Assembly (NCBI GenBank): GCA_022821275.1
Contig: JAJEDY010000001.1
Location: forward strand, 55,350-119,349
Direction of reading: 5' to 3'
Source: Candidatus Latescibacterota bacterium
Lineage (GTDB): Bacteria; Latescibacterota; UBA2968
Length of the DNA stretch: 64,000 bases
The position numbers and the translations under genes were made by a program. The notes beneath the pieces were generated by a model that was not told the origin of the DNA, searched no databases, and worked only from the letters and a program-made list of their open reading frames with translations. Position 1 is the stretch's first letter. Every line of letters starts with the position of its first letter. Shown here one piece after another: positions 1 through 64,000 of this stretch.

Positions 1-1120
1 ATCCATATTCGGACTCCATAATTTCGATATCTCTCGCACTGCGTTGCCCCGCAGCCGTTGTAAGCACAAAAAACACGCCCGTTTGTCCCCTATCCCCCAA
101 TAGTTTATCGAGATGCGACAATACGAGCAAATCGCGCCACAGCCCCTTGCTAATCACCGGGCGCGTAACATGCGTCATGACCACATCTGGCTCGTATCCG
201 AGCAAATTCTGCGCATACGCCTGCAAACGCGAGCGAGACTGCAATTTCTCTGCATAAGAAATCCGCACAGCGGGAATACCATTGTACACCAGGTCTATCG
301 CTTCCGCTTCAAGTCCCATAAACCGAAGTTCATCGAGTGTGGGGTCGCCCACGGCAAAAATACCATCGCAGTGTGATGCCAGTTGAACCAGCGCGTGCCG
401 ATAATAATCGGACTGATCTCCAAATACATCCTCAACCACTTCGCCCTGTGCAAGTGCTCGCGCCAGCGCGTTGTAAAACATCACATCGTGCCCCGGGTTG
501 CCCTCTGTGATCTCGCGCATCGCCGAAACCTCATGGGCGTAAAAAATTGCCCAGAAGCGCGGATCATTTTTCACAATAGTTTTGAGCGCAACAGGCATGC
601 CCATATACTCATGGGCCAGCACAATATTCGGGCCGGGATCCTTTCCGATCAGTGCGACAACGGCGTCGTAAATGGCTTCCGCACTATCGATATAAAGCGC
701 GTAATCCGCGATCGTATCATACCGGTCAGACGCAAGGCCAAAATGACGGTAGAGATTGTACTTAAAATTGCGGGACCGCCGGGGGTTGATATCTTCGGCA
801 TCGACGAGCAACACATCGGCTTCATATCCACCCGAGAATTGGCGTATCCCGTAAAGAATATTGACGTTGTACCGCTCTGCTACGCGATTGAGCACGCCGG
901 CACAATCCACATTTTGCACACCGGAAATGGTCGAAAAAAGTACCTTGCCACTTTCAGCGAGAATATCTTCATCCCCCAGGTGCGAAAGCGGACCGACGAG
1001 AAAAGATCGCCGCACGGATTTCTGGTACACAGAAGAGGTCATCAAGCCCTCGAGCACAGTCCCGATACCACCGGCCTTGCGAACTGCTTCGTGTGTCGCG
1101 TGAATCACCGTATAGGTCAT
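1..1120 (-). CDS. Glycosyltransferase, starch/glycogen synthase-like, C-terminus runs off the window (partial)
   Basis: Not in the ORF track because it has no stop inside the window. Reverse-strand reading from ATG at 1118-1120 gives MTYTVIHATREAVRKAGGIGTVLEGLMTSS..., with the KAGGIGTV motif typical of glycogen/starch synthase-type N-termini; open to the window edge. Confidence 0.65.
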   Translation of the reverse strand, partial: MTYTVIHATHEAVRKAGGIGTVLEGLMTSSVYQKSVRRSFLVGPLSHLGDEDILAESGKVLFSTISGVQNVDCAGVLNRVAERYNVNILYGIRQFSGGYEADVLLVDAEDINPRRSRNFKYNLYRHFGLASDRYDTIADYALYIDSAEAIYDAVVALIGKDPGPNIVLAHEYMGMPVALKTIVKNDPRFWAIFYAHEVSAMREITEGNPGHDVMFYNALARALAQGEVVEDVFGDQSDYYRHALVQLASHCDGIFAVGDPTLDELRFMGLEAEAIDLVYNGIPAVRISYAEKLQSRSRLQAYAQNLLGYEPDVVMTHVTRPVISKGLWRDLLVLSHLDKLLGDRGQTGVFFVLTTAAGQRSARDIEIMESEYG

Positions 1121-1123
1121 AAC

Positions 1124-1606
1124 TCAATGCACCGTATCGATCAAAATATCCACTTTTACGGCTCCAGGGGCAACGGGGTTTTGCGGATAAATTCCCTCCA
1201 TATCCCCTGTCTTTGACCCCCCCACACTCCCATCTGCATCAATTTTTGCAGAAACGTACAACGCATCAATCTCAGACCAGTCTATCTCAATCATAGCATC
1301 CCCTCGCGTCAACGTGTACGAATGGGGAAATGCGGAAATGTCGAGCCGCTTCACGGCCAGCGGTGGCCCGCCAACAGGAGCAGGTCGCGCAATAACAAAT
1401 AGCACGGCATTGCTTCCGATGCGCTCGTCCAGCCCATCGGCCAATCGAATCGTGCCCGAAACCACGGCATCTGATGCCTGTGGCCCCGCTTTATCTTCTG
1501 TAGCCTGAGCAGGTGGAGGCTTTGGCGGCGGATGCGCCCCTTCCTCATAGTGCTGACTACAAGACAGCAACGACATAAGAACGCATAAGAAAATAGATTT
1601 ACGCAT
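1124..1606 (-). CDS. Lipoprotein with a CcmI/CycH C-terminal-like beta domain
   Basis: MRKSIFLCVLMSLLSCSQ lipobox; VSGTIRLADGLDERIGSNAVLFVIARPAPVGGPPLAVKRLDISAFPHSYTL resembles the C-terminal domain of cytochrome c biogenesis CcmI/CycH proteins. Confidence 0.6.
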   Translation of the reverse strand: MRKSIFLCVLMSLLSCSQHYEEGAHPPPKPPPAQATEDKAGPQASDAVVSGTIRLADGLDERIGSNAVLFVIARPAPVGGPPLAVKRLDISAFPHSYTLTRGDAMIEIDWSEIDALYVSAKIDADGSVGGSKTGDMEGIYPQNPVAPGAVKVDILIDTVH

Positions 1607-2363
1607 CGATCTCTTCCTCAAACATCGTCAAAATCCTGGGTTCTCCACGCGTAATCGCCACGACATGCTCAAAGTGTGCCGAAGGCAGCCCATCAGCAGC
1701 CGATGCAGTCCAGCCGTCATCTGCCACCACGACCTCGTGTGTCCCCAAATTGACCATCGGCTCAATGGCGAGTACCATTCCCTTTCGCAGGCGCGGGTTG
1801 CGCTCTGGAGGCACGTAATTTGGCACGGCGGGTTCTTCGTGCAACCTGCGCCCAATACCATGCCCAACAAATTGCCGCACAACAGAAAATCCAGATTGCT
1901 CAACCCAGTTTTGCACCGCACCACAAATATCGCTCAGGCGTCTTCCGGCAACCGCTTGCTCAATCCCTTTAAACAGGGCTTCTCGCGTCACCTTCAGCAA
2001 TTCTTTCTCTCTCTCCGAAATATTGCCGACAACGCGCGTAATTGCCTGATCGCCGTAGTAGCCGCGCAATTTTACACCGATATCAATGCTGACAATATCG
2101 CCATCTACCAGCTTCCGCGATCCGGGAATCCCGTGTACGACCTGTTCGTTAATTGAAATACAACTCGCTGCCGGATACCCCTTATAGCCCTTAAATGCGG
2201 GTTCTGCTCCGTGTGACCGGATCACATCTTCGGCCACGCTATCCAGCTCTCTGGTCGTCGTTCCCACTTTGACGAGCGGCTTAAGTGTGCGATGCACCTG
2301 CCCCACAATGCGGTTTGCCTCAACCATCAAATCCAGTTCTCGATCTGTTCGCAATACAATCAC
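1599..2363 (-). CDS. map: Methionine aminopeptidase type I
   Basis: 254 aa with GYPAASCISINEQVVHGIPGSR, DIVSIDIGVKLRGYYGDQAIT, GHGIGRRLHEEPAVPNY and LAIEPMVNLG metallopeptidase motifs. Confidence 0.95.
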   Translation of the reverse strand: MIVLRTDRELDLMVEANRIVGQVHRTLKPLVKVGTTTRELDSVAEDVIRSHGAEPAFKGYKGYPAASCISINEQVVHGIPGSRKLVDGDIVSIDIGVKLRGYYGDQAITRVVGNISEREKELLKVTREALFKGIEQAVAGRRLSDICGAVQNWVEQSGFSVVRQFVGHGIGRRLHEEPAVPNYVPPERNPRLRKGMVLAIEPMVNLGTHEVVVADDGWTASAADGLPSAHFEHVVAITRGEPRILTMFEEEIDA

Positions 2364-2374
2364 AGCGTACTCCC

Positions 2375-4000
2375 CTAACGCGATTCTCCAAAATGGGAAA
2401 CAAAAATGAGAAAATCCAGGAAATCAACAGGCCCATCCCCATTGAAATCCAATTTCGGATCGTACTTACTATCCGTGTACAAACGCTTAAAACCATCGGC
2501 AAAACGCAGAAAATCGGAAAATGCAACGCGCCCATCGCCATCGACATCGCATACGAGATCCGTCGCCATACTGCCGCCAGTTGACAGCGTGTAATTCACG
2601 CGCCGCCTTTCACCCGAAAGCGATGCCTCCATCACAATAAATACAACCTCGTCAAAACGATTGGCTCTTGGAATAACTACTGTTGTTCCCCGCGGGTATA
2701 ATAATTCGACGCCAGACGGAGAGATCAGCATAACCAGCAATGCCCATTGTCCCTGAGCGTCCAGTGCAAATGTCCCCCGAAGCCCGCCAAAGATATTTGA
2801 AGTTGCCACGCGCAAATACGTCGCCCCCAAATGATCAACCGTTTCAGACCCATCAACAGAACCACCTGTGCCGAGGAATATATCGGCGTGCTTTATCGAG
2901 GGCAAATCGCGCGCCTCAACATAATACCCGGGACGCGTGCGTACATCAGTCAAATAATTCCACGCGGCAAACCGCGGCATCACCTGTGCAAATCCCCCCA
3001 GAGGCATCCCATCATCTATAAGCGACAAACTATAATTGCTCGGATCGCGTCTTTGTAGCAACTCCCAAACGCTTTTGATCGCATCTGCACTGTAAACCTG
3101 CTCGATGTGGTGGGCAAAAATCGACGCGCCAAAAGGATGGGCACTATTAGAAAACTTGTCTAATGACGCTTCGGGATCGTCGTAAAAACAAGAAAAATTG
3201 CTCGGGCAACTCATATACTGATAAAAATCATTCACGTCGGGATAGGCCACGTCCTCCATCCAGGTCGCCGTGAGTTCCTGCCACCACGCAGCGGCAAAAT
3301 CGGCATAATACCCAAATTGAATCGCGTGGAAAAACTCGTGTGCAGCCGTCACGCGCAACCCGTTGAATCCACGTGAATTTACAGGATAAATACTATCCGT
3401 AAAATTATTGTCAATTTCCATATAACTCGACGTCGTCACTTCCGTAAATACAATTGGGTATGTATAACCATAAACTCGCTGAATCGCGAGATTTTTAATA
3501 TAAATGTCGTAAACACCATCGCCATCGGATGGAGGTGGATTGTAGCCCAACTGATTGATCTCCAAATCCCAAACCGCCTCAAAAACCCGCGCAGTTTCAT
3601 CGACATAATCCGGCACGCCATTGGCATCTGCGTCTGTTGGCGCAACGGCGTGTGTCCCCGTGGTATTATAGTGAATTTTGAAACGTCCTCTCGGAGACAG
3701 TATTGAATGACTCAGGATGGGACGCTGCAGAAGAAAAGCAAATGCCTCCTTTGCTGCGGGAGGCAATCGGTCCCAATTTGCGGTCAAACCCCTTATCGCC
3801 GATGTCCCACAGGTAGCTCTATCCAGCCGAAATTCGCTATCAACGGGCAGTACATCGGGAAAAAAATGAGCACATGCACGGCAATAAATATCGTGCAATT
3901 CAGTTCCGGGCGCAAAAATGGGCGGAACTTGTGCATGCACGGATCCGCCCGCCAATAAAATAATCGCCAACAAAAGAACAACCCTGCCCATCTCAGCCAT
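2375..4000 (-). CDS. Secreted HExxH metalloprotease-like protein (MXAN_6640-like) with C-terminal tandem EF-hand/dockerin-like module
   Basis: Likely start at MAEMGRVVLLLAIILLAGGSVHAQ (signal peptide); HEFFHAIQFGYYADFAAAWWQELTATWMEDVAYPDVNDFYQY; C-term DVDGDGRVAFSDFLRFADGF...DFNGDGPVDFLDFLIFVSHFG. Confidence 0.8.
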   Translation of the reverse strand: MAEMGRVVLLLAIILLAGGSVHAQVPPIFAPGTELHDIYCRACAHFFPDVLPVDSEFRLDRATCGTSAIRGLTANWDRLPPAAKEAFAFLLQRPILSHSILSPRGRFKIHYNTTGTHAVAPTDADANGVPDYVDETARVFEAVWDLEINQLGYNPPPSDGDGVYDIYIKNLAIQRVYGYTYPIVFTEVTTSSYMEIDNNFTDSIYPVNSRGFNGLRVTAAHEFFHAIQFGYYADFAAAWWQELTATWMEDVAYPDVNDFYQYMSCPSNFSCFYDDPEASLDKFSNSAHPFGASIFAHHIEQVYSADAIKSVWELLQRRDPSNYSLSLIDDGMPLGGFAQVMPRFAAWNYLTDVRTRPGYYVEARDLPSIKHADIFLGTGGSVDGSETVDHLGATYLRVATSNIFGGLRGTFALDAQGQWALLVMLISPSGVELLYPRGTTVVIPRANRFDEVVFIVMEASLSGERRRVNYTLSTGGSMATDLVCDVDGDGRVAFSDFLRFADGFKRLYTDSKYDPKLDFNGDGPVDFLDFLIFVSHFGESR

Positions 4001-4676
4001 CTTCCCCCAATGATGAAACATAAATATGTGCAGCCACTTCAAGGCCGAGAGAATACCTGGCCTCGCCATTGACCACAATTTCCAGCGGGCCGTTAAAAGG
4101 CGCGCGCCCCACCACCTCGATCTCGACATTGGGTTTAATACCCATCGTCGCCATATAGCGCAACATCTCCGCGCTTTGATCACTCACCTGTCTGACGCGT
4201 ACATTTTCACCTGCTGAAATATCTGCCAGACACAGATAATGGTCGTATTCTATCGAACCATCTTTGCGCGGAATCGGTGCGCCGTGGGGATCAACTGTTG
4301 GATACCCCAGCATTCGGTCAATTTTATCTTCAAACTCCTCGGAAATCACATGCTCTAACCGATCCGCCTCTTCATCGACCTTATCCAGATCAAATCCCAG
4401 TACTTCTGACAGATAAAGCTCGAGCAAACGGTGGTGGCGAAGGACCTCAAGGGCAATGCGTTTTCCCGTCGATGTGAGTACAACGCCCTGATAAGGCGTG
4501 TGTTCCACCAATTTCATCGCCGCGAGTTTCTTGAGCATATTGGTGACCGAAGCAGGTGCCACCGCTCTGTGCTCTGCAATGAGAGAAGTCGTCACAGATG
4601 CGACGGGGTTCTGCCCGTGTGTCAGCTTATAGATCGTTTTCAAATAATCCTGTGACGATTGACTGATCATCTTCAT
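3993..4676 (-). CDS. DtxR/MntR-family metal-dependent transcriptional regulator
   Basis: Winged HTH (SVTNMLKKLAAMKLVEHTPYQGVVLTSTGKRIA) plus dimerization/metal domain (LRHHRLLELYLSEVLGFDLDKVDEEADRLEHVISEEFEDKI) and C-terminal FeoA-like domain. Confidence 0.92.
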   Translation of the reverse strand: MKMISQSSQDYLKTIYKLTHGQNPVASVTTSLIAEHRAVAPASVTNMLKKLAAMKLVEHTPYQGVVLTSTGKRIALEVLRHHRLLELYLSEVLGFDLDKVDEEADRLEHVISEEFEDKIDRMLGYPTVDPHGAPIPRKDGSIEYDHYLCLADISAGENVRVRQVSDQSAEMLRYMATMGIKPNVEIEVVGRAPFNGPLEIVVNGEARYSLGLEVAAHIYVSSLGEDG

Positions 4677-4733
4677 CTCTCCAAATAACTATGACAAAAA
4701 GTAAGATAAACCTCACATACAGGCAAGCACATC

Positions 4734-6008
4734 CTATCCTTCGGGAATGCGCTTGCCCTGCGGATCGGTTGCAATATTGGGCAATGCCGCTCGAATTTCT
4801 TCCCGCAAGCGGTCATCTGTAAAGTGTTCCAGCGCATCGGCAGGGTCGTGTACATGATCTGGCGGAAGCCCTATTTGGTTCAGGTAGGACTCCCAAAGCC
4901 TGTGATTGCGGAGCAATCTGGTCGCGTGTATAACCCCCTGCTCCCCCAGTGAAAAATGTCCATTTTCCCGCGTGATCAGCCCTTGCCACATCAACGACCG
5001 AATCGCAATACCAGACACCCAGCGCGCAGCCGTATCGACCAGGTCGCCCCAACTGAGTGCAGAGACGCGCTGCGATTCTCGCTCGCGGAGCAACTTCAAC
5101 AAAACGTGATCTCGCGCAACCTTCAAAGAGAGTCGCACCTGCCGCACAAATCGCCCCAGCACCCCATAGTGAGGCGCAAAAATCAAAGAAAGCGCGAACA
5201 GGAAGCCCATCACCACAACCATAGCTCCTGCAATAGAGCTATTCCAAACTCCTGCAAGAAAATATCCGGCTATTGCGGAAATAACGCCCATCAGTGCAGA
5301 CAACGTCAAAATGACTTTCAACCGATCGCTCCACAAATAGGCCGAAGCACCGGGAACAATCAGCATCGCCACGACGAGAATAGCCCCCACGGACTCGAAT
5401 GCAGCCACCGTTGTCACAGAAACGGCTCCCATCAGCATATAATGCACCAGCGCAGCACTCACGCCCACAGAAAGCGCCATCTCGGCATCGAAAGACGCGA
5501 TCAAAAGCTCTTTGTAAAACACCAGAACAAATGCGAGATTAAGCGCGAATACCGTTCCGAGAATCCATATCGGGCGCGGTCCCAAATCCCATTCTCCCCA
5601 GAACAGACGGTCCCACGGCGTGTACGCAATCTCTCCATAAAGCACGCATTCCTGATCGAGATCGACCTGCCCGGCAAATGCCGTGATCAAAACAACCCCC
5701 AGCGCGAAAAGCGCTGTAAAAGCAATGCCTATCGACGAGTCTTCTTGCACGCGCCACCTGCGGTGAAATGTCTCAATTAACACCGTGGCAATCACCCCAC
5801 ATATAGCAGCACCAATAAACATCGGAATCACATCGCGGCTGCCCGAAAGTAGAAACGCAATAACAATGCCCGGCAAAACAGCATGGCTCAGGGCATCGCC
5901 CAAAAGCGACATCTTGCGCAACACGAGATACGCGCCCAACAGACCGCACGACGCACCTGCCAGCGCACCTGCCAGCACGATCCAAAATGGTCCCCAGAAC
6001 TCACTCAT
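4734..6008 (-). CDS. Mn/Zn/Fe ABC transporter permease with C-terminal DtxR-like domain
   Basis: ABC-3 permease (MSEFWGPFWIVLAGALAGASCGLLGAYLVLRKMSLLGDALSHAVLPGI...) followed by a DtxR-like wHTH/dimerization segment (RLLRNHRLWESYLNQIGLPPDHVHDPADALEHFTDDRL). Confidence 0.9.
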   Translation of the reverse strand: MSEFWGPFWIVLAGALAGASCGLLGAYLVLRKMSLLGDALSHAVLPGIVIAFLLSGSRDVIPMFIGAAICGVIATVLIETFHRRWRVQEDSSIGIAFTALFALGVVLITAFAGQVDLDQECVLYGEIAYTPWDRLFWGEWDLGPRPIWILGTVFALNLAFVLVFYKELLIASFDAEMALSVGVSAALVHYMLMGAVSVTTVAAFESVGAILVVAMLIVPGASAYLWSDRLKVILTLSALMGVISAIAGYFLAGVWNSSIAGAMVVVMGFLFALSLIFAPHYGVLGRFVRQVRLSLKVARDHVLLKLLRERESQRVSALSWGDLVDTAARWVSGIAIRSLMWQGLITRENGHFSLGEQGVIHATRLLRNHRLWESYLNQIGLPPDHVHDPADALEHFTDDRLREEIRAALPNIATDPQGKRIPEG

Positions 6009-7314
6009 CTTTGCCGGTCCTCCGATAGCCACTGTGCGCTTTGTGAATATCTCCAACAATATCTATATCTTCTTCTGCCAGAATTGTTTCGAGCTGTTCT
6101 ATAATCTCAGGCGTTAAAATATGCTCGACCTCATCGGCGGGCCTATCGACGTGATCCTCCTCCAAAATAGACCGATAAACCAGATAATATTCCCATAGCT
6201 GATGGGATTTGACCACAAAATCCGCCTCTTTGTGTCCCAATTCCGTCAAAGAACACGCACCATTGTGCAGGCTCACCCACCCATCGCGTGCGAGACGTTT
6301 TGCGAGCCGACGCACGCGGTAAAGCGGCAACTGAAGCTCGCCGGCCAGGTCCACCAACACAACCTTCTGCTTGTCCTGCGTCTGCAATGCGAGATATGCC
6401 CGCAAAAAATGCTGACCATTCTCCCGCAACGCGTTTGCCCTGAGCCGCATCCTCCTGGCGAGCACCCCGCGCCTGGGGGCAATCAGCACAGAGACGAGAA
6501 ATGCAGCCGTTGCGACCAGCACCATCACCGGTCCCGTTGGGATTCGAGGAGCAAGCGCGCTCAAGCCAACGCCCATCGCACCGCATAGCGCGCCCAAAAT
6601 ACCCGACACCAGCACCATCACATGCAGCCGATCTGTCCAAAACCGCGCAGCAGCAGCCGGGGTAATCAACATCGCAGCAATGAGAATAACCCCCACAGCC
6701 TGAAGCCCCACCATAACAGTAAGCACGATCAACCCCATCAACAAAAGATCGACCACACGCTGGGAAAATCCCAGTGCAGAGAGAAATTCCGCATCAAAAA
6801 TAAGCCCCTTAAACTCCTTGTAAAAAAGAAAAACCGCAATCATAACCAGTACAGATACAATGCACATCACATACAGGTCAGCACGCACGATAGACGCCGC
6901 CTGTCCAAAAAGAAATTTATCCAGACCACTTTGATTGCCCACCTCACTCTGCTGAATATGCGTGAGCAACACAATACCCCCACCAAAAAATACTGAAAGC
7001 ACAATGCCCAGCGCGGCGTCTGCTTTGATGCGCGTGTAATTGACAATGGCCTCAATAATAAGCACGCCCACCACACCGGAAACAGTTGCGCCCAAAAGCA
7101 GAACGGGCAATGCCTTGCTCTGTGTCCACAGAAATGCCAGCGCAACGCCCGGAAGCGCTGCATGCGCCAGCGCATCGCCCAAAAGGCTGCGCCGGCGCAA
7201 CACGGCAAATGCACCCAGCGTGCCCGATGTCGCCCCGATCAATAGCGAACCGAGCAAAACCAGTTGAAATGTCGCATCCCAAATCACCTCATAAACCCCT
7301 CTGATGATGGGCAA
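6001..7314 (-). CDS. Mn/Zn/Fe ABC transporter permease with C-terminal DtxR-like domain
   Basis: ABC-3 permease (GTLGAFAVLRRRSLLGDALAHAALPGVALAF) plus DtxR-like C-term (KSHQLWEYYLVYRSILEEDHVDRPADEVEHILTPEIIEQLE). Confidence 0.9.
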   Translation of the reverse strand: MPIIRGVYEVIWDATFQLVLLGSLLIGATSGTLGAFAVLRRRSLLGDALAHAALPGVALAFLWTQSKALPVLLLGATVSGVVGVLIIEAIVNYTRIKADAALGIVLSVFFGGGIVLLTHIQQSEVGNQSGLDKFLFGQAASIVRADLYVMCIVSVLVMIAVFLFYKEFKGLIFDAEFLSALGFSQRVVDLLLMGLIVLTVMVGLQAVGVILIAAMLITPAAAARFWTDRLHVMVLVSGILGALCGAMGVGLSALAPRIPTGPVMVLVATAAFLVSVLIAPRRGVLARRMRLRANALRENGQHFLRAYLALQTQDKQKVVLVDLAGELQLPLYRVRRLAKRLARDGWVSLHNGACSLTELGHKEADFVVKSHQLWEYYLVYRSILEEDHVDRPADEVEHILTPEIIEQLETILAEEDIDIVGDIHKAHSGYRRTGKDE

Positions 7315-8074
7315 CGGCCTGCGCGGCTTCGGAAAGCACCGTCAATCGCCCGCCATAAGTTTTGTTCAAATTGTCTTCTGTGAATACATTTTTCGTCTCA
7401 CCAGCGGCAACGATCCGCATATTGATCAAAACCAGCCAGTCAAAATACTGATTCACCGTGTGCAAATCGTGATGTACAACCAGCATGGTCTTTTTGCGCG
7501 CCCTCAAATCCATCAAAATGTCGATAATGGCGCGTTCGGTCGCCGCATCCACACCTGCAAAAGGTTCATCCATCAGATAAATTTGTGCATCTTGAGCCAG
7601 AGCGCGTGCCAGAAAAACACGCTGTTGCTGGCCTCCCGAAAGTTGATTGATCTGCCGATGCCCAAAATCGGTCATACCGACTTTTTCAAGTGCCTCCTCA
7701 GCCAGTTCTCTATCAATTTTATCCGGACGTCTCACCCACCCCACGTGCCCATAACGCCCCATAAGCACCACATCTAAGGCATTGATGGGAAAATCCCAAT
7801 CCACCGACTCTCGTTGTGGCACATAGCCAATGGCCTGCCGCATGCGCAAATAGGGCTTGCCGTAGATACGGACCCACCCCGAAGCCTTGGGCACGAGATC
7901 CATAATCGCTTTAATCATCGTACTCTTGCCCGCGCCATTGGGACCCACGACCCCTACGAGTTTGCCTTCTGGCACAGCGAGATCGACATCCCACAGAACG
8001 GGTTTCTTGTGATATGCCACCGTCATATCGTGGATATGAATGGGCGTCACCGATTCATCAACGGCATGTAACAT
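7289..8074 (-). CDS. Metal ABC transporter ATP-binding protein
   Basis: Walker A GPNGAGKST, signature LSGGQQQRVFLARALAQ, Walker B IYLMDEPFAGVD; start MLHAVDESVTPIHIHDMTVAYHKK. Confidence 0.95.
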   Translation of the reverse strand: MLHAVDESVTPIHIHDMTVAYHKKPVLWDVDLAVPEGKLVGVVGPNGAGKSTMIKAIMDLVPKASGWVRIYGKPYLRMRQAIGYVPQRESVDWDFPINALDVVLMGRYGHVGWVRRPDKIDRELAEEALEKVGMTDFGHRQINQLSGGQQQRVFLARALAQDAQIYLMDEPFAGVDAATERAIIDILMDLRARKKTMLVVHHDLHTVNQYFDWLVLINMRIVAAGETKNVFTEDNLNKTYGGRLTVLSEAAQAVAHHQRGL

Positions 8075-8988
8075 TATCTCAACGCCTCGACAATTGTGTT
8101 CACATTTGACCTGACCATACCGATGTACGTATCGGCCCCACTGCCCGCGGGTCCCATAGCGTCGGAATACAGTGTGCCGCCAATTGCGACATCCCACCCC
8201 CGCGCCTTGCAACCCTCGCGCACGGCATTGATCGAGCGCTCGGGCACACTGCTTTCCACAAAAATGGCTTTTACCTGCCGTTTGACTATAAAATCCACCA
8301 GCAGCGACACATCGTTGACGCCGTATTCCGCCACAGTCGAAATCCCCTGAAGCCCGCGTACTTGAATGCCGTAAGCAAGACCAAAATATCCAAAGGCGTC
8401 ATGTGCTGTAATCAACACGCGCTGGTCGCTGGGAATACGTGCAATCTGCGCTTTTGCCCAGGCGTCGAGATCGAACAATTGCACGCGATACGCCTCTGCA
8501 TTGGCGCGAAATACATCTGCACCATCTGCATCAATCCCGATCAGCGCCTGAACAACCACGGGCAGGGTTTCTGCCCACATGCCGACGTCAAACCAGATAT
8601 GCGGGTCGTGCTCTCCTTGCCCTGCAACCGGTTTCCGCAGCCTTTCTTTGGGAATATCTCGCGACACGGGAATCACCGTCTTGCTGCGCGCCATTTTTTT
8701 AAAAATACCCTCCAGCTTGCCTTCCAGAAAAAGACCGTTGTAAAATATCACATCTGCACGAGACAGTTTTTGCAAATCGCCCTGCGTTGCCTTGTAATAA
8801 TGCGGATCAATCCCAGGTCCCATCAGGGAAATCACCTCTGCGCGATCCCCCGCAACATGGCGCACCAGATCGCCGACCATCCCGGTCGTACACACCACCA
8901 GCTTTTTATCTTCTTCAACCAGCGGCATTTCGTCCCCACCACACGCACACAGCAACAAAACGCCAGCCATAATAAAAAAACGGTACAT
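8074..8988 (-). CDS. Metal ABC transporter substrate-binding lipoprotein (TroA/MntA-like)
   Basis: Lipoprotein signal MYRFFIMAGVLLLCACGG; ZnuA/TroA motifs GIDPHYYKATQGD, DPHIWFDVGMWAE, ITAHDAFGYFGLAYGI, LYSDAMGP; no long His-rich loop, favouring Mn/Fe over Zn. Confidence 0.9.
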   Translation of the reverse strand: MYRFFIMAGVLLLCACGGDEMPLVEEDKKLVVCTTGMVGDLVRHVAGDRAEVISLMGPGIDPHYYKATQGDLQKLSRADVIFYNGLFLEGKLEGIFKKMARSKTVIPVSRDIPKERLRKPVAGQGEHDPHIWFDVGMWAETLPVVVQALIGIDADGADVFRANAEAYRVQLFDLDAWAKAQIARIPSDQRVLITAHDAFGYFGLAYGIQVRGLQGISTVAEYGVNDVSLLVDFIVKRQVKAIFVESSVPERSINAVREGCKARGWDVAIGGTLYSDAMGPAGSGADTYIGMVRSNVNTIVEALR

Positions 8989-9057
8989 ACACCCCCCATA
9001 AAAATATCTACAATTATATATGGCTACAATGCTTCTTATATTACTACTAAAATAAAA

Positions 9058-9073
9058 TTTAGTCTTAGCTAAA
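9058..9073. promoter_or_regulatory. Candidate DtxR/MntR-type operator upstream of the metal ABC operon
   Basis: Inverted repeat TTTAG-TCTTAG-CTAAA about 70 bp upstream of the substrate-binding protein start; half-sites resemble DtxR/MntR boxes. Confidence 0.5.
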
Positions 9074-9105
9074 AGTATAAAAATCAAGGGACCCGGTCAA
9101 GAAAG

Positions 9106-9139
9106 AAAAACCCTCCAATCCATAGATTGAAGGGTTTTT
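9106..9139. terminator. Intrinsic (bidirectional) terminator
   Basis: AAAAACCCTCCAATC-CATA-GATTGAAGGGTTTTT stem with one mismatch, between the feo and metal ABC operons. Confidence 0.8.
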
Positions 9140-9168
9140 ATACAAAACGAAACGCTGTTCTTCCTTCC

Positions 9169-9330
9169 TTACTCAATCTCTATTAAATCCTCGCGTTTTG
9201 CTTCCTCTTCACACGCACCACCGCAACCCGTACACGACGAAGCCCAAAACGGCTTTACAACCTCGCCAATGACGCGATAGGCACACCAGAGTGCCACTCC
9301 AACCGCGATCCAATTTTGCCAGTCGGTCAT
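9169..9330 (-). CDS. FeoB-associated Cys-rich membrane protein
   Basis: MTDWQNWIAVGVALWCAYRVIGEVVKPFWASSCTGCGGACEEE: one TM plus Cys-rich tail directly downstream of feoB. Confidence 0.8.
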   Translation of the reverse strand: MTDWQNWIAVGVALWCAYRVIGEVVKPFWASSCTGCGGACEEEAKREDLIEIE

Positions 9331-9334
9331 ACCA

Positions 9335-11515
9335 TTACCCCCATCCAAGCGCCATACCAAGGCGATAAGTCACAAATGCGCCGATATAGGCGAGCACCGT
9401 CATATAAACAAAAGTTAGCACAGGCCACCGCCAGGCGCCCGTCTCTCGTTGAATAACCGCAAGCGTAGAAACGCACTGCGCGCACAGTGCAAAAAACACC
9501 ATAATAGACAGTGCGACCGGGATATTGAACACCTTTCGCCCATCGGACCAGGTCGCAGCCTGAAGCGCGTCTCTAAGCGACGTCGATTCCTCATCCACCT
9601 CTCCCAAACTGTAAATCGTGCCCAGAACGGCGACAATCACTTCCCGTGCAGGAAAAGACGCCAGCGCCGCCATCCCAATCCGCCAATCCCATCCCAATGG
9701 CTCTACGACTGGTTCAAGAGCCTGTCCCATCCGCCCCAAAAAACTCTGCTGGAGCATCTCGCCGGCTTCCTTTGCGCGCAAATCATCCAAAATCTCCTCC
9801 GATGCCCCTGCCAACCGTTCGCGCTCGGCCTCGTAATGCGCGGTAATCGTCTCAGACCGCGGGAAATACGCCAGCGCCCACATCACAATCGTCGCGGCGA
9901 GAATCAATGTGCCAGCTCTTTCGATAAAATGCCGCCCACTTTGATAAATACGCATCCCAACAGTGCCCACATCTGGAATTTTGTAAGACGGCAACTCGAG
10001 TAAAAAAGGCGTGGGCTGCCCCCTCAACAGCGTCTTTTTCAAAATCCACGCAACTGGAATAGCCACAAAAATGCCAACGCAATACAGCGCGAAAAGCGTA
10101 AGTCCCTGCAACCCAATCCCTCCCCAAACATTTTGATCGGGAATAAAAGCCCCAATAAAAATCGCGTACACCGGCAAACGCGCCGAGCAACTCATCAATG
10201 GCGCGACCAGCATTGTAGCAATGCGATCTTTGGGGTCATTGATCGTTCGCGTAGCCATCACCCCCGGAATCGCACAGGCAAAACTCGACAATAAGGGAAT
10301 AAACGACTTGCCCGACAAGCCACACGGCGTTAACAGGCGATCCATCAGCAGCGCCGCGCGGGCCATGTAACCGCAATCTTCGAGCACGGCAATAAAGAGA
10401 AACAGAATACAGATCTGGGGTAAAAAAATGACTACGCCCCCCACCCCGGCAATCACCCCATCTACCACCATACTTTGCAATGCGCCCTCGGGGAGATAAC
10501 CCGAAGCCCATCCACCGACCGTCCCAAACAACGCATCAATCCCATCCATTAGTGGCACGGCCCACGAAAAAATCGATTGAAAAACAAAGGCCATAATTAC
10601 AGCAAAGCTCAGACTCCCCCACAGCGGATGAGTCAAAACCCGATCCAATCGATCCGAACGGGTCACGCGAAGTGGTTCGGGATCGCGCAATACACCATCG
10701 AGGGCCTCATCGACCCATCCGTAGCGCAATTCGATCTCCTGATTCGCCAGAGCGTCACCTACATTGACCTTTGCTCGCGACGCGTGAAGATCAGCGGCAA
10801 AGTCATCGCCAAAGCGTTCTACAACATGAGATGCAAAGGTATTTTGATTATCAATCAACACGCGCAGCACCAAACCCGTAGATACACCTTCGTATTTCTG
10901 CGCCAACTGCTCGGCTTCTACCCACCAGGCTTGCGGCAATATCGGGCTGCGCGATGGAACCGCACCCTTTTCAACAACTCGAGAAAGGACTTCTTTCAAC
11001 TCGTCCAACCCCGTGCGTTTATTCGCCTGTATGGGAATAACTGGAACGCCCAAACGCTCGCTCAGAGCGGGCGCATCAATAAGAATACCCCTGGCTTTGG
11101 CCACATCTAACATGTTGAGGGCCACGACCAGGGGCAAATCGATTTCGAGAAGTTGAGATACGATGTATAAACTGCGCCTCAAATTGCTGGCGTCGAGAAC
11201 TACAAGCACTGCCTGGATGGTGCTCTCGCTCTTCAATAACCCCATCAGTGCTTCAACAGCAATAAGTTCGTCAGGAGACTTGGCTGAAAGGCTGTATGTA
11301 CCGGGCAAATCCAACAGGTCAATCGCACTCTTGTCGGGCAATGTCAATTGTCCAACCTTGCGCTCAACCGTAACGCCGGGAAAATTTCCCACGCGCTGCG
11401 AAAGCCCCGTCAGAGCATTAAAAAGCGTTGTCTTACCCGTATTGGGATTGCCAACCACAGCGACCGTGGCACGACCGACATAAGGTCGCTCTCGATCCGC
11501 TATATCCGTTGCCAT
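9335..11515 (-). CDS. feoB: Ferrous iron transport protein B
   Basis: GNPNTGKTTLFNALTG G1 motif, DLPGTYSL, long GTPase-permease with SCSARLPVYAIFIGAF and FPAREVIVAVLGTIY. Confidence 0.96.
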   Translation of the reverse strand: MATDIADRERPYVGRATVAVVGNPNTGKTTLFNALTGLSQRVGNFPGVTVERKVGQLTLPDKSAIDLLDLPGTYSLSAKSPDELIAVEALMGLLKSESTIQAVLVVLDASNLRRSLYIVSQLLEIDLPLVVALNMLDVAKARGILIDAPALSERLGVPVIPIQANKRTGLDELKEVLSRVVEKGAVPSRSPILPQAWWVEAEQLAQKYEGVSTGLVLRVLIDNQNTFASHVVERFGDDFAADLHASRAKVNVGDALANQEIELRYGWVDEALDGVLRDPEPLRVTRSDRLDRVLTHPLWGSLSFAVIMAFVFQSIFSWAVPLMDGIDALFGTVGGWASGYLPEGALQSMVVDGVIAGVGGVVIFLPQICILFLFIAVLEDCGYMARAALLMDRLLTPCGLSGKSFIPLLSSFACAIPGVMATRTINDPKDRIATMLVAPLMSCSARLPVYAIFIGAFIPDQNVWGGIGLQGLTLFALYCVGIFVAIPVAWILKKTLLRGQPTPFLLELPSYKIPDVGTVGMRIYQSGRHFIERAGTLILAATIVMWALAYFPRSETITAHYEAERERLAGASEEILDDLRAKEAGEMLQQSFLGRMGQALEPVVEPLGWDWRIGMAALASFPAREVIVAVLGTIYSLGEVDEESTSLRDALQAATWSDGRKVFNIPVALSIMVFFALCAQCVSTLAVIQRETGAWRWPVLTFVYMTVLAYIGAFVTYRLGMALGWG

Positions 11516-11521
11516 AATAAA

Positions 11522-11764
11522 TCAGGCCGCTTTCATTCCTTTGATGCATGTAGCATCGGTTTTTCGCAGGCAAAATCTGCTGCTACCCACCTGAATCACC
11601 ACGGTACTCCCAACGCGCAACACGCGCACGGGAACACCTGGTATAGCACCAACTTCGCGCAGTCGAGCCGACAGTTGATTGGCGCCTGAAACGCTTTCAA
11701 TAGTGCCTTCATCACCCCGGCCCCATATTGAAAGCGGGGTTGCAGCATCCGTTGCATAAGCCAT
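11522..11764 (-). CDS. feoA: Ferrous iron transport protein A
   Basis: Small SH3-like FeoA protein (LREVGAIPGVPVRVLRVGSTVVIQVGSSRFCLRKTDATCI) upstream of feoB. Confidence 0.9.
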   Translation of the reverse strand: MAYATDAATPLSIWGRGDEGTIESVSGANQLSARLREVGAIPGVPVRVLRVGSTVVIQVGSSRFCLRKTDATCIKGMKAA

Positions 11765-12288
11765 TATCGAGACTCCAAATTGAATAATTGATCAACATCC
11801 TGAACGGGCCACTGCCACTCCTCGTTCTGGTCCAGTTTGGACCAGAATTCGGCGAGAAATTGCTGCGCAGTGGGATCATCAGAGAGCAAAAAATGCACAA
11901 AATGTAGCAATTGCCCACCCGTTTGTGCACTCAAAAGATGCTCGACCTTGCACGCATCTACTTCGGCTTGATGCTCGTCGAGCTTGAGCACCTCATTGAG
12001 AAATTTGCGAACAACGGCGCGTTTGGCTAAAATAGAATCGACAATGCGGCGACCATCTTCAGATAGCTTTAAAAACTTGTTGTGATCTTCCACAACCAGC
12101 CCGCGTGCCTTGAGGGCTTTCAGAGTCAGCGATGCACTGCCCCGAGTAATCTCCAGCGCACGCGCCACATCCGATACCCGCGCATAGCCCAGATCGTCCA
12201 TCAACTCGTGAATGGCAGTTAGATGATGGGCAACACTATGAGAGATCTCGTTGCTCTCGTATTCTTTCCATACATCCGATACCATCAT
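11764..12288 (-). CDS. DtxR-family metal-dependent regulator of the feo operon
   Basis: MMVSDVWKEYESNEISHSVAHHLTAIHELMDDLGYARVSDVARALEITRGSASLTLKALKARGLV; stop overlaps feoA start. Confidence 0.85.
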   Translation of the reverse strand: MMVSDVWKEYESNEISHSVAHHLTAIHELMDDLGYARVSDVARALEITRGSASLTLKALKARGLVVEDHNKFLKLSEDGRRIVDSILAKRAVVRKFLNEVLKLDEHQAEVDACKVEHLLSAQTGGQLLHFVHFLLSDDPTAQQFLAEFWSKLDQNEEWQWPVQDVDQLFNLESR

Positions 12289-12338
12289 GTGACCACCCCC
12301 CCGAATATTTGCACAACTGAGTTTAGCCATTTAACCGA

Positions 12339-12356
12339 TGTTTTGCTAATAAAACA
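12339..12356. promoter_or_regulatory. Candidate operator for the dtxR-feoA-feoB operon
   Basis: TGTTTT-GCTAAT-AAAACA, perfect 6-bp arms, directly downstream of a minus-strand promoter (-35 TTGACA at 12390-12395, -10 TATGTT at 12366-12371). Confidence 0.5.
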
Positions 12357-12414
12357 ACTGATAGAAACATAAACCAAATGTACGTGATATGTCAAGGTCT
12401 TTTTTATATGAAAC

Positions 12415-12443
12415 TTGACATCATTTTTTCTTTTCCGTATAAC
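12415..12443 (+). promoter_or_regulatory. Sigma70-type promoter for the UxaA-like gene
   Basis: TTGACA-17 bp-TATAAC upstream of ATG at 12475. Confidence 0.6.
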
Positions 12444-12474
12444 TGTGAACAAACTTTTCAAAGGAACGCATCCC

Positions 12475-15168
12475 ATGACACATACTTTTTCTGAAATCGG
12501 TCGTCTTCCTCTTCCGGGAGACAATGTCGGCATTGCGACCCGAAAACTGGACAGAGGCACGCAAATTATCCATTCAGATCGCACCTTCTCGCTTCGGCAC
12601 ACCATCCTCGAAGGCCATCGTTTTGCCATCCAATCCGTAGCACCTGGCGCCCCCCTTCTCTCATGGGGTTTGCCCTTTGGTATTGCAACACACCATATAT
12701 CTCCCGGAGATTATGTCTGCAACCCGGAGATCCTCGGCGCACTTAAACTCCGCGATCTCGACTTTGAGCTTCCAGAGATGCCCAACTTTGAAGACCGCAT
12801 TGTTCCACACCAGATTGACGAGGCCACCTTTGAGGCGGGCGATCAAGTCAAACGCTATGATCATTACGCCACTTTTCAGGGATACAAAAGATCGGGAGGC
12901 AGAGGCGTAGGCACGCGAAATAATATTGTTATACTGGGAACATCTTCTCGCACAGCGAGTTATGCCAAACAACTCGAAGCGCGACTAAAAGACCAGGTGC
13001 GAGATTATCACAATATCGATGGCATTGTTGCAGTTGCCCACACCGAGGGCGGCGGTACTGAAATCCCCAATAACAAAGACCTCTTATTGCGTACACTCGC
13101 AGGATTTATAGTACATCCAAATGTTGGCGCGGTACTTGCGATTGACTATGGTCACGAAGCCATCACCAACCAGCACCTTCGGGAATTTCTCGCGCAAAAC
13201 AATTATCCCATCGACCATGTTCTACACCATTTTCTCACACTTGAAGGCAGCTTTGAAAACGCGCTACAACAGGGCGAAAGCATCATTGCCAAATGGCTGC
13301 CACAAGTCCAGGCAATGGTCCGCACGCCCGAACCCCTATCGCACATCAAAATCGCACTGCAATGCGGCGGATCAGATGCATTTTCGGGTATCTCTGGCAA
13401 TCCATTAGCTTCGTGGGTAGCAAGAGAGATGATTCGCCACGGCGGATCAGCCAACCTCGCAGAAACTGATGAACTCATCGGCGCGGAGTCCTATGTCCTC
13501 CAAAATGTATCATCTTACGATGTTGCCCAGTGCTTTCTCGACAAAGTAGAAGCCTATAAAACCCTCGCTGCATGGCATGGCACAACAGCAGAAGGCAACC
13601 CCTCCGGGGGCAACAAATTTCGCGGCCTCTACAACATCGTACTCAAATCCATTGGCGCAGCTATGAAACGCCACCCGGATGTCCGTCTCGATTCTGTCAT
13701 TGATTACGCAGAGCCTATGATCAACCCGGGATACTATTTCATGGACAGCCCAGGCAATGATCTCGAAAGCATCGCCGGCCAGGTGGCTTCGGGGTGCAAC
13801 ATGATCTTCTTTATCACGGGCAATGGCTCAATCACAAACTTCCCCTTTGTACCCACCATCAAGATCGTGACCACATCCGAACGCTATCAGTTGCTCAGTA
13901 AAGATATGGATGTCAACGCGGGTGCATATCTGGAAGGCACCTCCATGGACGACCTCGGCAGCGATATGTTCGACCTGACCTGTAAGATCGCCTCGGGAGA
14001 ACGCAGCAAAGGCGAAAAGGCCGCACACGCACAAGTCTCGATATGGCGCACCTGGCGACAGACCTCAACAGACCACTTGCCCGACCTCGAGAACCGGCCA
14101 GACCCCCAGGGCATACCTCTCCCTATCCAGACATTGGACGCCGACGAACACCAATTTCAAGCCATCCGCACCCGGGATGGATTCACAACCGACCGCCTGG
14201 GCCTGATTCTGCCCACCAGCTTATGTTCTGGACAAATCGCGCTGATGGCGGCAAAACGCCTCACAGAAAAGGGTCTGGGCCTCGATAAGGGCATCTCACG
14301 CTTTGTCGCCCTCCCGCACACCGAAGGATGCGGTGTATCGGGAGAAGCCACCGAACGCCTCTACACGCGCACTATGCTCGGCTACCTCACCCACCCCCTC
14401 GTACACACATGCCTGTTATTAGAGCATGGCTGTGAAAAGACCCACAACGACTATATCCGGCACGCACTGGACGACAAAGGGATCAGTCCCGATGCATTTG
14501 GATGGGCCAGCGTACAACTCGACGGCGGTATCGACGCCGTTCTCGACAAGGTCGAAGCCTATTTTCTCGACCAATTCGCGCAGGCCTCTCCTCCTGAAAT
14601 CACTCCCACCAGCCTATCTACACTCCGCGTCGGCCTTCACGCTTCTGGTCCCGTTTCCGATATAGCCGCGCAATCCCTCGCCATTCTATCCCAAACCCTG
14701 ATCGGCACAGGTGCCACGCTCATTGTCCCCGACAATGCGAGTTTTCTGTCCCATCCCATATATCTATCCGAAGTTCTGGGTAGTACGCCACCTGTGCCCA
14801 CCCTTGCACACGGGCAAAATCCCGCCCAACCGGGCTATCACATCATGGACAGCCAGACCGACCACTGGGTCGAAACCCTTACAGGGTTGGGTGGCACAGG
14901 CGTCCACATCATCGTCGCCTACTCGGGCGACCACCCATTGCAGGGCCATCCCCTCACCCCCATGCTTCAAACAACCGCCGAAGAACGCGTCGCCAATTCC
15001 TACGGCGATGACTTTGACCTCATCTTCAACGCCAACGCCAAACACAATGCCGACGCCCTCTTGCGCCAGATCATCGCCGTCGCCTCTCGCCAATACACGC
15101 CCAAAACACCTCTAACAGGCAACACAGACTTCCAATTTACCCGAGGGCTTTTGGGCGTTTCTATGTGA
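12475..15168 (+). CDS. Double-length UxaA/GarD-family (altronate/galactarate dehydratase-like) protein
   Basis: SAF-like N-term (KLDRGTQIIHSDRTFSLRHTILEGHRFAIQ), core FQGYKRSGGRGVGTRNNIVIL, ALQCGGSDAFSGISGNP; second related copy from about residue 590 (TDRLGLILPTSLCSGQIALMAAKRL...PHTEGCGVSG). Confidence 0.88.
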   Translation: MTHTFSEIGRLPLPGDNVGIATRKLDRGTQIIHSDRTFSLRHTILEGHRFAIQSVAPGAPLLSWGLPFGIATHHISPGDYVCNPEILGALKLRDLDFELPEMPNFEDRIVPHQIDEATFEAGDQVKRYDHYATFQGYKRSGGRGVGTRNNIVILGTSSRTASYAKQLEARLKDQVRDYHNIDGIVAVAHTEGGGTEIPNNKDLLLRTLAGFIVHPNVGAVLAIDYGHEAITNQHLREFLAQNNYPIDHVLHHFLTLEGSFENALQQGESIIAKWLPQVQAMVRTPEPLSHIKIALQCGGSDAFSGISGNPLASWVAREMIRHGGSANLAETDELIGAESYVLQNVSSYDVAQCFLDKVEAYKTLAAWHGTTAEGNPSGGNKFRGLYNIVLKSIGAAMKRHPDVRLDSVIDYAEPMINPGYYFMDSPGNDLESIAGQVASGCNMIFFITGNGSITNFPFVPTIKIVTTSERYQLLSKDMDVNAGAYLEGTSMDDLGSDMFDLTCKIASGERSKGEKAAHAQVSIWRTWRQTSTDHLPDLENRPDPQGIPLPIQTLDADEHQFQAIRTRDGFTTDRLGLILPTSLCSGQIALMAAKRLTEKGLGLDKGISRFVALPHTEGCGVSGEATERLYTRTMLGYLTHPLVHTCLLLEHGCEKTHNDYIRHALDDKGISPDAFGWASVQLDGGIDAVLDKVEAYFLDQFAQASPPEITPTSLSTLRVGLHASGPVSDIAAQSLAILSQTLIGTGATLIVPDNASFLSHPIYLSEVLGSTPPVPTLAHGQNPAQPGYHIMDSQTDHWVETLTGLGGTGVHIIVAYSGDHPLQGHPLTPMLQTTAEERVANSYGDDFDLIFNANAKHNADALLRQIIAVASRQYTPKTPLTGNTDFQFTRGLLGVSM

Positions 15169-15191
15169 ATAAATCAAAGAGAAATTCCTTG

Positions 15192-15210
15192 CTCTATTGC
15201 TTCAATAGAG
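15192..15210. promoter_or_regulatory. Perfect hairpin/palindrome upstream of the DUF4258 gene, overlapping a putative promoter
   Basis: CTCTATTG-CTT-CAATAGAG; TTGCTT (15197-15202), 17 bp, TATATT (15220-15225). Confidence 0.45.
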
Positions 15211-15235
15211 GCTTGGCTATATATTGTAGAGCAAG

Positions 15236-15544
15236 ATGAAAACACTTAATCAGATCCGGGATCAATTATCCGTCGGTGAGTTTAACTTCAGTCGCCATGC
15301 CCTCAAACGTGTTGTTGAACGAAACATTAGCGAAACCGAAATCAAACAGATTGGAATGAATGCGAACATGATTGAGGAATATCCGGACGACAAATATTCT
15401 CCGAGTTGCTTGTTGTTGGGTTATACACAAACAGGACGCCCTCTACATATCCAGGTATCGCGTGCAGACACGGATCTCGTGAAAATTATTACCCTATATG
15501 AACCGGATACAGCAGAATGGATCAATTACTCTCAACGGAGGTGA
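15236..15544 (+). CDS. DUF4258 domain protein (putative toxin of a toxin-antitoxin-like pair)
   Basis: FSRHALKRVVERNISETEIKQIGMNANMIEEYPDDKYSPSCLLLGYTQTGRPLHIQVS matches the DUF4258 pattern. Confidence 0.8.
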   Translation: MKTLNQIRDQLSVGEFNFSRHALKRVVERNISETEIKQIGMNANMIEEYPDDKYSPSCLLLGYTQTGRPLHIQVSRADTDLVKIITLYEPDTAEWINYSQRR

Positions 15545-15546
15545 GC

Positions 15547-15777
15547 ATGTTCACATGTTCGATTTGTGGTGCTGAAGAAAGCCGTGAGGAGTTGGTAGAA
15601 GAGATCTTCCAAATCGATGGGAAATACGTCCTGATAGACCGCATTCCGGCTACGGTATGTAACCGCTGCGGCGAAGAGACATTTAGCCAAGAAACCGCGG
15701 AAAAGATTCGCCTGATGGTCCACGGGCAGGCAAAACCGAAAAAGTCCATCCCCTTGAAAGTATTTGAGTTCGCTTAA
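15547..15777 (+). CDS. YgiT/MqsA-type zinc-finger protein (putative antitoxin)
   Basis: MFTCSICGAEESREEL...PATVCNRCGEETFSQETAEKIR: paired CxxC, no HTH, adjacent to DUF4258. Confidence 0.8.
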   Translation: MFTCSICGAEESREELVEEIFQIDGKYVLIDRIPATVCNRCGEETFSQETAEKIRLMVHGQAKPKKSIPLKVFEFA

Positions 15778-15797
15778 AAAAGGTACAGGATATATCC

Positions 15798-16157
15798 ATG
15801 GCAAAAATCAACTTTTATACCTGGAACAGATGAAGCTCTTGCCGCAAGGTGAAAGCGTGGCTTTCACGAGAAGGTGTGAGTTTTGAGGAACGGGATTTCT
15901 TCAAAGATGAGTTCTCTGAGGAAGAACTCCGAGAATTGCTGGGCGACACTCCCCCAGCCGATATATTTTCGTGGCGAAGTCCTTCGGCGCGAACGCTAAA
16001 ACTCGACCCAGATGAAGTATCGCCGGACGAACTGATTCGCCACATGGCTGAACAGCCTCGGCTAATACGACGACCGCTGATATACACTGGTGATCGGCTA
16101 TTTGTGGGCACGGACAAAGCGGCGATGGCAGAGGCATTCCCTGGCTACGATCCATAA
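15798..16157 (+). CDS. ArsC/Spx-like (arsenate reductase family) protein, predicted selenoprotein with in-frame UGA at 15831-15833
   Basis: ATG at 15798 with AGGA 7 nt upstream; reads MAKINFYTWNR-U-SSCRKVKAWLSREGVSFEERDFFKDEFSEEELRELLGDTPPADIFSWRSPSARTLKL...; UGA sits where this family has the first Cys of CxxC; a perfect 8-bp hairpin follows. Confidence 0.8.
15849..15867 (+). promoter_or_regulatory. Candidate bacterial SECIS hairpin
   Basis: GTGAAAGC-GTG-GCTTTCAC, 8-bp perfect stem, G at loop start, loop 23 nt after the UGA. Confidence 0.65.
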
Positions 16158-16189
16158 AAAAAGCCAGACAAAATATCTGGCTTTTTTTC
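16156..16189. terminator. Intrinsic terminator
   Basis: AAAAAAGCCAGA-caaaata-TCTGGCTTTTTTT directly after the ArsC-like stop. Confidence 0.88.
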
Positions 16190-16202
16190 TACTTCACACT
16201 TC

Positions 16203-16326
16203 CTAGTGGGTCACTTGCTTTGATTATAGCCATTTACTCAGGCCTAAAATTAGATTAAGAGTCTATTTATTAATATATTAAGTGTTTTGAGTTCAATGGC
16301 GATTTCCATGCCAAATGACCCACTAG
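16203..16326. repeat. Short inverted-repeat-bounded element (MITE-like)
   Basis: CTAGTGGGTCACTTG at 16203-16217 versus CAAATGACCCACTAG at 16312-16326 (14/15), similarity extends inward (CCATT..ACTCA). Confidence 0.5.
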
Positions 16327-16373
16327 TGAACTGATCTGTACTGCGACCAGTTGTACACCGTTCCACACTTCCC

Positions 16374-17432
16374 CTACCCCACCTTAACCTCCCGCCCCGT
16401 GCGCCCGGATTCAAACACCGCAGTGATAATTTCCACTGCATGGCGCGCGCTTTCAAGACCAATCATAGGCTCGCGGTCTTCATTGATCGCCCCGACGAGG
16501 TCTTCAATAATCAATGTGTGCCCATCGGAACTAACGGCCAGGGGATCTGCTGAAATATTCTTCTGCTTATCTTCCTGGTCGCCGTAAAAACCCAGCATCT
16601 CTGCTTCTTCTGATGCCTCGTTCTCACCCTGAATTTTCCAGGAAATCAGCTTAGAAGCATCTTTCATGATCGACCCATTCTCGCCGTAAATAGTCACCAG
16701 TTGTGGAAGCCCGGGATAGCAACATGTCGTCGTATAAACCGTGCCAATCGCGCCATTCTTAAACTTGAACAACGCCACAGTCTGGTCTTCCGCTTCGATA
16801 TCGTGTCCAAAAACGCCAAACATACCCATCACAGACTCGACACCCCCAGCCAGCCACTGAATCAAATCGACGGTATGTACGCCCTGATTCATCAGCGAGC
16901 CGCCTCCATCGAGATCCCACGTTCCCTTCCACGATCCATGCGGGCCTTCATAATAACTATCCGCGCGATACCAGGGCAAATGCCCGTGTACACCGATCAA
17001 TTTGCCTAATTTGCCGCTATCAACAGCATCTTTAATCCGCCTGTTTAGAGGTTCCAAACGCGCTTGAAAAATGCACCCGACCTTTACGCCAGCATCTTTC
17101 ACCGCACCAATTAGTTGATCAACGCGTTCAGGCGTAATATCCGCAGGCTTCTCAACGATCATGTGCTTACCTGCATCTGCAGCCTGAATACCCAACTCGG
17201 CGTGCTTTCCAGACTCAACGCAAACGTTGACGACCTGGACCTCATCGTCCTGAAGCATCTCTTCATAACTCGTATAAGCCTTGCACCCGTATTCCTCAGC
17301 CGTCGGTCCCAAACGCTCCTCATCCACATCGCACACAGCCACCAGCTTCGCGCCATTTGCCCGCGCGACAGACCGACAGTGATTCTTGCCCATACCCAGT
17401 CCAACAACGCCAAAACCCAACTCTGCTGCCAT
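16374..17432 (-). CDS. Gfo/Idh/MocA family oxidoreductase
   Basis: GFGVVGLGMGKNHCRSVARANGAKLVAVCDVDEERL Rossmann motif; EKPADITPERVDQLI. Confidence 0.92.
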   Translation of the reverse strand: MAAELGFGVVGLGMGKNHCRSVARANGAKLVAVCDVDEERLGPTAEEYGCKAYTSYEEMLQDDEVQVVNVCVESGKHAELGIQAADAGKHMIVEKPADITPERVDQLIGAVKDAGVKVGCIFQARLEPLNRRIKDAVDSGKLGKLIGVHGHLPWYRADSYYEGPHGSWKGTWDLDGGGSLMNQGVHTVDLIQWLAGGVESVMGMFGVFGHDIEAEDQTVALFKFKNGAIGTVYTTTCCYPGLPQLVTIYGENGSIMKDASKLISWKIQGENEASEEAEMLGFYGDQEDKQKNISADPLAVSSDGHTLIIEDLVGAINEDREPMIGLESARHAVEIITAVFESGRTGREVKVG

Positions 17433-17533
17433 AACATCCCTCCAATCGGAAATGTAAAGATCAATATAAAACGCGGCTCAATGTAATGAGACACTCGCCC
17501 GCGAGCAAGAAAAAATTATGATAGGGAAAGACC

Positions 17534-17561
17534 TTGACATTTGATGAGAACAGACTATACA
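17534..17561 (+). promoter_or_regulatory. Sigma70-type promoter upstream of the SRAP gene
   Basis: TTGACA-16 bp-TATACA. Confidence 0.5.
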
Positions 17562-17568
17562 TAGATAA

Positions 17569-17672
17569 GTGGTCAGCAGTCAGCTAAAAACCTCCTGGAT
17601 CGCGGCTTTAGACATACCGCGATGACAATCGTTATTCCTATGGGCTGGGGAGCTAAAAGCTGATCGCTGCTT
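17569..17672. repeat. Nested inverted-repeat element in the SRAP leader
   Basis: Outer AGCAGTCAGCT...AGCTGATCGCTGCT and inner ATCGCGG-CTTTAGACATA-CCGCGAT. Confidence 0.5.
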
Positions 17673-17689
17673 TCCAAAGGAGTCATATT

Positions 17690-18379
17690 ATGTGCGGTCG
17701 ATTTGTTTATGCTGCCCAATGCGGTGAAAACCAGCTCGCATTTCCACAGGTTGTTTTTCCCAACGAGATACCATTGCGATACAATATCGCACCGGGCCAG
17801 GACATCACGGCGATTGCCAACACTGCCGAGCCGCGTGCGGACACCTTCAAATGGGGACTTATTCCATCGTGGGCAAAAGATCACAAAATAGGCAACCGAC
17901 TTATCAACGCGCGGGGAGAAACCCTTGCGGAAAAACCCTCCTTTCGCACAGCCTTCAAAAGACGGAGATGTCTAATTCCCGCAACGGGATTTTACGAATG
18001 GCAGCGCAATCCCGACGGCAAAACCAAAACCCCCATGTATATCGCACTCAAATCCGGCGCCCCCTTTGCTTTTGCTGGCCTTTGGGAATCGTGGCATTCA
18101 CCCGAAGGACAACGTATTCAATCCTGTACGATTATCACAACCGAACCCAACGACCTGATGGCACCGATTCACAATCGCATGCCTGTTATTTTACCGGCTA
18201 ACGCGTATGACCTCTGGCTCGACCCGGCAGAGCGAACAGACCTGCAAGCCCTTCTCTCACCCTATTTCGCTCAAGAGATGACCGCATATCCCGTTTCCAC
18301 CCTTGTCAACAGTCCGATTAATGACACGCCAGACTGTCTGAAGCCCGCAAAACCGCCCGAACAGAGCGCATTGTTTTGA
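17690..18379 (+). CDS. SOS response-associated peptidase (SRAP/YedK/HMCES family)
   Basis: MCGRFVY N-terminus, catalytic Cys2; FKWGLIPSWAKD, NARGETLAEKPSFRTAFKRRRCLIPATGFYEW. Confidence 0.95.
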   Translation: MCGRFVYAAQCGENQLAFPQVVFPNEIPLRYNIAPGQDITAIANTAEPRADTFKWGLIPSWAKDHKIGNRLINARGETLAEKPSFRTAFKRRRCLIPATGFYEWQRNPDGKTKTPMYIALKSGAPFAFAGLWESWHSPEGQRIQSCTIITTEPNDLMAPIHNRMPVILPANAYDLWLDPAERTDLQALLSPYFAQEMTAYPVSTLVNSPINDTPDCLKPAKPPEQSALF

Positions 18380-18406
18380 CCCCATCCATTCCCGGAGTAA
18401 AACGCA

Positions 18407-19165
18407 ATGACCATTGTCGATACACACTGCCACATTGGACTTCACAAATACGAACCCGTAGAATCTCTACTCTACCACATGAACACATCCGGTGTTGATC
18501 GGGCTGTCTTCATCCAATACGCGGGAAACTCGGATAACCAGTATATGCTTGACAGCATGGCGGCACATCCGGAAAAATTTCAAGCGGCCATGATCGTTGA
18601 ACCCACAGACGATGGTACAGCCATGCGACAATGGGCAGAACAGGGCATTGTCGGCATTCGCCTCCCGGCAAATAGCCGCGCCGATTGCGCCGATCCCCTC
18701 GCGCAGTGGCGCACAGCAGCCGACCTCGACCTCGTCGTCAGCGCGCCGAGCGCCCCACAGAGCCTTCTGAGCGATGAATTTGCAGAAGTACTCAGAGAAT
18801 TCCCAAACCTATCCATCGTGATCGAACACCTCGCGGGCATCGGCGAAGGCCAGCAGCCCCCTTATGATACTTTCAAAAAGATTCTCGAACTCGCCGAACA
18901 GCCCAATCTGTCTATCAAACTTCCCGGATTCGGAGAAATCTGCCCCGTCCCCTTGCCCTTCGATCCCATCCCCCCACTCGCCGACATGGCCATCGAAGCC
19001 TTCGGTCCCCAAAGGGTCATGTGGGGAAGCGATTATCCCCCTGTGAGCAGACGCGAAGGCTATGACAACAGCCTCAAAGTCCCGATGGATTACCTGTCTG
19101 CCTTCAGCGAAGAAGACAGAGATTGGATATTCGGAAAAACCGCCCTGAAAATCTGGCGGTTCTGA
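18407..19165 (+). CDS. Amidohydrolase family (amidohydrolase_2) protein
   Basis: MTIVDTHCHIGLH; GVDRAVFIQYAG; MWGSDYPPVSRREGY. Confidence 0.9.
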   Translation: MTIVDTHCHIGLHKYEPVESLLYHMNTSGVDRAVFIQYAGNSDNQYMLDSMAAHPEKFQAAMIVEPTDDGTAMRQWAEQGIVGIRLPANSRADCADPLAQWRTAADLDLVVSAPSAPQSLLSDEFAEVLREFPNLSIVIEHLAGIGEGQQPPYDTFKKILELAEQPNLSIKLPGFGEICPVPLPFDPIPPLADMAIEAFGPQRVMWGSDYPPVSRREGYDNSLKVPMDYLSAFSEEDRDWIFGKTALKIWRF

Positions 19166-19169
19166 GCAT

Positions 19170-19207
19170 AAAAAAAGCGTCGGCTACTTGAGCGGACGCT
19201 TTTTTTA
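19170..19207. terminator. Intrinsic terminator
   Basis: AAAAAAAGCGTC-ggctacttgagcg-GACGCTTTTTTT. Confidence 0.85.
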
Positions 19208-19226
19208 TTTTTTAATTTTTACTGCC

Positions 19227-19670
19227 TCACTCTTCATACTCGGGAAATGCAGGAGCCAGCAAAAATGCACAATCTTCGTGGCATTTGCCGCAATAAGGCA
19301 CCATGGCGCGGAACTTCTTATTTGCTTCTTTGACATTTCCCGCCTTGGCTGCAGACGCAATCCCCAGAGCCAGTGTTTGGGATGCCTGGTTGTAAATCGT
19401 GTACTTTTCTTCGTGTTCTGGCGGATAGAGATCGATCACTGCTTTCAACGCATCCTGGATCTTCTCGGCATCATCGGCAATCCCATCAACTGTCTCGTTT
19501 TTCAGCGCGACCATAATCCGATCTGTACTCAACTTAATTTCGCGCATTTTCGCACGTCTCACTGGCAGATTATTGTCCGACTGTTCGCCGCCTCCACCAC
19601 AGCCAGTGATACCAGCCATCACAACACCCAGAATTACCGAACCCAAAGCCATAAACCTCAAATAGCGCAT
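19227..19670 (-). CDS. Lipoprotein with one CxxCH heme motif (cytochrome c class II-like)
   Basis: MRYLRFMALGSVILGVVMAGITGCGGGG lipobox; helical body; C-terminal YCGKCHEDC. Confidence 0.75.
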   Translation of the reverse strand: MRYLRFMALGSVILGVVMAGITGCGGGGEQSDNNLPVRRAKMREIKLSTDRIMVALKNETVDGIADDAEKIQDALKAVIDLYPPEHEEKYTIYNQASQTLALGIASAAKAGNVKEANKKFRAMVPYCGKCHEDCAFLLAPAFPEYEE

Positions 19671-19738
19671 TGATACCTCCTATTTCCTTTCTCGTTTTAC
19701 AGTGCGAGTCATGATAATAAACTTTTCCGAACACAAAA

Positions 19739-20746
19739 TCAAGTTTTTCCAGAGGGATTATCTCGCCCCCCCAATACTTTTCGCAACCCCTCCTGAACCC
19801 GGCGATTTTGATTGTGCTGACGCACCCCCGCCTGAATCATAAACCGCGAAAGCCGGTCCTTTTTGGCCCTCATCCAGCGATTCAATGGTGGATAGGCATA
19901 CATCAGAAAACCAGAAAGACAAATCGTCAACGTAACATAGGCAACGATATCGGTATAAATATACGCGTTGCTGGCACCCGCAAAGATAACCCCTGAATGC
20001 AACTCCAGCATGATTTTCCGGAAATCAGCAGATCGCACCATCACCAGAGAGGTAATAGACATCACTGCCAACAAAATCATGCCGACGAGCCCGGCCCAAT
20101 AGTGTATCTTGCGATTGTACTTAAACACCGTATTGATAACCGTGCGGTCCTCTACCAGATGCTCAAAACCCGATAAGCGCTCCATCTGAGCTTCGAGCAA
20201 CTCATTGCGGTGGGCCATCTCCTCTCGCCGCAGCATCATATCGACCAACCCACCGATTTGCGCGGCCACCTCGTGCAAAAAATCCTCATCATCCTTTGTA
20301 AAATACTCCGGATCGCCTTGCTTGTTCAGGAGTTCCAGCACACCTATCACCTCCCCGCGTCTGTTGTGCAGCGGGAAGGCCAGTATGGTCTGCGTTTCAT
20401 ACCCGAGTACATTGGAAAACAAGGGGTCTTTGGAGGTATCCAAAACATTTCTCACATCGCCGCTCTTAAACACATGCCCTGCGATACCCCTATCGCTCGG
20501 GATTCGCACCTGCGTGTCTTTTTCGACCCCTGCACCAACATGCGTATAAAGCTCATCTGTCAGGCGGTTGTGAAAAAATATCGAACACTGCTCCGCCTCC
20601 AAATACGTGGAGATTTCATGTGCAATACCACTGATCAATCGACCCTGATTTGACGTCGCATTCATCAACCGGCTAATTGTCAGCAGTGACTCCAAACGCT
20701 CCACGCGAGCGGTGAGGTCCTGGGAAAGTTCGCTCTCTTGTGCCAT
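19739..20746 (-). CDS. GAF-domain protein with C-terminal TM region
   Basis: GAF: LISGIAHEISTYLEAEQCSIFFHNRLTDELYTHVGAGVEKDTQVRIPSDRGIAGHVFKSG; C-term KIHYWAGLVGMILLAVMSITSLVMV and further TMs (PepSY-TM-like). Confidence 0.8.
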   Translation of the reverse strand: MAQESELSQDLTARVERLESLLTISRLMNATSNQGRLISGIAHEISTYLEAEQCSIFFHNRLTDELYTHVGAGVEKDTQVRIPSDRGIAGHVFKSGDVRNVLDTSKDPLFSNVLGYETQTILAFPLHNRRGEVIGVLELLNKQGDPEYFTKDDEDFLHEVAAQIGGLVDMMLRREEMAHRNELLEAQMERLSGFEHLVEDRTVINTVFKYNRKIHYWAGLVGMILLAVMSITSLVMVRSADFRKIMLELHSGVIFAGASNAYIYTDIVAYVTLTICLSGFLMYAYPPLNRWMRAKKDRLSRFMIQAGVRQHNQNRRVQEGLRKVLGGRDNPSGKT

Positions 20747-20843
20747 GCTACCAGCCTCGGATACAAAGCCATCGCCCCATTCAATACTTCCAATATACAA
20801 AACTCTTTGGTGAAATACAAACCCGCTTCCCGTCTTTTAACTC

Positions 20844-21488
20844 TCACCTCACCAATTCTGCTGTACCCCACAAACTCGGATCGTAAGACACGGGTAAAAT
20901 CTCCTCTGCCGTCCAAACTTGCCGCCCCAAATTCTTATCGCGCAACAAATAAGTAAAACCGATCCGATTATTCTCATCGGGATCAAACCCGGTCATTGCA
21001 GCAGCGGGAATATGGGCTTCCAGGCGATACTCCGTTTTAAGCACCTTTGAAGCCACCTCTAAACGCTCGGGATCGCACAGCCTCGGATGCGCTCTCGCCC
21101 GCCGCAACCGAAATTGTCTCCCGCCAGCCTGCCTCTTCCCTTTGCCCGGCCAAAAACAAAAATGATGACAATACCGGCTTCCGCGGGGCGCAGTACGCAC
21201 ATCGCGCGTATCGATCCACACCTGAAAGCCGTCACCGCGCAATGGCCGGCGAACATCGGGCGCACGCCCCCCGGCACCTTTTACATCAACGGCAAAAAAC
21301 AACCCGGTATCGTGCCAGGCCATATACACATCGGCAAAGGGATTTTTTCCCTCAATCCCGGTCAAATCTGGCACCAAATAAGTCGTCTCCCAGTCATTGA
21401 TCACACCGTCAATCGTCGGGACATCTGCGCGAAACAGACAGGGAAAAGCCACCTGAAAAAACGCGCGTTTGGGAATACCAATATTCAT
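20844..21488 (-). CDS. DOMON/CBM9-like carbohydrate-binding domain protein
   Basis: TIDGVINDWETTYLVPDLTG...ADVYMAWHDTGLFFAVDVKG...DGFQVWIDTRD pattern. Confidence 0.65.
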   Translation of the reverse strand: MNIGIPKRAFFQVAFPCLFRADVPTIDGVINDWETTYLVPDLTGIEGKNPFADVYMAWHDTGLFFAVDVKGAGGRAPDVRRPLRGDGFQVWIDTRDVRTAPRGSRYCHHFCFWPGKGKRQAGGRQFRLRRARAHPRLCDPERLEVASKVLKTEYRLEAHIPAAAMTGFDPDENNRIGFTYLLRDKNLGRQVWTAEEILPVSYDPSLWGTAELVR

Positions 21489-21492
21489 AACC

Positions 21493-24400
21493 CTATCCCC
21501 CAGCCCCAACCTTGCGACCAAAAAGATTGGCAAAGATGAGAAAGTCGGGAAAGTTGACGATGCCATCACCGTCAAAATCATAAGTGGAATCAGAAGTTTG
21601 AAATGCACGGACAAAAGAAAGGAAATCTGCAAAATCAATAACCCCGCTACCATCGGCATCGGCCCGCGCAAGAAGGTCTGGATCAACAGTATCAGTAATC
21701 CTTATCAATCCGAGAGGTGTACCACTCGCATCGGCTGTATTGAGAATCGTCAGTGTGTACCGAGCGGGAAATGGCACGGCAAAGGACAAAATCGCTCGGG
21801 TATTTTGCCGGTCGAGAATCACAGATGTGGGTTGCCCAATACCGCCGAGCAGATAACTCGATGGCAGTGCCGCATCTGGTCCCATCTCTTCCGAAAAGAA
21901 AATTTGAATCTGACTGTCCGACAGCGTTTCAACGCGCAGGACTTCTGGCGCACGGTTCGGCATAAGAGATACAATACCCGAGCGAATATCCCAATCAGCC
22001 ACAGCGACAATTTGATAGCGATAGGTCTGACCTTCAGTCAGCAAAGAATCAATGTACACCGTGCGGTCGCTGATCTCATCAAAATAACCGAGCGCACCAT
22101 CGCCAACAGCGCGATAAATCTGATAAGAAGACGCATCGGGCACTTGCATCCAGTCGATTTCAACACGGGTCGGTCCCAGCGGCCGCGCGCGTATAATCTG
22201 TGGCGACCCCATTGCGACAGGCGGTTCGTCGCGTTCGACAATATGCACTGTGCCATCGAAATTAAAAAGCACCTCATTGCGAAAATCTCTGTCCAGATCC
22301 GCAATGAGCGCGCGGCGCATCAAACCCACTGGCGTATGCCAGATCGGGCGATAGTGATCGGGTTTCTCTGCACGAAAAGCGTAGAGATCCGGACGCAGGC
22401 ATACGATCAGGTCGTCCAGGCCATCCCCATCGATATCCCCTGCCGAAATCCCATTGCCTGTGGTCGCCACGCCGTTAATCCGCGTCGTCCATTCGCGTAC
22501 ATAAGTATCGGGCGCACGCATGCTGTAAATCTCCAATTCCCAGAAACCATTGGAAGCTTCATACGCATCTGTGTACGCGCGCGCAACGGCAAATTCGACC
22601 AATCCATCGCCGTCCAAATCCACGCCCCCACCAACCCAACGCGCATCCCCCTCGCCCGGCAAGTACCAGGTCTGCACGTATCTCCCCGCGCGGTACTCAT
22701 ACATCCAGAGATCGCCATCGGCATCGCCAGCGAGAATTTCCCGCTGCTCATCTCGATCAAAGTCCGCAACCACAAAGCGCGGACCAGGATCGCCATTGCC
22801 CTCTGAGGGATCAACGAGAAATACCTCCTCGCGGATCACGCTACCGAGATTCCGAATCACGCGGATACCGCGCTGATCACCTGCTCGCGCGATAATATCG
22901 GGAATACTATCGCCATCCACATCGGCAAAATCGCCACCCCATGTGTCGCGCTGTTCAAATTCTACCTGCGCGGGATAGGGATTGGTGGGGCTATCTGTAA
23001 AAAGGACAAGACGCTCATAAGTCACGCCCAATAAATCATCGGTCCCATCATTTGTAATATCGCCAATTGACCAGGGCAAAAAACGCTCGTCGCTTTGAAA
23101 TTCATCAGAAAATGTACCATCCGCCTGGCGTTCGTAAATATGCACGGGTCCATAAGAATCGCCCGTAAGATATGGCATAAGCGCGATTTCCAGCTTACCA
23201 TCGCGGTCGAAATCCGATGCGCGATCGGGCAAAAAGCCATCGGGCAATGTGCCCATTTCCGCAAATCCATTTTGCGGGACGCGAAAAGGAACATAATCAA
23301 TTGTCTGTGCTGGATGCACCGCGCGGATATTGTTTTCTCCATCTGCCAAAATGTGGAATGTCACAACACCTGATGGCAATGTATGGGGCAGAACAACGCG
23401 GTGTTTGTTTTGCACCAGACCGGTGTACAGGGTATCGAAATCCGCGCCATAGCGGTAGGCAATACCCCCGTGTGCGCGCTGATCGGTGCGCCAGCGACAT
23501 TCAAAAACGCGGCGATCGCCTTCCAACACATCGCCACACGCAAGCGCGGTGATAGAGGGGGCCACTTTTTCAATCGCAACGCGAACCCGATCTTCCACGA
23601 CCACACCATCCGACAAATCTGCTTCGAGTCGCAAAACCGCGTCAGAATCAGCAAAAGCAGAAACATCCCAGGTATAGCGAATGTCCTGAGAGGGTATTCC
23701 TTCTACAAGACCTGTCCATGTTTGCGGATTGCGTCCTATGCCATAAGACAGGCGATAACCCGTGACCTGCGCGCCCGAAACAGAAGCGCGAATATCAAAC
23801 GCAGTATCATTCCCTTCATCATTGACGGGAGATTGTATCGCAACTGTCAGTTCTTCGAAAGTACCCAGACGGCTTGCGAGTTGCCCCCCACTCACGCGCC
23901 CTGCACCATAGTCATTGTCGTGCCCTGGCAGCCCCAGGTCAATTGCAGATGCGATGAGCAAATTGCGCACAGAATGGGGCGAAAGATCGGGCCGGCGCGA
24001 GAGAATCAGTGCGGCCAAACCCGATATGTGAGGCGCGGAAAAAGAAGTGCCAGAACCGGAGGCATAGCGATTATTGAGGCGTGTGCTGAGAATACTGACG
24101 CCCGGCGCAACCAGATCGAGCGACGCGCCCGTGCTGCTAAAACCCGCCAGACGGTCGGTATGGTTTACCGCACCCACAGCAATCGTATAGTGATTGCCCG
24201 CGGGATACCCCAACTCATCGCCCGTGTTCCCCGCAGAGGCGACGAGCACAACGCCTTGAGCGTGCGCGTATTGGATTACGTCGCCCAGGATAAAAGTGCG
24301 TTCAGGTCCCCCCAAACTCATATTAATAATATGCGCGCCATTCTCCACGGCATAGAGAATAGCCGCAGCGATATCATCTTCTTCGAGAAAACCAATGCCG

Positions 24401-25233
24401 CCAAGCCGTCTCAACCCCGCTCGCAGTGCCATAAGTTGGGCATTCGGCGCAATACCGGCAATACCTCGGTTATTATTCGTCGCCGCTGCAACAATGCCCG
24501 CAACGCGCGTACCGTGCGCCGATTCATCCTGCGGATCATTGTCGCGATTGAGATAATCCCCCATCCCCGGCAGATCTGGTGCATGGGTAAAGTCCCAACC
24601 CCTTATATCATCGATATACCCATTCCCATCGTCATCAACCCCAGCCGCTCCGTTCACTTCTGCAGCATTGTGCCAGATATTGTCGCGCAAGTCTTCGTGG
24701 TTATAATCGACGCCGGAATCAATGATCGCGACAACGATCTGTTTTTGAATGGAACCGAGGCTTTGTTGCAACAGCTCCCAATCAAGGGTCTGAAGGCTAC
24801 GTTGGTTGCCATAGCGCGGGTCATTGGGTGCTTGTTGGTGCGTAAACAAATAATTGGGTTGTGCGTACACAACATCGGGACGCAAGGCGTAATCGGCTGC
24901 GGCTGCGATAGGATCGCCCGACAAACGCACGCGGTACACATGCGTCATGGGATGGGGATAAACAGCCTTGGCACTTCGCGGCGTAAAAAGCGGTTCAATC
25001 GATGTTATGCCATACCATTCTGATAGATCGCGGAATTGTGCGAGTGCCGGCTTTGCATTGCGAAACTTGACGAGAATTTGCCCGGGAGAATACGCGGACT
25101 GCGCGTGAATTGTTTGCAAAAAGCAACCACAGATGAACACAGATAAACACAGATAAATGTAGAACCACCTGCCCAGCCCCCAGTTCCCAGCCTCTCGCCT
25201 TTCCTTGTCTCTCTGTGTCTCCGTGTGAGCCAT
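21493..25233 (-). CDS. Secreted subtilisin-like (S8) protease with FG-GAP/VCBS repeats and C-terminal tandem EF-hand module
   Basis: VVAIIDSGVDYNHEDL (Asp), HGTRVAGIVAA (His), GTSFSAPHISGLAALIL (Ser); repeated DFDRDGKLEIAL/DIDGDGLDDLIV; C-term DADGSGVIDFADFLSFVRAF...DFDGDGIVNFPDFLIFANLFG. Start set at MAHTETQ. Confidence 0.9.
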   Translation of the reverse strand: MAHTETQRDKERREAGNWGLGRWFYIYLCLSVFICGCFLQTIHAQSAYSPGQILVKFRNAKPALAQFRDLSEWYGITSIEPLFTPRSAKAVYPHPMTHVYRVRLSGDPIAAAADYALRPDVVYAQPNYLFTHQQAPNDPRYGNQRSLQTLDWELLQQSLGSIQKQIVVAIIDSGVDYNHEDLRDNIWHNAAEVNGAAGVDDDGNGYIDDIRGWDFTHAPDLPGMGDYLNRDNDPQDESAHGTRVAGIVAAATNNNRGIAGIAPNAQLMALRAGLRRLGGIGFLEEDDIAAAILYAVENGAHIINMSLGGPERTFILGDVIQYAHAQGVVLVASAGNTGDELGYPAGNHYTIAVGAVNHTDRLAGFSSTGASLDLVAPGVSILSTRLNNRYASGSGTSFSAPHISGLAALILSRRPDLSPHSVRNLLIASAIDLGLPGHDNDYGAGRVSGGQLASRLGTFEELTVAIQSPVNDEGNDTAFDIRASVSGAQVTGYRLSYGIGRNPQTWTGLVEGIPSQDIRYTWDVSAFADSDAVLRLEADLSDGVVVEDRVRVAIEKVAPSITALACGDVLEGDRRVFECRWRTDQRAHGGIAYRYGADFDTLYTGLVQNKHRVVLPHTLPSGVVTFHILADGENNIRAVHPAQTIDYVPFRVPQNGFAEMGTLPDGFLPDRASDFDRDGKLEIALMPYLTGDSYGPVHIYERQADGTFSDEFQSDERFLPWSIGDITNDGTDDLLGVTYERLVLFTDSPTNPYPAQVEFEQRDTWGGDFADVDGDSIPDIIARAGDQRGIRVIRNLGSVIREEVFLVDPSEGNGDPGPRFVVADFDRDEQREILAGDADGDLWMYEYRAGRYVQTWYLPGEGDARWVGGGVDLDGDGLVEFAVARAYTDAYEASNGFWELEIYSMRAPDTYVREWTTRINGVATTGNGISAGDIDGDGLDDLIVCLRPDLYAFRAEKPDHYRPIWHTPVGLMRRALIADLDRDFRNEVLFNFDGTVHIVERDEPPVAMGSPQIIRARPLGPTRVEIDWMQVPDASSYQIYRAVGDGALGYFDEISDRTVYIDSLLTEGQTYRYQIVAVADWDIRSGIVSLMPNRAPEVLRVETLSDSQIQIFFSEEMGPDAALPSSYLLGGIGQPTSVILDRQNTRAILSFAVPFPARYTLTILNTADASGTPLGLIRITDTVDPDLLARADADGSGVIDFADFLSFVRAFQTSDSTYDFDGDGIVNFPDFLIFANLFGRKVGAGG

Positions 25234-25312
25234 CTCACTTCCCGCCTTTAATCTGCGTAAAACGCTCAAATTACTCGCGTTTTTTCTGCGTTCATCTGCG
25301 GATTCATCTCGC
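25114..25312. repeat. Cluster of short repeats (10-mer tandem and related phrases) overlapping the 5' end of the subtilase gene
   Basis: ACAGATGAAC/ACAGATAAAC/ACAGATAAAT tandem at 25129-25158; CAGCCCCCAGTTCCCAGCC; TCTCTCTGTGTCTCCGTGTGAG; TCTGCGTTCATCTGCGGATTCATC. Confidence 0.6.
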
Positions 25313-26491
25313 CTTACTATAATCGGAAGGCAGCAGTGCAACCAGAAGGGCTGCCGGGAAGAGCAACATGGAGACAACCGTAAGCGCGGTAGCCGTAGAG
25401 GTCCACTCGGCAAGGCTCCCCACGCCGATCATGGCAAGGCCCGCCATGCCCCAGGAAAAGCCCATCACCAATCCGGTCGCCGTACTCGTATTGTGCGGCA
25501 AGGCGCGTTGCGCCAAAGAGATATTTGTCGTAATGCCGAGATCGAACAAATACCCCGCTACAAAAAACGAAATGAGCGCCAGGTACCCATCTGCCAGACA
25601 AAAACCCGCGTGAAAAATTGCGGATGAAGCACACGAAAAAGCCAGAAGTTTGCGCTGCGACATGCGATCTGCCAGATAGCCGCCCGTGATGCGCCCCAGC
25701 GTGCTGGAAAGCAAATAACAGGAAAAAACCCAGCCGATATCACTGGTAGTCCAGCCACGAGACGCCCCCAGAATAGCCGTAAAACTGACAAATCCCGTGT
25801 GAATAACAGAGCGCAAAACACTAATGGCAAAAAGCGTCCACAAAGAGCGGGTTTTTTTCAAAATAGAGAAATCGATTTTGCCTGCGGTTACGCGGCGTTC
25901 ATGCACGGGAACTTTTCGAGACTGCCACAGGATAAATGGCGCGAGAAACAAGACGGGGATAACAATAAGCCACAGATATTGGATACCGTATCGCTCGACA
26001 ATTTGCGTCCCGGTAATCGAAGCGAGCGCCATCCCCAGTGTTCCCCCCGTCAGAAAAATAGCCATAGATAGATTGGCGCGGCGCGGCGTTAAAGCCGTAA
26101 CCAATCCCCCGGCGGTGGGATGAAAAAGAGAGGACCCAAAAGACGCGAAAATTAAAAAAACAGCGAGTATAGAAGCGGAGGGCGCAAAGCCGATACAAGA
26201 GACAAAAATTCCCGTAATAAAAAGCCCCAGTGCAACGAGGGCCATGCGGTCGCGTCCATCGCTAAAATATCCCATAAAGGGCTGCGTGATAGAACCGCAA
26301 AAGACAATCACCGTGGGCAAATAGGCAAACTGCGCCACCGTGAGATTGAAATGACTCTGAAAAAAAGCCCACAATGGCGGCGTGAGGACCATATAAAAAT
26401 CCAACGCCATGTGTGCTGCAGTAATATAAAAAACAGGGCGAAAAGCCCCTTTTGGATCAGAACGAAAAGATGGCGTGGTTTCTGTGGACAT
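25304..26491 (-). CDS. MFS transporter
   Basis: 12-TM pattern; MSTETTPSFRSDPKGAFRPVFYITAAHMALDFYMVLTPPLWAFFQSHF; PTAGGLVTALTPRRANLSMAIFLTGGTLGMAL. Confidence 0.9.
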   Translation of the reverse strand: MSTETTPSFRSDPKGAFRPVFYITAAHMALDFYMVLTPPLWAFFQSHFNLTVAQFAYLPTVIVFCGSITQPFMGYFSDGRDRMALVALGLFITGIFVSCIGFAPSASILAVFLIFASFGSSLFHPTAGGLVTALTPRRANLSMAIFLTGGTLGMALASITGTQIVERYGIQYLWLIVIPVLFLAPFILWQSRKVPVHERRVTAGKIDFSILKKTRSLWTLFAISVLRSVIHTGFVSFTAILGASRGWTTSDIGWVFSCYLLSSTLGRITGGYLADRMSQRKLLAFSCASSAIFHAGFCLADGYLALISFFVAGYLFDLGITTNISLAQRALPHNTSTATGLVMGFSWGMAGLAMIGVGSLAEWTSTATALTVVSMLLFPAALLVALLPSDYSKAR

Positions 26492-26505
26492 AGAATAGCC
26501 TTTTC

Positions 26506-26865
26506 TCACAACCCGGCGCGTTGGAGAATGACCTCGCAGAGTTTTTCGTGCAGGCCCAGAGGTTCGGTAACGCGGATATGCACATCTGGATATGCCGCCC
26601 CGGCTTCTGTTGCCATACGCGGAATATCCTCTGTAGCATGGCGACCAGGAGACAGCATATAGGGATGAACAACGATCTCACTTGCCCCCTCGCGCACACA
26701 TGCATCAATGCCCTGTCTAATAGTGGGTTCGGCCAGTTCCATATGCGCGATGTGGACAATGATATCGGGGCGCGCTCGACGCAAAATATCGCCAACGCCG
26801 TGAAGCATCTGATTGGCTTCTTCACGCCTGGAACCGTGATCGACAATGAGAAGTGCAGTAGGCAT
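26506..26865 (-). CDS. CbiX/SirB-like chelatase family protein
   Basis: ALLIVDHGSRREEANQML; VHPYMLSPGRHATEDIPRM. Confidence 0.85.
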   Translation of the reverse strand: MPTALLIVDHGSRREEANQMLHGVGDILRRARPDIIVHIAHMELAEPTIRQGIDACVREGASEIVVHPYMLSPGRHATEDIPRMATEAGAAYPDVHIRVTEPLGLHEKLCEVILQRAGL

Positions 26866-26962
26866 AGTTGTAAATGCGAATCAACGAATCAGCGGAACGG
26901 GGTACAACTGGTTCAGGCCAGTTCATCAACGGCGGAGTTTATAATAACTCTGGGTGGTAGGG

Positions 26963-26984
26963 TTCGTCTATTCGTCTATTCGTC
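26963..26984. repeat. 8-mer tandem repeat (TTCGTCTA) spanning the sulfatase stop codon
   Basis: TTCGTCTA TTCGTCTA TTCGTC; minus strand GACGAATAGACGAATAGACGAA. Confidence 0.7.
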
Positions 26985-28466
26985 CAGCCATGCTTCAATC
27001 CGCTGTTCATCCGCGTCTGTCCACGGCGCAATATCCTCAATACAAATGCGGTCGTGACCACTATAAACGAGCGCCATTGTATCCTCGTAAACACCCTCTT
27101 TCAGAGCCTGCTCGCGCCATGCGACAAAACTTCTGCGGTCGTATTCTTTGGCCCGCGCATCAATGCTTTCGCAGTCGAAGTTGCGGGTCAACACGCCATC
27201 CAATTCGCGGGCGATTTCAGATTTGTCATGAACGAGATCAGTCGTTTCATCGGGATCGTCTTTGAGATTGAAGAGTTCGGATTCAAAACCCGTGTGCTTG
27301 ACGTATTTCCAGTCGCCCTGGCGCAACATAAACGTGCCCGTGGCACAGCGATCGCCGTGGTATTCGCACATCGCCCAATCGCGTTCGCGCTCTGTCCCCT
27401 CAACGAGTTGTGGAAATAGAGATTCGCCATCCAGCGCATCGGGATACGCGGCATTATCCGCATAATCGCGATAGCAAATACGCGCCATATCCATAAACGT
27501 GGGATATAGATCAACGAGAGAAACGGGCGTATCGACAACAACGCCTTTTTGCACATCGGGACCGCGAATAATGAGAGGAACGTGGGATGATGCCTCGTAC
27601 ATTGAACGCTTGAGTATTTGATTTTGATCCCCGGCCATTTCGCCGTGATCACTTGAAAAAATGACATACGTATTATCGCGCAACCCCAGATCATCAATGG
27701 ACTGAAGCACCCGACCGACCATCTCATCGAGCGCGGCGATCATCGCAAAATAAGTGTGCCGAATCTCTCGGACGATGTTCTCGGAGAACTGTTTATCGCA
27801 ATTTTTGGTCACGCGCTGATACGCAATTGCCTCATTATGCGTAGCTTCGAGCGGCATCAAAGTCGGCGGAATATCGACATTATCCGCATCGATCAACGGC
27901 ATGTGGCGTTTCTCAGCAGTGAATGCTGGATGCACCAATCCCGTCGTGAGATAAAGCCAGAAGGGCCGGTCACTCCTCGCGTATTGATGCAACTGATCAA
28001 CAGCCTGATACGTCCGATCCCAATCGCGCCCATTCGCCTTGCCATCATCTACAACTTGTGGCAAGGTCGTGCGACATAAAGGCCGGCGAATATTGGCCGC
28101 GCGCGTCCAGGAGCCGATGCGATCGCGGATGGAGTGTTTGCCATAAGCGTAATCTATAGGACCAATGGCAGAGGTCTGATAGCCCGCGCTCTCAAATGTA
28201 TTTTGATACGTGGGTACATTCTCGTGCAGCCCTTCGTGATTGTTCCAGCAATCGTAATAATTGGGATATTTCCCGCTCCACATACTCGCCCGAGACGGAT
28301 TGCACACCGGGCAATTGGTGTACGCATTGGTGAACAGGACCCCATCACTGGCAAGACGATCCATATTGGGTGTGGCATTTTGCATGGCGGGATGGCCCAT
28401 ACAGCCCATCTTACGCCCATCCATGCTCTCGGCGTGAATGAAAACTATGTTCGGTTGAGAAGGCAT
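26976..28466 (-). CDS. Sulfatase (type I, Cys-type)
   Basis: CPVCNPSRASMWSGKY (CxPxR); DHGEMAGDQNQILKRSMYEASSHVPLIIRGP. Confidence 0.93.
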   Translation of the reverse strand: MPSQPNIVFIHAESMDGRKMGCMGHPAMQNATPNMDRLASDGVLFTNAYTNCPVCNPSRASMWSGKYPNYYDCWNNHEGLHENVPTYQNTFESAGYQTSAIGPIDYAYGKHSIRDRIGSWTRAANIRRPLCRTTLPQVVDDGKANGRDWDRTYQAVDQLHQYARSDRPFWLYLTTGLVHPAFTAEKRHMPLIDADNVDIPPTLMPLEATHNEAIAYQRVTKNCDKQFSENIVREIRHTYFAMIAALDEMVGRVLQSIDDLGLRDNTYVIFSSDHGEMAGDQNQILKRSMYEASSHVPLIIRGPDVQKGVVVDTPVSLVDLYPTFMDMARICYRDYADNAAYPDALDGESLFPQLVEGTERERDWAMCEYHGDRCATGTFMLRQGDWKYVKHTGFESELFNLKDDPDETTDLVHDKSEIARELDGVLTRNFDCESIDARAKEYDRRSFVAWREQALKEGVYEDTMALVYSGHDRICIEDIAPWTDADEQRIEAWLDE

Positions 28467-28496
28467 TTTTAGTTTCCTATTATAGATGTGATCAAT

Positions 28497-29456
28497 TTAA
28501 ACTTCTACCACACGCCCTGTTTGTGCGGCTTTGTGCATAGCAAAAACAACGCGCAGTGCCTGAAGCCCGTCTTCGCTGTGTGGATCGGCGTAAGGGTCAT
28601 TGGGAGCGGGGCGATTGCCTTTAATCGCCTCGACAAAATGATCGCTCGAATTTCCATATTCGGGCAGGTTATCCACGCGCGCCCATCCACCTCTGCGCGC
28701 AATCGCATAGAGGCGTTGGCGTTCCAGGCGATAACTCTGCTTGTCAGTATATATATTGACCTCATCCTGATTCTCGTCGCAACTCTTTATACAGAGCAAA
28801 CTGGCACGCAATCCCCCTTCAAATTCGAGACGCATATCCACCAGCGTTTCCTCTATCTGCCCGGTCTCGTATTGAATTTTGCCCTCCACCCTGACCACGC
28901 GCCTGCCCGTGATCCACGGCAAAACATCTGTAATGTGAATCGTGCGCCGATGCAACATGCCACCGTCTTCTACACTGCGCTTTACGGGACTCTTCCGCTG
29001 GACAGCCGTAAGCATTTGTGGGGTGATAGCCCCCGACGCGATTTCCCTGCGCACATACTCAGTACTGGACATAAAATGGCGCGTAAACGCCGTCATCAAA
29101 ATGCAATTTTGCGACTTGCTCAACGCGACGAGTTCCTCGGCATCCTCCAAAGTCACCGTCATTGGTTTATCGACAATCGCCGGAATCCCCCGCTCAAGCG
29201 CCAACTTACAAGGCTCAAAATGTATCTGATTGGGCGTGCTCACAAAAACGCCATCGACCAAATCCGGATCGAGCATATCCCGGTAATCGGTAAATGTCTG
29301 ACTCTCACGCAGCCCCTCATTGCGATTATCCAAACTTTCCTCGGAAACATCGCAAATCGCCGTAACCTCCACATCTGACCTCTTGAGCAAATTCGGGACA
29401 TGATAGCCCGAACAAAAAGGACCGAGACCGATAAGACCAATTTTTACCTTCTCCAT
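28497..29456 (-). CDS. Gfo/Idh/MocA family oxidoreductase
   Basis: VKIGLIGLGPFCSGYHVPNLLKRSDVEVTAICDVS; DKPMTVTLEDAEELV. Confidence 0.92.
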   Translation of the reverse strand: MEKVKIGLIGLGPFCSGYHVPNLLKRSDVEVTAICDVSEESLDNRNEGLRESQTFTDYRDMLDPDLVDGVFVSTPNQIHFEPCKLALERGIPAIVDKPMTVTLEDAEELVALSKSQNCILMTAFTRHFMSSTEYVRREIASGAITPQMLTAVQRKSPVKRSVEDGGMLHRRTIHITDVLPWITGRRVVRVEGKIQYETGQIEETLVDMRLEFEGGLRASLLCIKSCDENQDEVNIYTDKQSYRLERQRLYAIARRGGWARVDNLPEYGNSSDHFVEAIKGNRPAPNDPYADPHSEDGLQALRVVFAMHKAAQTGRVVEV

Positions 29457-29457
29457 A

Positions 29458-30522
29458 TCAATCCTTTCCCAGGCTCAACCAGCCATCCACATCGGGGGCG
29501 AGTTCGCGCCAGTGGCTGGTAATCGCCTGCGCTTCTTCAAGGCCCATTTTGCTCCTGTCTTCATAAGATGCGGGCACGCCCTTTTCAGTGAGATAATCCA
29601 GACAGCGACCCCACATTGCGCTCCATACGTAGGCATTGTGTAGTTCTGTTTCTGGCGCCGAGCGGCTGCGCGCAACAAAACCCGGTATAAAGGGACGACC
29701 AGGGGACTGTCCAATAGGAAGATAACGGAAATTATAAGCCCAGCGATAATCTTCACGGCTCGTGTTGGGCGTAGAGCTGTGCATCACTTTATTATCTAAA
29801 AAAACAATATCTCCAGGATTGACGGGCAGAGTAATTCCCTGCCCATCGAGGTTTTCCGGATAGGGATGGTATTTTACGCCTTCTTTGTGACTGCCGGGAA
29901 TGACCACCAAACAGCCATTTTCTTCGGTCGCATGGGTCATTGGAATCCACGCATTGACAATCTCGCTCTCATGAGAATCCCTCAGGCCCGAACCCGCGTC
30001 CATGTGCCATCCTGTTTTGCCCACCTGAAATGTATAAAACCCTTCCTCCGACAGATCCGCACCCACGGACTCAGCCACCTGATCTGCCAGCTTGAGATGA
30101 TCGGGCGCGAGTTTGAGATTAAAATGGTAAATCGGCGACGCAGCTATCTCCGGCCCGATAAGAACTTCCAAAACATCTAAGACTTTTGGATGGCGCATAA
30201 GATCAAACATTTCTGGAATCCGTGCATCGGGCAGGTCTTTGCGCCACTGAAAAGTAGGAACAAAGATATTCAGCACGGGATCGAGATGGTGCAAAACCGT
30301 TCCCCGACTCGCACCGAGCGACATTGCAAACCGCTCGGGCAAAGACATCTCATCAAATCTATCCAGTGCTTCAGAATCAGTCTCAACCAGATAAATCCGC
30401 GCCAGCGCATCAAGGAGCGCAGAATAGGCTTTTTGCAAGGGATAAATGTCCTGCTCGGGATTGAGCACATCTTTGACAACGACATATCCCTCTTCTACGT
30501 ATTGTTCTTTTAATGACGACAT
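29458..30522 (-). CDS. Phytanoyl-CoA dioxygenase (PhyH) family protein
   Basis: GYVVVKDVLNPEQD; GWHMDAGSGL (HxD); VIPGSHKEGVKYHP; MHSSTPNTSREDYRWAYNFRY. Confidence 0.9.
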   Translation of the reverse strand: MSSLKEQYVEEGYVVVKDVLNPEQDIYPLQKAYSALLDALARIYLVETDSEALDRFDEMSLPERFAMSLGASRGTVLHHLDPVLNIFVPTFQWRKDLPDARIPEMFDLMRHPKVLDVLEVLIGPEIAASPIYHFNLKLAPDHLKLADQVAESVGADLSEEGFYTFQVGKTGWHMDAGSGLRDSHESEIVNAWIPMTHATEENGCLVVIPGSHKEGVKYHPYPENLDGQGITLPVNPGDIVFLDNKVMHSSTPNTSREDYRWAYNFRYLPIGQSPGRPFIPGFVARSRSAPETELHNAYVWSAMWGRCLDYLTEKGVPASYEDRSKMGLEEAQAITSHWRELAPDVDGWLSLGKD

Positions 30523-30601
30523 ATATGGTCTCCTATATTTGATCATCAGTAATCTATTGTCAACCTCCCTCATTTTGGACGCCTGTCTAAAGCCGCAATC
30601 C

Positions 30602-31564
30602 CTACTGGTGCTCACAGTTATCAAAAGCCCAGCGCAATGCCTCTATGGATTCATTGGTCGCCGCAATAATTTCATTAACGGGATTTTCGGTGGGCAACAT
30701 ATAAAACGCATGCGTCATGCCAATATAACGCCGTGTAACAGTGTCAACACCTGCAGCTTTTAAGGCATGTCCATAATCTTCAGCCTCATCGCGCAGGGGA
30801 TCAAATTCAGCGGTCATAACCAGCGCGGGCGGCAAGCCAGACAGATCAGAAGCACAAATGGGCGCAACATCGGGATGGTTGCGGTCTGCGATATTGGGAA
30901 CATAGCAATCCCAGAACCACTTCATCGCACTGGCCGTGAGCAAATACCCTTCGGCATTTTCAGAATAAGAGCCACGATCAAAATTTGCCTCAATAACGGG
31001 ATAGACGAGCAATTGAAAAACGAGATTTAATCCCGCATCTCGGGCACGAAGGGCGACACAGGCAGCCAGATTGCCCCCGGCACTATCGCCAGCTACGGCA
31101 ATGCGGGAAGAGTCAATCCCCAATTCATCTGCCGAAGACGTCGCCCATAACGTAGCGGCAAAACAATCGTCAATCGCACCGGGAAAAGGCGTTTCTGGCG
31201 CACGGCGATAATCTACCGAAACAACAACACACCCCACATCGTGTGCGAGCTTCCTGCATTTAAACTCCCCCGTATCCAGATCGCCCAGCACCCAACCCCC
31301 GCCGTGAAACCACATCAGCAGCGGCAAATCGCGGTCGCCATTGGGCCGATAAATGCGAATGGGGATCTCCCCCGTTTCACCTATAATCGCGCTATCTTCC
31401 ACATAATAAACAGGCGGCAACATATCATCTGGCATTTTGCGCGAATCGTTAAAAGCCCTTGCAGCCGCCACTCCTCTGCTGTGTAGATCCGTCAGACCAT
31501 CCCCTTGCATGGCGTTTTCAAATGTCTGTACGAATTTCTGTATTTCCGGATGTGGTTGGTTCAT
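30602..31564 (-). CDS. Alpha/beta hydrolase (HSL-type esterase)
   Basis: MWFHGGGWVLGDLDT; VAGDSAGGNLAACVAL; TAEFDPLRDEAEDY; MTHAFYMLP. Confidence 0.93.
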   Translation of the reverse strand: MNQPHPEIQKFVQTFENAMQGDGLTDLHSRGVAAARAFNDSRKMPDDMLPPVYYVEDSAIIGETGEIPIRIYRPNGDRDLPLLMWFHGGGWVLGDLDTGEFKCRKLAHDVGCVVVSVDYRRAPETPFPGAIDDCFAATLWATSSADELGIDSSRIAVAGDSAGGNLAACVALRARDAGLNLVFQLLVYPVIEANFDRGSYSENAEGYLLTASAMKWFWDCYVPNIADRNHPDVAPICASDLSGLPPALVMTAEFDPLRDEAEDYGHALKAAGVDTVTRRYIGMTHAFYMLPTENPVNEIIAATNESIEALRWAFDNCEHQ

Positions 31565-31575
31565 AGTTATATCCC

Positions 31576-33036
31576 TTACGCTGGCATTGGTACGGGTCTC
31601 GCATCCTCTGTGCGAATACTCCAATCCGCCAATTTTAATTGCAAATCTGCGATGACATCGCGGTGATCGGCATTATCCACCACATTGTACAATTCCCACG
31701 GATCGTTCGCCAGATCGTACAACTCATCCCGATCCCCCATGGGATCATGCACATACTTCCATTCGGCTGTACGCACCATCTTGCGGCGCCCCTCAGCCTC
31801 GCGCCATTGTAGAGACTGTCCAATAGCCCGCCGCCCCCAGGGCTTCTCAAACTGTTCCAAATCCGCCATAGTAAAAGCCGGGCCACCCGCGCCGTATTCT
31901 GAAAACGCCGCATCTCTCGGCGCCGTATCCGTAACCGTGGGTAACCCCTCTCCGTGCATCGAACGCGGTACATCGTGCCCCTGCAATTGCAAAACCGTCG
32001 GCACAATATCGATCAAATTGATGCAACTCTCATCCACCACGCCCTGCGGAATCTGCCCCGGCCACGACACAATAAGCGGTACGCGCGTCAGACAATCGTA
32101 AAACGCGCCCCCCTTGGCGATCTGCGCGTGTTCGCCCGAAAAATCACCGTGATCCGCACAGAAAACCACAACCGTATTCTCGCGCAAATTGAGCCGATCC
32201 AGCGCGTCTAAAATCTGCCCTACGCCATCGTCCAAAAAACGCACCATCCCGTGATACACCCCCACGCAACCCTTTACGTCTTCAATCGAATCACCTTCCA
32301 CCCCAATCATCGCGTGCAATACCCGGTTGCGTTCGGGCGCTGTACCATCGCTATACTCATCCGCTCGCCAGGGCGGCATCACCACATCATCGGGTGCAAT
32401 CGCATATCGCTCGGGACATTCATACGGCGTATGGGGATCGGGAATGGAAACCCACAGCGCGAATGGGTCATTGCCAAATTGCTCCAAAAATCGCACGGTC
32501 TGCCCCGCCACCAACCCGGTCGAATAATCCTCCAGCGGAAAATCACTGGTCCCGTAAGAAAACTGCGGGCTAATATCGGGCAGGTTTCTGCGAACCACAT
32601 GCGCGGCATTAATCGACTCAATTGGCCGAAACCAATCCATCCCCCTTGTCGCGGCATCTCTGGGCAATCCCCCATGTCCAATCTCACACCACACATCGAA
32701 CAAATCGAGATCGCTTTGTTCCTCAAAACAGTGATTCTTGCCAATTAATCCGCACCGATATCCCGCCGCTTTCCACAGCTTAAACGCATGCGTGGCATCC
32801 CCCGGCATCAGCGTCTGGTTTCGCCGCCCACCGTGCGAATGCGGAAACTGAGAGGTCCAAAACGAAATGCGGCACGGCACACAAAGGGGATGCGGCGTAA
32901 CCGCGTGTTTGAACAACACGCCCTCATTCGCCATCCGCTCTAACGATGGCGTCTGACAAAACGCACTGCCGTATAAGTGGCTCGCCGTGGCCTTCATCTG
33001 ATCGCTCATGATAATAATCACGTTGGGTTGGTTCAT
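31576..33036 (-). CDS. Sulfatase (type I, Cys-type; CVPCR)
   Basis: HPLCVPCRISFWTSQFPHSHG; CADHGDFSGEHAQIAKGGAFYDCLTRVPLIVSWPG. Confidence 0.93.
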   Translation of the reverse strand: MNQPNVIIIMSDQMKATASHLYGSAFCQTPSLERMANEGVLFKHAVTPHPLCVPCRISFWTSQFPHSHGGRRNQTLMPGDATHAFKLWKAAGYRCGLIGKNHCFEEQSDLDLFDVWCEIGHGGLPRDAATRGMDWFRPIESINAAHVVRRNLPDISPQFSYGTSDFPLEDYSTGLVAGQTVRFLEQFGNDPFALWVSIPDPHTPYECPERYAIAPDDVVMPPWRADEYSDGTAPERNRVLHAMIGVEGDSIEDVKGCVGVYHGMVRFLDDGVGQILDALDRLNLRENTVVVFCADHGDFSGEHAQIAKGGAFYDCLTRVPLIVSWPGQIPQGVVDESCINLIDIVPTVLQLQGHDVPRSMHGEGLPTVTDTAPRDAAFSEYGAGGPAFTMADLEQFEKPWGRRAIGQSLQWREAEGRRKMVRTAEWKYVHDPMGDRDELYDLANDPWELYNVVDNADHRDVIADLQLKLADWSIRTEDARPVPMPA

Positions 33037-34019
33037 GTATTTTCTCCATTTATCATCACCGATTCACCACTCTCAGCACTGTGCTTCACCGCCTCAATCA
33101 CAGCCATCGTATGCCGCACGGACCTCCCATTGGCATCGGGCACTTTGCCATTGAGACAACAATCTACAAATTCGGCTATCTGATTGGGCATCCCCACCCG
33201 AGAGGTCTCATCTATGGGCACTTCTTCGCCATTGACCATCAATTTCTGATTGGTCATCCAGATGGATCCCTCGCTACCCATAATATACGTATCGTGTGCG
33301 CCAGTATGCGTCACCACAGTTTGCGTCAGCACACTCACTGTGCCATCTTTGTGATTCATAATCGTCGAATACGAATCCTTTTGCCCCGCGTATCGCTCTG
33401 CGCTCTCACTGCCCTGCGAATATACCTTTACCACCGGAGAATCGATATACCAGGGCAAAATATCGTACTCGTGCGGACCAAAACAATACAAAACACAAAC
33501 ACCGCCCAATTCCAGATCGAGATACCACGACCGGTCTGGCGGATCAAAATTGCCGTATCGCCTCCGGATCATGTGTCCCACCTCGCCAATTGCACCCTCC
33601 CGAATAAGCGCCTTCACCTTCAAATTCACGGGAAAGTGCCGCATCACCTGTCCCACCATCAGCACCACACCGGCATCTTCACACGCCGCAATCATGCGAT
33701 CGCATTCAGCCACAGACAGCGCCATAGGCTTTTCAACCAGCACATGTTTGCCCGCACGCGCCGCGGCAACCACCTGCTCGGCGTGTGCTTTGTGGATCGA
33801 ACACACATGCACGGCCTCCACCTCGGGATCATTCAATAAATCATCCAACACCCCATAGGCGCGGGCGTTGTGCTCACCGGCAAGAGCCTCTGCCCGACTG
33901 CGGTCTATATCCATAACTGCCGCCAGACGGATATTCCCATTAGCCGCAATACTGCGCGCATGTCCCCCCGCATTTGAACCCGCGCCAATCAGCCCAACAG
34001 ATAAAACGTCTTTCATCAT
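33033..34019 (-). CDS. Gfo/Idh/MocA family oxidoreductase
   Basis: SVGLIGAGSNAGGHARSIAANGNIRLAAVMDID; VLVEKPMALSVAECDRM. Confidence 0.92.
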   Translation of the reverse strand: MMKDVLSVGLIGAGSNAGGHARSIAANGNIRLAAVMDIDRSRAEALAGEHNARAYGVLDDLLNDPEVEAVHVCSIHKAHAEQVVAAARAGKHVLVEKPMALSVAECDRMIAACEDAGVVLMVGQVMRHFPVNLKVKALIREGAIGEVGHMIRRRYGNFDPPDRSWYLDLELGGVCVLYCFGPHEYDILPWYIDSPVVKVYSQGSESAERYAGQKDSYSTIMNHKDGTVSVLTQTVVTHTGAHDTYIMGSEGSIWMTNQKLMVNGEEVPIDETSRVGMPNQIAEFVDCCLNGKVPDANGRSVRHTMAVIEAVKHSAESGESVMINGENT

Positions 34020-34109
34020 GTCCTCCTGCGTTTATCACACTAATTTCATTTGCCCCCACAATAGCTTTTGTTTTTTTTACTTATTCTTTCATACACAAAG
34101 GAGCAATTT

Positions 34110-35309
34110 ATGAATCCCGTAAAATTTGGCATTGTTGGCATTGGCGGCTTTGGGCAAACACATGTACGCTCTGTCGAAGCACTCGAACGAGAGGGACGCG
34201 CGCGCCTCGATGCCGCCGTTGTCATTGACCCTGAAAACCATCCCGAAAAACTCGCCGAATTAAAAACCCGCAATGTTCGCGTTTACGACACTTATGACGA
34301 TCTGCTCAGCGCAGGAGACATAGATTACATCACCTTGCCCATTGGCATTCACTATCACGTTCCCTATTCCATCGCAGCACTCGAAGCGGGATTCAATGTT
34401 ATCTGTGAAAAGCCATTGGCAGCCACGGTACAGGATGCCAATCACTTAATCGAAATAAAAAATAAAACGGGCAAAATCGCACTTATCGGATACCAATCGA
34501 TCTACACCCCCAGCATCCAGACCATCAAAACCCGCTTATTGGACGGCCGACTGGGCAAATTGCACACTGTCCGCATCAAAGGTGGGTGGCCGCGCAACAA
34601 CCTGTATTACAGCCGCAATACCTGGGCTGGGCGGCTCACACTCGACGACGGCACCCTGGTCCTCGACAGCCCGATCAACAACGCCATGGCACACGACCTC
34701 AACAATGCCATGTACCTGTGTGGCGCAACCCATCATGAATCGACCATGCCCGAAACCGTCCAGGCCGAACTCTACCGCGCACGCGATATCCAGACACTCG
34801 ACACAGCCGTACTCCGCATTCTGGCAAATGGCGTCGATGTCCTCATCGGCCTCTCCCATTCCACTCGCGAAAATTTCAACCCCCTCATGCAACTTCAGTG
34901 CGAGCACGGAACAGTCGAATGGAGTCGCCCCGGTTCGATCATCCGCTACAACGACGGCAGCACGGAATCCTTTGAAGAGCACAACATGCGCGACCATCAC
35001 GGTCCGTTTCACAACGCCATCGACGTACTGCAAAACAACGCCACGCCCCTATGCCCACCAGAAGTCGCACGCGCACAAACCCTGTGCGTCAATGGCGCAC
35101 ACGAAAGCTGTCCCAATATCGTCACAGTTGATCGCCGCGATGTCAAACGCGATGGCGCAACCTTCCACATCATCGAGGGACTGGACGACCTGTTAGATCG
35201 CAGCTTCCGCACGGGCAAGCTCTTCTCGGAACTCGGCGTCAACTGGGCAATCTCGACGCAGCCCTATGACATGACGAACTACGACCATTATCCTCATGGC
35301 GACAAATAG
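34110..35309 (+). CDS. Gfo/Idh/MocA family oxidoreductase
   Basis: KFGIVGIGGFGQTHVRSVEAL; VICEKPLAATVQDANHLIEI; start MNPVKFG. Confidence 0.9.
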   Translation: MNPVKFGIVGIGGFGQTHVRSVEALEREGRARLDAAVVIDPENHPEKLAELKTRNVRVYDTYDDLLSAGDIDYITLPIGIHYHVPYSIAALEAGFNVICEKPLAATVQDANHLIEIKNKTGKIALIGYQSIYTPSIQTIKTRLLDGRLGKLHTVRIKGGWPRNNLYYSRNTWAGRLTLDDGTLVLDSPINNAMAHDLNNAMYLCGATHHESTMPETVQAELYRARDIQTLDTAVLRILANGVDVLIGLSHSTRENFNPLMQLQCEHGTVEWSRPGSIIRYNDGSTESFEEHNMRDHHGPFHNAIDVLQNNATPLCPPEVARAQTLCVNGAHESCPNIVTVDRRDVKRDGATFHIIEGLDDLLDRSFRTGKLFSELGVNWAISTQPYDMTNYDHYPHGDK

Positions 35310-37099
35310 TTCAAAAACCATGCCAGCGTCCGTCGCGCACTATCGCGGCGGTTTTTCTCTTTCCGAAATCCATGCCCTTCGCCTGGATACACCACCAACC
35401 CCACCGGCACCCCAAGTGATTCCAGCGCGCGACAGGTAACTTTGGATTCCGACAGCGGACAAATCGGGTCCTGATCGCCGTGCAACAACAGAAGCGGCGT
35501 GCGAATTGCGCCCAAATTGGGAAACACATCGCCCCCGCGCGTACGCTCTGTAATCGGCCACGATAGCGGTTCCAAATACTCTGTCTCATACGTAAAATCA
35601 CCCGTCTCCAGAGTCATCCGCCTGTTATCGATAAAACCGAAAAGCGCGACGCCGGCTTGAAATCGGTCCGTCACAGATAGTGCCCGCAAAGTCATATACC
35701 CTCCATAAGACGCACCGAAAATACCCACCCGATTTTTTACTGCAAGCCCCTCTTCAATCAAAAAATCAACACCCGAAATAATATCTTCAAGGTCAGCCCG
35801 CCCCTGGCATCCGATATTACTCCGTGCGAAATCGTCGCCAAAACCCAGAGACCCCCGAAATGCCGGACGAAAAACCCGGTAGCCCGCCCGCAGCAAATGG
35901 CGATATCGGACCGCCTCACTGCGTAAATTCTCCACAGGCGCAGCAGGTCCGCCGTGCGCTGAAACCAGCAGCGGTGCAGAGCCTCTAAGGCGATCCGCTT
36001 CGTAGAGTACGCCTTCGATCTCCATGCCATCTGGGGCTTCCCATTCCATTTCTAAAACGCGCAAATCCTCGTAATTCTCTGGCTGGGGCACGGGCACCCG
36101 GCGCGTCCCCGTCCAAATTGCGGGAAATCGCTCCGCGTCTTCGGTTTCAAAAATAGCCAATCCATCGGGCATCCACACAATATCTGATACTGCGTCCAGA
36201 TCGCCAAATGTTCCCTCTGGCGTCCCGTCCAGAGCCAGCACTTCCGTCTGCGTTTCCAACCCCTCCACAAACGACACCCAGGCGGTTTTTTCGCGCGGTC
36301 CCCAGCCAAAGCGCGCAATACAGCACCCGCCCTCTGTGAGATTTACCCGTTCGCTCCCATCCCATGACAACCACCACAAATCCGTATGCGTCGTAATGGG
36401 ATACACCGCCTCGTGATTGGCTTCGTAAAGCAGCGCAGAGCCATCCGAAGCCATTACCACGCGACCGGCTTTGCCAGCTCCTTCGGTCAACTTTCGGACC
36501 TCATTTGCATTCAAATCAAAACCGTAAAACTCTCCCCGTTGCGCTTCTTCGGGAACCACATTGAGGGATTCTCGCCAGGCGATTCGACGGCCATACCGAC
36601 ACATACTCAGGTTCCCGCATCCTTCTGGCACATCGGCAAGATCGTGCCACCCCTCGATTGAAGCATATCGACACAGCGTGACCTTTTCTCTCGGCGCGGG
36701 ATAAAAATAAGGTGCTTTGGGATCCGCAGGCGCGCGGCGATCTACAAGCGCACCCACAACCAACCCCCGTATGCCCCATTTGACATCATAGGAAATTGTC
36801 CCCTTGGGAATCGTGAGCAAACGCCCCTTTGTACCATCCAGATCAACCCGCCACAGCGCGCCTTCCGATTCGACCAGCGCACAATTATCATCGGCCGACC
36901 AAATCCGCCCCACAGAATCAAACACCGGTTCGAGCACCCCTCTCTCTGCGGTCAACTTGAACAGGGAGCCACTCAAGATCACAAATAACACATCGGGACC
37001 AACGCGCACCATACCCTGCACGCGCCTGAGATCCAGAGCCGTATCCGTCAGACGGTCTAAATACGACGGCAATTTGACATCATCCAGCAACACATCCAT
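35294..37099 (-). CDS. Prolyl oligopeptidase family (S9) serine peptidase
   Basis: VSAHGGPAAPVENLRSEAVRYRHLLRAGYRVFRPAFRGSLGFGDDF; GIFGASYGGYMTLRAL; GEGHGFRKEKNR. Confidence 0.93.
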   Translation of the reverse strand: MDVLLDDVKLPSYLDRLTDTALDLRRVQGMVRVGPDVLFVILSGSLFKLTAERGVLEPVFDSVGRIWSADDNCALVESEGALWRVDLDGTKGRLLTIPKGTISYDVKWGIRGLVVGALVDRRAPADPKAPYFYPAPREKVTLCRYASIEGWHDLADVPEGCGNLSMCRYGRRIAWRESLNVVPEEAQRGEFYGFDLNANEVRKLTEGAGKAGRVVMASDGSALLYEANHEAVYPITTHTDLWWLSWDGSERVNLTEGGCCIARFGWGPREKTAWVSFVEGLETQTEVLALDGTPEGTFGDLDAVSDIVWMPDGLAIFETEDAERFPAIWTGTRRVPVPQPENYEDLRVLEMEWEAPDGMEIEGVLYEADRLRGSAPLLVSAHGGPAAPVENLRSEAVRYRHLLRAGYRVFRPAFRGSLGFGDDFARSNIGCQGRADLEDIISGVDFLIEEGLAVKNRVGIFGASYGGYMTLRALSVTDRFQAGVALFGFIDNRRMTLETGDFTYETEYLEPLSWPITERTRGGDVFPNLGAIRTPLLLLHGDQDPICPLSESKVTCRALESLGVPVGLVVYPGEGHGFRKEKNRRDSARRTLAWFLNYLSP

Positions 37100-37213
37100 A
37101 GCAATCCTTCCGATCAGGATTCCATGCACAATTCAATGAGACAACCAAACCGCCCCACAAGATAGTGTTAGACCTCGATATACGCAACAGCACAATGCAT
37201 AAAAAACAATAGT

Positions 37214-37245
37214 CCTGCTCTGAATGATACAGAACAGGCTCTTTT
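37214..37245. terminator. Possible intrinsic terminator
   Basis: CCTGCTCTG-aatgata-CAGAACAGG (one mismatch) followed by a T-rich tract. Confidence 0.4.
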
Positions 37246-37348
37246 ACTTTACTTGACCAACAAAAATACTTTGCCAGACCGATTTCTCCATCCTATCTTG
37301 TCCCGTCCATTTGATCCACCTGAACTCATCCTCATTCCGGAGCACCTT

Positions 37349-38800
37349 ATGGCTCGCAACCTCCTTTTAATAACCACCGATCAACAGCGCTGGGACAGCC
37401 TCCCCTGTTACGGCCTCGACTTTATGCAAACCCCCAACCTCGACCGCCTCGCACGCGAAGGCATGGTATTTGACCATTGCATTGTCCCCTCCCCTGTATG
37501 CGTGCCTTGCCGCGCGTCCATCATGAGCGGGCAGTACCCCAGCGTAACCGGCGTCCTCGGCAATGGCAACTGGCTACCCGATCACGTGCCGACCTGGCCG
37601 CGCATCATCTCGCAAACCGGAAGGCGCACCGCAGCCATCGGCAAAATGCACTTTCATCCCTGGGACTCGCACCAGGGCTTTGACGAACGCATCATGGCAG
37701 AAGATAAACGGCACATTTTCCTGCCCGACCACCACGTACAATTCCTCGCTGCACACGGCCTGGACCGTCCCCACCCCACCACATTGCCGGGCTATTACGA
37801 AACTCTGGGCGCATCCATCACACCGCGCGAGCGCAAATTCCACGTCGATGGCTTTGTCGGTGACCAGGCAGCCGAATGGCTCCAACAAAATGGGAACGAC
37901 CCCTTTGCCGCCTGGGTCAGCTTTCCCGGACCGCACGATCCCTACGACCCTCCTGAAAACATGGCCCGTATGTATGCCGACGCGCCCATACCCGAACCCG
38001 TCGGTTCCCCAGAAGAACTCGCCGACAAACCACCTGCCCAAAGAGACCGCGGCCGCGGCAGCCTGTCCAACTCTATGTTTCGCCAGGACTATTCACAAGC
38101 AACCCCGGAACACTACCGAAAATGGCGCGAGCACTACTACGCCAACATCAGCCTGATCGACGAAGGCATTGGCAAAATCATCGCCGCGCTCGAAGCCCAC
38201 CGCGTACTCGACGACACCCTCATCATCTTCACCAGTGATCACGGCGACGCATTGGGCGATCACGGCCTGCCCTTCAAAAGCTTCTTCTACGACTGCATGT
38301 CCCGCGTCCCTCTCATCATGCGCGGTCCCGATATCCCCGCCGATCAGCGCGCATCGAGCCTCGTCAGCACCATTGACCTCGTACCGCTTATTTATCACGC
38401 CTGCGATGCCGAACCGCCCAGCACGCTACAAGGCGAAGATATTCGCCCACTATTCAAAGACCCCACCGCGACCATTCGACAGGCCGCATTTTGCGAAATC
38501 GGCGGACGCGCTATGGTGCGAACCGAACGCTACAAATACGCGCACTACGCCGATGGATCTGCCGAACTTTACGACCTCGAAAACGACCCCGACGAAATTG
38601 TCAACCGCGCGGGCGACGCGCAACTATCCCAGGTTGAACACGACCTCAAATCCCGCTTGCTCGAACACTGGATTGACAACCAGAAGCACCAATCGAACTA
38701 CACATCTGCCCCGCAATACTGGGTGCGAGAAGCGCTTGAAGCCGATTACAAAAAACAACGCGAAGAAGGCGGCGACCTGCGTTACAGACCGCTGTATTAG
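37349..38800 (+). CDS. Sulfatase (type I, Cys-type; CVPCR)
   Basis: MARNLLLITTDQQRWDSLPCYG; SPVCVPCRASIMSGQYPSVTGV; TSDHGDALGDHGLPFKSFFYDCMSRVPLIMRGP. Confidence 0.94.
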   Translation: MARNLLLITTDQQRWDSLPCYGLDFMQTPNLDRLAREGMVFDHCIVPSPVCVPCRASIMSGQYPSVTGVLGNGNWLPDHVPTWPRIISQTGRRTAAIGKMHFHPWDSHQGFDERIMAEDKRHIFLPDHHVQFLAAHGLDRPHPTTLPGYYETLGASITPRERKFHVDGFVGDQAAEWLQQNGNDPFAAWVSFPGPHDPYDPPENMARMYADAPIPEPVGSPEELADKPPAQRDRGRGSLSNSMFRQDYSQATPEHYRKWREHYYANISLIDEGIGKIIAALEAHRVLDDTLIIFTSDHGDALGDHGLPFKSFFYDCMSRVPLIMRGPDIPADQRASSLVSTIDLVPLIYHACDAEPPSTLQGEDIRPLFKDPTATIRQAAFCEIGGRAMVRTERYKYAHYADGSAELYDLENDPDEIVNRAGDAQLSQVEHDLKSRLLEHWIDNQKHQSNYTSAPQYWVREALEADYKKQREEGGDLRYRPLY

Positions 38801-38916
38801 AAGTGAGAAGAGTGAAGGATGAAGGGTGAAGGGTGAAAACCCGCTCCACCGCCCAAAGATGGGTGCTTCATATCATTCCTCTCACTTCTTACTTCTAACT
38901 TCCTACTTCTCACTTT
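38800..38916. repeat. Composite heptamer-based inverted repeat element
   Basis: Right arm TCACTTC TTACTTC TAACTTC CTACTTC TCACTTT (38882-38916); left arm GAAGTGAGAAGAGTGAAGGATGAAGGGTGAAGGGTGAA in inverse sense. Confidence 0.7.
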
Positions 38917-38931
38917 ATAAAGGAGTTTCTC

Positions 38932-40071
38932 TTGAAAATCACCGATGTCGAAACCATTCAATTCAAATATATCGCCAACACCGAACAGGACAGCGACGGA
39001 CACGGGCATCCCGGTCCCGAACGCGAAGCCGTTCAGACCCTGCTCGTAATTTCAACCGACGAAGACATATCCGGATACTGGTTCGGCGCAAATGCGCGGG
39101 TGATCAACAGCATGGTCAAGCCAGAACTCATTGGCAAAGACCCATTTATGCGCGAACAAATCTGGCACGACCTCAACCACCGCCAGCGCATCAACTCAGA
39201 CACGATAACCGACAAAGTCATCATGTCCGTTGACCTCGCCCTCTGGGACCTGGCCGGTCGCGCCCTCGATCAACCCGTTTACAAATTACTCGGCGGCTAC
39301 CGCGACAAAGTGCCGGCCTATGCCTCTACCATGTGCGGCGACGACCTCGAAGGCGGTTTGGCCACGCCCGAGGACTATGCCCGATTTGCCGAATGGTGTA
39401 TGAAACGCGGCTACCCCGCCTTCAAACTCCACACATGGCAACCACCTTACGAAGGTGCCCCCAGTGTCAAACGCGACCTCGAAGCCTGCGCTGCCGTGCG
39501 CGAAGCCGTCGGTCCAGACATCCCCCTCATGCTCGACCCCTATCACTATTATGATCGCGAAGCCTCGCTCGCCCTGGCAAAAGGACTTGAAAAACTCGAC
39601 TATTACTGGATGGAAGAACCCATGGACGAACACAGCATGTCGTCCTATGTCTGGCTCTGTGAACAAACGTCCTTACCAATATGTGGTCCCGAGACCTGCG
39701 AAGGCAAAATGTATGTGCGCGCCGAATGGATCAAAGCCGGAGCGTGTGACATTTCTCGCTGCGGCGTCGGCGATGTGGGCGGTCTAACGCCCCTCATGAA
39801 AACCGTTCACCTGTGCGAATCCTTTGGCATGCGCTGCGAAATCCACGGAGGCGGTCCCGGCAACCTGCACGCCCTGTGCGCCATGACCAACGGCGAATTT
39901 TACGAACGCGGCCTCCTCCACCCTTTCATCGACTTCGACGAACACGCACCCTGGCTCCACGAACACGGCGAACCCATGGATGACCAGGGATTCGTCCACG
40001 TTCTCCAGCGCCCGGGATTGGGCATGAACATCAACTGGGATTATATCGAAAAAAACGGGATCGGGATGTAG
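38932..40071 (+). CDS. Mandelate racemase/muconate lactonizing (enolase superfamily) enzyme
   Basis: ALWDLAGRALDQPVYKLLGGYRDKVPAYAST; AFKLHTW; MLDPYHYYDREASLALAKGLEKLDYYWMEEPMDE; CGPETCEG. Confidence 0.93.
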   Translation: MKITDVETIQFKYIANTEQDSDGHGHPGPEREAVQTLLVISTDEDISGYWFGANARVINSMVKPELIGKDPFMREQIWHDLNHRQRINSDTITDKVIMSVDLALWDLAGRALDQPVYKLLGGYRDKVPAYASTMCGDDLEGGLATPEDYARFAEWCMKRGYPAFKLHTWQPPYEGAPSVKRDLEACAAVREAVGPDIPLMLDPYHYYDREASLALAKGLEKLDYYWMEEPMDEHSMSSYVWLCEQTSLPICGPETCEGKMYVRAEWIKAGACDISRCGVGDVGGLTPLMKTVHLCESFGMRCEIHGGGPGNLHALCAMTNGEFYERGLLHPFIDFDEHAPWLHEHGEPMDDQGFVHVLQRPGLGMNINWDYIEKNGIGM

Positions 40072-40111
40072 GGATGCCCCTACCCCCAACAAAAATAAAG
40101 GAGAATTTTTT

Positions 40112-41272
40112 ATGGATAAGGTACGTATCGGCATTATCGGCATCGGCAACATGGGCAGTGGACACAGTCTTTATTTGCACCCGGGCCAGGTATCCAATGC
40201 CGAACTAACCGCCATCTGCGACATACATCCCGACCGCATCAAGTGGGCACGCGAAAACCTGGGCGAAAACGTCCGCACATTCGATAGCGCCGATGACATG
40301 ATGGCATCTGGAACCGTCGATGCCGTCATCGTCGCCACACCGCACTACCTGCATCCGCCACTGGCAATTCAAGCCATGAACAGCGGGTTGCATGTACTCA
40401 TCGAAAAACCCGCAGGGGTTTATACCAAACAGGTCGAAGAAATGAATGCCGTAGCTGAAAAAAGCGACCGCGTTTTCGGCCTCATGTTCAACCAGCGCAC
40501 CATAGGGGCGCACCAAAAACTCAAAGACCTGGTCGCATCGGGTGATCTGGGCGAAATTCAGCGCACAAACTACATCATCACCACCTGGTTCCGCTCGCAA
40601 AGTTATTACGATTCAGGGGGTTGGCGCGCAACCTGGGAAGGCGAAGGCGGCGGCGTCTTAATGAACCAGTGCCCGCACAACCTCGATCTGTGGCAATGGA
40701 TTTGCGGCATGCCCATACGATGCAGAGCATTTGTCGGATTTGGCAAATACCACAATATCGAAGTCGATGACGAAGTCACCGCCTATGTGGAATACGAGAA
40801 TGGCGCAACGGGCGTATTCATCACCACAACAGGCGAAGCCCCAGGCACCAACCGCCTCGAAATCACTGGCGACCGCGGGAAAGTCGTCATGGAAGGCGGA
40901 AACATCACCTTCTGGCGCACCCGCGAATCCGTCAGCAAATTCTGCAAAGAGTACAAAGGCGGCTTTGGCAACCCCGAAGTCTGGAAATGCGACATCCCCA
41001 CGGGCAGCAGCGGCGAAGCCCATCGCGGCATCACGCAAAACTGGATAGATGCCATACGCACGGGCAGTCCACTCCTCGCACCTGGCGTTGAAGGCATCAA
41101 AGGCGTCGAACTCGCCAACGCCATGCTTTTATCTGCCTGGACAGACGACTGGGTAGATATCCCGGTTGACAGCGATCTCTTCTACGAAAAACTCAGGGAA
41201 AAGATCAAAAATTCCAATACGACTAAAAGCGCGGACGCCAGTACCGTGCTTGACGTATCAGAGACGTACTGA
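40112..41272 (+). CDS. Gfo/Idh/MocA family oxidoreductase
   Basis: VRIGIIGIGNMGSGHSLYLHPGQVSNAELTAICDIHPDRI; VLIEKPAGVYTKQVEEM. Confidence 0.93.
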   Translation: MDKVRIGIIGIGNMGSGHSLYLHPGQVSNAELTAICDIHPDRIKWARENLGENVRTFDSADDMMASGTVDAVIVATPHYLHPPLAIQAMNSGLHVLIEKPAGVYTKQVEEMNAVAEKSDRVFGLMFNQRTIGAHQKLKDLVASGDLGEIQRTNYIITTWFRSQSYYDSGGWRATWEGEGGGVLMNQCPHNLDLWQWICGMPIRCRAFVGFGKYHNIEVDDEVTAYVEYENGATGVFITTTGEAPGTNRLEITGDRGKVVMEGGNITFWRTRESVSKFCKEYKGGFGNPEVWKCDIPTGSSGEAHRGITQNWIDAIRTGSPLLAPGVEGIKGVELANAMLLSAWTDDWVDIPVDSDLFYEKLREKIKNSNTTKSADASTVLDVSETY

Positions 41273-41389
41273 GAACAAAAAATCGGGGGGCGATTCTCAA
41301 GCAAAGAACCGACCCCCACGCGGAAGCTGAACTAATGCGAAAATACTCGCATTCTGTGACAACAAAGTTTCGGATACGTTACAGCCACG

Positions 41390-41878
41390 TCAAATCGATT
41401 TGGGAACCTCAAAAAACACCAGATCCCCCGACACAGCATCTGACCAATCGTCAATCGGCAGATCGATACCTGCAACACCACAAGTCGGCACATTGGCGAT
41501 GGCATATCCCGCTATTTCATTGACCAATGCGGTCATATCCGGGTTGTGTCCTATCACCATAACCTCCCGATAGCGATTATCGACCTGTCGAATCAAATCC
41601 AACACATCTCCACTATGCCCCGAATAAATGCGCTCGTGCCATGCAATCCGTTTTTTGGAAAACTTGAGAGATTTGCGCAACCGCTTGACCGTAGATCGCA
41701 CGCGCTTGGCCGTGCTACACAACAAGTAATCTGGCTCGACCTTCCGTATCCGCTTCAAATATTTGCCCATGTGCTTCGCATCCCTTCTTCCCCGCTTATT
41801 CAGAGGCCGATCAAAATCAGCCAACCCGGCATAACTCCAATCCGACTTGGCGTGCCGCACGAGATAGAGCCGTTTCAT
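41390..41878 (-). CDS. SixA-type phosphohistidine phosphatase (histidine phosphatase family)
   Basis: MKRLYLVRHAKSDWSYAGLADFDRPLNKRGRRDA; VMVIGHNPDMTALVNEIAGY. Confidence 0.9.
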   Translation of the reverse strand: MKRLYLVRHAKSDWSYAGLADFDRPLNKRGRRDAKHMGKYLKRIRKVEPDYLLCSTAKRVRSTVKRLRKSLKFSKKRIAWHERIYSGHSGDVLDLIRQVDNRYREVMVIGHNPDMTALVNEIAGYAIANVPTCGVAGIDLPIDDWSDAVSGDLVFFEVPKSI

Positions 41879-41928
41879 AGAGCATTCTCCATTGAGGTTG
41901 TACACATTAAAATATAAGCAACCGACGC

Positions 41929-43500
41929 TCATTTCGAAAGAATATAAAGTCTCAAGTCACTCGGCGGTGGGGTCTCCTCTCGGGGCAGGTCCCGATTGCG
42001 CCCCAGCGTTTCCCAGCGCAAGAGATATCGTTCGCCGGGTCTTGTGCCAGACCCCCTCGCCCAACGCGCGTTGATCCTCATCCCCGGATACTGAGAAGTC
42101 ACGCGCGCCAATTCTCTGGGTATCGTACTCGGAGGTGGCGGATAAGTCCCGATCACTTGCAGGGTTTGGGGATCCAACTTCCAGATTCCCCGTCCTTCTT
42201 TCACATGTATATAACTCAGACTCAGACCTCCATCGGGTTCTACCTTTACGCTGCCCAACCGGATCTCCGCGACAATTGATCCACCTCCACCAAACTCCCA
42301 CCTATAGGTCCAATTGCTCACCTTATACACGACCCACTCGCCGTATTCCAACCGCGCACAATAAGCTTGCGTGTACCCATTCTCGTCGTGCTTGTGATAA
42401 CTGATCACCGGGCGATTATGATGATCAAAACCTAACGACTGCGTCATATTGATCATCCCACCCCTCGGCGGCACGGGATCGACAATAGCTCCGCTTGTTA
42501 TTGTAATCGGCAAATCCAGCGCATCGCCGCCCCCCGTTTCCCAGGCGACCAGGTCGCGGCTGCGGGCATAGGAGATATCGTGATTGGTTGCAGCATCGGG
42601 TGTATCGCGCCACATCCAGATCATGTGATACATCCCATCGGGACCTTTCTGTGGACTGCGTGCGTACGCATTCATTCGTCCCAATCCGTCCAATAAAGGC
42701 GTATCGTGCAACCGCTGCCAGGTTCTGGTCTCAACATCGTAGATATTGTAAAATTCAACCGCATTGCCACTGCTACCGTCTCGGTATCGGAAAATCAATT
42801 CATTATTCGCGCCGCGCATAAACACGGGATAAGTGCAGCGATCCTCATTTTTTTTCACCATAGAATCAATGCGTTCAAAACTCGTCACATCGAGTGGCCG
42901 CGTTGTGCGAAAGTAAATCAGTGGATCCACATGCATATTGCCGCTCAGATGAATGTGATCGTCTGTATCAATGGCCATCGTCAGATAATTGTGCGTGTCC
43001 CATCCGGTCTCCGACGACAGTCGGCCTCGATTTTCCAGCCATACACCTATAGGCTGTACAAATGTCCACGTCTCGGCATCTAAATTTCTCATTCCCACCG
43101 TCATTTTGCGGTCGGCATCGTAAAATGCGATAAATTGTACATCGCCATAAGTCAACAGGTCAAAACTAACGGGATGCCCGGCCCATACCTTCGAGATAAA
43201 TAACGAGCCGAGAATTTTCACATCCGTCGGTGCCGCAGGACCAGGCACTCCTTTCCCAAAGCTCGCGACAAAACTCAAAAAATCGCCAAACCCGATCTCG
43301 CCATCGCTATCCAGATCAAAACGGTCTTCATACCTCTCATCGCCCTGGCGCGCCCCGAACCCGGCGACAAAAAGTAAAAAGTCGGGAAAATCAACCACGC
43401 CGCTATTGTCAAAATCTGGATTGGAGACTTGTTCTAACGCGCCATTGGCCCGAAGTGGTTGGATTAGAAGCACAATGGATAGCAACGCAAAGGTTAGCAT
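41929..43500 (-). CDS. Secreted BNR-repeat (BNR_4-like) protein with N-terminal tandem EF-hand module
   Basis: Signal peptide MLTFALLSIVLLIQPLRANGA; NPDFDNSGVVDFPDFLLFVAGFG...DLDSDGEIGFGDFLSFVASFGKG; YARSPQKGPDGMYHMIWMWRDTPDAATNHDISYARS. Confidence 0.8.
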   Translation of the reverse strand: MLTFALLSIVLLIQPLRANGALEQVSNPDFDNSGVVDFPDFLLFVAGFGARQGDERYEDRFDLDSDGEIGFGDFLSFVASFGKGVPGPAAPTDVKILGSLFISKVWAGHPVSFDLLTYGDVQFIAFYDADRKMTVGMRNLDAETWTFVQPIGVWLENRGRLSSETGWDTHNYLTMAIDTDDHIHLSGNMHVDPLIYFRTTRPLDVTSFERIDSMVKKNEDRCTYPVFMRGANNELIFRYRDGSSGNAVEFYNIYDVETRTWQRLHDTPLLDGLGRMNAYARSPQKGPDGMYHMIWMWRDTPDAATNHDISYARSRDLVAWETGGGDALDLPITITSGAIVDPVPPRGGMINMTQSLGFDHHNRPVISYHKHDENGYTQAYCARLEYGEWVVYKVSNWTYRWEFGGGGSIVAEIRLGSVKVEPDGGLSLSYIHVKEGRGIWKLDPQTLQVIGTYPPPPSTIPRELARVTSQYPGMRINARWARGSGTRPGERYLLRWETLGRNRDLPREETPPPSDLRLYILSK

Positions 43501-43523
43501 GGGCCTCTTACTCCTATGGACAG

Positions 43524-43560
43524 AAAAAGGGCTTGCGATTCATGTATCACAAGCCCTTTT
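43524..43560 (-). terminator. Intrinsic terminator downstream of tRNA-Leu
   Basis: AAAAAGGGCTTG-cgattcatgtat-CACAAGCCCTTTT hairpin. Confidence 0.8.
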
Positions 43561-43568
43561 CATTATTC

Positions 43569-43655
43569 TGGTGCCGAAGAGGGGATTCGAACCCCTACAC
43601 CCTTTCGAGTACTGCCCCCTCAAGACAGCGTGTCTACCAATTCCACCACTTCGGC
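43569..43655 (-). tRNA. tRNA-Leu (anticodon GAG), CCA encoded
   Basis: Reverse complement GCCGAAGTGGTGGAATTGGTAGACACGCTGTCTTGAGGGGGCAGTACTCGAAAGGGTGTAGGGGTTCGAATCCCCTCTTCGGCACCA folds as a class II tRNA with a long variable arm. Confidence 0.95.
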
Positions 43656-43662
43656 ACAAAAT

Positions 43663-44055
43663 CTACGGCGTGGTACTGCCGGTATCGGCCGGTGCTGTTT
43701 GGGTTGTGCCTTCGGTCGGTGTGGTTTCTGGAAAGGTCAAAGGTTGGGGAATTTGCTGCATGGGCATTTGACTTTCTTCCATCAATCGCTCAGCAGCCGT
43801 TGCAGGTACTGAATCTGTCGAACGTCCCGCATACCAGAGCCCGATACATGTCAGCGCAAAAATAATCCCCACATACGTCGTCGCTTTTGCCAACATGGGC
43901 ACGGCACCACCACCGCCAAACATCGATGTGCCACCACCACCCATACCGCCAAAAGCACCGCCGGACAGCCCACCGCTTCTGCCGGGCTGCATCAAAATAA
44001 TCAGAATGAGCACCACACAAACCACGACATGCACAATCAAAAGAAAAATTTCCAT
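43663..44055 (-). CDS. secG: Preprotein translocase subunit SecG
   Basis: MEIFLLIVHVVVCVVLILIILMQPGRSGGLSGGAFGGMGGGGTSMFG. Confidence 0.93.
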   Translation of the reverse strand: MEIFLLIVHVVVCVVLILIILMQPGRSGGLSGGAFGGMGGGGTSMFGGGGAVPMLAKATTYVGIIFALTCIGLWYAGRSTDSVPATAAERLMEESQMPMQQIPQPLTFPETTPTEGTTQTAPADTGSTTP

Positions 44056-44063
44056 ATTATCCT

Positions 44064-44822
44064 CTATACAGCCGCTTTCACAATAGCGGCAAAGTCATCG
44101 GCTTCCAGCGAAGCCCCGCCGATCAATCCTCCGTCAATATTGTCCTGCGCAAACAACTCCGCCGCATTATCGGGCTTCACAGAGCCGCCATACTGAATGC
44201 GAACCCCCTGTGCGACATCGTCGTCATAAAGTTGAACCAACACATCGCGGAGAAACGCATGGACGGCTTCTGCCTGTTCTGGCGTCGCCGTCAGCCCCGT
44301 GCCAATAGCCCAAACAGGCTCATAAGCCAGGGTAATCCCCCGCACATCGCCAGCGGAAATGCCGTTGAGTGCCCCCCGAATTTGCGTCTCAACCACCTGC
44401 TCGGTCACATCGGCCTGACGCTCATCAAAAGACTCGCCAATACACACAATAGGCTTCAAATCAGCACTCAGGGCAGCCTTTAAACGGCGGTTGACAGTAT
44501 CATCTGTTTCGCCAAAAAACTGCCGTCGTTCAGAGTGTCCTAATATAACGTATTCACAACCGCAAGTCAACAGCATGGGAGCCGAAACCTCACCCGTAAA
44601 AGCACCTTCAGCCTCCCAGTACATATTCTGGGCACCCAGCCCCACGCCAGTACAGCACACCACGCTTGAAACCCGTTCCAGCGCCGTAAAAGGCGGACAT
44701 ATTGCCACATCGACACCCGTCACATCCGAAACCGCGTCCACCACGCATCGCGCGAGTATTTCTGCCTCATCAGGTGTTTTATTTAACTTCCAATTTCCCG
44801 CCACAAACGGCGTTCTCATCAC
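44064..44822 (-). CDS. tpiA: Triosephosphate isomerase
   Basis: FVAGNWKLNKTPDEA; VILGHSERRQFFGETD; LAYEPVWAIGTG; GGSVKPDNAAELF. Confidence 0.97.
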   Translation of the reverse strand: MMRTPFVAGNWKLNKTPDEAEILARCVVDAVSDVTGVDVAICPPFTALERVSSVVCCTGVGLGAQNMYWEAEGAFTGEVSAPMLLTCGCEYVILGHSERRQFFGETDDTVNRRLKAALSADLKPIVCIGESFDERQADVTEQVVETQIRGALNGISAGDVRGITLAYEPVWAIGTGLTATPEQAEAVHAFLRDVLVQLYDDDVAQGVRIQYGGSVKPDNAAELFAQDNIDGGLIGGASLEADDFAAIVKAAV

Positions 44823-44850
44823 GACTTCCTTTCAAAATTTGAACACGCAC

Positions 44851-46056
44851 CTATTCTTCCATTTCCCTATCCGAAAGAGCCGCCACACCGGGCAGTGTTT
44901 GGCCTTCTAAAAACTCCAGTGAAGCCCCACCCCCAGTCGAGACATGACTCAATTTTTTCGCCACGCCAAAATCTGCCATCGCAGCAGCGGTTTCCCCTCC
45001 GCCAACAATCGTCGTTGCACCGCGCTCAGTCGCAGTAACCAGTGCCTCGGCAACCGAACGAGACCCCTTTGAAAACGAGAAAATCTCGCACACGCCCAGA
45101 GGACCATTCCACACCACTGTTTTGGCACTCAAAACCACATCGGCAAATCGCTTCCGCGTCTCAGTCCCAATGTCAAACCCTTCCAGGTCCGCTGGAATTT
45201 GATCTCGCGGTACAATCTGAGCAGGTACTCCCTCCGTCATCTCTGACGCCACAACCGTATCCGTTGGCAATACCAGATCTACATCCTCGTCCTCAGCGCG
45301 CTTTAACAAATGGGCAGCAACGCCAACGCGGTCTTCCTCCAACAACGATTTCCCAATTTCCAGGCCCATCGCCTTAAAAAACGTAAACGCCATGCCACCA
45401 CCAATGAGCAAAATATCTACTTTTGAAAACAAATTTTCAATCACATCAATCTTACCGGAAATTTTTGCCCCGCCCATAATCGCGACATAAGGACGCGCTG
45501 GATCGGCCAATGCCGTACCCAGATAATCCAATTCTTTCTGCATCAACAAACCCGCAGCACAGTCAACAAAATAATGGGTAACACCCTCAGTAGAGGCATG
45601 CGCGCGATGGGCACTGCCAAAGGCATCGTTGACATACACATCGCCCAATTCCGATAATTGTGTGGCAAAACCCGGCGCATTTTTTTCTTCATCAGCGTGA
45701 AATCGCAAATTTTCGAGCAGTACAACTGAACCTTCGGGCGCGCGTTTCACCAATGAATTTGTCGCCTCACCCACACAGTCTGGCGATAGAAGCACTTCGC
45801 GTCCCAGTAGCACCTGGAGAGCTTCGGCCACTGGCGCAAGCGATAACTCGGGCACTACCTCGCCATCAGGACGACCCAAATGCGACATCAACACGGGCTG
45901 CCCCCCCGCATCCAAAATGTGCCGGATTGTGGGCAGTGAAGCCCGCAAGCGCGTGTCGTCTGCGACCTGCCCATCTTCAATGGGCACATTAAAATCAACG
46001 CGCACCAGAACGCGCTTATCCCCCAAATCCAGGTCTGTAATTGACAACTTCGCCAC
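44851..46056 (-). CDS. pgk: Phosphoglycerate kinase
   Basis: KRVLVRVDFNVPIEDG; LMSHLGRPDG; ATERGATTIVGGGETAAA; likely GTG start at 46054-46056. Confidence 0.97.
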   Translation of the reverse strand: MAKLSITDLDLGDKRVLVRVDFNVPIEDGQVADDTRLRASLPTIRHILDAGGQPVLMSHLGRPDGEVVPELSLAPVAEALQVLLGREVLLSPDCVGEATNSLVKRAPEGSVVLLENLRFHADEEKNAPGFATQLSELGDVYVNDAFGSAHRAHASTEGVTHYFVDCAAGLLMQKELDYLGTALADPARPYVAIMGGAKISGKIDVIENLFSKVDILLIGGGMAFTFFKAMGLEIGKSLLEEDRVGVAAHLLKRAEDEDVDLVLPTDTVVASEMTEGVPAQIVPRDQIPADLEGFDIGTETRKRFADVVLSAKTVVWNGPLGVCEIFSFSKGSRSVAEALVTATERGATTIVGGGETAAAMADFGVAKKLSHVSTGGGASLEFLEGQTLPGVAALSDREMEE

Positions 46057-46087
46057 GCCATCGCCTCTCAAAAGTCAAAATCAGCGA

Positions 46088-47116
46088 CTATTTTTCCATC
46101 TTTGCCAGCTTTGCGATCAAATCCACACACCGGTTGGAATACCCCCACTCATTGTCGTACCATCCACACACCTTCACCATATTGCCAGCCATCACCGTGG
46201 TAATCATCGAATCGAAAATACAGGAATGGGCATTCCCCAGGATGTCGGCAGAAACAATGGGGTCATCGGTATATTCCAAAATACCTTTCAAATGACCCTG
46301 CGCTGCACACTTAAAGGCATTATTCACCTCTTCTGCTGTCACCTCTTTTTGTAGCACCGCGACAAAATCGGTAAACGAACCATCTGGCGTGGGCACGCGC
46401 ACGGCCATGCCATCGAGTTTCCCATTGAGTTCGGGAATAACCAGACCCACGGCACTCGCCGCGCCCGTTGTTGTCGGAATCATCGACAGGGCAGCAGACC
46501 GCGCACGGCGCATATCCGAATGGGGCGCATCGATAAGACTTTGATCGCCTGTATAAGAATGGATCGTGGTCATAAGCCCGTGTACAAGGCCAAAAGAAGC
46601 GTGCAACACACTCACCATAGGCGCCAGACAATTGGTCGTACATGAAGCATTGGAAATGATCGCATCGTCTTTTTGTAAAACATCATCATTAATACCCATC
46701 ACCACAGTGGGCAAATCCCCTTTGGCCGGCGCAGAAATAATTACCTTCTTTGCACCTTTTTCTCCCAGATGGGCACTCGCGGACTCTTTATCGGTAAAAA
46801 AGCCCGTCGATTCAACCACCACATCCACACCCAATGACCTCCAGGGCAACTGTGCCGGATCGCGTTCGGACAAAACAGCCACCATTTTGCTATCTACCAC
46901 AAGCGCGTCAACCGATGACTTTTCAACTTGCACGCCGTTTTCCCGATGTTTAACACATCCCGGATATCGTCCATGAGTCGAATCGTATTTGAGCAAATGC
47001 GCCAGACTCGCAGCATCGGTCAAATCGTTTACAGCCACCACATTGAGACCTCGCGCCATAGCCGCGCGAAATACCAGCCGTCCAATCCGCCCAAATCCAT
47101 TGATTCCTACTCTCAT
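46088..47116 (-). CDS. gapA: Glyceraldehyde-3-phosphate dehydrogenase type I
   Basis: [53 protein letters not shown]. Confidence 0.97.
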
Positions 47117-47142
47117 TCCTACCATAATTTCCTCCAAACTCA

Positions 47143-48183
47143 TTATCCGAAAAATACTTTGGCAATATCGTAAAGCCCCATATCCACGGTACGCAACTTC
47201 GACACGGCCTCTTTCAAGTCAATTGCAACAATATTTTGCCCTCGCAGCGCCACCATCTTGCCAAAATTGCCTTCGTGTATCAGATCAATTGCCGAAATTC
47301 CAAAGCGCGTCCCCAACACCCGATCATAAGCAGAAGGACTACCTCCGCGTTGAATATGGCCCAGCACGGTTGCGCGACTTTCATATCCGGTGCGCCGCTC
47401 AATTTCATCACTCAGCAAATTGCCAATGCCCCCCAGGCGAACATGCCCAAATGCATCTCTTTCCTGGGATTGCAACACCATACTGTCATCGTCGAGCTTG
47501 GCACCTTCAGCAACGACTACAATACTAAATGTCTTGCCGCGGGCATGGCGCTTTCTGATCGTATCACATACGTCATCCATATCAAACGGGACTTCCGGGA
47601 TCAGAATCACATCCGCCCCCCCTGCAATACCGGACTCCACGGCAATCCAACCGGCATGGCGACCCATAACCTCGACAACCATCACGCGGTTGTGAGATTC
47701 AGCCGTTGTATGCAGGCGATCAATTGCCTCCATCACAATATTGATAGCCGTATCAAATCCAAAGGTCTGGTCTGTGCCATCCAGATCATTATCTATAGTT
47801 TTAGGGACGCCAACCACTTTGATGCCCTGATCTGTAAGCTGATGGGCCACACCGAGCGTATCATCGCCTCCAATGGCAATCAGCGCATCCAGACCCATTT
47901 TCTCCATCCCCGCACGCACGAGCGCACCGCCATCTGCACCATCTTGATACGGATTTGTCCGCGACGATCCCAAAATTGTGCCCCCGCGCGGCAAAATTCC
48001 CGAAACAGCGTCCAAATCCAGAGGCACTGATAGCCCCTCAAGCATCCCCCGCCATCCCTCCTGCACACCTGTCATCTCATAATCGTAAATCATAATGCCT
48101 TTGCGTACAATCGCGCGAATTACCGCATTAAGACCTGGACAATCGCCGCCACCTGTAAGTATGCCAACGCGTTTTACAGACAT
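47143..48183 (-). CDS. pfkA: 6-phosphofructokinase, with PPi-dependent-type signature residues
   Basis: [59 protein letters not shown]. Confidence 0.94.
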
Positions 48184-48346
48184 AATATCTCCTCTTGCAA
48201 AATCACTATGATGAGCATAATCGCCTGAGTCCTTTAAGATTTTCAAAGACCTGAAGTTTAAGGTATTGCTACATACCTGTCAAGCCCGTTGTATTCATCG
48301 CAGGTACGCTTACTAAAATATAAAACGCGCACCAAGCTCCCGTTTT

Positions 48347-49060
48347 TTATACATCTTGGGACAAATCATCCTCATCTAATGGAGGACAGGCAACAGCACC
48401 AACAGATACGCATTGTGCCCCCGCAGATCGCAGAGCCAGAACACATGCATTGAGCGTCGCACCCGTCGTGATAACATCGTCAATCAGAAATATATTCTGC
48501 CCCTCAATAGACGCGGACCTGCACACCTGGAATGCCCCCTGTACATTATACTCGCGTTCCAAAACCCCCAGTTGTGTCTGCGTAGGCGTTGGCCGCACTC
48601 TTTTCAACGCGTTTGTCACCACTGGCAGGCCCGATACCCGTCCTGTAGCCCGTGCAATAATCTCACTCTGATTATACCCGCGGGATCTTTTTTTTGCAGC
48701 GTGAAGAGGCACCGGGACAATTACCGTATCGGGTTCAACAAGGTCCGCAATGCGCTGCCCCAAAGCCTTGCCAAATATCTGTCCGGGCAGCGTTTTGCCC
48801 TGGTATTTGAGCGCGTGAATCAATGACCGAATACAATCATTAAATTGGTACAAAACAACTATCTGATCAAAATCGCGCTCAAAACCCACCTCGTGTCGTT
48901 CCGAATCCCAAATCTCGATATCATCCCAACACAAATCACACAGTCCAGGCGAATCCGGTAGCGATGCCTTGCAAATCATACAAGATGACGGATACACAAA
49001 ATTGAGTGCCGCCTTCCAAATTTTCCATACTATTTGCACAATCTTTCTTCTTCCCCACAT
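48347..49060 (-). CDS. ComF family protein (phosphoribosyltransferase)
   Basis: Zn-finger CMICKASLPDSPGLCDLCW; LKRVRPTPTQTQLGVLEREYNVQGAF; IFLIDDVITTGATLNACV. Confidence 0.92.
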   Translation of the reverse strand: MWGRRKIVQIVWKIWKAALNFVYPSSCMICKASLPDSPGLCDLCWDDIEIWDSERHEVGFERDFDQIVVLYQFNDCIRSLIHALKYQGKTLPGQIFGKALGQRIADLVEPDTVIVPVPLHAAKKRSRGYNQSEIIARATGRVSGLPVVTNALKRVRPTPTQTQLGVLEREYNVQGAFQVCRSASIEGQNIFLIDDVITTGATLNACVLALRSAGAQCVSVGAVACPPLDEDDLSQDV

Positions 49061-49133
49061 TTATTTTTTTTCTTAACCTAAAAAGTCCTTATCTTTTTCT
49101 TTAGCTCCCACAACTCAATCGCGGAGATGTGCC

Positions 49134-51092
49134 GTGTCTCTGGAAAATGCCCGCGCAATCGCGTTCGACCTCGACGGAACCCTCTTTGACCTGACACCCG
49201 TTGTACATGCTGCGCGCCAACGCGTTGCTACCTTTCTATTTTCAAACGGTTTTTTTGCCACCCGCGCCTACGCCCTTTGGCGCATCAATACGCTCGAACG
49301 CAAGCACGGTCCCTATTATTCATCCTCGCCCTATTATTTTGCTTTTTTCGATATCGCCAAAGCCGTCTTCAAAGACAAACCCGATCAGGTGCGTCGTTTT
49401 CTCGACAAACAAAATACCGACCCGGAAGCCGAGCCGGTCGAAGCCCTCGTAGCAGAAATGGAGCGCGTTTACAATGCCGAAGATGTAGAAGATATTCGCC
49501 CCTATCCCGATGCGTTACACACGCTTCGGGAATTGCGCCACGCGGGCTATAAACTATTTCTGGTCACACTGGGCAGGGTGCGCCGACAGCGCAACAAAAT
49601 TGATCGCCTGGGCATTGCACCCTATTTTGATCGCATCATCAACGAAGGTCCCCCAGCACATGCTTACTGGTTTTCAGAACTCATGGAAAGCCATAATCTC
49701 TCCCTCGACCAACTCATCGTCGTTGGCGACCGCACCCACGATGAAATTCGCGCGGGCAATCGCCAGGGCCTTACCACAATCTGGTTGCGACGCGGAAGAT
49801 TCTCCCGCGAAATACCCGCGATAGGCGATCGACCCGACTACGAAATCAAATACCTCGCCCAACTATCCACATTATTGCACCTCTCGCGGACCGGCAAAAC
49901 CCCCGACCGATTTAGAATTGCAGTTATCGGCGGCGGCACCGGCCTGCCCACTGTTTTGCGCGGCCTGCGTCCCTATACCAGTCATCCAACAGCCGTCGTT
50001 GCCGTAACCGACACAGGTGCCTCCTCCGGGCGTATCCGCTGGAATTTGGGGGTTCAGCCTCCCGGCGACATCCGCAATGCCCTCACTGCACTCGCCGATC
50101 CCGAACAGATATCTCAGGGGCTTTTCAACGTCTTCCAGCACCGGTTTCCCAATACCGAACAAGAATCCGGTATTTTTAAGAACGATCATATTGGCAATTT
50201 TCTCGTGGCTGCGCTCACTCAACAACTCGGTGATTTTAACGCGGCTATAAAAACCGCCAGCGACATGCTGCACGTACAGGGCACAGTATATCCTGCCAGC
50301 ACCGACAATGTCGATATTTGTGCCAAACTGACAAACGGCGAACATCGATATACCGAATGGATGGTCAGAAAAACCGGCAAGCCACCAATTGAGCGGGCGT
50401 ATCTCATCACCAACGACGCCCTATTGCGCGAACTCAATCGCAAAAACAGCGCGCTCGAGCGCGTCATAGATCCCGAAACAGGACAGGTTGAAATCCGCGT
50501 ATGCCAGGGGCGCAGAGCAAATCTGGAACAAAATCAAATCAGAGCGCCGCGCGGTGCTCTGCAAGCCATTGCAGATGCAGATATCGTCGTTATTGGACCG
50601 GGCAGCCTGTACACAAGTGTCATCACCAATCTCCTCGTACCCGACATTCAGAAAGCACTGGGCAAACGCGTTCAAGGCAAAACCATCTATGTTTGCAACA
50701 TCGTCACACAACCCGGGCAGACCGATGATTTCAGAGCCTCTGACCACCTCAAAGCCATCCTCAAACACCTTCCCGAAAATCAACTCGATGGCGTTATCGA
50801 TCACACGCTGGTGCAGGATCTCCGCATATTCCAAACATCCAAAGGAGAAGACTGGCACCCACTGCTCAAAAAATACAAAAAAGATGGCAAAGTCCTGGTT
50901 GAATGCGATTCGGAAACCCTCGACACACTCGGCGCCTGGACCCACGCAGACTTCTTAGAAGAATTTCGCCCCGATGCCATAGAGCGCGATGCAGGCGATT
51001 TTATCAGCCACGATCCGGCCAAAGTCGCCGATGCAATCTGTCGCATTTTCTGCGGTCTGAGTGTGCCCGACTACTGGGGTCTGGACGAATGA
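49134..51092 (+). CDS. Fusion of an N-terminal HAD hydrolase with a YvcK/CofD-like gluconeogenesis factor
   Basis: HAD: AIAFDLDGTLFDLTPV...VVGDRTHDEIRAGNRQGLTTIW; YvcK: IAVIGGGTGLPTVLRGLRPYTSHPTAVVAVTDTGASSGRIR...GPGSLYTSVITNLLVPDI. Confidence 0.92.
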   Translation: MSLENARAIAFDLDGTLFDLTPVVHAARQRVATFLFSNGFFATRAYALWRINTLERKHGPYYSSSPYYFAFFDIAKAVFKDKPDQVRRFLDKQNTDPEAEPVEALVAEMERVYNAEDVEDIRPYPDALHTLRELRHAGYKLFLVTLGRVRRQRNKIDRLGIAPYFDRIINEGPPAHAYWFSELMESHNLSLDQLIVVGDRTHDEIRAGNRQGLTTIWLRRGRFSREIPAIGDRPDYEIKYLAQLSTLLHLSRTGKTPDRFRIAVIGGGTGLPTVLRGLRPYTSHPTAVVAVTDTGASSGRIRWNLGVQPPGDIRNALTALADPEQISQGLFNVFQHRFPNTEQESGIFKNDHIGNFLVAALTQQLGDFNAAIKTASDMLHVQGTVYPASTDNVDICAKLTNGEHRYTEWMVRKTGKPPIERAYLITNDALLRELNRKNSALERVIDPETGQVEIRVCQGRRANLEQNQIRAPRGALQAIADADIVVIGPGSLYTSVITNLLVPDIQKALGKRVQGKTIYVCNIVTQPGQTDDFRASDHLKAILKHLPENQLDGVIDHTLVQDLRIFQTSKGEDWHPLLKKYKKDGKVLVECDSETLDTLGAWTHADFLEEFRPDAIERDAGDFISHDPAKVADAICRIFCGLSVPDYWGLDE

Positions 51093-51778
51093 CGGCAAAA
51101 ATCAGAGGTATTATTTTTGACCTCGACGACACCCTCTTTGACTGCACGGGCCAACTCACCCAACCGGCGCGCCGCAGAGCTGCCCAAATCCTCGCTTCAG
51201 CACATCTCGACCTCTCAACAGAGACCAGTTATCAACAACAGGTAACGCTTTCCCAAACACATGGGTCTTCAGAAGCCATTCGCATACTCGGCGCACAGTA
51301 CAATATCCCGGCCAACATCGTAGAACAGGCGCTCAATGCCTACAATCCCCGCAACGTGGAAGCCATTACCCCCTTCCCCGATGTAATCCCTACCCTCAAT
51401 ACCCTTGTCCAACGCGGTTATCAACTCGCCCTTGTCACCTCTGGCAATCCCGATCGTCAGCGCGAAAAAGCCCGCCTTCTCGGCTTGTGCAATTATTTTA
51501 CCGAGGCCAACAATACCCTCATTTTACTCAATGATCGAAAAAGCGGTGATAAAGGACCATCGCTTGAGCTGGCTGCAAAAGCACGATCCTTGCCCCACGC
51601 CCACATTCTATGCGTAGGCGACAAACTCACCGACGAAATCGCCACAGCCAAAACCCTGGGTATGACCACCGCACACATGCGTCATGGCCGACAAAAAAGC
51701 AGAAAGCCCCAAATCCCGGCAGAACAACCCGATATCGAAATAGACCGCATCTCTCAACTTCTATCTCTCCTGCCCTGA
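51089..51778 (+). CDS. HAD-family hydrolase
   Basis: MTAKIRGIIFDLDDTLFDCTGQL; LVTSGNPDRQREKARLLGL; CVGDKLTDEIATAKTLGM; ATGA overlap with the preceding stop. Confidence 0.9.
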   Translation: MTAKIRGIIFDLDDTLFDCTGQLTQPARRRAAQILASAHLDLSTETSYQQQVTLSQTHGSSEAIRILGAQYNIPANIVEQALNAYNPRNVEAITPFPDVIPTLNTLVQRGYQLALVTSGNPDRQREKARLLGLCNYFTEANNTLILLNDRKSGDKGPSLELAAKARSLPHAHILCVGDKLTDEIATAKTLGMTTAHMRHGRQKSRKPQIPAEQPDIEIDRISQLLSLLP

Positions 51779-52563
51779 CCCCTACAGACGCAAATTGCAT
51801 CCCCGCGTTTTATACCGAGCGTCCCGCTTGCGCTACCCCCACAAACCGCGATCTCCAGCGTATCCAAACTGCCGTAAAGCGCCAGTGCTTCTCCCTCTTT
51901 AACCTGACTATATGTCTGGCATATCCGATCAAACCGGATCTTGCCAATCGCGATCTCAAAATCCCCATCGGGATATTTTGCATCAATTTGAGACCGCGCA
52001 ATCATTGAAATCGCGTTGCCAAAATGATCGACACACGCCACCCGTCCAACGAGTGTATCGCCACGTTCTTCAACGCCCCACAAATCGCAGGAGACCGGAT
52101 CCTCAATTTCCGGTCCCATCTCGTCGCATGAGATTCCCCTGAGTAAATGCGCCCCCACCTGGGCAAATACGTCCCGTCCGTGAAACGTCGAACTCACTTG
52201 TGGGCGCATCAACGCCGCATTTTCAATCGCCACAATGCGCCGGACCTCTTCTCGCTCATAAACATGAGAAAACAGGCCGTTATCCGGCCCGACATACACA
52301 AATTGCTCTGTTTCAACGACAATACCCCGTCGATCGCTCCCCACCCCGGGATCAACCACCCCAATGTGTACGCTACCTTCTGGAAAAAAAGGACACGCGC
52401 AATACATGGCAAACGCGCCAGCAGCAATATCCTGAGGTGGCACCCGATGCGTTATATCGACAATTCGGGCCTCTGGCGCACAGGTGAACACCACACCCTT
52501 CATCGCAGCAACATAGCCATCAGAAATGCCAAAATCCGTTGTCAGCGTTAATATCCGGCTCAT
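51754..52563 (-). CDS. SAM hydroxide adenosyltransferase-type protein (DUF62 family)
   Basis: LTLTTDFGISDGYVAAMKGV; VDITHRVPPQDI; VHIGVVDPGVGSDRRGIVVE; GPDNGLFSHVYE. Confidence 0.93.
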   Translation of the reverse strand: MSRILTLTTDFGISDGYVAAMKGVVFTCAPEARIVDITHRVPPQDIAAGAFAMYCACPFFPEGSVHIGVVDPGVGSDRRGIVVETEQFVYVGPDNGLFSHVYEREEVRRIVAIENAALMRPQVSSTFHGRDVFAQVGAHLLRGISCDEMGPEIEDPVSCDLWGVEERGDTLVGRVACVDHFGNAISMIARSQIDAKYPDGDFEIAIGKIRFDRICQTYSQVKEGEALALYGSLDTLEIAVCGGSASGTLGIKRGDAICVCRGQGRRDRS

Positions 52564-52571
52564 ATCACCAC

Positions 52572-53264
52572 CTAAAAAACATTCGCCTCTTTCATACTCA
52601 AGAACCGCTCCGAACCGACGATCAGATGGTCCAGCACCTCAATTCCCATTATCTCACCGGCCTGCACCATGCGGCGCGTGAGTTCAATATCTTCCCTGCT
52701 CGGTGTTACATCACCGCTGGGATGATTATGCGCCAGAATGACACTCGCAGCAGATGACCCCACGGCTGGAGCAAACACTTCTCGCGGATGCACGAGCGAG
52801 GCGTTGAGCGAGCCAATCGACACATCCTCGCGGCAAATCACCTGATTCCGCGCATTGAGAAAAAGCGCCACAAAATATTCTTTGCGCCGATCTTTGATAT
52901 CGGTCAGAAACCCCAAAACGTCAACCGGACTCGTAATAGAAGGTTCAATCCCTATTCCCTGATTGAGACCCCGTTTTGCCAGTTCAAATCCCGCGACCAA
53001 ACCCGCGGCTTTTGCCCGCCCGATTCCCTTTATTGTCGTGAGCTTTTTCAGATCCATATCCACGAGATTATTAACAGAATACCTCTTGATTATCCCGCGC
53101 GAAATTTCCAGCACATTTCGGCCCTCGTATCCCGTTCGCAGCAAAATCGCCAGCAGTTCCTCATCGCGCAATGCCTCTGGTCCCAAACGCTCGAGCTTTT
53201 CTCGTGGCATATCCACATCCGCCACACCTGCGATACCGCCTCTATTTTTTACAAAACCATTCAT
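52572..53264 (-). CDS. radC: DNA repair protein RadC (JAB/UPF0758)
   Basis: PREKLERLGPEALRDEELLAILLRTG; VILAHNHPSGDVTPSREDIELTRRM. Confidence 0.95.
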   Translation of the reverse strand: MNGFVKNRGGIAGVADVDMPREKLERLGPEALRDEELLAILLRTGYEGRNVLEISRGIIKRYSVNNLVDMDLKKLTTIKGIGRAKAAGLVAGFELAKRGLNQGIGIEPSITSPVDVLGFLTDIKDRRKEYFVALFLNARNQVICREDVSIGSLNASLVHPREVFAPAVGSSAASVILAHNHPSGDVTPSREDIELTRRMVQAGEIMGIEVLDHLIVGSERFLSMKEANVF

Positions 53265-53460
53265 GTCCCATCTCCCCGATATTGTTTTTCACAGCATCAT
53301 GCAAATTTAGTGCCGTTGATCGGGATATTTTTCAAATTGTTTATTAACAAATACTTACATTTTGAGTGTGAAAAAAAGGAGGCAATATTTGCAACACAAT
53401 GTTCAATTTACATTCCAAAATATGAACATACTGTTCTTCTTCAAGTACCCAAAAATCTAC

Positions 53461-54270
53461 TCAATCAGCCGTGCGTTTCTGTGCAAAAAGCCATTTCATA
53501 AACACCGGTTCGGGATCACAGCGGTCGCTGCTGAGTTGGGTGCTGCCATTGTCGGCACCAGTAATCATTTTCAGGGCAACACCATGTCCATCACCCGTCC
53601 AGACCGTAAACTTCATGTTCCCACCTAATTTCTTCATCTCCCCAAAAAGTTTTTGAGCGCGGTCAAATGGACAGACCTTATCCTGATCCCCGTGGAAAGC
53701 CCATATCGGAACATCTTTAATCACTGACGCATCAATAAATTCTTCTGTCTGAGGCAACCCCGTTCCAGCCGAAGGTGCTGCCGCTGCGAAATAATGGGGA
53801 TCAATTTGTAAAAAGACATGGGTACCGTGGCCGCCCATGGAGTGCCCCAGAACGTATATTCTGTCCATATCGATGGATGGTAATGTCGCAATGATATCCT
53901 TGATCTTTTGAAGGTCTTCTGCATTCCACAAACTACTGACTTGAGGAGCGAGCACATAAGAGGGATAATCTGTTCGCCTCTGCTCGTCTGCAAGCGGTCT
54001 ATTCCAGCCACGCAATTGTTTTCGATTATCTGTCCCTCGGCCACCACCACCGTGCAATGAAACGATGACGGGGTAGCGCTTGTCCGAATCAAAATCTATG
54101 GGCTTCATCAGCCGATATGGCATCTCGTTGAAAACATGGGGTTCGTAAAGTTCAACCCATTCATTTCCCTCAGATTGTGCATCTGTTTCCGATGTGGTAA
54201 CCAGCGAACAAAGCATGGTTGTAACAACTGCATCCCAAAAATACCTCTTCAACTGTAGAGGTTGATTCAT
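53461..54270 (-). CDS. Alpha/beta hydrolase, PHB-depolymerase/feruloyl-esterase-like
   Basis: VIVSLHGGGGRGTDNRKQLRGW; VLGHSMGGHGTHVFLQ; WAFHGDQDKVCPFDRAQKLFGEM. Confidence 0.85.
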   Translation of the reverse strand: MNQPLQLKRYFWDAVVTTMLCSLVTTSETDAQSEGNEWVELYEPHVFNEMPYRLMKPIDFDSDKRYPVIVSLHGGGGRGTDNRKQLRGWNRPLADEQRRTDYPSYVLAPQVSSLWNAEDLQKIKDIIATLPSIDMDRIYVLGHSMGGHGTHVFLQIDPHYFAAAAPSAGTGLPQTEEFIDASVIKDVPIWAFHGDQDKVCPFDRAQKLFGEMKKLGGNMKFTVWTGDGHGVALKMITGADNGSTQLSSDRCDPEPVFMKWLFAQKRTAD

Positions 54271-54295
54271 GTCTTAATCCTTTCTTTTTTTATTG

Positions 54296-57200
54296 TCAGG
54301 GAGGAAACGACACCTCAATGACCATCTTATCCCCAGCGGTCAAAACCAATTCGTCTTCCAGAGTCAGAGTCACTTTAGAACCGCTAAATGAGGCGATCTT
54401 ATTCACCTCCTCCCCACCGACGGAAGCAACAACCGATTGTACCTGCCGACCTTCTGGAAATTCAAATTCAAATATCCGAACGGGCAGACGTCCCCACTCA
54501 ACACTCAATTCCATAACCTGTATTTCCACATCGCGGCGCTGCCTGAACAGGCCCCATCCTTCGGCTGCGGTAAAATAGGATGCGTGATCATCGGGTTTCC
54601 ATACAGGTGCAAAGCCAATTCGCGCTTTGGGACCTTCATAGACAAAGCCCTGGCAAGCGAGCAACAATGACCACACACTCATCGCCCGTGCATAAAATTT
54701 GCCGCATTCATCATCGCCAAACGGATTCCCACTATACCCCCACGACGCCGTATTCATCTCCGTCAACTGATCGCGCAGCCTGCCATCGTAGCGATCGTAA
54801 ACAGCCCGGGCAACCATCAGCCCCTCCCTGAGCATTCCAAACTGAACCATCGTTGCAGCAGCACCATACTCAAAACCCGTCATCGCCTCGTCGCCGTATT
54901 TCATACTGCGGAATGGCTGAGGACCTTTTGGCCAGGAAATCATCTTCATGGCCGCATCGTCATTATCGACAAATTTTCTCGGTCGCTGTGTCGTCGTCCG
55001 AAAATGATGCTTGAAATTGTACTGCAGCAAGGACCGCAGCACCGAACGGATATTTGCCCTGGGATAGTGCCCCGGCAAGTTCACCTGCGGTGCCCACCAC
55101 TCACCCAGCACCTGATCGATATGGCAACCATCCCCGTAGTCTTCATGGGCATCCTCGTCGGGGCTCTGCACATAATACGCGCCATTCCAGAGCGTCTGAT
55201 TCTGGTTTTTAGTTCCCTTTTCGCGCAACCTGCGATATCGACCAGCGGACTGCGCATCATCTTCCAATGCAGCCATCTTTTCACACGCCGCAAGAGCCGA
55301 CAGGTAAAGTGTCCCCATCCACGATGTTGACCCCGACAGTTCACCATCAAGCGTATTGTGTTGTGAGCCTGATAACAAACCATCTTCATCTGAATCCCAC
55401 CGCGCAATCACAAAATCCATCGCCCTCTGCGCACTGGGCCAATGCGCGTGCAACCACTGTTGATCTGAGCCACACTGGTACTCGCGATACGTACTCAAAA
55501 TATCGCCGAGCATGCCATCAATTGCCGGGCCTTGTGTTTCAAAATGGCGATCGCTGTGGCGAAAAGGCAATCCCCCATCTTCTCGCTGCAGAGCAAACGT
55601 CTGCTCGCGCATTCTCCGCGCGATCTCGGGAAAAAGACGCGCATGCGCTTGGGCATAATGCCACACATGACTACAATTTCCCAGACAACAACCCGAAGTT
55701 GGGGCGCAACCTTCATTGGCCCCAAAATACCCATCTTGTGCCCAAAAGCACGTCCTGGTTCTCAGCACGGCAACCTGCGAACTTATTCGATCCAGTAACC
55801 AGTGTGGGAGATTCGACGCATAAAGCGTATCGTGAAAGCGTCGCGTCTGTTGTGTCAAATCATCGAGATTAGCCTTGAGATACGCATAGACATCCAGCGC
55901 GCCAGTCCACCAATTTGAATACATATTGCCGTGTTTCACCCAGATATGTGTACCATGGTTGGTGTTGGGAAAATACCAGGTGAGAACAAAGGTAATGGTG
56001 CGTTTTTCTCCTGGCTGAAGCACAAATGGCGTAGCCAGCGCACAATTGACCGTTTCGCCTGTACCCGACGGCCCCGCTGATTCGACATATTTCAGCTCAC
56101 CATCTCGTGAAAACGCTTCGTACAAATCGCGCAAGTCAGTCCACGAAGCCGTCGCACAGGCGTTTTCCCCCTGTGCCGACAGCACCATATCCACATCCGA
56201 TGACGACACCTGCGTCATGTGAATCGAAGTTGCATCATCCTCTCGAATCACGCGGTTGACATTGCCGCCATAACCCTCATGGGGTTCATTTCCCGTGATA
56301 CCAATCGCGTTTTGTTGCGTAGCCAGAAAACTGACTTCCACAGGGGAATCACCCTCATTGCTCGTCGTCAGATTGAAAATCCCACATGGGATACTCGAAC
56401 ATTTCACATTGAGGGGAATAAGCGGATTAAAAACCTCCATTTCGACCCGAAGGGGTAAAGCGGCATCTGCGAACTCAAACCATCCAAACGGATATTCCCC
56501 TCTGAATCTCAGACGATCCATCGCGGGAAATACCCCAACATCCGAAGTCTGCAACGCCCTGACCACAGGCTCTTTTCCCCGGGATCTCGCCCACACAGCA
56601 AAAAAGCTATTGGGCACTTCAACATGTTCAAAATTGTTGAATATTTGCCATACCGACCGCTCTGCCTTACCGTTCACCTGAATCAAACCCGCGCCAATAC
56701 CCCCCACTGGCAGAGAAATCGCATCCAGATATTGTCCCTCATAGACTTTTGTCTCGCCGGGATCGAGCAAAGCGGGATCGTTTAGACGCGCTCTAAGCGC
56801 CTCCGTCGCCACCTCTTTTGCATTATCCTCTCGTAGTCTCCGGTCATGCACCATCCGTTCTCGAAGCGCCTCTCGACCAGCCGCATCAACGTGTCGCGCG
56901 ATATCCAATGGCGTCAGAGCCACATTGTATATGGCGACCTCATCTATCGCGCAATTTACAGCCCGATCTTCACCACTTTCGCTAGACGCACCAATCTGTA
57001 TCGGACGAGCCTGCGGCCGCACGCCAAACGCCAGAGAACCCATATCCAGAAAGCATTCGACGCCATCGATATAAGCGCGAAATTCCTGTCGTGGCTTACT
57101 GGTAGCTAAAAAATGATACCACTGCCCCACTTTTATCGGTCCATCAGGTGGAAAAATCAGCGTATTTGTTGTGCCATTGAGAAATCGAAGCGCCGTCAAA

Positions 57201-57535
57201 TCCCGCGTCACATGAAACGCGAATCGCGTCTGTTCGCCGTGGGATATCTGATGCGAAATAAGACAGGGTTCGTAGTCCAACTGCTCATCGGAGATAACTT
57301 GAAAAAAGAATTCCACAGATGCATCGCCCAGTGGATCTTCATCCAGATGTGGCACAATCCCCAAAGCCACATACGAACGCTCTCTACTGGCATCCGCATC
57401 CTGAGTATCCCCCACTCGCCAATAAGCCAAAAGCCCAGACTCGTTGCGAACAGTCTGCGAATAAGCCAGAGCCCCAGCTTTTAACGCAGACCCCACACCC
57501 AATCTAAAGGGCAATGAATTATTTACAGATGTCAT
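54296..57535 (-). CDS. GH116-like (beta-glucosidase 2/DUF608) enzyme with N-terminal LamG/concanavalin-like domain
   Basis: LamG-like region HFLATSKPRQEFRAYIDGVECFLDMGSL...AIDEVAIYNVALTPLDIARHV; GH116-like ISLPVGGIGAGLIQVNGKAERSVWQIFNNFEHV; TSGCCLGNCSHVWHYAQAHARLFPEIARRMREQ. Confidence 0.82.
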   Translation of the reverse strand: MTSVNNSLPFRLGVGSALKAGALAYSQTVRNESGLLAYWRVGDTQDADASRERSYVALGIVPHLDEDPLGDASVEFFFQVISDEQLDYEPCLISHQISHGEQTRFAFHVTRDLTALRFLNGTTNTLIFPPDGPIKVGQWYHFLATSKPRQEFRAYIDGVECFLDMGSLAFGVRPQARPIQIGASSESGEDRAVNCAIDEVAIYNVALTPLDIARHVDAAGREALRERMVHDRRLREDNAKEVATEALRARLNDPALLDPGETKVYEGQYLDAISLPVGGIGAGLIQVNGKAERSVWQIFNNFEHVEVPNSFFAVWARSRGKEPVVRALQTSDVGVFPAMDRLRFRGEYPFGWFEFADAALPLRVEMEVFNPLIPLNVKCSSIPCGIFNLTTSNEGDSPVEVSFLATQQNAIGITGNEPHEGYGGNVNRVIREDDATSIHMTQVSSSDVDMVLSAQGENACATASWTDLRDLYEAFSRDGELKYVESAGPSGTGETVNCALATPFVLQPGEKRTITFVLTWYFPNTNHGTHIWVKHGNMYSNWWTGALDVYAYLKANLDDLTQQTRRFHDTLYASNLPHWLLDRISSQVAVLRTRTCFWAQDGYFGANEGCAPTSGCCLGNCSHVWHYAQAHARLFPEIARRMREQTFALQREDGGLPFRHSDRHFETQGPAIDGMLGDILSTYREYQCGSDQQWLHAHWPSAQRAMDFVIARWDSDEDGLLSGSQHNTLDGELSGSTSWMGTLYLSALAACEKMAALEDDAQSAGRYRRLREKGTKNQNQTLWNGAYYVQSPDEDAHEDYGDGCHIDQVLGEWWAPQVNLPGHYPRANIRSVLRSLLQYNFKHHFRTTTQRPRKFVDNDDAAMKMISWPKGPQPFRSMKYGDEAMTGFEYGAAATMVQFGMLREGLMVARAVYDRYDGRLRDQLTEMNTASWGYSGNPFGDDECGKFYARAMSVWSLLLACQGFVYEGPKARIGFAPVWKPDDHASYFTAAEGWGLFRQRRDVEIQVMELSVEWGRLPVRIFEFEFPEGRQVQSVVASVGGEEVNKIASFSGSKVTLTLEDELVLTAGDKMVIEVSFPP

Positions 57536-57548
57536 ATCTTTTTCTCCA

Positions 57549-59090
57549 TTATGACCGCCTGTGCCGCGCACTGTCGGCACGCTGAATTTTCTCAAGTGTC
57601 CCGTCTTCAAATCCCGCCCAGGGTATCAGGCTATCGGTCATATCCGTGCCATCTGGCGCGATCAGCCCCAAATCTCGCTTGGCGCGCAGAGCCGTCGCTT
57701 TTGGATCGACTATAGAACGCAACTCCTCTTCAAATGCCCTGAGCCTACCGGCCTGTTCAATATCCAATGCGAGATCGCGTTCTTCCTTCGGATCTTCCTT
57801 CACATTGAACAACGAGGGCGGATGAAATTCATACCAGGTGTATTTGTAATCGCCCCGCACAATCATGTAATACGCACCTCGAAGTTGCGGGCCGTGCCAT
57901 TCTGCAAAAACGCGCTCAGACCGTTCGTGTGGTTCACCCCTCACAAGTGGCAACCAACTCGAACCAGGCAGACCGGGTTCGGGATCTACCCCGGCTATGT
58001 CCAGAATGGTGGGATAGAGATCCACAAGAGAAACGGGCGTGTCGGTATTGACCACTCCCTCAGGAATACCCGGTCCTGTGATCACAAGAGGAACCCCAAT
58101 AGCCCCTTCATAAGAACAGTGCTTAAAAAAAAGTCCGTGCTCGCCCATGGATTCCCCATGATCTGATGTGTAGATGATGTATGTATTTTCATAAAACCCC
58201 TGGTCCTGCAACTCATCGAGAATCTCGCCGATCATATCATCCATACAGGTGATCATACCGCAATAAGCAGCAATCGTCCGGCGCAGCATATCCTCTGTCA
58301 CTTCTCCAAATACATTGGAGGCTTGCCATTCCTGCATCGCAGGATGAATATCGCGATTTGGGAACTTTGCATCGTGGGGCATCAAAACGCGATCGGGATA
58401 GTACATATCGAAATATTTCTGAGGTACGCGATACGGCCAGTGGGGATACAGATAACCGACATAAAGCACCCAGGGGGAATCCGATTTAGCCCGCCCTTTT
58501 TCTCGCAAATACGCCAATGTCTTATCCGTCACCTCGCGGTCGTGACCATAGAATCCCAACTCCTGCCGGTCATCAATTTTTGCGACATCTCCCCCACCCG
58601 CTTCGAGCAAAAATCGCCGACTGGCTGGCCGCGTGTATCCGGGAAGGCGCGTGACAAAAGGCAACTCTCTCGGATAGGGATCCCATGCCGTTCGGTGAAG
58701 AGGTTCGTCAAAATGCGTAAATCCCGGGTTGTGATCGTCAACCGTGCCAGCGGAGTCAATTTTGCCTATACAAGTCGATTCGATACCATTCTGATCCAGC
58801 CGCGCCGCCCAGGTCTTTTGTTTTTCTTTTTCGGGCAGAGGCACACCATTCGACCAGCTATCAATCTGGTGAACGTACTTCCCTGTCATAAAACTCATGC
58901 GACTGGGACCGCACACCGCACAATTGGCATACGCCCGCGTAAAGTGTGTCCCTTCGCGCCCCAGGCGATCCAGATTGGGCGTCTCCACAAATGGGTACTG
59001 CCGATATCCCACCATTGCCGGATGATGCTGATCGCTGCATATAATCAGAATATTGGGACGCTGACCCGATATTTGTTGAGAATTTCTCAT
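57549..59090 (-). CDS. Sulfatase (type I, Cys-type)
   Basis: CAVCGPSRMSFMTGKYVHQ; SDHGESMGEHGLFFKHCSYEGAIGVPLVITGPG. Confidence 0.94.
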   Translation of the reverse strand: MRNSQQISGQRPNILIICSDQHHPAMVGYRQYPFVETPNLDRLGREGTHFTRAYANCAVCGPSRMSFMTGKYVHQIDSWSNGVPLPEKEKQKTWAARLDQNGIESTCIGKIDSAGTVDDHNPGFTHFDEPLHRTAWDPYPRELPFVTRLPGYTRPASRRFLLEAGGGDVAKIDDRQELGFYGHDREVTDKTLAYLREKGRAKSDSPWVLYVGYLYPHWPYRVPQKYFDMYYPDRVLMPHDAKFPNRDIHPAMQEWQASNVFGEVTEDMLRRTIAAYCGMITCMDDMIGEILDELQDQGFYENTYIIYTSDHGESMGEHGLFFKHCSYEGAIGVPLVITGPGIPEGVVNTDTPVSLVDLYPTILDIAGVDPEPGLPGSSWLPLVRGEPHERSERVFAEWHGPQLRGAYYMIVRGDYKYTWYEFHPPSLFNVKEDPKEERDLALDIEQAGRLRAFEEELRSIVDPKATALRAKRDLGLIAPDGTDMTDSLIPWAGFEDGTLEKIQRADSARHRRS

Positions 59091-60577
59091 CTTAGTTTCC
59101 TTGCCCGATAATCCTCAGATGAAATCCACGTCAAATCATCCCAGTAATCGGTATCGTTCGCCTGAATCCCTCCATGGGTCGTGCGCCCATTGCACACAAT
59201 ACTCGTAATTTTATCGGTCAAATCTGCTACAATCTCAGGGTGATCGCCCATCGCGTTTTTTGTCTCACCGGGATCATTCGCGAGATCGTAAAGTTCTAAC
59301 GGCTCGTCCCTGTGCGCCATAATCAGCTTCCACGTGCCTTCTGTAATCGCAAACCGTCCCCCAGCACCGTGGTTAATCAAAGGCAATCGTTCATGGGATG
59401 TGTCAGGATCACTGAGTATCTTCGCAAAACTCTGGCTATCTTCGCCCGCATCAGCGGGCAACTCGGCACCTACAATCTCAGCAAAAGTCGCCATCAAATC
59501 GACCAAACCTACCAGATCATCGCATTTGCGCCCGGGATTCTGAATGCCTTTGGGCCACCGCATAAAAAATGGCACGCGATGTCCACCTTCGTAAATATCC
59601 CTTTTGCCACCGCGATAAATACCATTGCTATGATGACCAAATTCTTCTACCCGCCCACGCCACGAATTCTCAGGGCCATTATCACTCGTGTACACAACAA
59701 TCGTATTGTCATCCAATCCCGACTGCTCCAGATAATCCAGCACGCGCCCTACATGGTGATCTGTCTCAATAATAAATTCACCATAGCCACCACAATCGCC
59801 CTGATTCCAAAATTCCTCGCGCGGGCATACAGGATAGTGCGGTGACGTAAATGGCAGGTACAAAAAAAACGGCTTACCACTTTTGGCGCTTGCTTCTTTG
59901 CCCTGCATCCACTCAATCGCCTTATCGGTAAACCGCGTCAAACACTCATTGTCAATAAAATCAGGCGCAACCTCCATCCCCATTGTGCCCAATGCTTCAA
60001 GCGTTTCTTCTGGCGTATTCTCATACGGCGGCATGATGCGATAATCCATATGCCGGTCATTCGGTTTCTTAGCCGTATAAACCGTCGGCGGTACTCTGGC
60101 ATATCGCCCTTCAAACCAGGCGAGAATTCCGTAATTGAGCGAAGCGGGTATGCCATAGAAATAATCAAAGCCCTTATCCAACGGCATATCGGTAACAGGC
60201 AGACGCCAATCGCGATTGCCCACCTCGCCGGGAAAATTCATACCCAGGTGCCACTTGCCCACCATCGCCGTATCATATCCATTTGCCCCAAACATTGAAG
60301 CCAGCGTCATGCGTTCGTCTGTAATCAGACACGGCACTTCGGCGGGAAAAACGCCCTGTTTCTTCAACGTCCGCCAGGAATAGCGTCCAGTCAGCAATCC
60401 ATAACGCGAAGGCGTGCAAACCGTATCTGAGCAATGCCCATTGGTAAAAGCGATCCCTTCTGCTGATAGCCGGTCCAGATTTGGCGTCTGAAATTTCGCA
60501 TCTGGATTCAGGCAACTCGCGTCACCATATCCCTGATCATCTGAAAAAATTACGATTACATTGGGTTTCTCCGCCAT
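59087..60577 (-). CDS. Arylsulfatase A-like sulfatase (type I, Cys-type)
   Basis: VIVIFSDDQGYGDASCLNPD; SDTVCTPSRYGLLTGRYSWRT; YTSDNGPENSWRG. Confidence 0.95.
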   Translation of the reverse strand: MAEKPNVIVIFSDDQGYGDASCLNPDAKFQTPNLDRLSAEGIAFTNGHCSDTVCTPSRYGLLTGRYSWRTLKKQGVFPAEVPCLITDERMTLASMFGANGYDTAMVGKWHLGMNFPGEVGNRDWRLPVTDMPLDKGFDYFYGIPASLNYGILAWFEGRYARVPPTVYTAKKPNDRHMDYRIMPPYENTPEETLEALGTMGMEVAPDFIDNECLTRFTDKAIEWMQGKEASAKSGKPFFLYLPFTSPHYPVCPREEFWNQGDCGGYGEFIIETDHHVGRVLDYLEQSGLDDNTIVVYTSDNGPENSWRGRVEEFGHHSNGIYRGGKRDIYEGGHRVPFFMRWPKGIQNPGRKCDDLVGLVDLMATFAEIVGAELPADAGEDSQSFAKILSDPDTSHERLPLINHGAGGRFAITEGTWKLIMAHRDEPLELYDLANDPGETKNAMGDHPEIVADLTDKITSIVCNGRTTHGGIQANDTDYWDDLTWISSEDYRARKLR

Positions 60578-60606
60578 ACACAATCCTTTCTAAAGTCGTC
60601 GCCAAC

Positions 60607-62175
60607 TTAGTCACGCAAAATCATATCTGCTGCTTTCTCCCCGATCATCATACAGGGCGCGTTGGTATTTGCATTGATAATGATAGGCATAATCGAAGCG
60701 TCAGCTACGCGCAACCCCTCAATTCCGTGTACCTGTAGTCGATTGTTCACCACAGCCATATCATCGTTCCCCATCTTACACGTACCCACCGGATGATAAA
60801 TAGTCGTTGAATAATTGCGAATAAAATCAACCAGCGCATGATCATCCTGCACGTCATCCCCAGGCAAAAACTCCCGCCCCCGATATCGGTCAAAAGCTTG
60901 TGCATGTACAATCTTGCGCGCCAATTTAACACCTTCCAGCATCACATGCACATCGGCCTCTTCAAACAGGCATTTGGGATCAATTAATGGTGCTTCAAAC
61001 GGATCTGCCGAATGCAGCTTAAGGTCTCCCACACTTTTTGTCCCCACCAGTCCCGGCAGGATAGTGAATCCATGTCCTTCCATCTCTTGAGACCCGTGCA
61101 AAACAAACCAGTCAGGTCCAAAATGAAATTGTAATTCTGGCGCGGGCGCATCCGCAGACAATTTCACGAACCCGCCCGCCTCACCCAAATTGGAAGTGAG
61201 CAAACCCATTCTTTCATTCTGATATCTGAGCGCTTGCTCAGGGTTGTCTCTACCAGCCTGCGTAATCTCCTCAGTACAGGCATACGCAATCCCGACTTGA
61301 ACGTGATCCACCAAATTTTGTCCCACACCCGGTAATGCCTTTACAACCGGAATACCCAGCGTCTTGAGATGTTCTGTCGGACCAATGCCCGACAGCATCA
61401 GCAACTGAGGCGAATTAATTGCCCCGCCACACATTACCACTTCTCTCCCTGCCTCAACCTCATGCGTCTTCCCCTCGTACATATAATGAACACCAACACA
61501 CCTGTTGCCATCAAATTCAAGACGCATAACATAGGCGTATGGAATCGCGGTGAAGTTGTCTCGTTCCAATGCCGGATGCAAATACCCCACCGCAGCGCTG
61601 CACCGCTGGCCTTCCTTCTGTGTGACCTGATACAGGCCGAACCCTTCCTGATCCCCGTCATTGAAGTCTCGATTCAGACGGAATCCCGCCTGCTGAGCCG
61701 CTTCGACAAACGCCACACTCAGTGGATTTGGATCCCGAGGATCTGACACATGAATCGGGCCTTCTACTCCGTGATGTTCAGAGCCTCCCCGCGTCTGGTG
61801 CTGCATCTTCTTGAAATAGGGCAACACATCGACATACGCCCAGCCGTCATTCCCCATCGCAGCCCACTGATCGTAATCGCTCGGATGACCTCGCTGATAG
61901 ACCATCGCATTAATAGAACTCGAACCGCCGTACATCTTGCCGCGTGGCACGTAATCCCGCCGCCCATTAAACCCGGCTTGCGGTGTGGTTTCATAATCCC
62001 AATCTTTATCTGTATGAAACAGATCTGGAAATCGCGCAGGAATGTGAATCGCATCCCGATCGTCCGGTCCACCGGCTTCCAACAATAAAACGCGATACGC
62101 TCCATTTTCACTCAAACGCCCCGCAACAGCACACCCTGCCGACCCCGCGCCAATTATGATGTAGTCGTAATTCAT
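60607..62175 (-). CDS. GMC family FAD-dependent oxidoreductase (choline dehydrogenase-like)
   Basis: YDYIIIGAGSAGCAVAGRLSE; GGSSSINAMVYQRGHPSDYD; GAINSPQLLMLSGIGP; YHPVGTCKMGNDDMAVV. Confidence 0.95.
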   Translation of the reverse strand: MNYDYIIIGAGSAGCAVAGRLSENGAYRVLLLEAGGPDDRDAIHIPARFPDLFHTDKDWDYETTPQAGFNGRRDYVPRGKMYGGSSSINAMVYQRGHPSDYDQWAAMGNDGWAYVDVLPYFKKMQHQTRGGSEHHGVEGPIHVSDPRDPNPLSVAFVEAAQQAGFRLNRDFNDGDQEGFGLYQVTQKEGQRCSAAVGYLHPALERDNFTAIPYAYVMRLEFDGNRCVGVHYMYEGKTHEVEAGREVVMCGGAINSPQLLMLSGIGPTEHLKTLGIPVVKALPGVGQNLVDHVQVGIAYACTEEITQAGRDNPEQALRYQNERMGLLTSNLGEAGGFVKLSADAPAPELQFHFGPDWFVLHGSQEMEGHGFTILPGLVGTKSVGDLKLHSADPFEAPLIDPKCLFEEADVHVMLEGVKLARKIVHAQAFDRYRGREFLPGDDVQDDHALVDFIRNYSTTIYHPVGTCKMGNDDMAVVNNRLQVHGIEGLRVADASIMPIIINANTNAPCMMIGEKAADMILRD

Positions 62176-62199
62176 ATCGCTATATAGCCTTATCCTATC

Positions 62200-63357
62200 T
62201 CACGCTTCGTCGCCCGTCAGTATTTGCAGGTATTCGTGATAGGCGTACACACGGCCACGCCGCTTGCCAGTGATCTCACGCAGCACACCGAGGCTTACCA
62301 GCAGTTCAATCGCCTTGCGCGTCGGTGGTGCCGTCAAACCGAGTAGTCCCGACGCTTTGGGAACGGTGACGATTGGATTGAACGGCAGGCGCTCGAGCAA
62401 CTGAATAGCGGCAACAGTTGACCGGTCATGAGTGATGATGCGCCTGCGGTCGTGTCCAACAAGAGCATGGAGCGCCTGCGCGACACGAACACCATCGGCA
62501 GCGGCCTCGCGCACGCACCCAAGGAAAAATCGGGTCCAGCCTTCCCAATCACCGTTGCTACGCACGGCCGCAAGCCGCGCGTAGTATTCCTGCTGCGCAC
62601 GCTTGAACGCCAGGCTGAGATAGAGTAGCGGCTGTTCGAGCAGATCCCAGTGTTCCACCAGCAGTGCAATCAGCAGCCGTCCGATGCGTCCGTTGCCATC
62701 GAGGAATGGATGGATTGTCTCGAACTGCACATGCGCAAACCCAATCCGAATCAGCGGAGGGAACTCACTATCTTCATGCAACCACTGCTCCAGCGCTCCA
62801 AGCGCGGCGGGAACCTCCCCGGGCGGTGGCGGAACGAAGCGAGCGTTGCCCGGTCTGCTACCGCCAATCCAGTTCTGCGATCGACGGACTTCTCCAGGAC
62901 GCTTGTTCTCGCCACGAACGCCGCGCATCAGGATACGGTGGGTATCGCACAGTAGGCGGATACTCAGCGGCAATCCTTGCGGGTCTGCGAGTTGTCCTCG
63001 GGCATGTGCGAGGGCATCCACATAGTTGCAGACCTCTCGGACATCGTCCAGATGGTCTGTATAGTCCGTCGCTTCGAAAGTGAGAACGTCGCGAAGCGTG
63101 GCCTGTGTCCCCTCTATCTGCGAGGTCATGACCGCTTCCTTCCAGACGAAGCCATACAGGAACCAACCAGTGCTCGGCACCATCGAACCCGCCACTGCAA
63201 GACGTGCCAACTCTGTCTGAACGTTTGCAAGGAGTTCTGCTGTCGAGTCATCTATTACCAGCGGTGGATTGACGGGAGGCAGAGGGTAAGGAACGAACGC
63301 GCGAACCTTCTCTCCGAGGGTGCTGGTAATGCGGTATTGACCTGTCTGGCGAATCAT
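62200..63357 (-). CDS. Fic-domain protein (Fic_N plus C-terminal wHTH)
   Basis: HPFLDGNGRIGRLLIALL Fic motif; N-terminal TSQIEGT inhibitory-helix-like motif. Confidence 0.94.
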   Translation of the reverse strand: MIRQTGQYRITSTLGEKVRAFVPYPLPPVNPPLVIDDSTAELLANVQTELARLAVAGSMVPSTGWFLYGFVWKEAVMTSQIEGTQATLRDVLTFEATDYTDHLDDVREVCNYVDALAHARGQLADPQGLPLSIRLLCDTHRILMRGVRGENKRPGEVRRSQNWIGGSRPGNARFVPPPPGEVPAALGALEQWLHEDSEFPPLIRIGFAHVQFETIHPFLDGNGRIGRLLIALLVEHWDLLEQPLLYLSLAFKRAQQEYYARLAAVRSNGDWEGWTRFFLGCVREAAADGVRVAQALHALVGHDRRRIITHDRSTVAAIQLLERLPFNPIVTVPKASGLLGLTAPPTRKAIELLVSLGVLREITGKRRGRVYAYHEYLQILTGDEA

Positions 63358-63390
63358 GTCTGAGAAACTCTCCTTTCTTGAGCCAGAATT

Positions 63391-63410
63391 AAAGAAACGA
63401 CCGTTTCTTT
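63391..63410. promoter_or_regulatory. Palindromic operator in the fic promoter
   Basis: AAAGAAACG-AC-CGTTTCTTT; minus-strand -35 TTGACA at 63410-63415; third half-site CGTTTCTTT at 63433-63441. Confidence 0.6.
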
Positions 63411-63593
63411 GTCAAGACTTCTATGAATCGCTCGTTTCTTTAACGAGGGAAATCAGCTTAAAAAAATTAGAAATCGCAAGTCATCATCTCTCCCGAAAAA
63501 TCAGATTTTCAAGACTCGGGAAAATGTCTTATATTGGCTCTGCTAACTGGACTCGAATGCAATCGACATCATCCAAATTCTGGAGACCAATAC

Positions 63594-64000
63594 ATGCTCA
63601 ACGCCGATCCTCTAATCCAGATCGTGCCTACCGATGGCGAGGCTCGTGTGTTCATTGATTGCAATCGGAAAGCGGATAAACCCATCAATCGAAATCTTTT
63701 CGGGAAATTCACCGAGCATCTCGGTCGCAACATCTACAATGGAATGTGGGCGCAGATCTTAGAGAACACTTCCTTCGCAGACTGGTCTTTCTTCAGCCGG
63801 ATCTGGACGCCAGAGACCGACCGTCTAAGGGATCCCGATATCGAGCGACACAGATCCGCCTACGAAAAGGGTATCGCCTACCGATGGCTCCCCTACGGAT
63901 CAGAAGATGCGACCTATCTCATTGACTGGCTTAACCCGTACAACGCCAAAACAAGCCAGCAAATCACAGTTCCTGGACCTGAAGCGGGAATCCGCCAATC
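63594..64000 (+). CDS. Alpha-L-arabinofuranosidase/GH51-like enzyme, 5' portion only (partial)
   Basis: MLNADPLIQIVPTDGEARVFIDCNRKADKPINRNLFGKFTEHLGRNIYNGMWAQILENTSFADWSFF; runs off the window end. Confidence 0.75.
   Translation, partial: MLNADPLIQIVPTDGEARVFIDCNRKADKPINRNLFGKFTEHLGRNIYNGMWAQILENTSFADWSFFSRIWTPETDRLRDPDIERHRSAYEKGIAYRWLPYGSEDATYLIDWLNPYNAKTSQQITVPGPEAGIRQ

Follow-up and report, generated by a model that had tools for sequence, protein, structure and literature searches.

The window analyzed here is a stretch of 64,000 nucleotides (G000:C32:55350-119349) from the source genome, G000, a Latescibacterota assembly of 5.66 Mb in 101 contigs. It carries a subtilase gene (Table 1) whose product matches Peptidase_S8 (E=7.8e-59) and FG-GAP_3 (E=2e-18) in a Pfam search. 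The prodomain gives a Fervidolysin_NPro-like Pfam match slightly below the cut-off, and D-rich repeats resembling dockerin/EF-hand motifs can be read by eye at the C-terminus. The ATG at 25231-25233 opens MAHTETQRDKERREAGNWGLGRWFYIYLCLSVFICGCFLQTIHAQS on the minus strand, in frame with the Peptidase_S8 protein, and the full N-terminal reading from this codon is MAHTETQRDKERREAGNWGLGRWFYIYLCLSVFICGCFLQTIHAQSAYSPGQ. The sequence and coordinates of this start, as given in the first-pass annotation, held. The partial element listed last in Table 1 lies after the MFS stop codon and ahead of the subtilase start.

Table 1. Features of the subtilase locus, in window coordinates
Feature	Position	Strand	Basis
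Subtilase gene, preferred ATG	21493..25233	minus	ORF + Pfam
MFS transporter gene, upstream of subtilase	25304..26509	minus	ORF, MFS_1 E=8e-37
Predicted Sec signal peptide codons, 44 aa	25102..25233	minus	translation; n/h/c anatomy by inspection
Phrase 1, (TCTYYGTG)n family on its A-rich strand; codes charged n-region	25203..25227	minus	
Phrase 2, GGGGGCT/GGGAACT heptamer repeat	25172..25192	minus	
~43-bp dispersed element, 42 nt matched; three 10-bp units + GGTTGCTTTT; codes hydrophobic core	25119..25160	minus	
Partial related element (TCTGCGTTCATCTGCGGAT), opposite orientation	25285..25303	plus	13.1 bits, E=0.003

By inspection, without SignalP, the N-terminus of the subtilase can be divided into a basic n-region (MAHTETQRDKERR), a hydrophobic core (WFYIYLCLSVFICGCFL) and a putative cleavage site between TIHA and QS, with I at -3 and A at -1. 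The core consists of 17 uncharged residues and has a Kyte-Doolittle maximum of 2.67 in a 12-residue window. The fit to a Sec signal peptide is inferred from sequence alone; translation and export function are likewise inferences, and there are no data on cleavage or export. It had been claimed that concatenated repeat phrases encode this N-terminus and that a 10-bp tandem yields its hydrophobic core. Both claims held: the three phrases all occur beyond chance (phrase 1 with a degenerate spelling), and the core is slightly longer than described, the GGTTGCTTTT tail also encoding CGCF. An Rfam search of the region returned no match.

The dispersal of the phrases is shown by copy counts. With up to two mismatches allowed, ATCTGTGTTYATCTGTG has 250 matches in the 5.66-Mb genome versus 2 for the reversed control, so that uniqueness of the phrases in the genome, named in advance as a refutation, fails outright. 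The heptamer of phrase 2 has 20 matches versus 0 in the control. For phrase 1, the strict spelling shows no clear enrichment in G000 (13 versus 6), and the degenerate form (TCTYYGTG)n gives 10 matches versus 1 in G000, 96 versus 12 in G007 and 54 versus 4 in G009. When the subtilase site is excluded, 74 copies of the element align to TGCCTTTTATCTGTGTTCATCTGTGTTCATCTGTGGTTGCTTTTGA, with conservation dropping beyond ~43 nt, and the subtilase core matches the profile of these copies over 42 nt (nhmmer, 39.8 bits, E=1.2e-11). Copy counts of the 10-bp element taken genome by genome across the phylum with the pattern ATCYGTGTTYATCYGTG place G004 (179) and G000 (139) as the two richest genomes. Only 6 matches are found in G005 (JAJEHL01), the closest genome by subtilase body, in which none of the six core loci described below is filled; loss, recent expansion and recombination are all possible causes of this scarcity. 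Other dispersed-looking phrases, GAATTAGGAATTAAAAATTAAGAATTA, GCTGATAGCTGAAGGCTGAAAGCTGA, CGTCTATTCGTCTATTCG and GGCGAGGCATGCCTCGCCCCTAC, flank some copies (e.g. L172, L185, L170 and L209).

The suggestion that the phrases are dispersed in several phyla held only in part and with modest support. Outside the phylum there are low-copy matches in Anammoxibacter, KSB1 and Poribacteria, and in plasmid-collection records of Gloeothece, Anabaena, Thiodictyon and Photobacterium. No matches were found in the viral contigs and phages searched, and the 10-mer sequence is absent from the literature text searched.

To place the subtilase allele among its relatives, we compared orthologues, excluding from the alignment that of G003, which is split over two contigs. 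A MAH/MVH start followed by a repeat-coded n-region of the type MAHTKTQRHKERR is common to nine same-genus genomes including G000; the more distant G008 subtilase lacks it. Protein-level conservation, a further refutation named beforehand, thus extends to the n-region in these nine genomes and not to the hydrophobic core. The distance from ATG to prodomain is 38, 42, 45 or 47 codons, always a whole-codon change, and the phrase 2 module varies between several orthologues (38/45) by exactly 21 bp, that is, three heptamers or 7 codons. At the core itself the element is found in G000 (39.8 bits) and G004 (39.4 bits); the other orthologues score no more than 9.8 bits and have CYALAVVISSSFLQ-like cores with a weak element trace at most. 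The hydrophobicity maximum of the subtilase is 1.9 without the element and 2.67 with it. Because the element-free orthologues already have an ordinary signal peptide, we conclude that the element replaced a pre-existing hydrophobic core and that secretion was not created de novo. The earlier wording that a repeat was co-opted as a secretion signal has to be corrected in this sense, and at least five other exported proteins are affected. Descent of all subtilase cores from the element was also considered and finds only weak support, from G007 alone (9.8 bits, E=0.03). In the outgroup G008 (L060) the start is apparently TTG and the signal peptide includes a repeat, CACTTTCGCA, which was rejected as a dispersed coding repeat, being only local.

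By gene body, the G000 subtilase pairs with that of G005 (93.4% DNA identity) and G004 with G002. The signal-peptide segment rejects the gene-body tree (AU p=0.0018), and the body rejects the alternative tested; it is therefore likely that the repeat-coded allele was either exchanged between genomes or retained as an old polymorphism, with the history of events unresolved.

Reading of every listed G000 copy revealed five further G000 proteins with the element in their signal-peptide codons: a TAXI solute-binding protein, a multihaem cytochrome (CYT), a BamB-like propeller (PQQ), a Big_5 lipoprotein (BIG5) and g189, which has no Pfam family. The element-bearing proteins belong mostly to exported families. 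Orthologues of the five genes were located with one chimeric query, and each protein has orthologues without the element; filled alleles score 22.6-41.5 bits against the profile and empty alleles give no score. In G000 and G004, 51 bp are inserted into the cytochrome gene between TTTCACA and TTTTATGGG, the protein reading MRIRIFHILYLAFYRCLSVFICGCFLWVMLMFASC in these genomes versus MRFGIFHILWVMLMFASC in G005. TAXI is filled in G000, G004, G007 and G010 and empty in the other seven genomes, and its ATGTCGCG start is common to all except the diverged G008. BIG5 has 51 bp more in G002 than in G001/G005, with the same start, and is filled too in G000, G004 and G006. The g189 gene is filled in G000, G002, G007 and G010, and PQQ in G000, G001 and G002; G004 and G007 carry a second version. 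The start codon is kept on both sides of the in-frame insertion in CYT (+51 bp), BIG5 (+51 bp) and TAXI (+36/+51/+54 bp). In g189 and PQQ the start codon of the filled allele differs from that of the empty allele, so these two cases are less certain. A longer mobile unit with TCTTGTATCTTGC upstream of the element was considered and rejected: that sequence is present at 4 of the 74 copies versus 2 shuffled, and the two 51-bp insertions therefore define no fixed unit.

The position of the element in signal-peptide codons, its frame, the empty alleles and the repetition of this pattern across six G000 genes are shown. The claim that a dispersed, apparently mobile repeat encodes the signal-peptide core is supported, since empty orthologous sites exist; presence/absence at orthologous sites meets a criterion for a mobile element, although neither a mechanism of mobility nor a fitness effect has been shown. 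Movement by insertion, rather than by gene conversion alone, is inferred. That the filled state is derived is suggested by the outgroup G008: its CYT, TAXI and PQQ genes are without the element, and its g189 sequence has no profile match. The single-contig genome G007 (OX638329.1) contains three filled cases (TAXI, PQQ and g189). A scan of 43 sites in G007 returned TAXI, g189, the L175 gene and two candidates whose orthologues are unchecked, L320 on the A-rich strand and a core at L329. Hydrophobicity shows no clear rise in TAXI, PQQ and g189, the empty signal peptides of which are already hydrophobic; for this reason the insertions may have been merely tolerated, and 'tolerated' cannot be separated from 'useful' at present.

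The unit length has a direct consequence for coding. Since 10 mod 3 = 1, all three frames of a tandem of 10-mers run through one set of ten codons. The T-rich strand then yields a stop-free decapeptide, identical in three frames, which is ICVHLCSSVF for ATCTGTGTTC (mean hydropathy 1.97) or ICVYLCLSVF for ATCTGTGTTT (2.62); the A-rich strand has one stop per cycle. The peptide encoded by the ATCCGTGTTC unit is less hydrophobic. The use of three frames is shown: SVFI.VHLWL in TAXI, g189 and BIG5, LCLSVFICGC in the subtilase and CYT, and LCVHLCLSVVAF in PQQ, so that the six core insertions together occupy all three. All six element-coded cores of G000 sit on the T-rich strand. Among random 10-mers, ~1.2% are open and equally hydrophobic at genomic composition versus 34% at the T-rich composition of the element. 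Because so many T-rich 10-mers share the property, the hydrophobicity of the decapeptide may follow from composition, without any need for selection.

Genomic placement was examined for 78 G000 copies listed by a pattern search, which does not capture every copy, using gene calls from a codon-usage gene finder. The census assigns 66 copies to intergenic DNA, 8 to the 3' ends of opposite-oriented genes and 4 to N-terminal positions, and none of the 78 mapped copies lies in a gene interior. Some N-terminal copies were scored as intergenic because the gene finder picked a later start. Among the intergenic copies, 24 of 66 have a codirectional gene start no more than 150 nt downstream, 19 are near an opposite-direction start and 23 are near neither. 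The eight 3' ends take their last residues, and usually the stop codon, from the A-rich strand (...KATTDEHR, ...QPQMNTDEHR); these sites are L161, L167, L171, L175, L201, L202, L215 and L216, with tails TTDEHR and QPQMNTDEHR. The copy at L175 is at once the 3' end of one gene and the signal-peptide region of the next. The A-rich strand also gives MNTDKHR near the start of two more genes, L159 (in G000, G002, G004 and G010, relatives having MIRVWYLF...) and L175 (in G000 and G007). Upstream of the orthologue of the L175 gene in G006 (L303), a different repeat, (CGAATCAA/CGAATAAA)n, is in frame as KRINESTNKRINEST in the signal-peptide region.

Where neighboring copies occur within 260 bp, all 18 of 18 listed pairs are divergent, as are the two copies at the subtilase locus, a few of the pairs sharing one copy or being orthologous; 100 copies are solo. 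Among these pairs (L166, L170, L186, L190, L194, L195, L211, L212 and others), many have outer ends GCAACCACAG...CTGTGGTTGC with varied inner sequence. The divergent pairs could possibly be terminal inverted repeats of larger elements, although most copies are solo. By eye, no clear target-site duplication is seen in the CYT or TAXI alignments.

The explanation that we consider likely is that the subtilase signal peptide was built from dispersed repeats, including the ~43-bp element as its core. Here phrase 1 encodes the n-region, the element the core, and native sequence the cleavage region. The element would spread through intergenic DNA, solo or as divergent pairs; a frame-preserving insertion into signal-peptide codons would supply hydrophobic residues that a signal peptide may tolerate; and selection would purge copies from the rest of the coding sequence. 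The absence of interior copies from the sample is shown, and the argument from selection is inferred. A bolder reading, which we consider less likely than not, regards the element as a portable signal-peptide core, open and hydrophobic whichever frame of one strand is read. In genes for exported proteins, insertions at the 5' end would then be tolerated or favored, and the signal peptides of the genus would have been rebuilt repeatedly from a few mobile phrases and exchanged between species.

The most serious rival is passive tolerance, by which the element inserts anywhere, kills most genes, persists where it is harmless and adds nothing to export; we give this a little less than even odds. 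It agrees with the absence of all 78 sites from coding-sequence interiors, with the strongly hydrophobic empty signal peptides of TAXI, PQQ and g189, and with a Rickettsia palindromic element (RPE) for which insertion into an enzyme was rated as neutral or slightly harmful (PMC2229807). Against it, the native core of the subtilase is gone and the element is the sole credible core left, and in PQQ and g189 the start region has been rebuilt too. It is also conceivable that the element acts as DNA or RNA, as a 10-bp-phased protein-binding site or 5'-end regulator, and reaches signal peptides only because it prefers the 5' ends of genes. The 10-bp period is near the DNA helical turn, and the 24 of 66 intergenic copies close upstream of a codirectional start would fit. 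We regard this as unlikely, as the 19 copies at opposite-direction starts and the 23 at neither leave no strong orientation bias, and the six element-coded cores of G000 are all read from the T-rich strand, the one expected from the coding argument.

Could the subtilase start downstream, the repeats being untranslated intergenic DNA that is in frame by chance? Elsewhere the repeats lie between genes, and the element itself contains an in-frame GTG. This possibility, which the first-pass annotation had listed as a refutation, is nevertheless very improbable: downstream starts leave no credible signal peptide, the GTG giving MFICGCFLQTIHA, whose core is very short; in nine genomes the reading frame from the ATG stays open through whole-codon length changes; the upstream ATG of CYT and TAXI is kept with and without the element; and three other genes in all keep their start upstream of the insertion. 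An assembly or binning artefact might be suspected, given that G000 is in 101 contigs and repeats are error-prone. It can be practically ruled out, because the subtilase allele recurs in an independent MAG, G004 (JAJEAX01), and filled TAXI, PQQ and g189 are present in the single-contig G007.

The closest precedents to the repeat-built signal peptides preferred here are the RPE and RU-2/YPO1552. RPE (Ogata et al. 2000) are palindromic, 105-146 bp long and found in many ordinary protein genes (PMC2229807, PMC10969869). Like them, the element is a short non-autonomous repeat present in frame in protein genes and in intergenic DNA; unlike them, it is ~43 bp long, is not palindromic alone, contains a 10-bp direct repeat, and has coding copies confined here to signal peptides or gene ends. 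Yersinia RU-2/YPAL (168 bp) likewise forms part of a signal peptide, that of YPO1552, the signal peptides of its relatives being unrelated (Delihas 2007, PMC2759123). For that system the relevant passages of PMC2759123 give a single principal example and no near-identical empty orthologues, whereas the present element has six genes of one genome with empty alleles and three frames used. Phrase 2 resembles the Nostoc GGGGA(C/T)T heptamer repeats (PMC4692102) in its genome-dispersed, G-rich 7-bp unit, but lies in coding sequence and changes three units at a time. Prokaryotic MITEs are small, multicopy and non-autonomous, sometimes with paired inverted ends (PMC10969869). The element is also small, multicopy and sometimes in divergent pairs; most copies, however, are solo, and as yet it has no identified target-site duplication or partner transposase. 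The element works in a way similar to RPE and RU-2 but is set apart from them by the size and structure of its unit, by its repeated presence in signal peptides for which empty alleles exist, and by its all-frame coding.

The origin of export signals is usually argued from random-sequence experiments. The element provides a natural replicate series, in which one sequence occurs in several exported proteins and in three frames, and close relatives have the empty alleles. Ohno's idea was that repeated oligomers can code in whichever frame they are read, provided that their length is not a multiple of three; the element is a modern, testable case of it. Annotators of such genomes are also warned that a gene start rich in repeats may be genuine.
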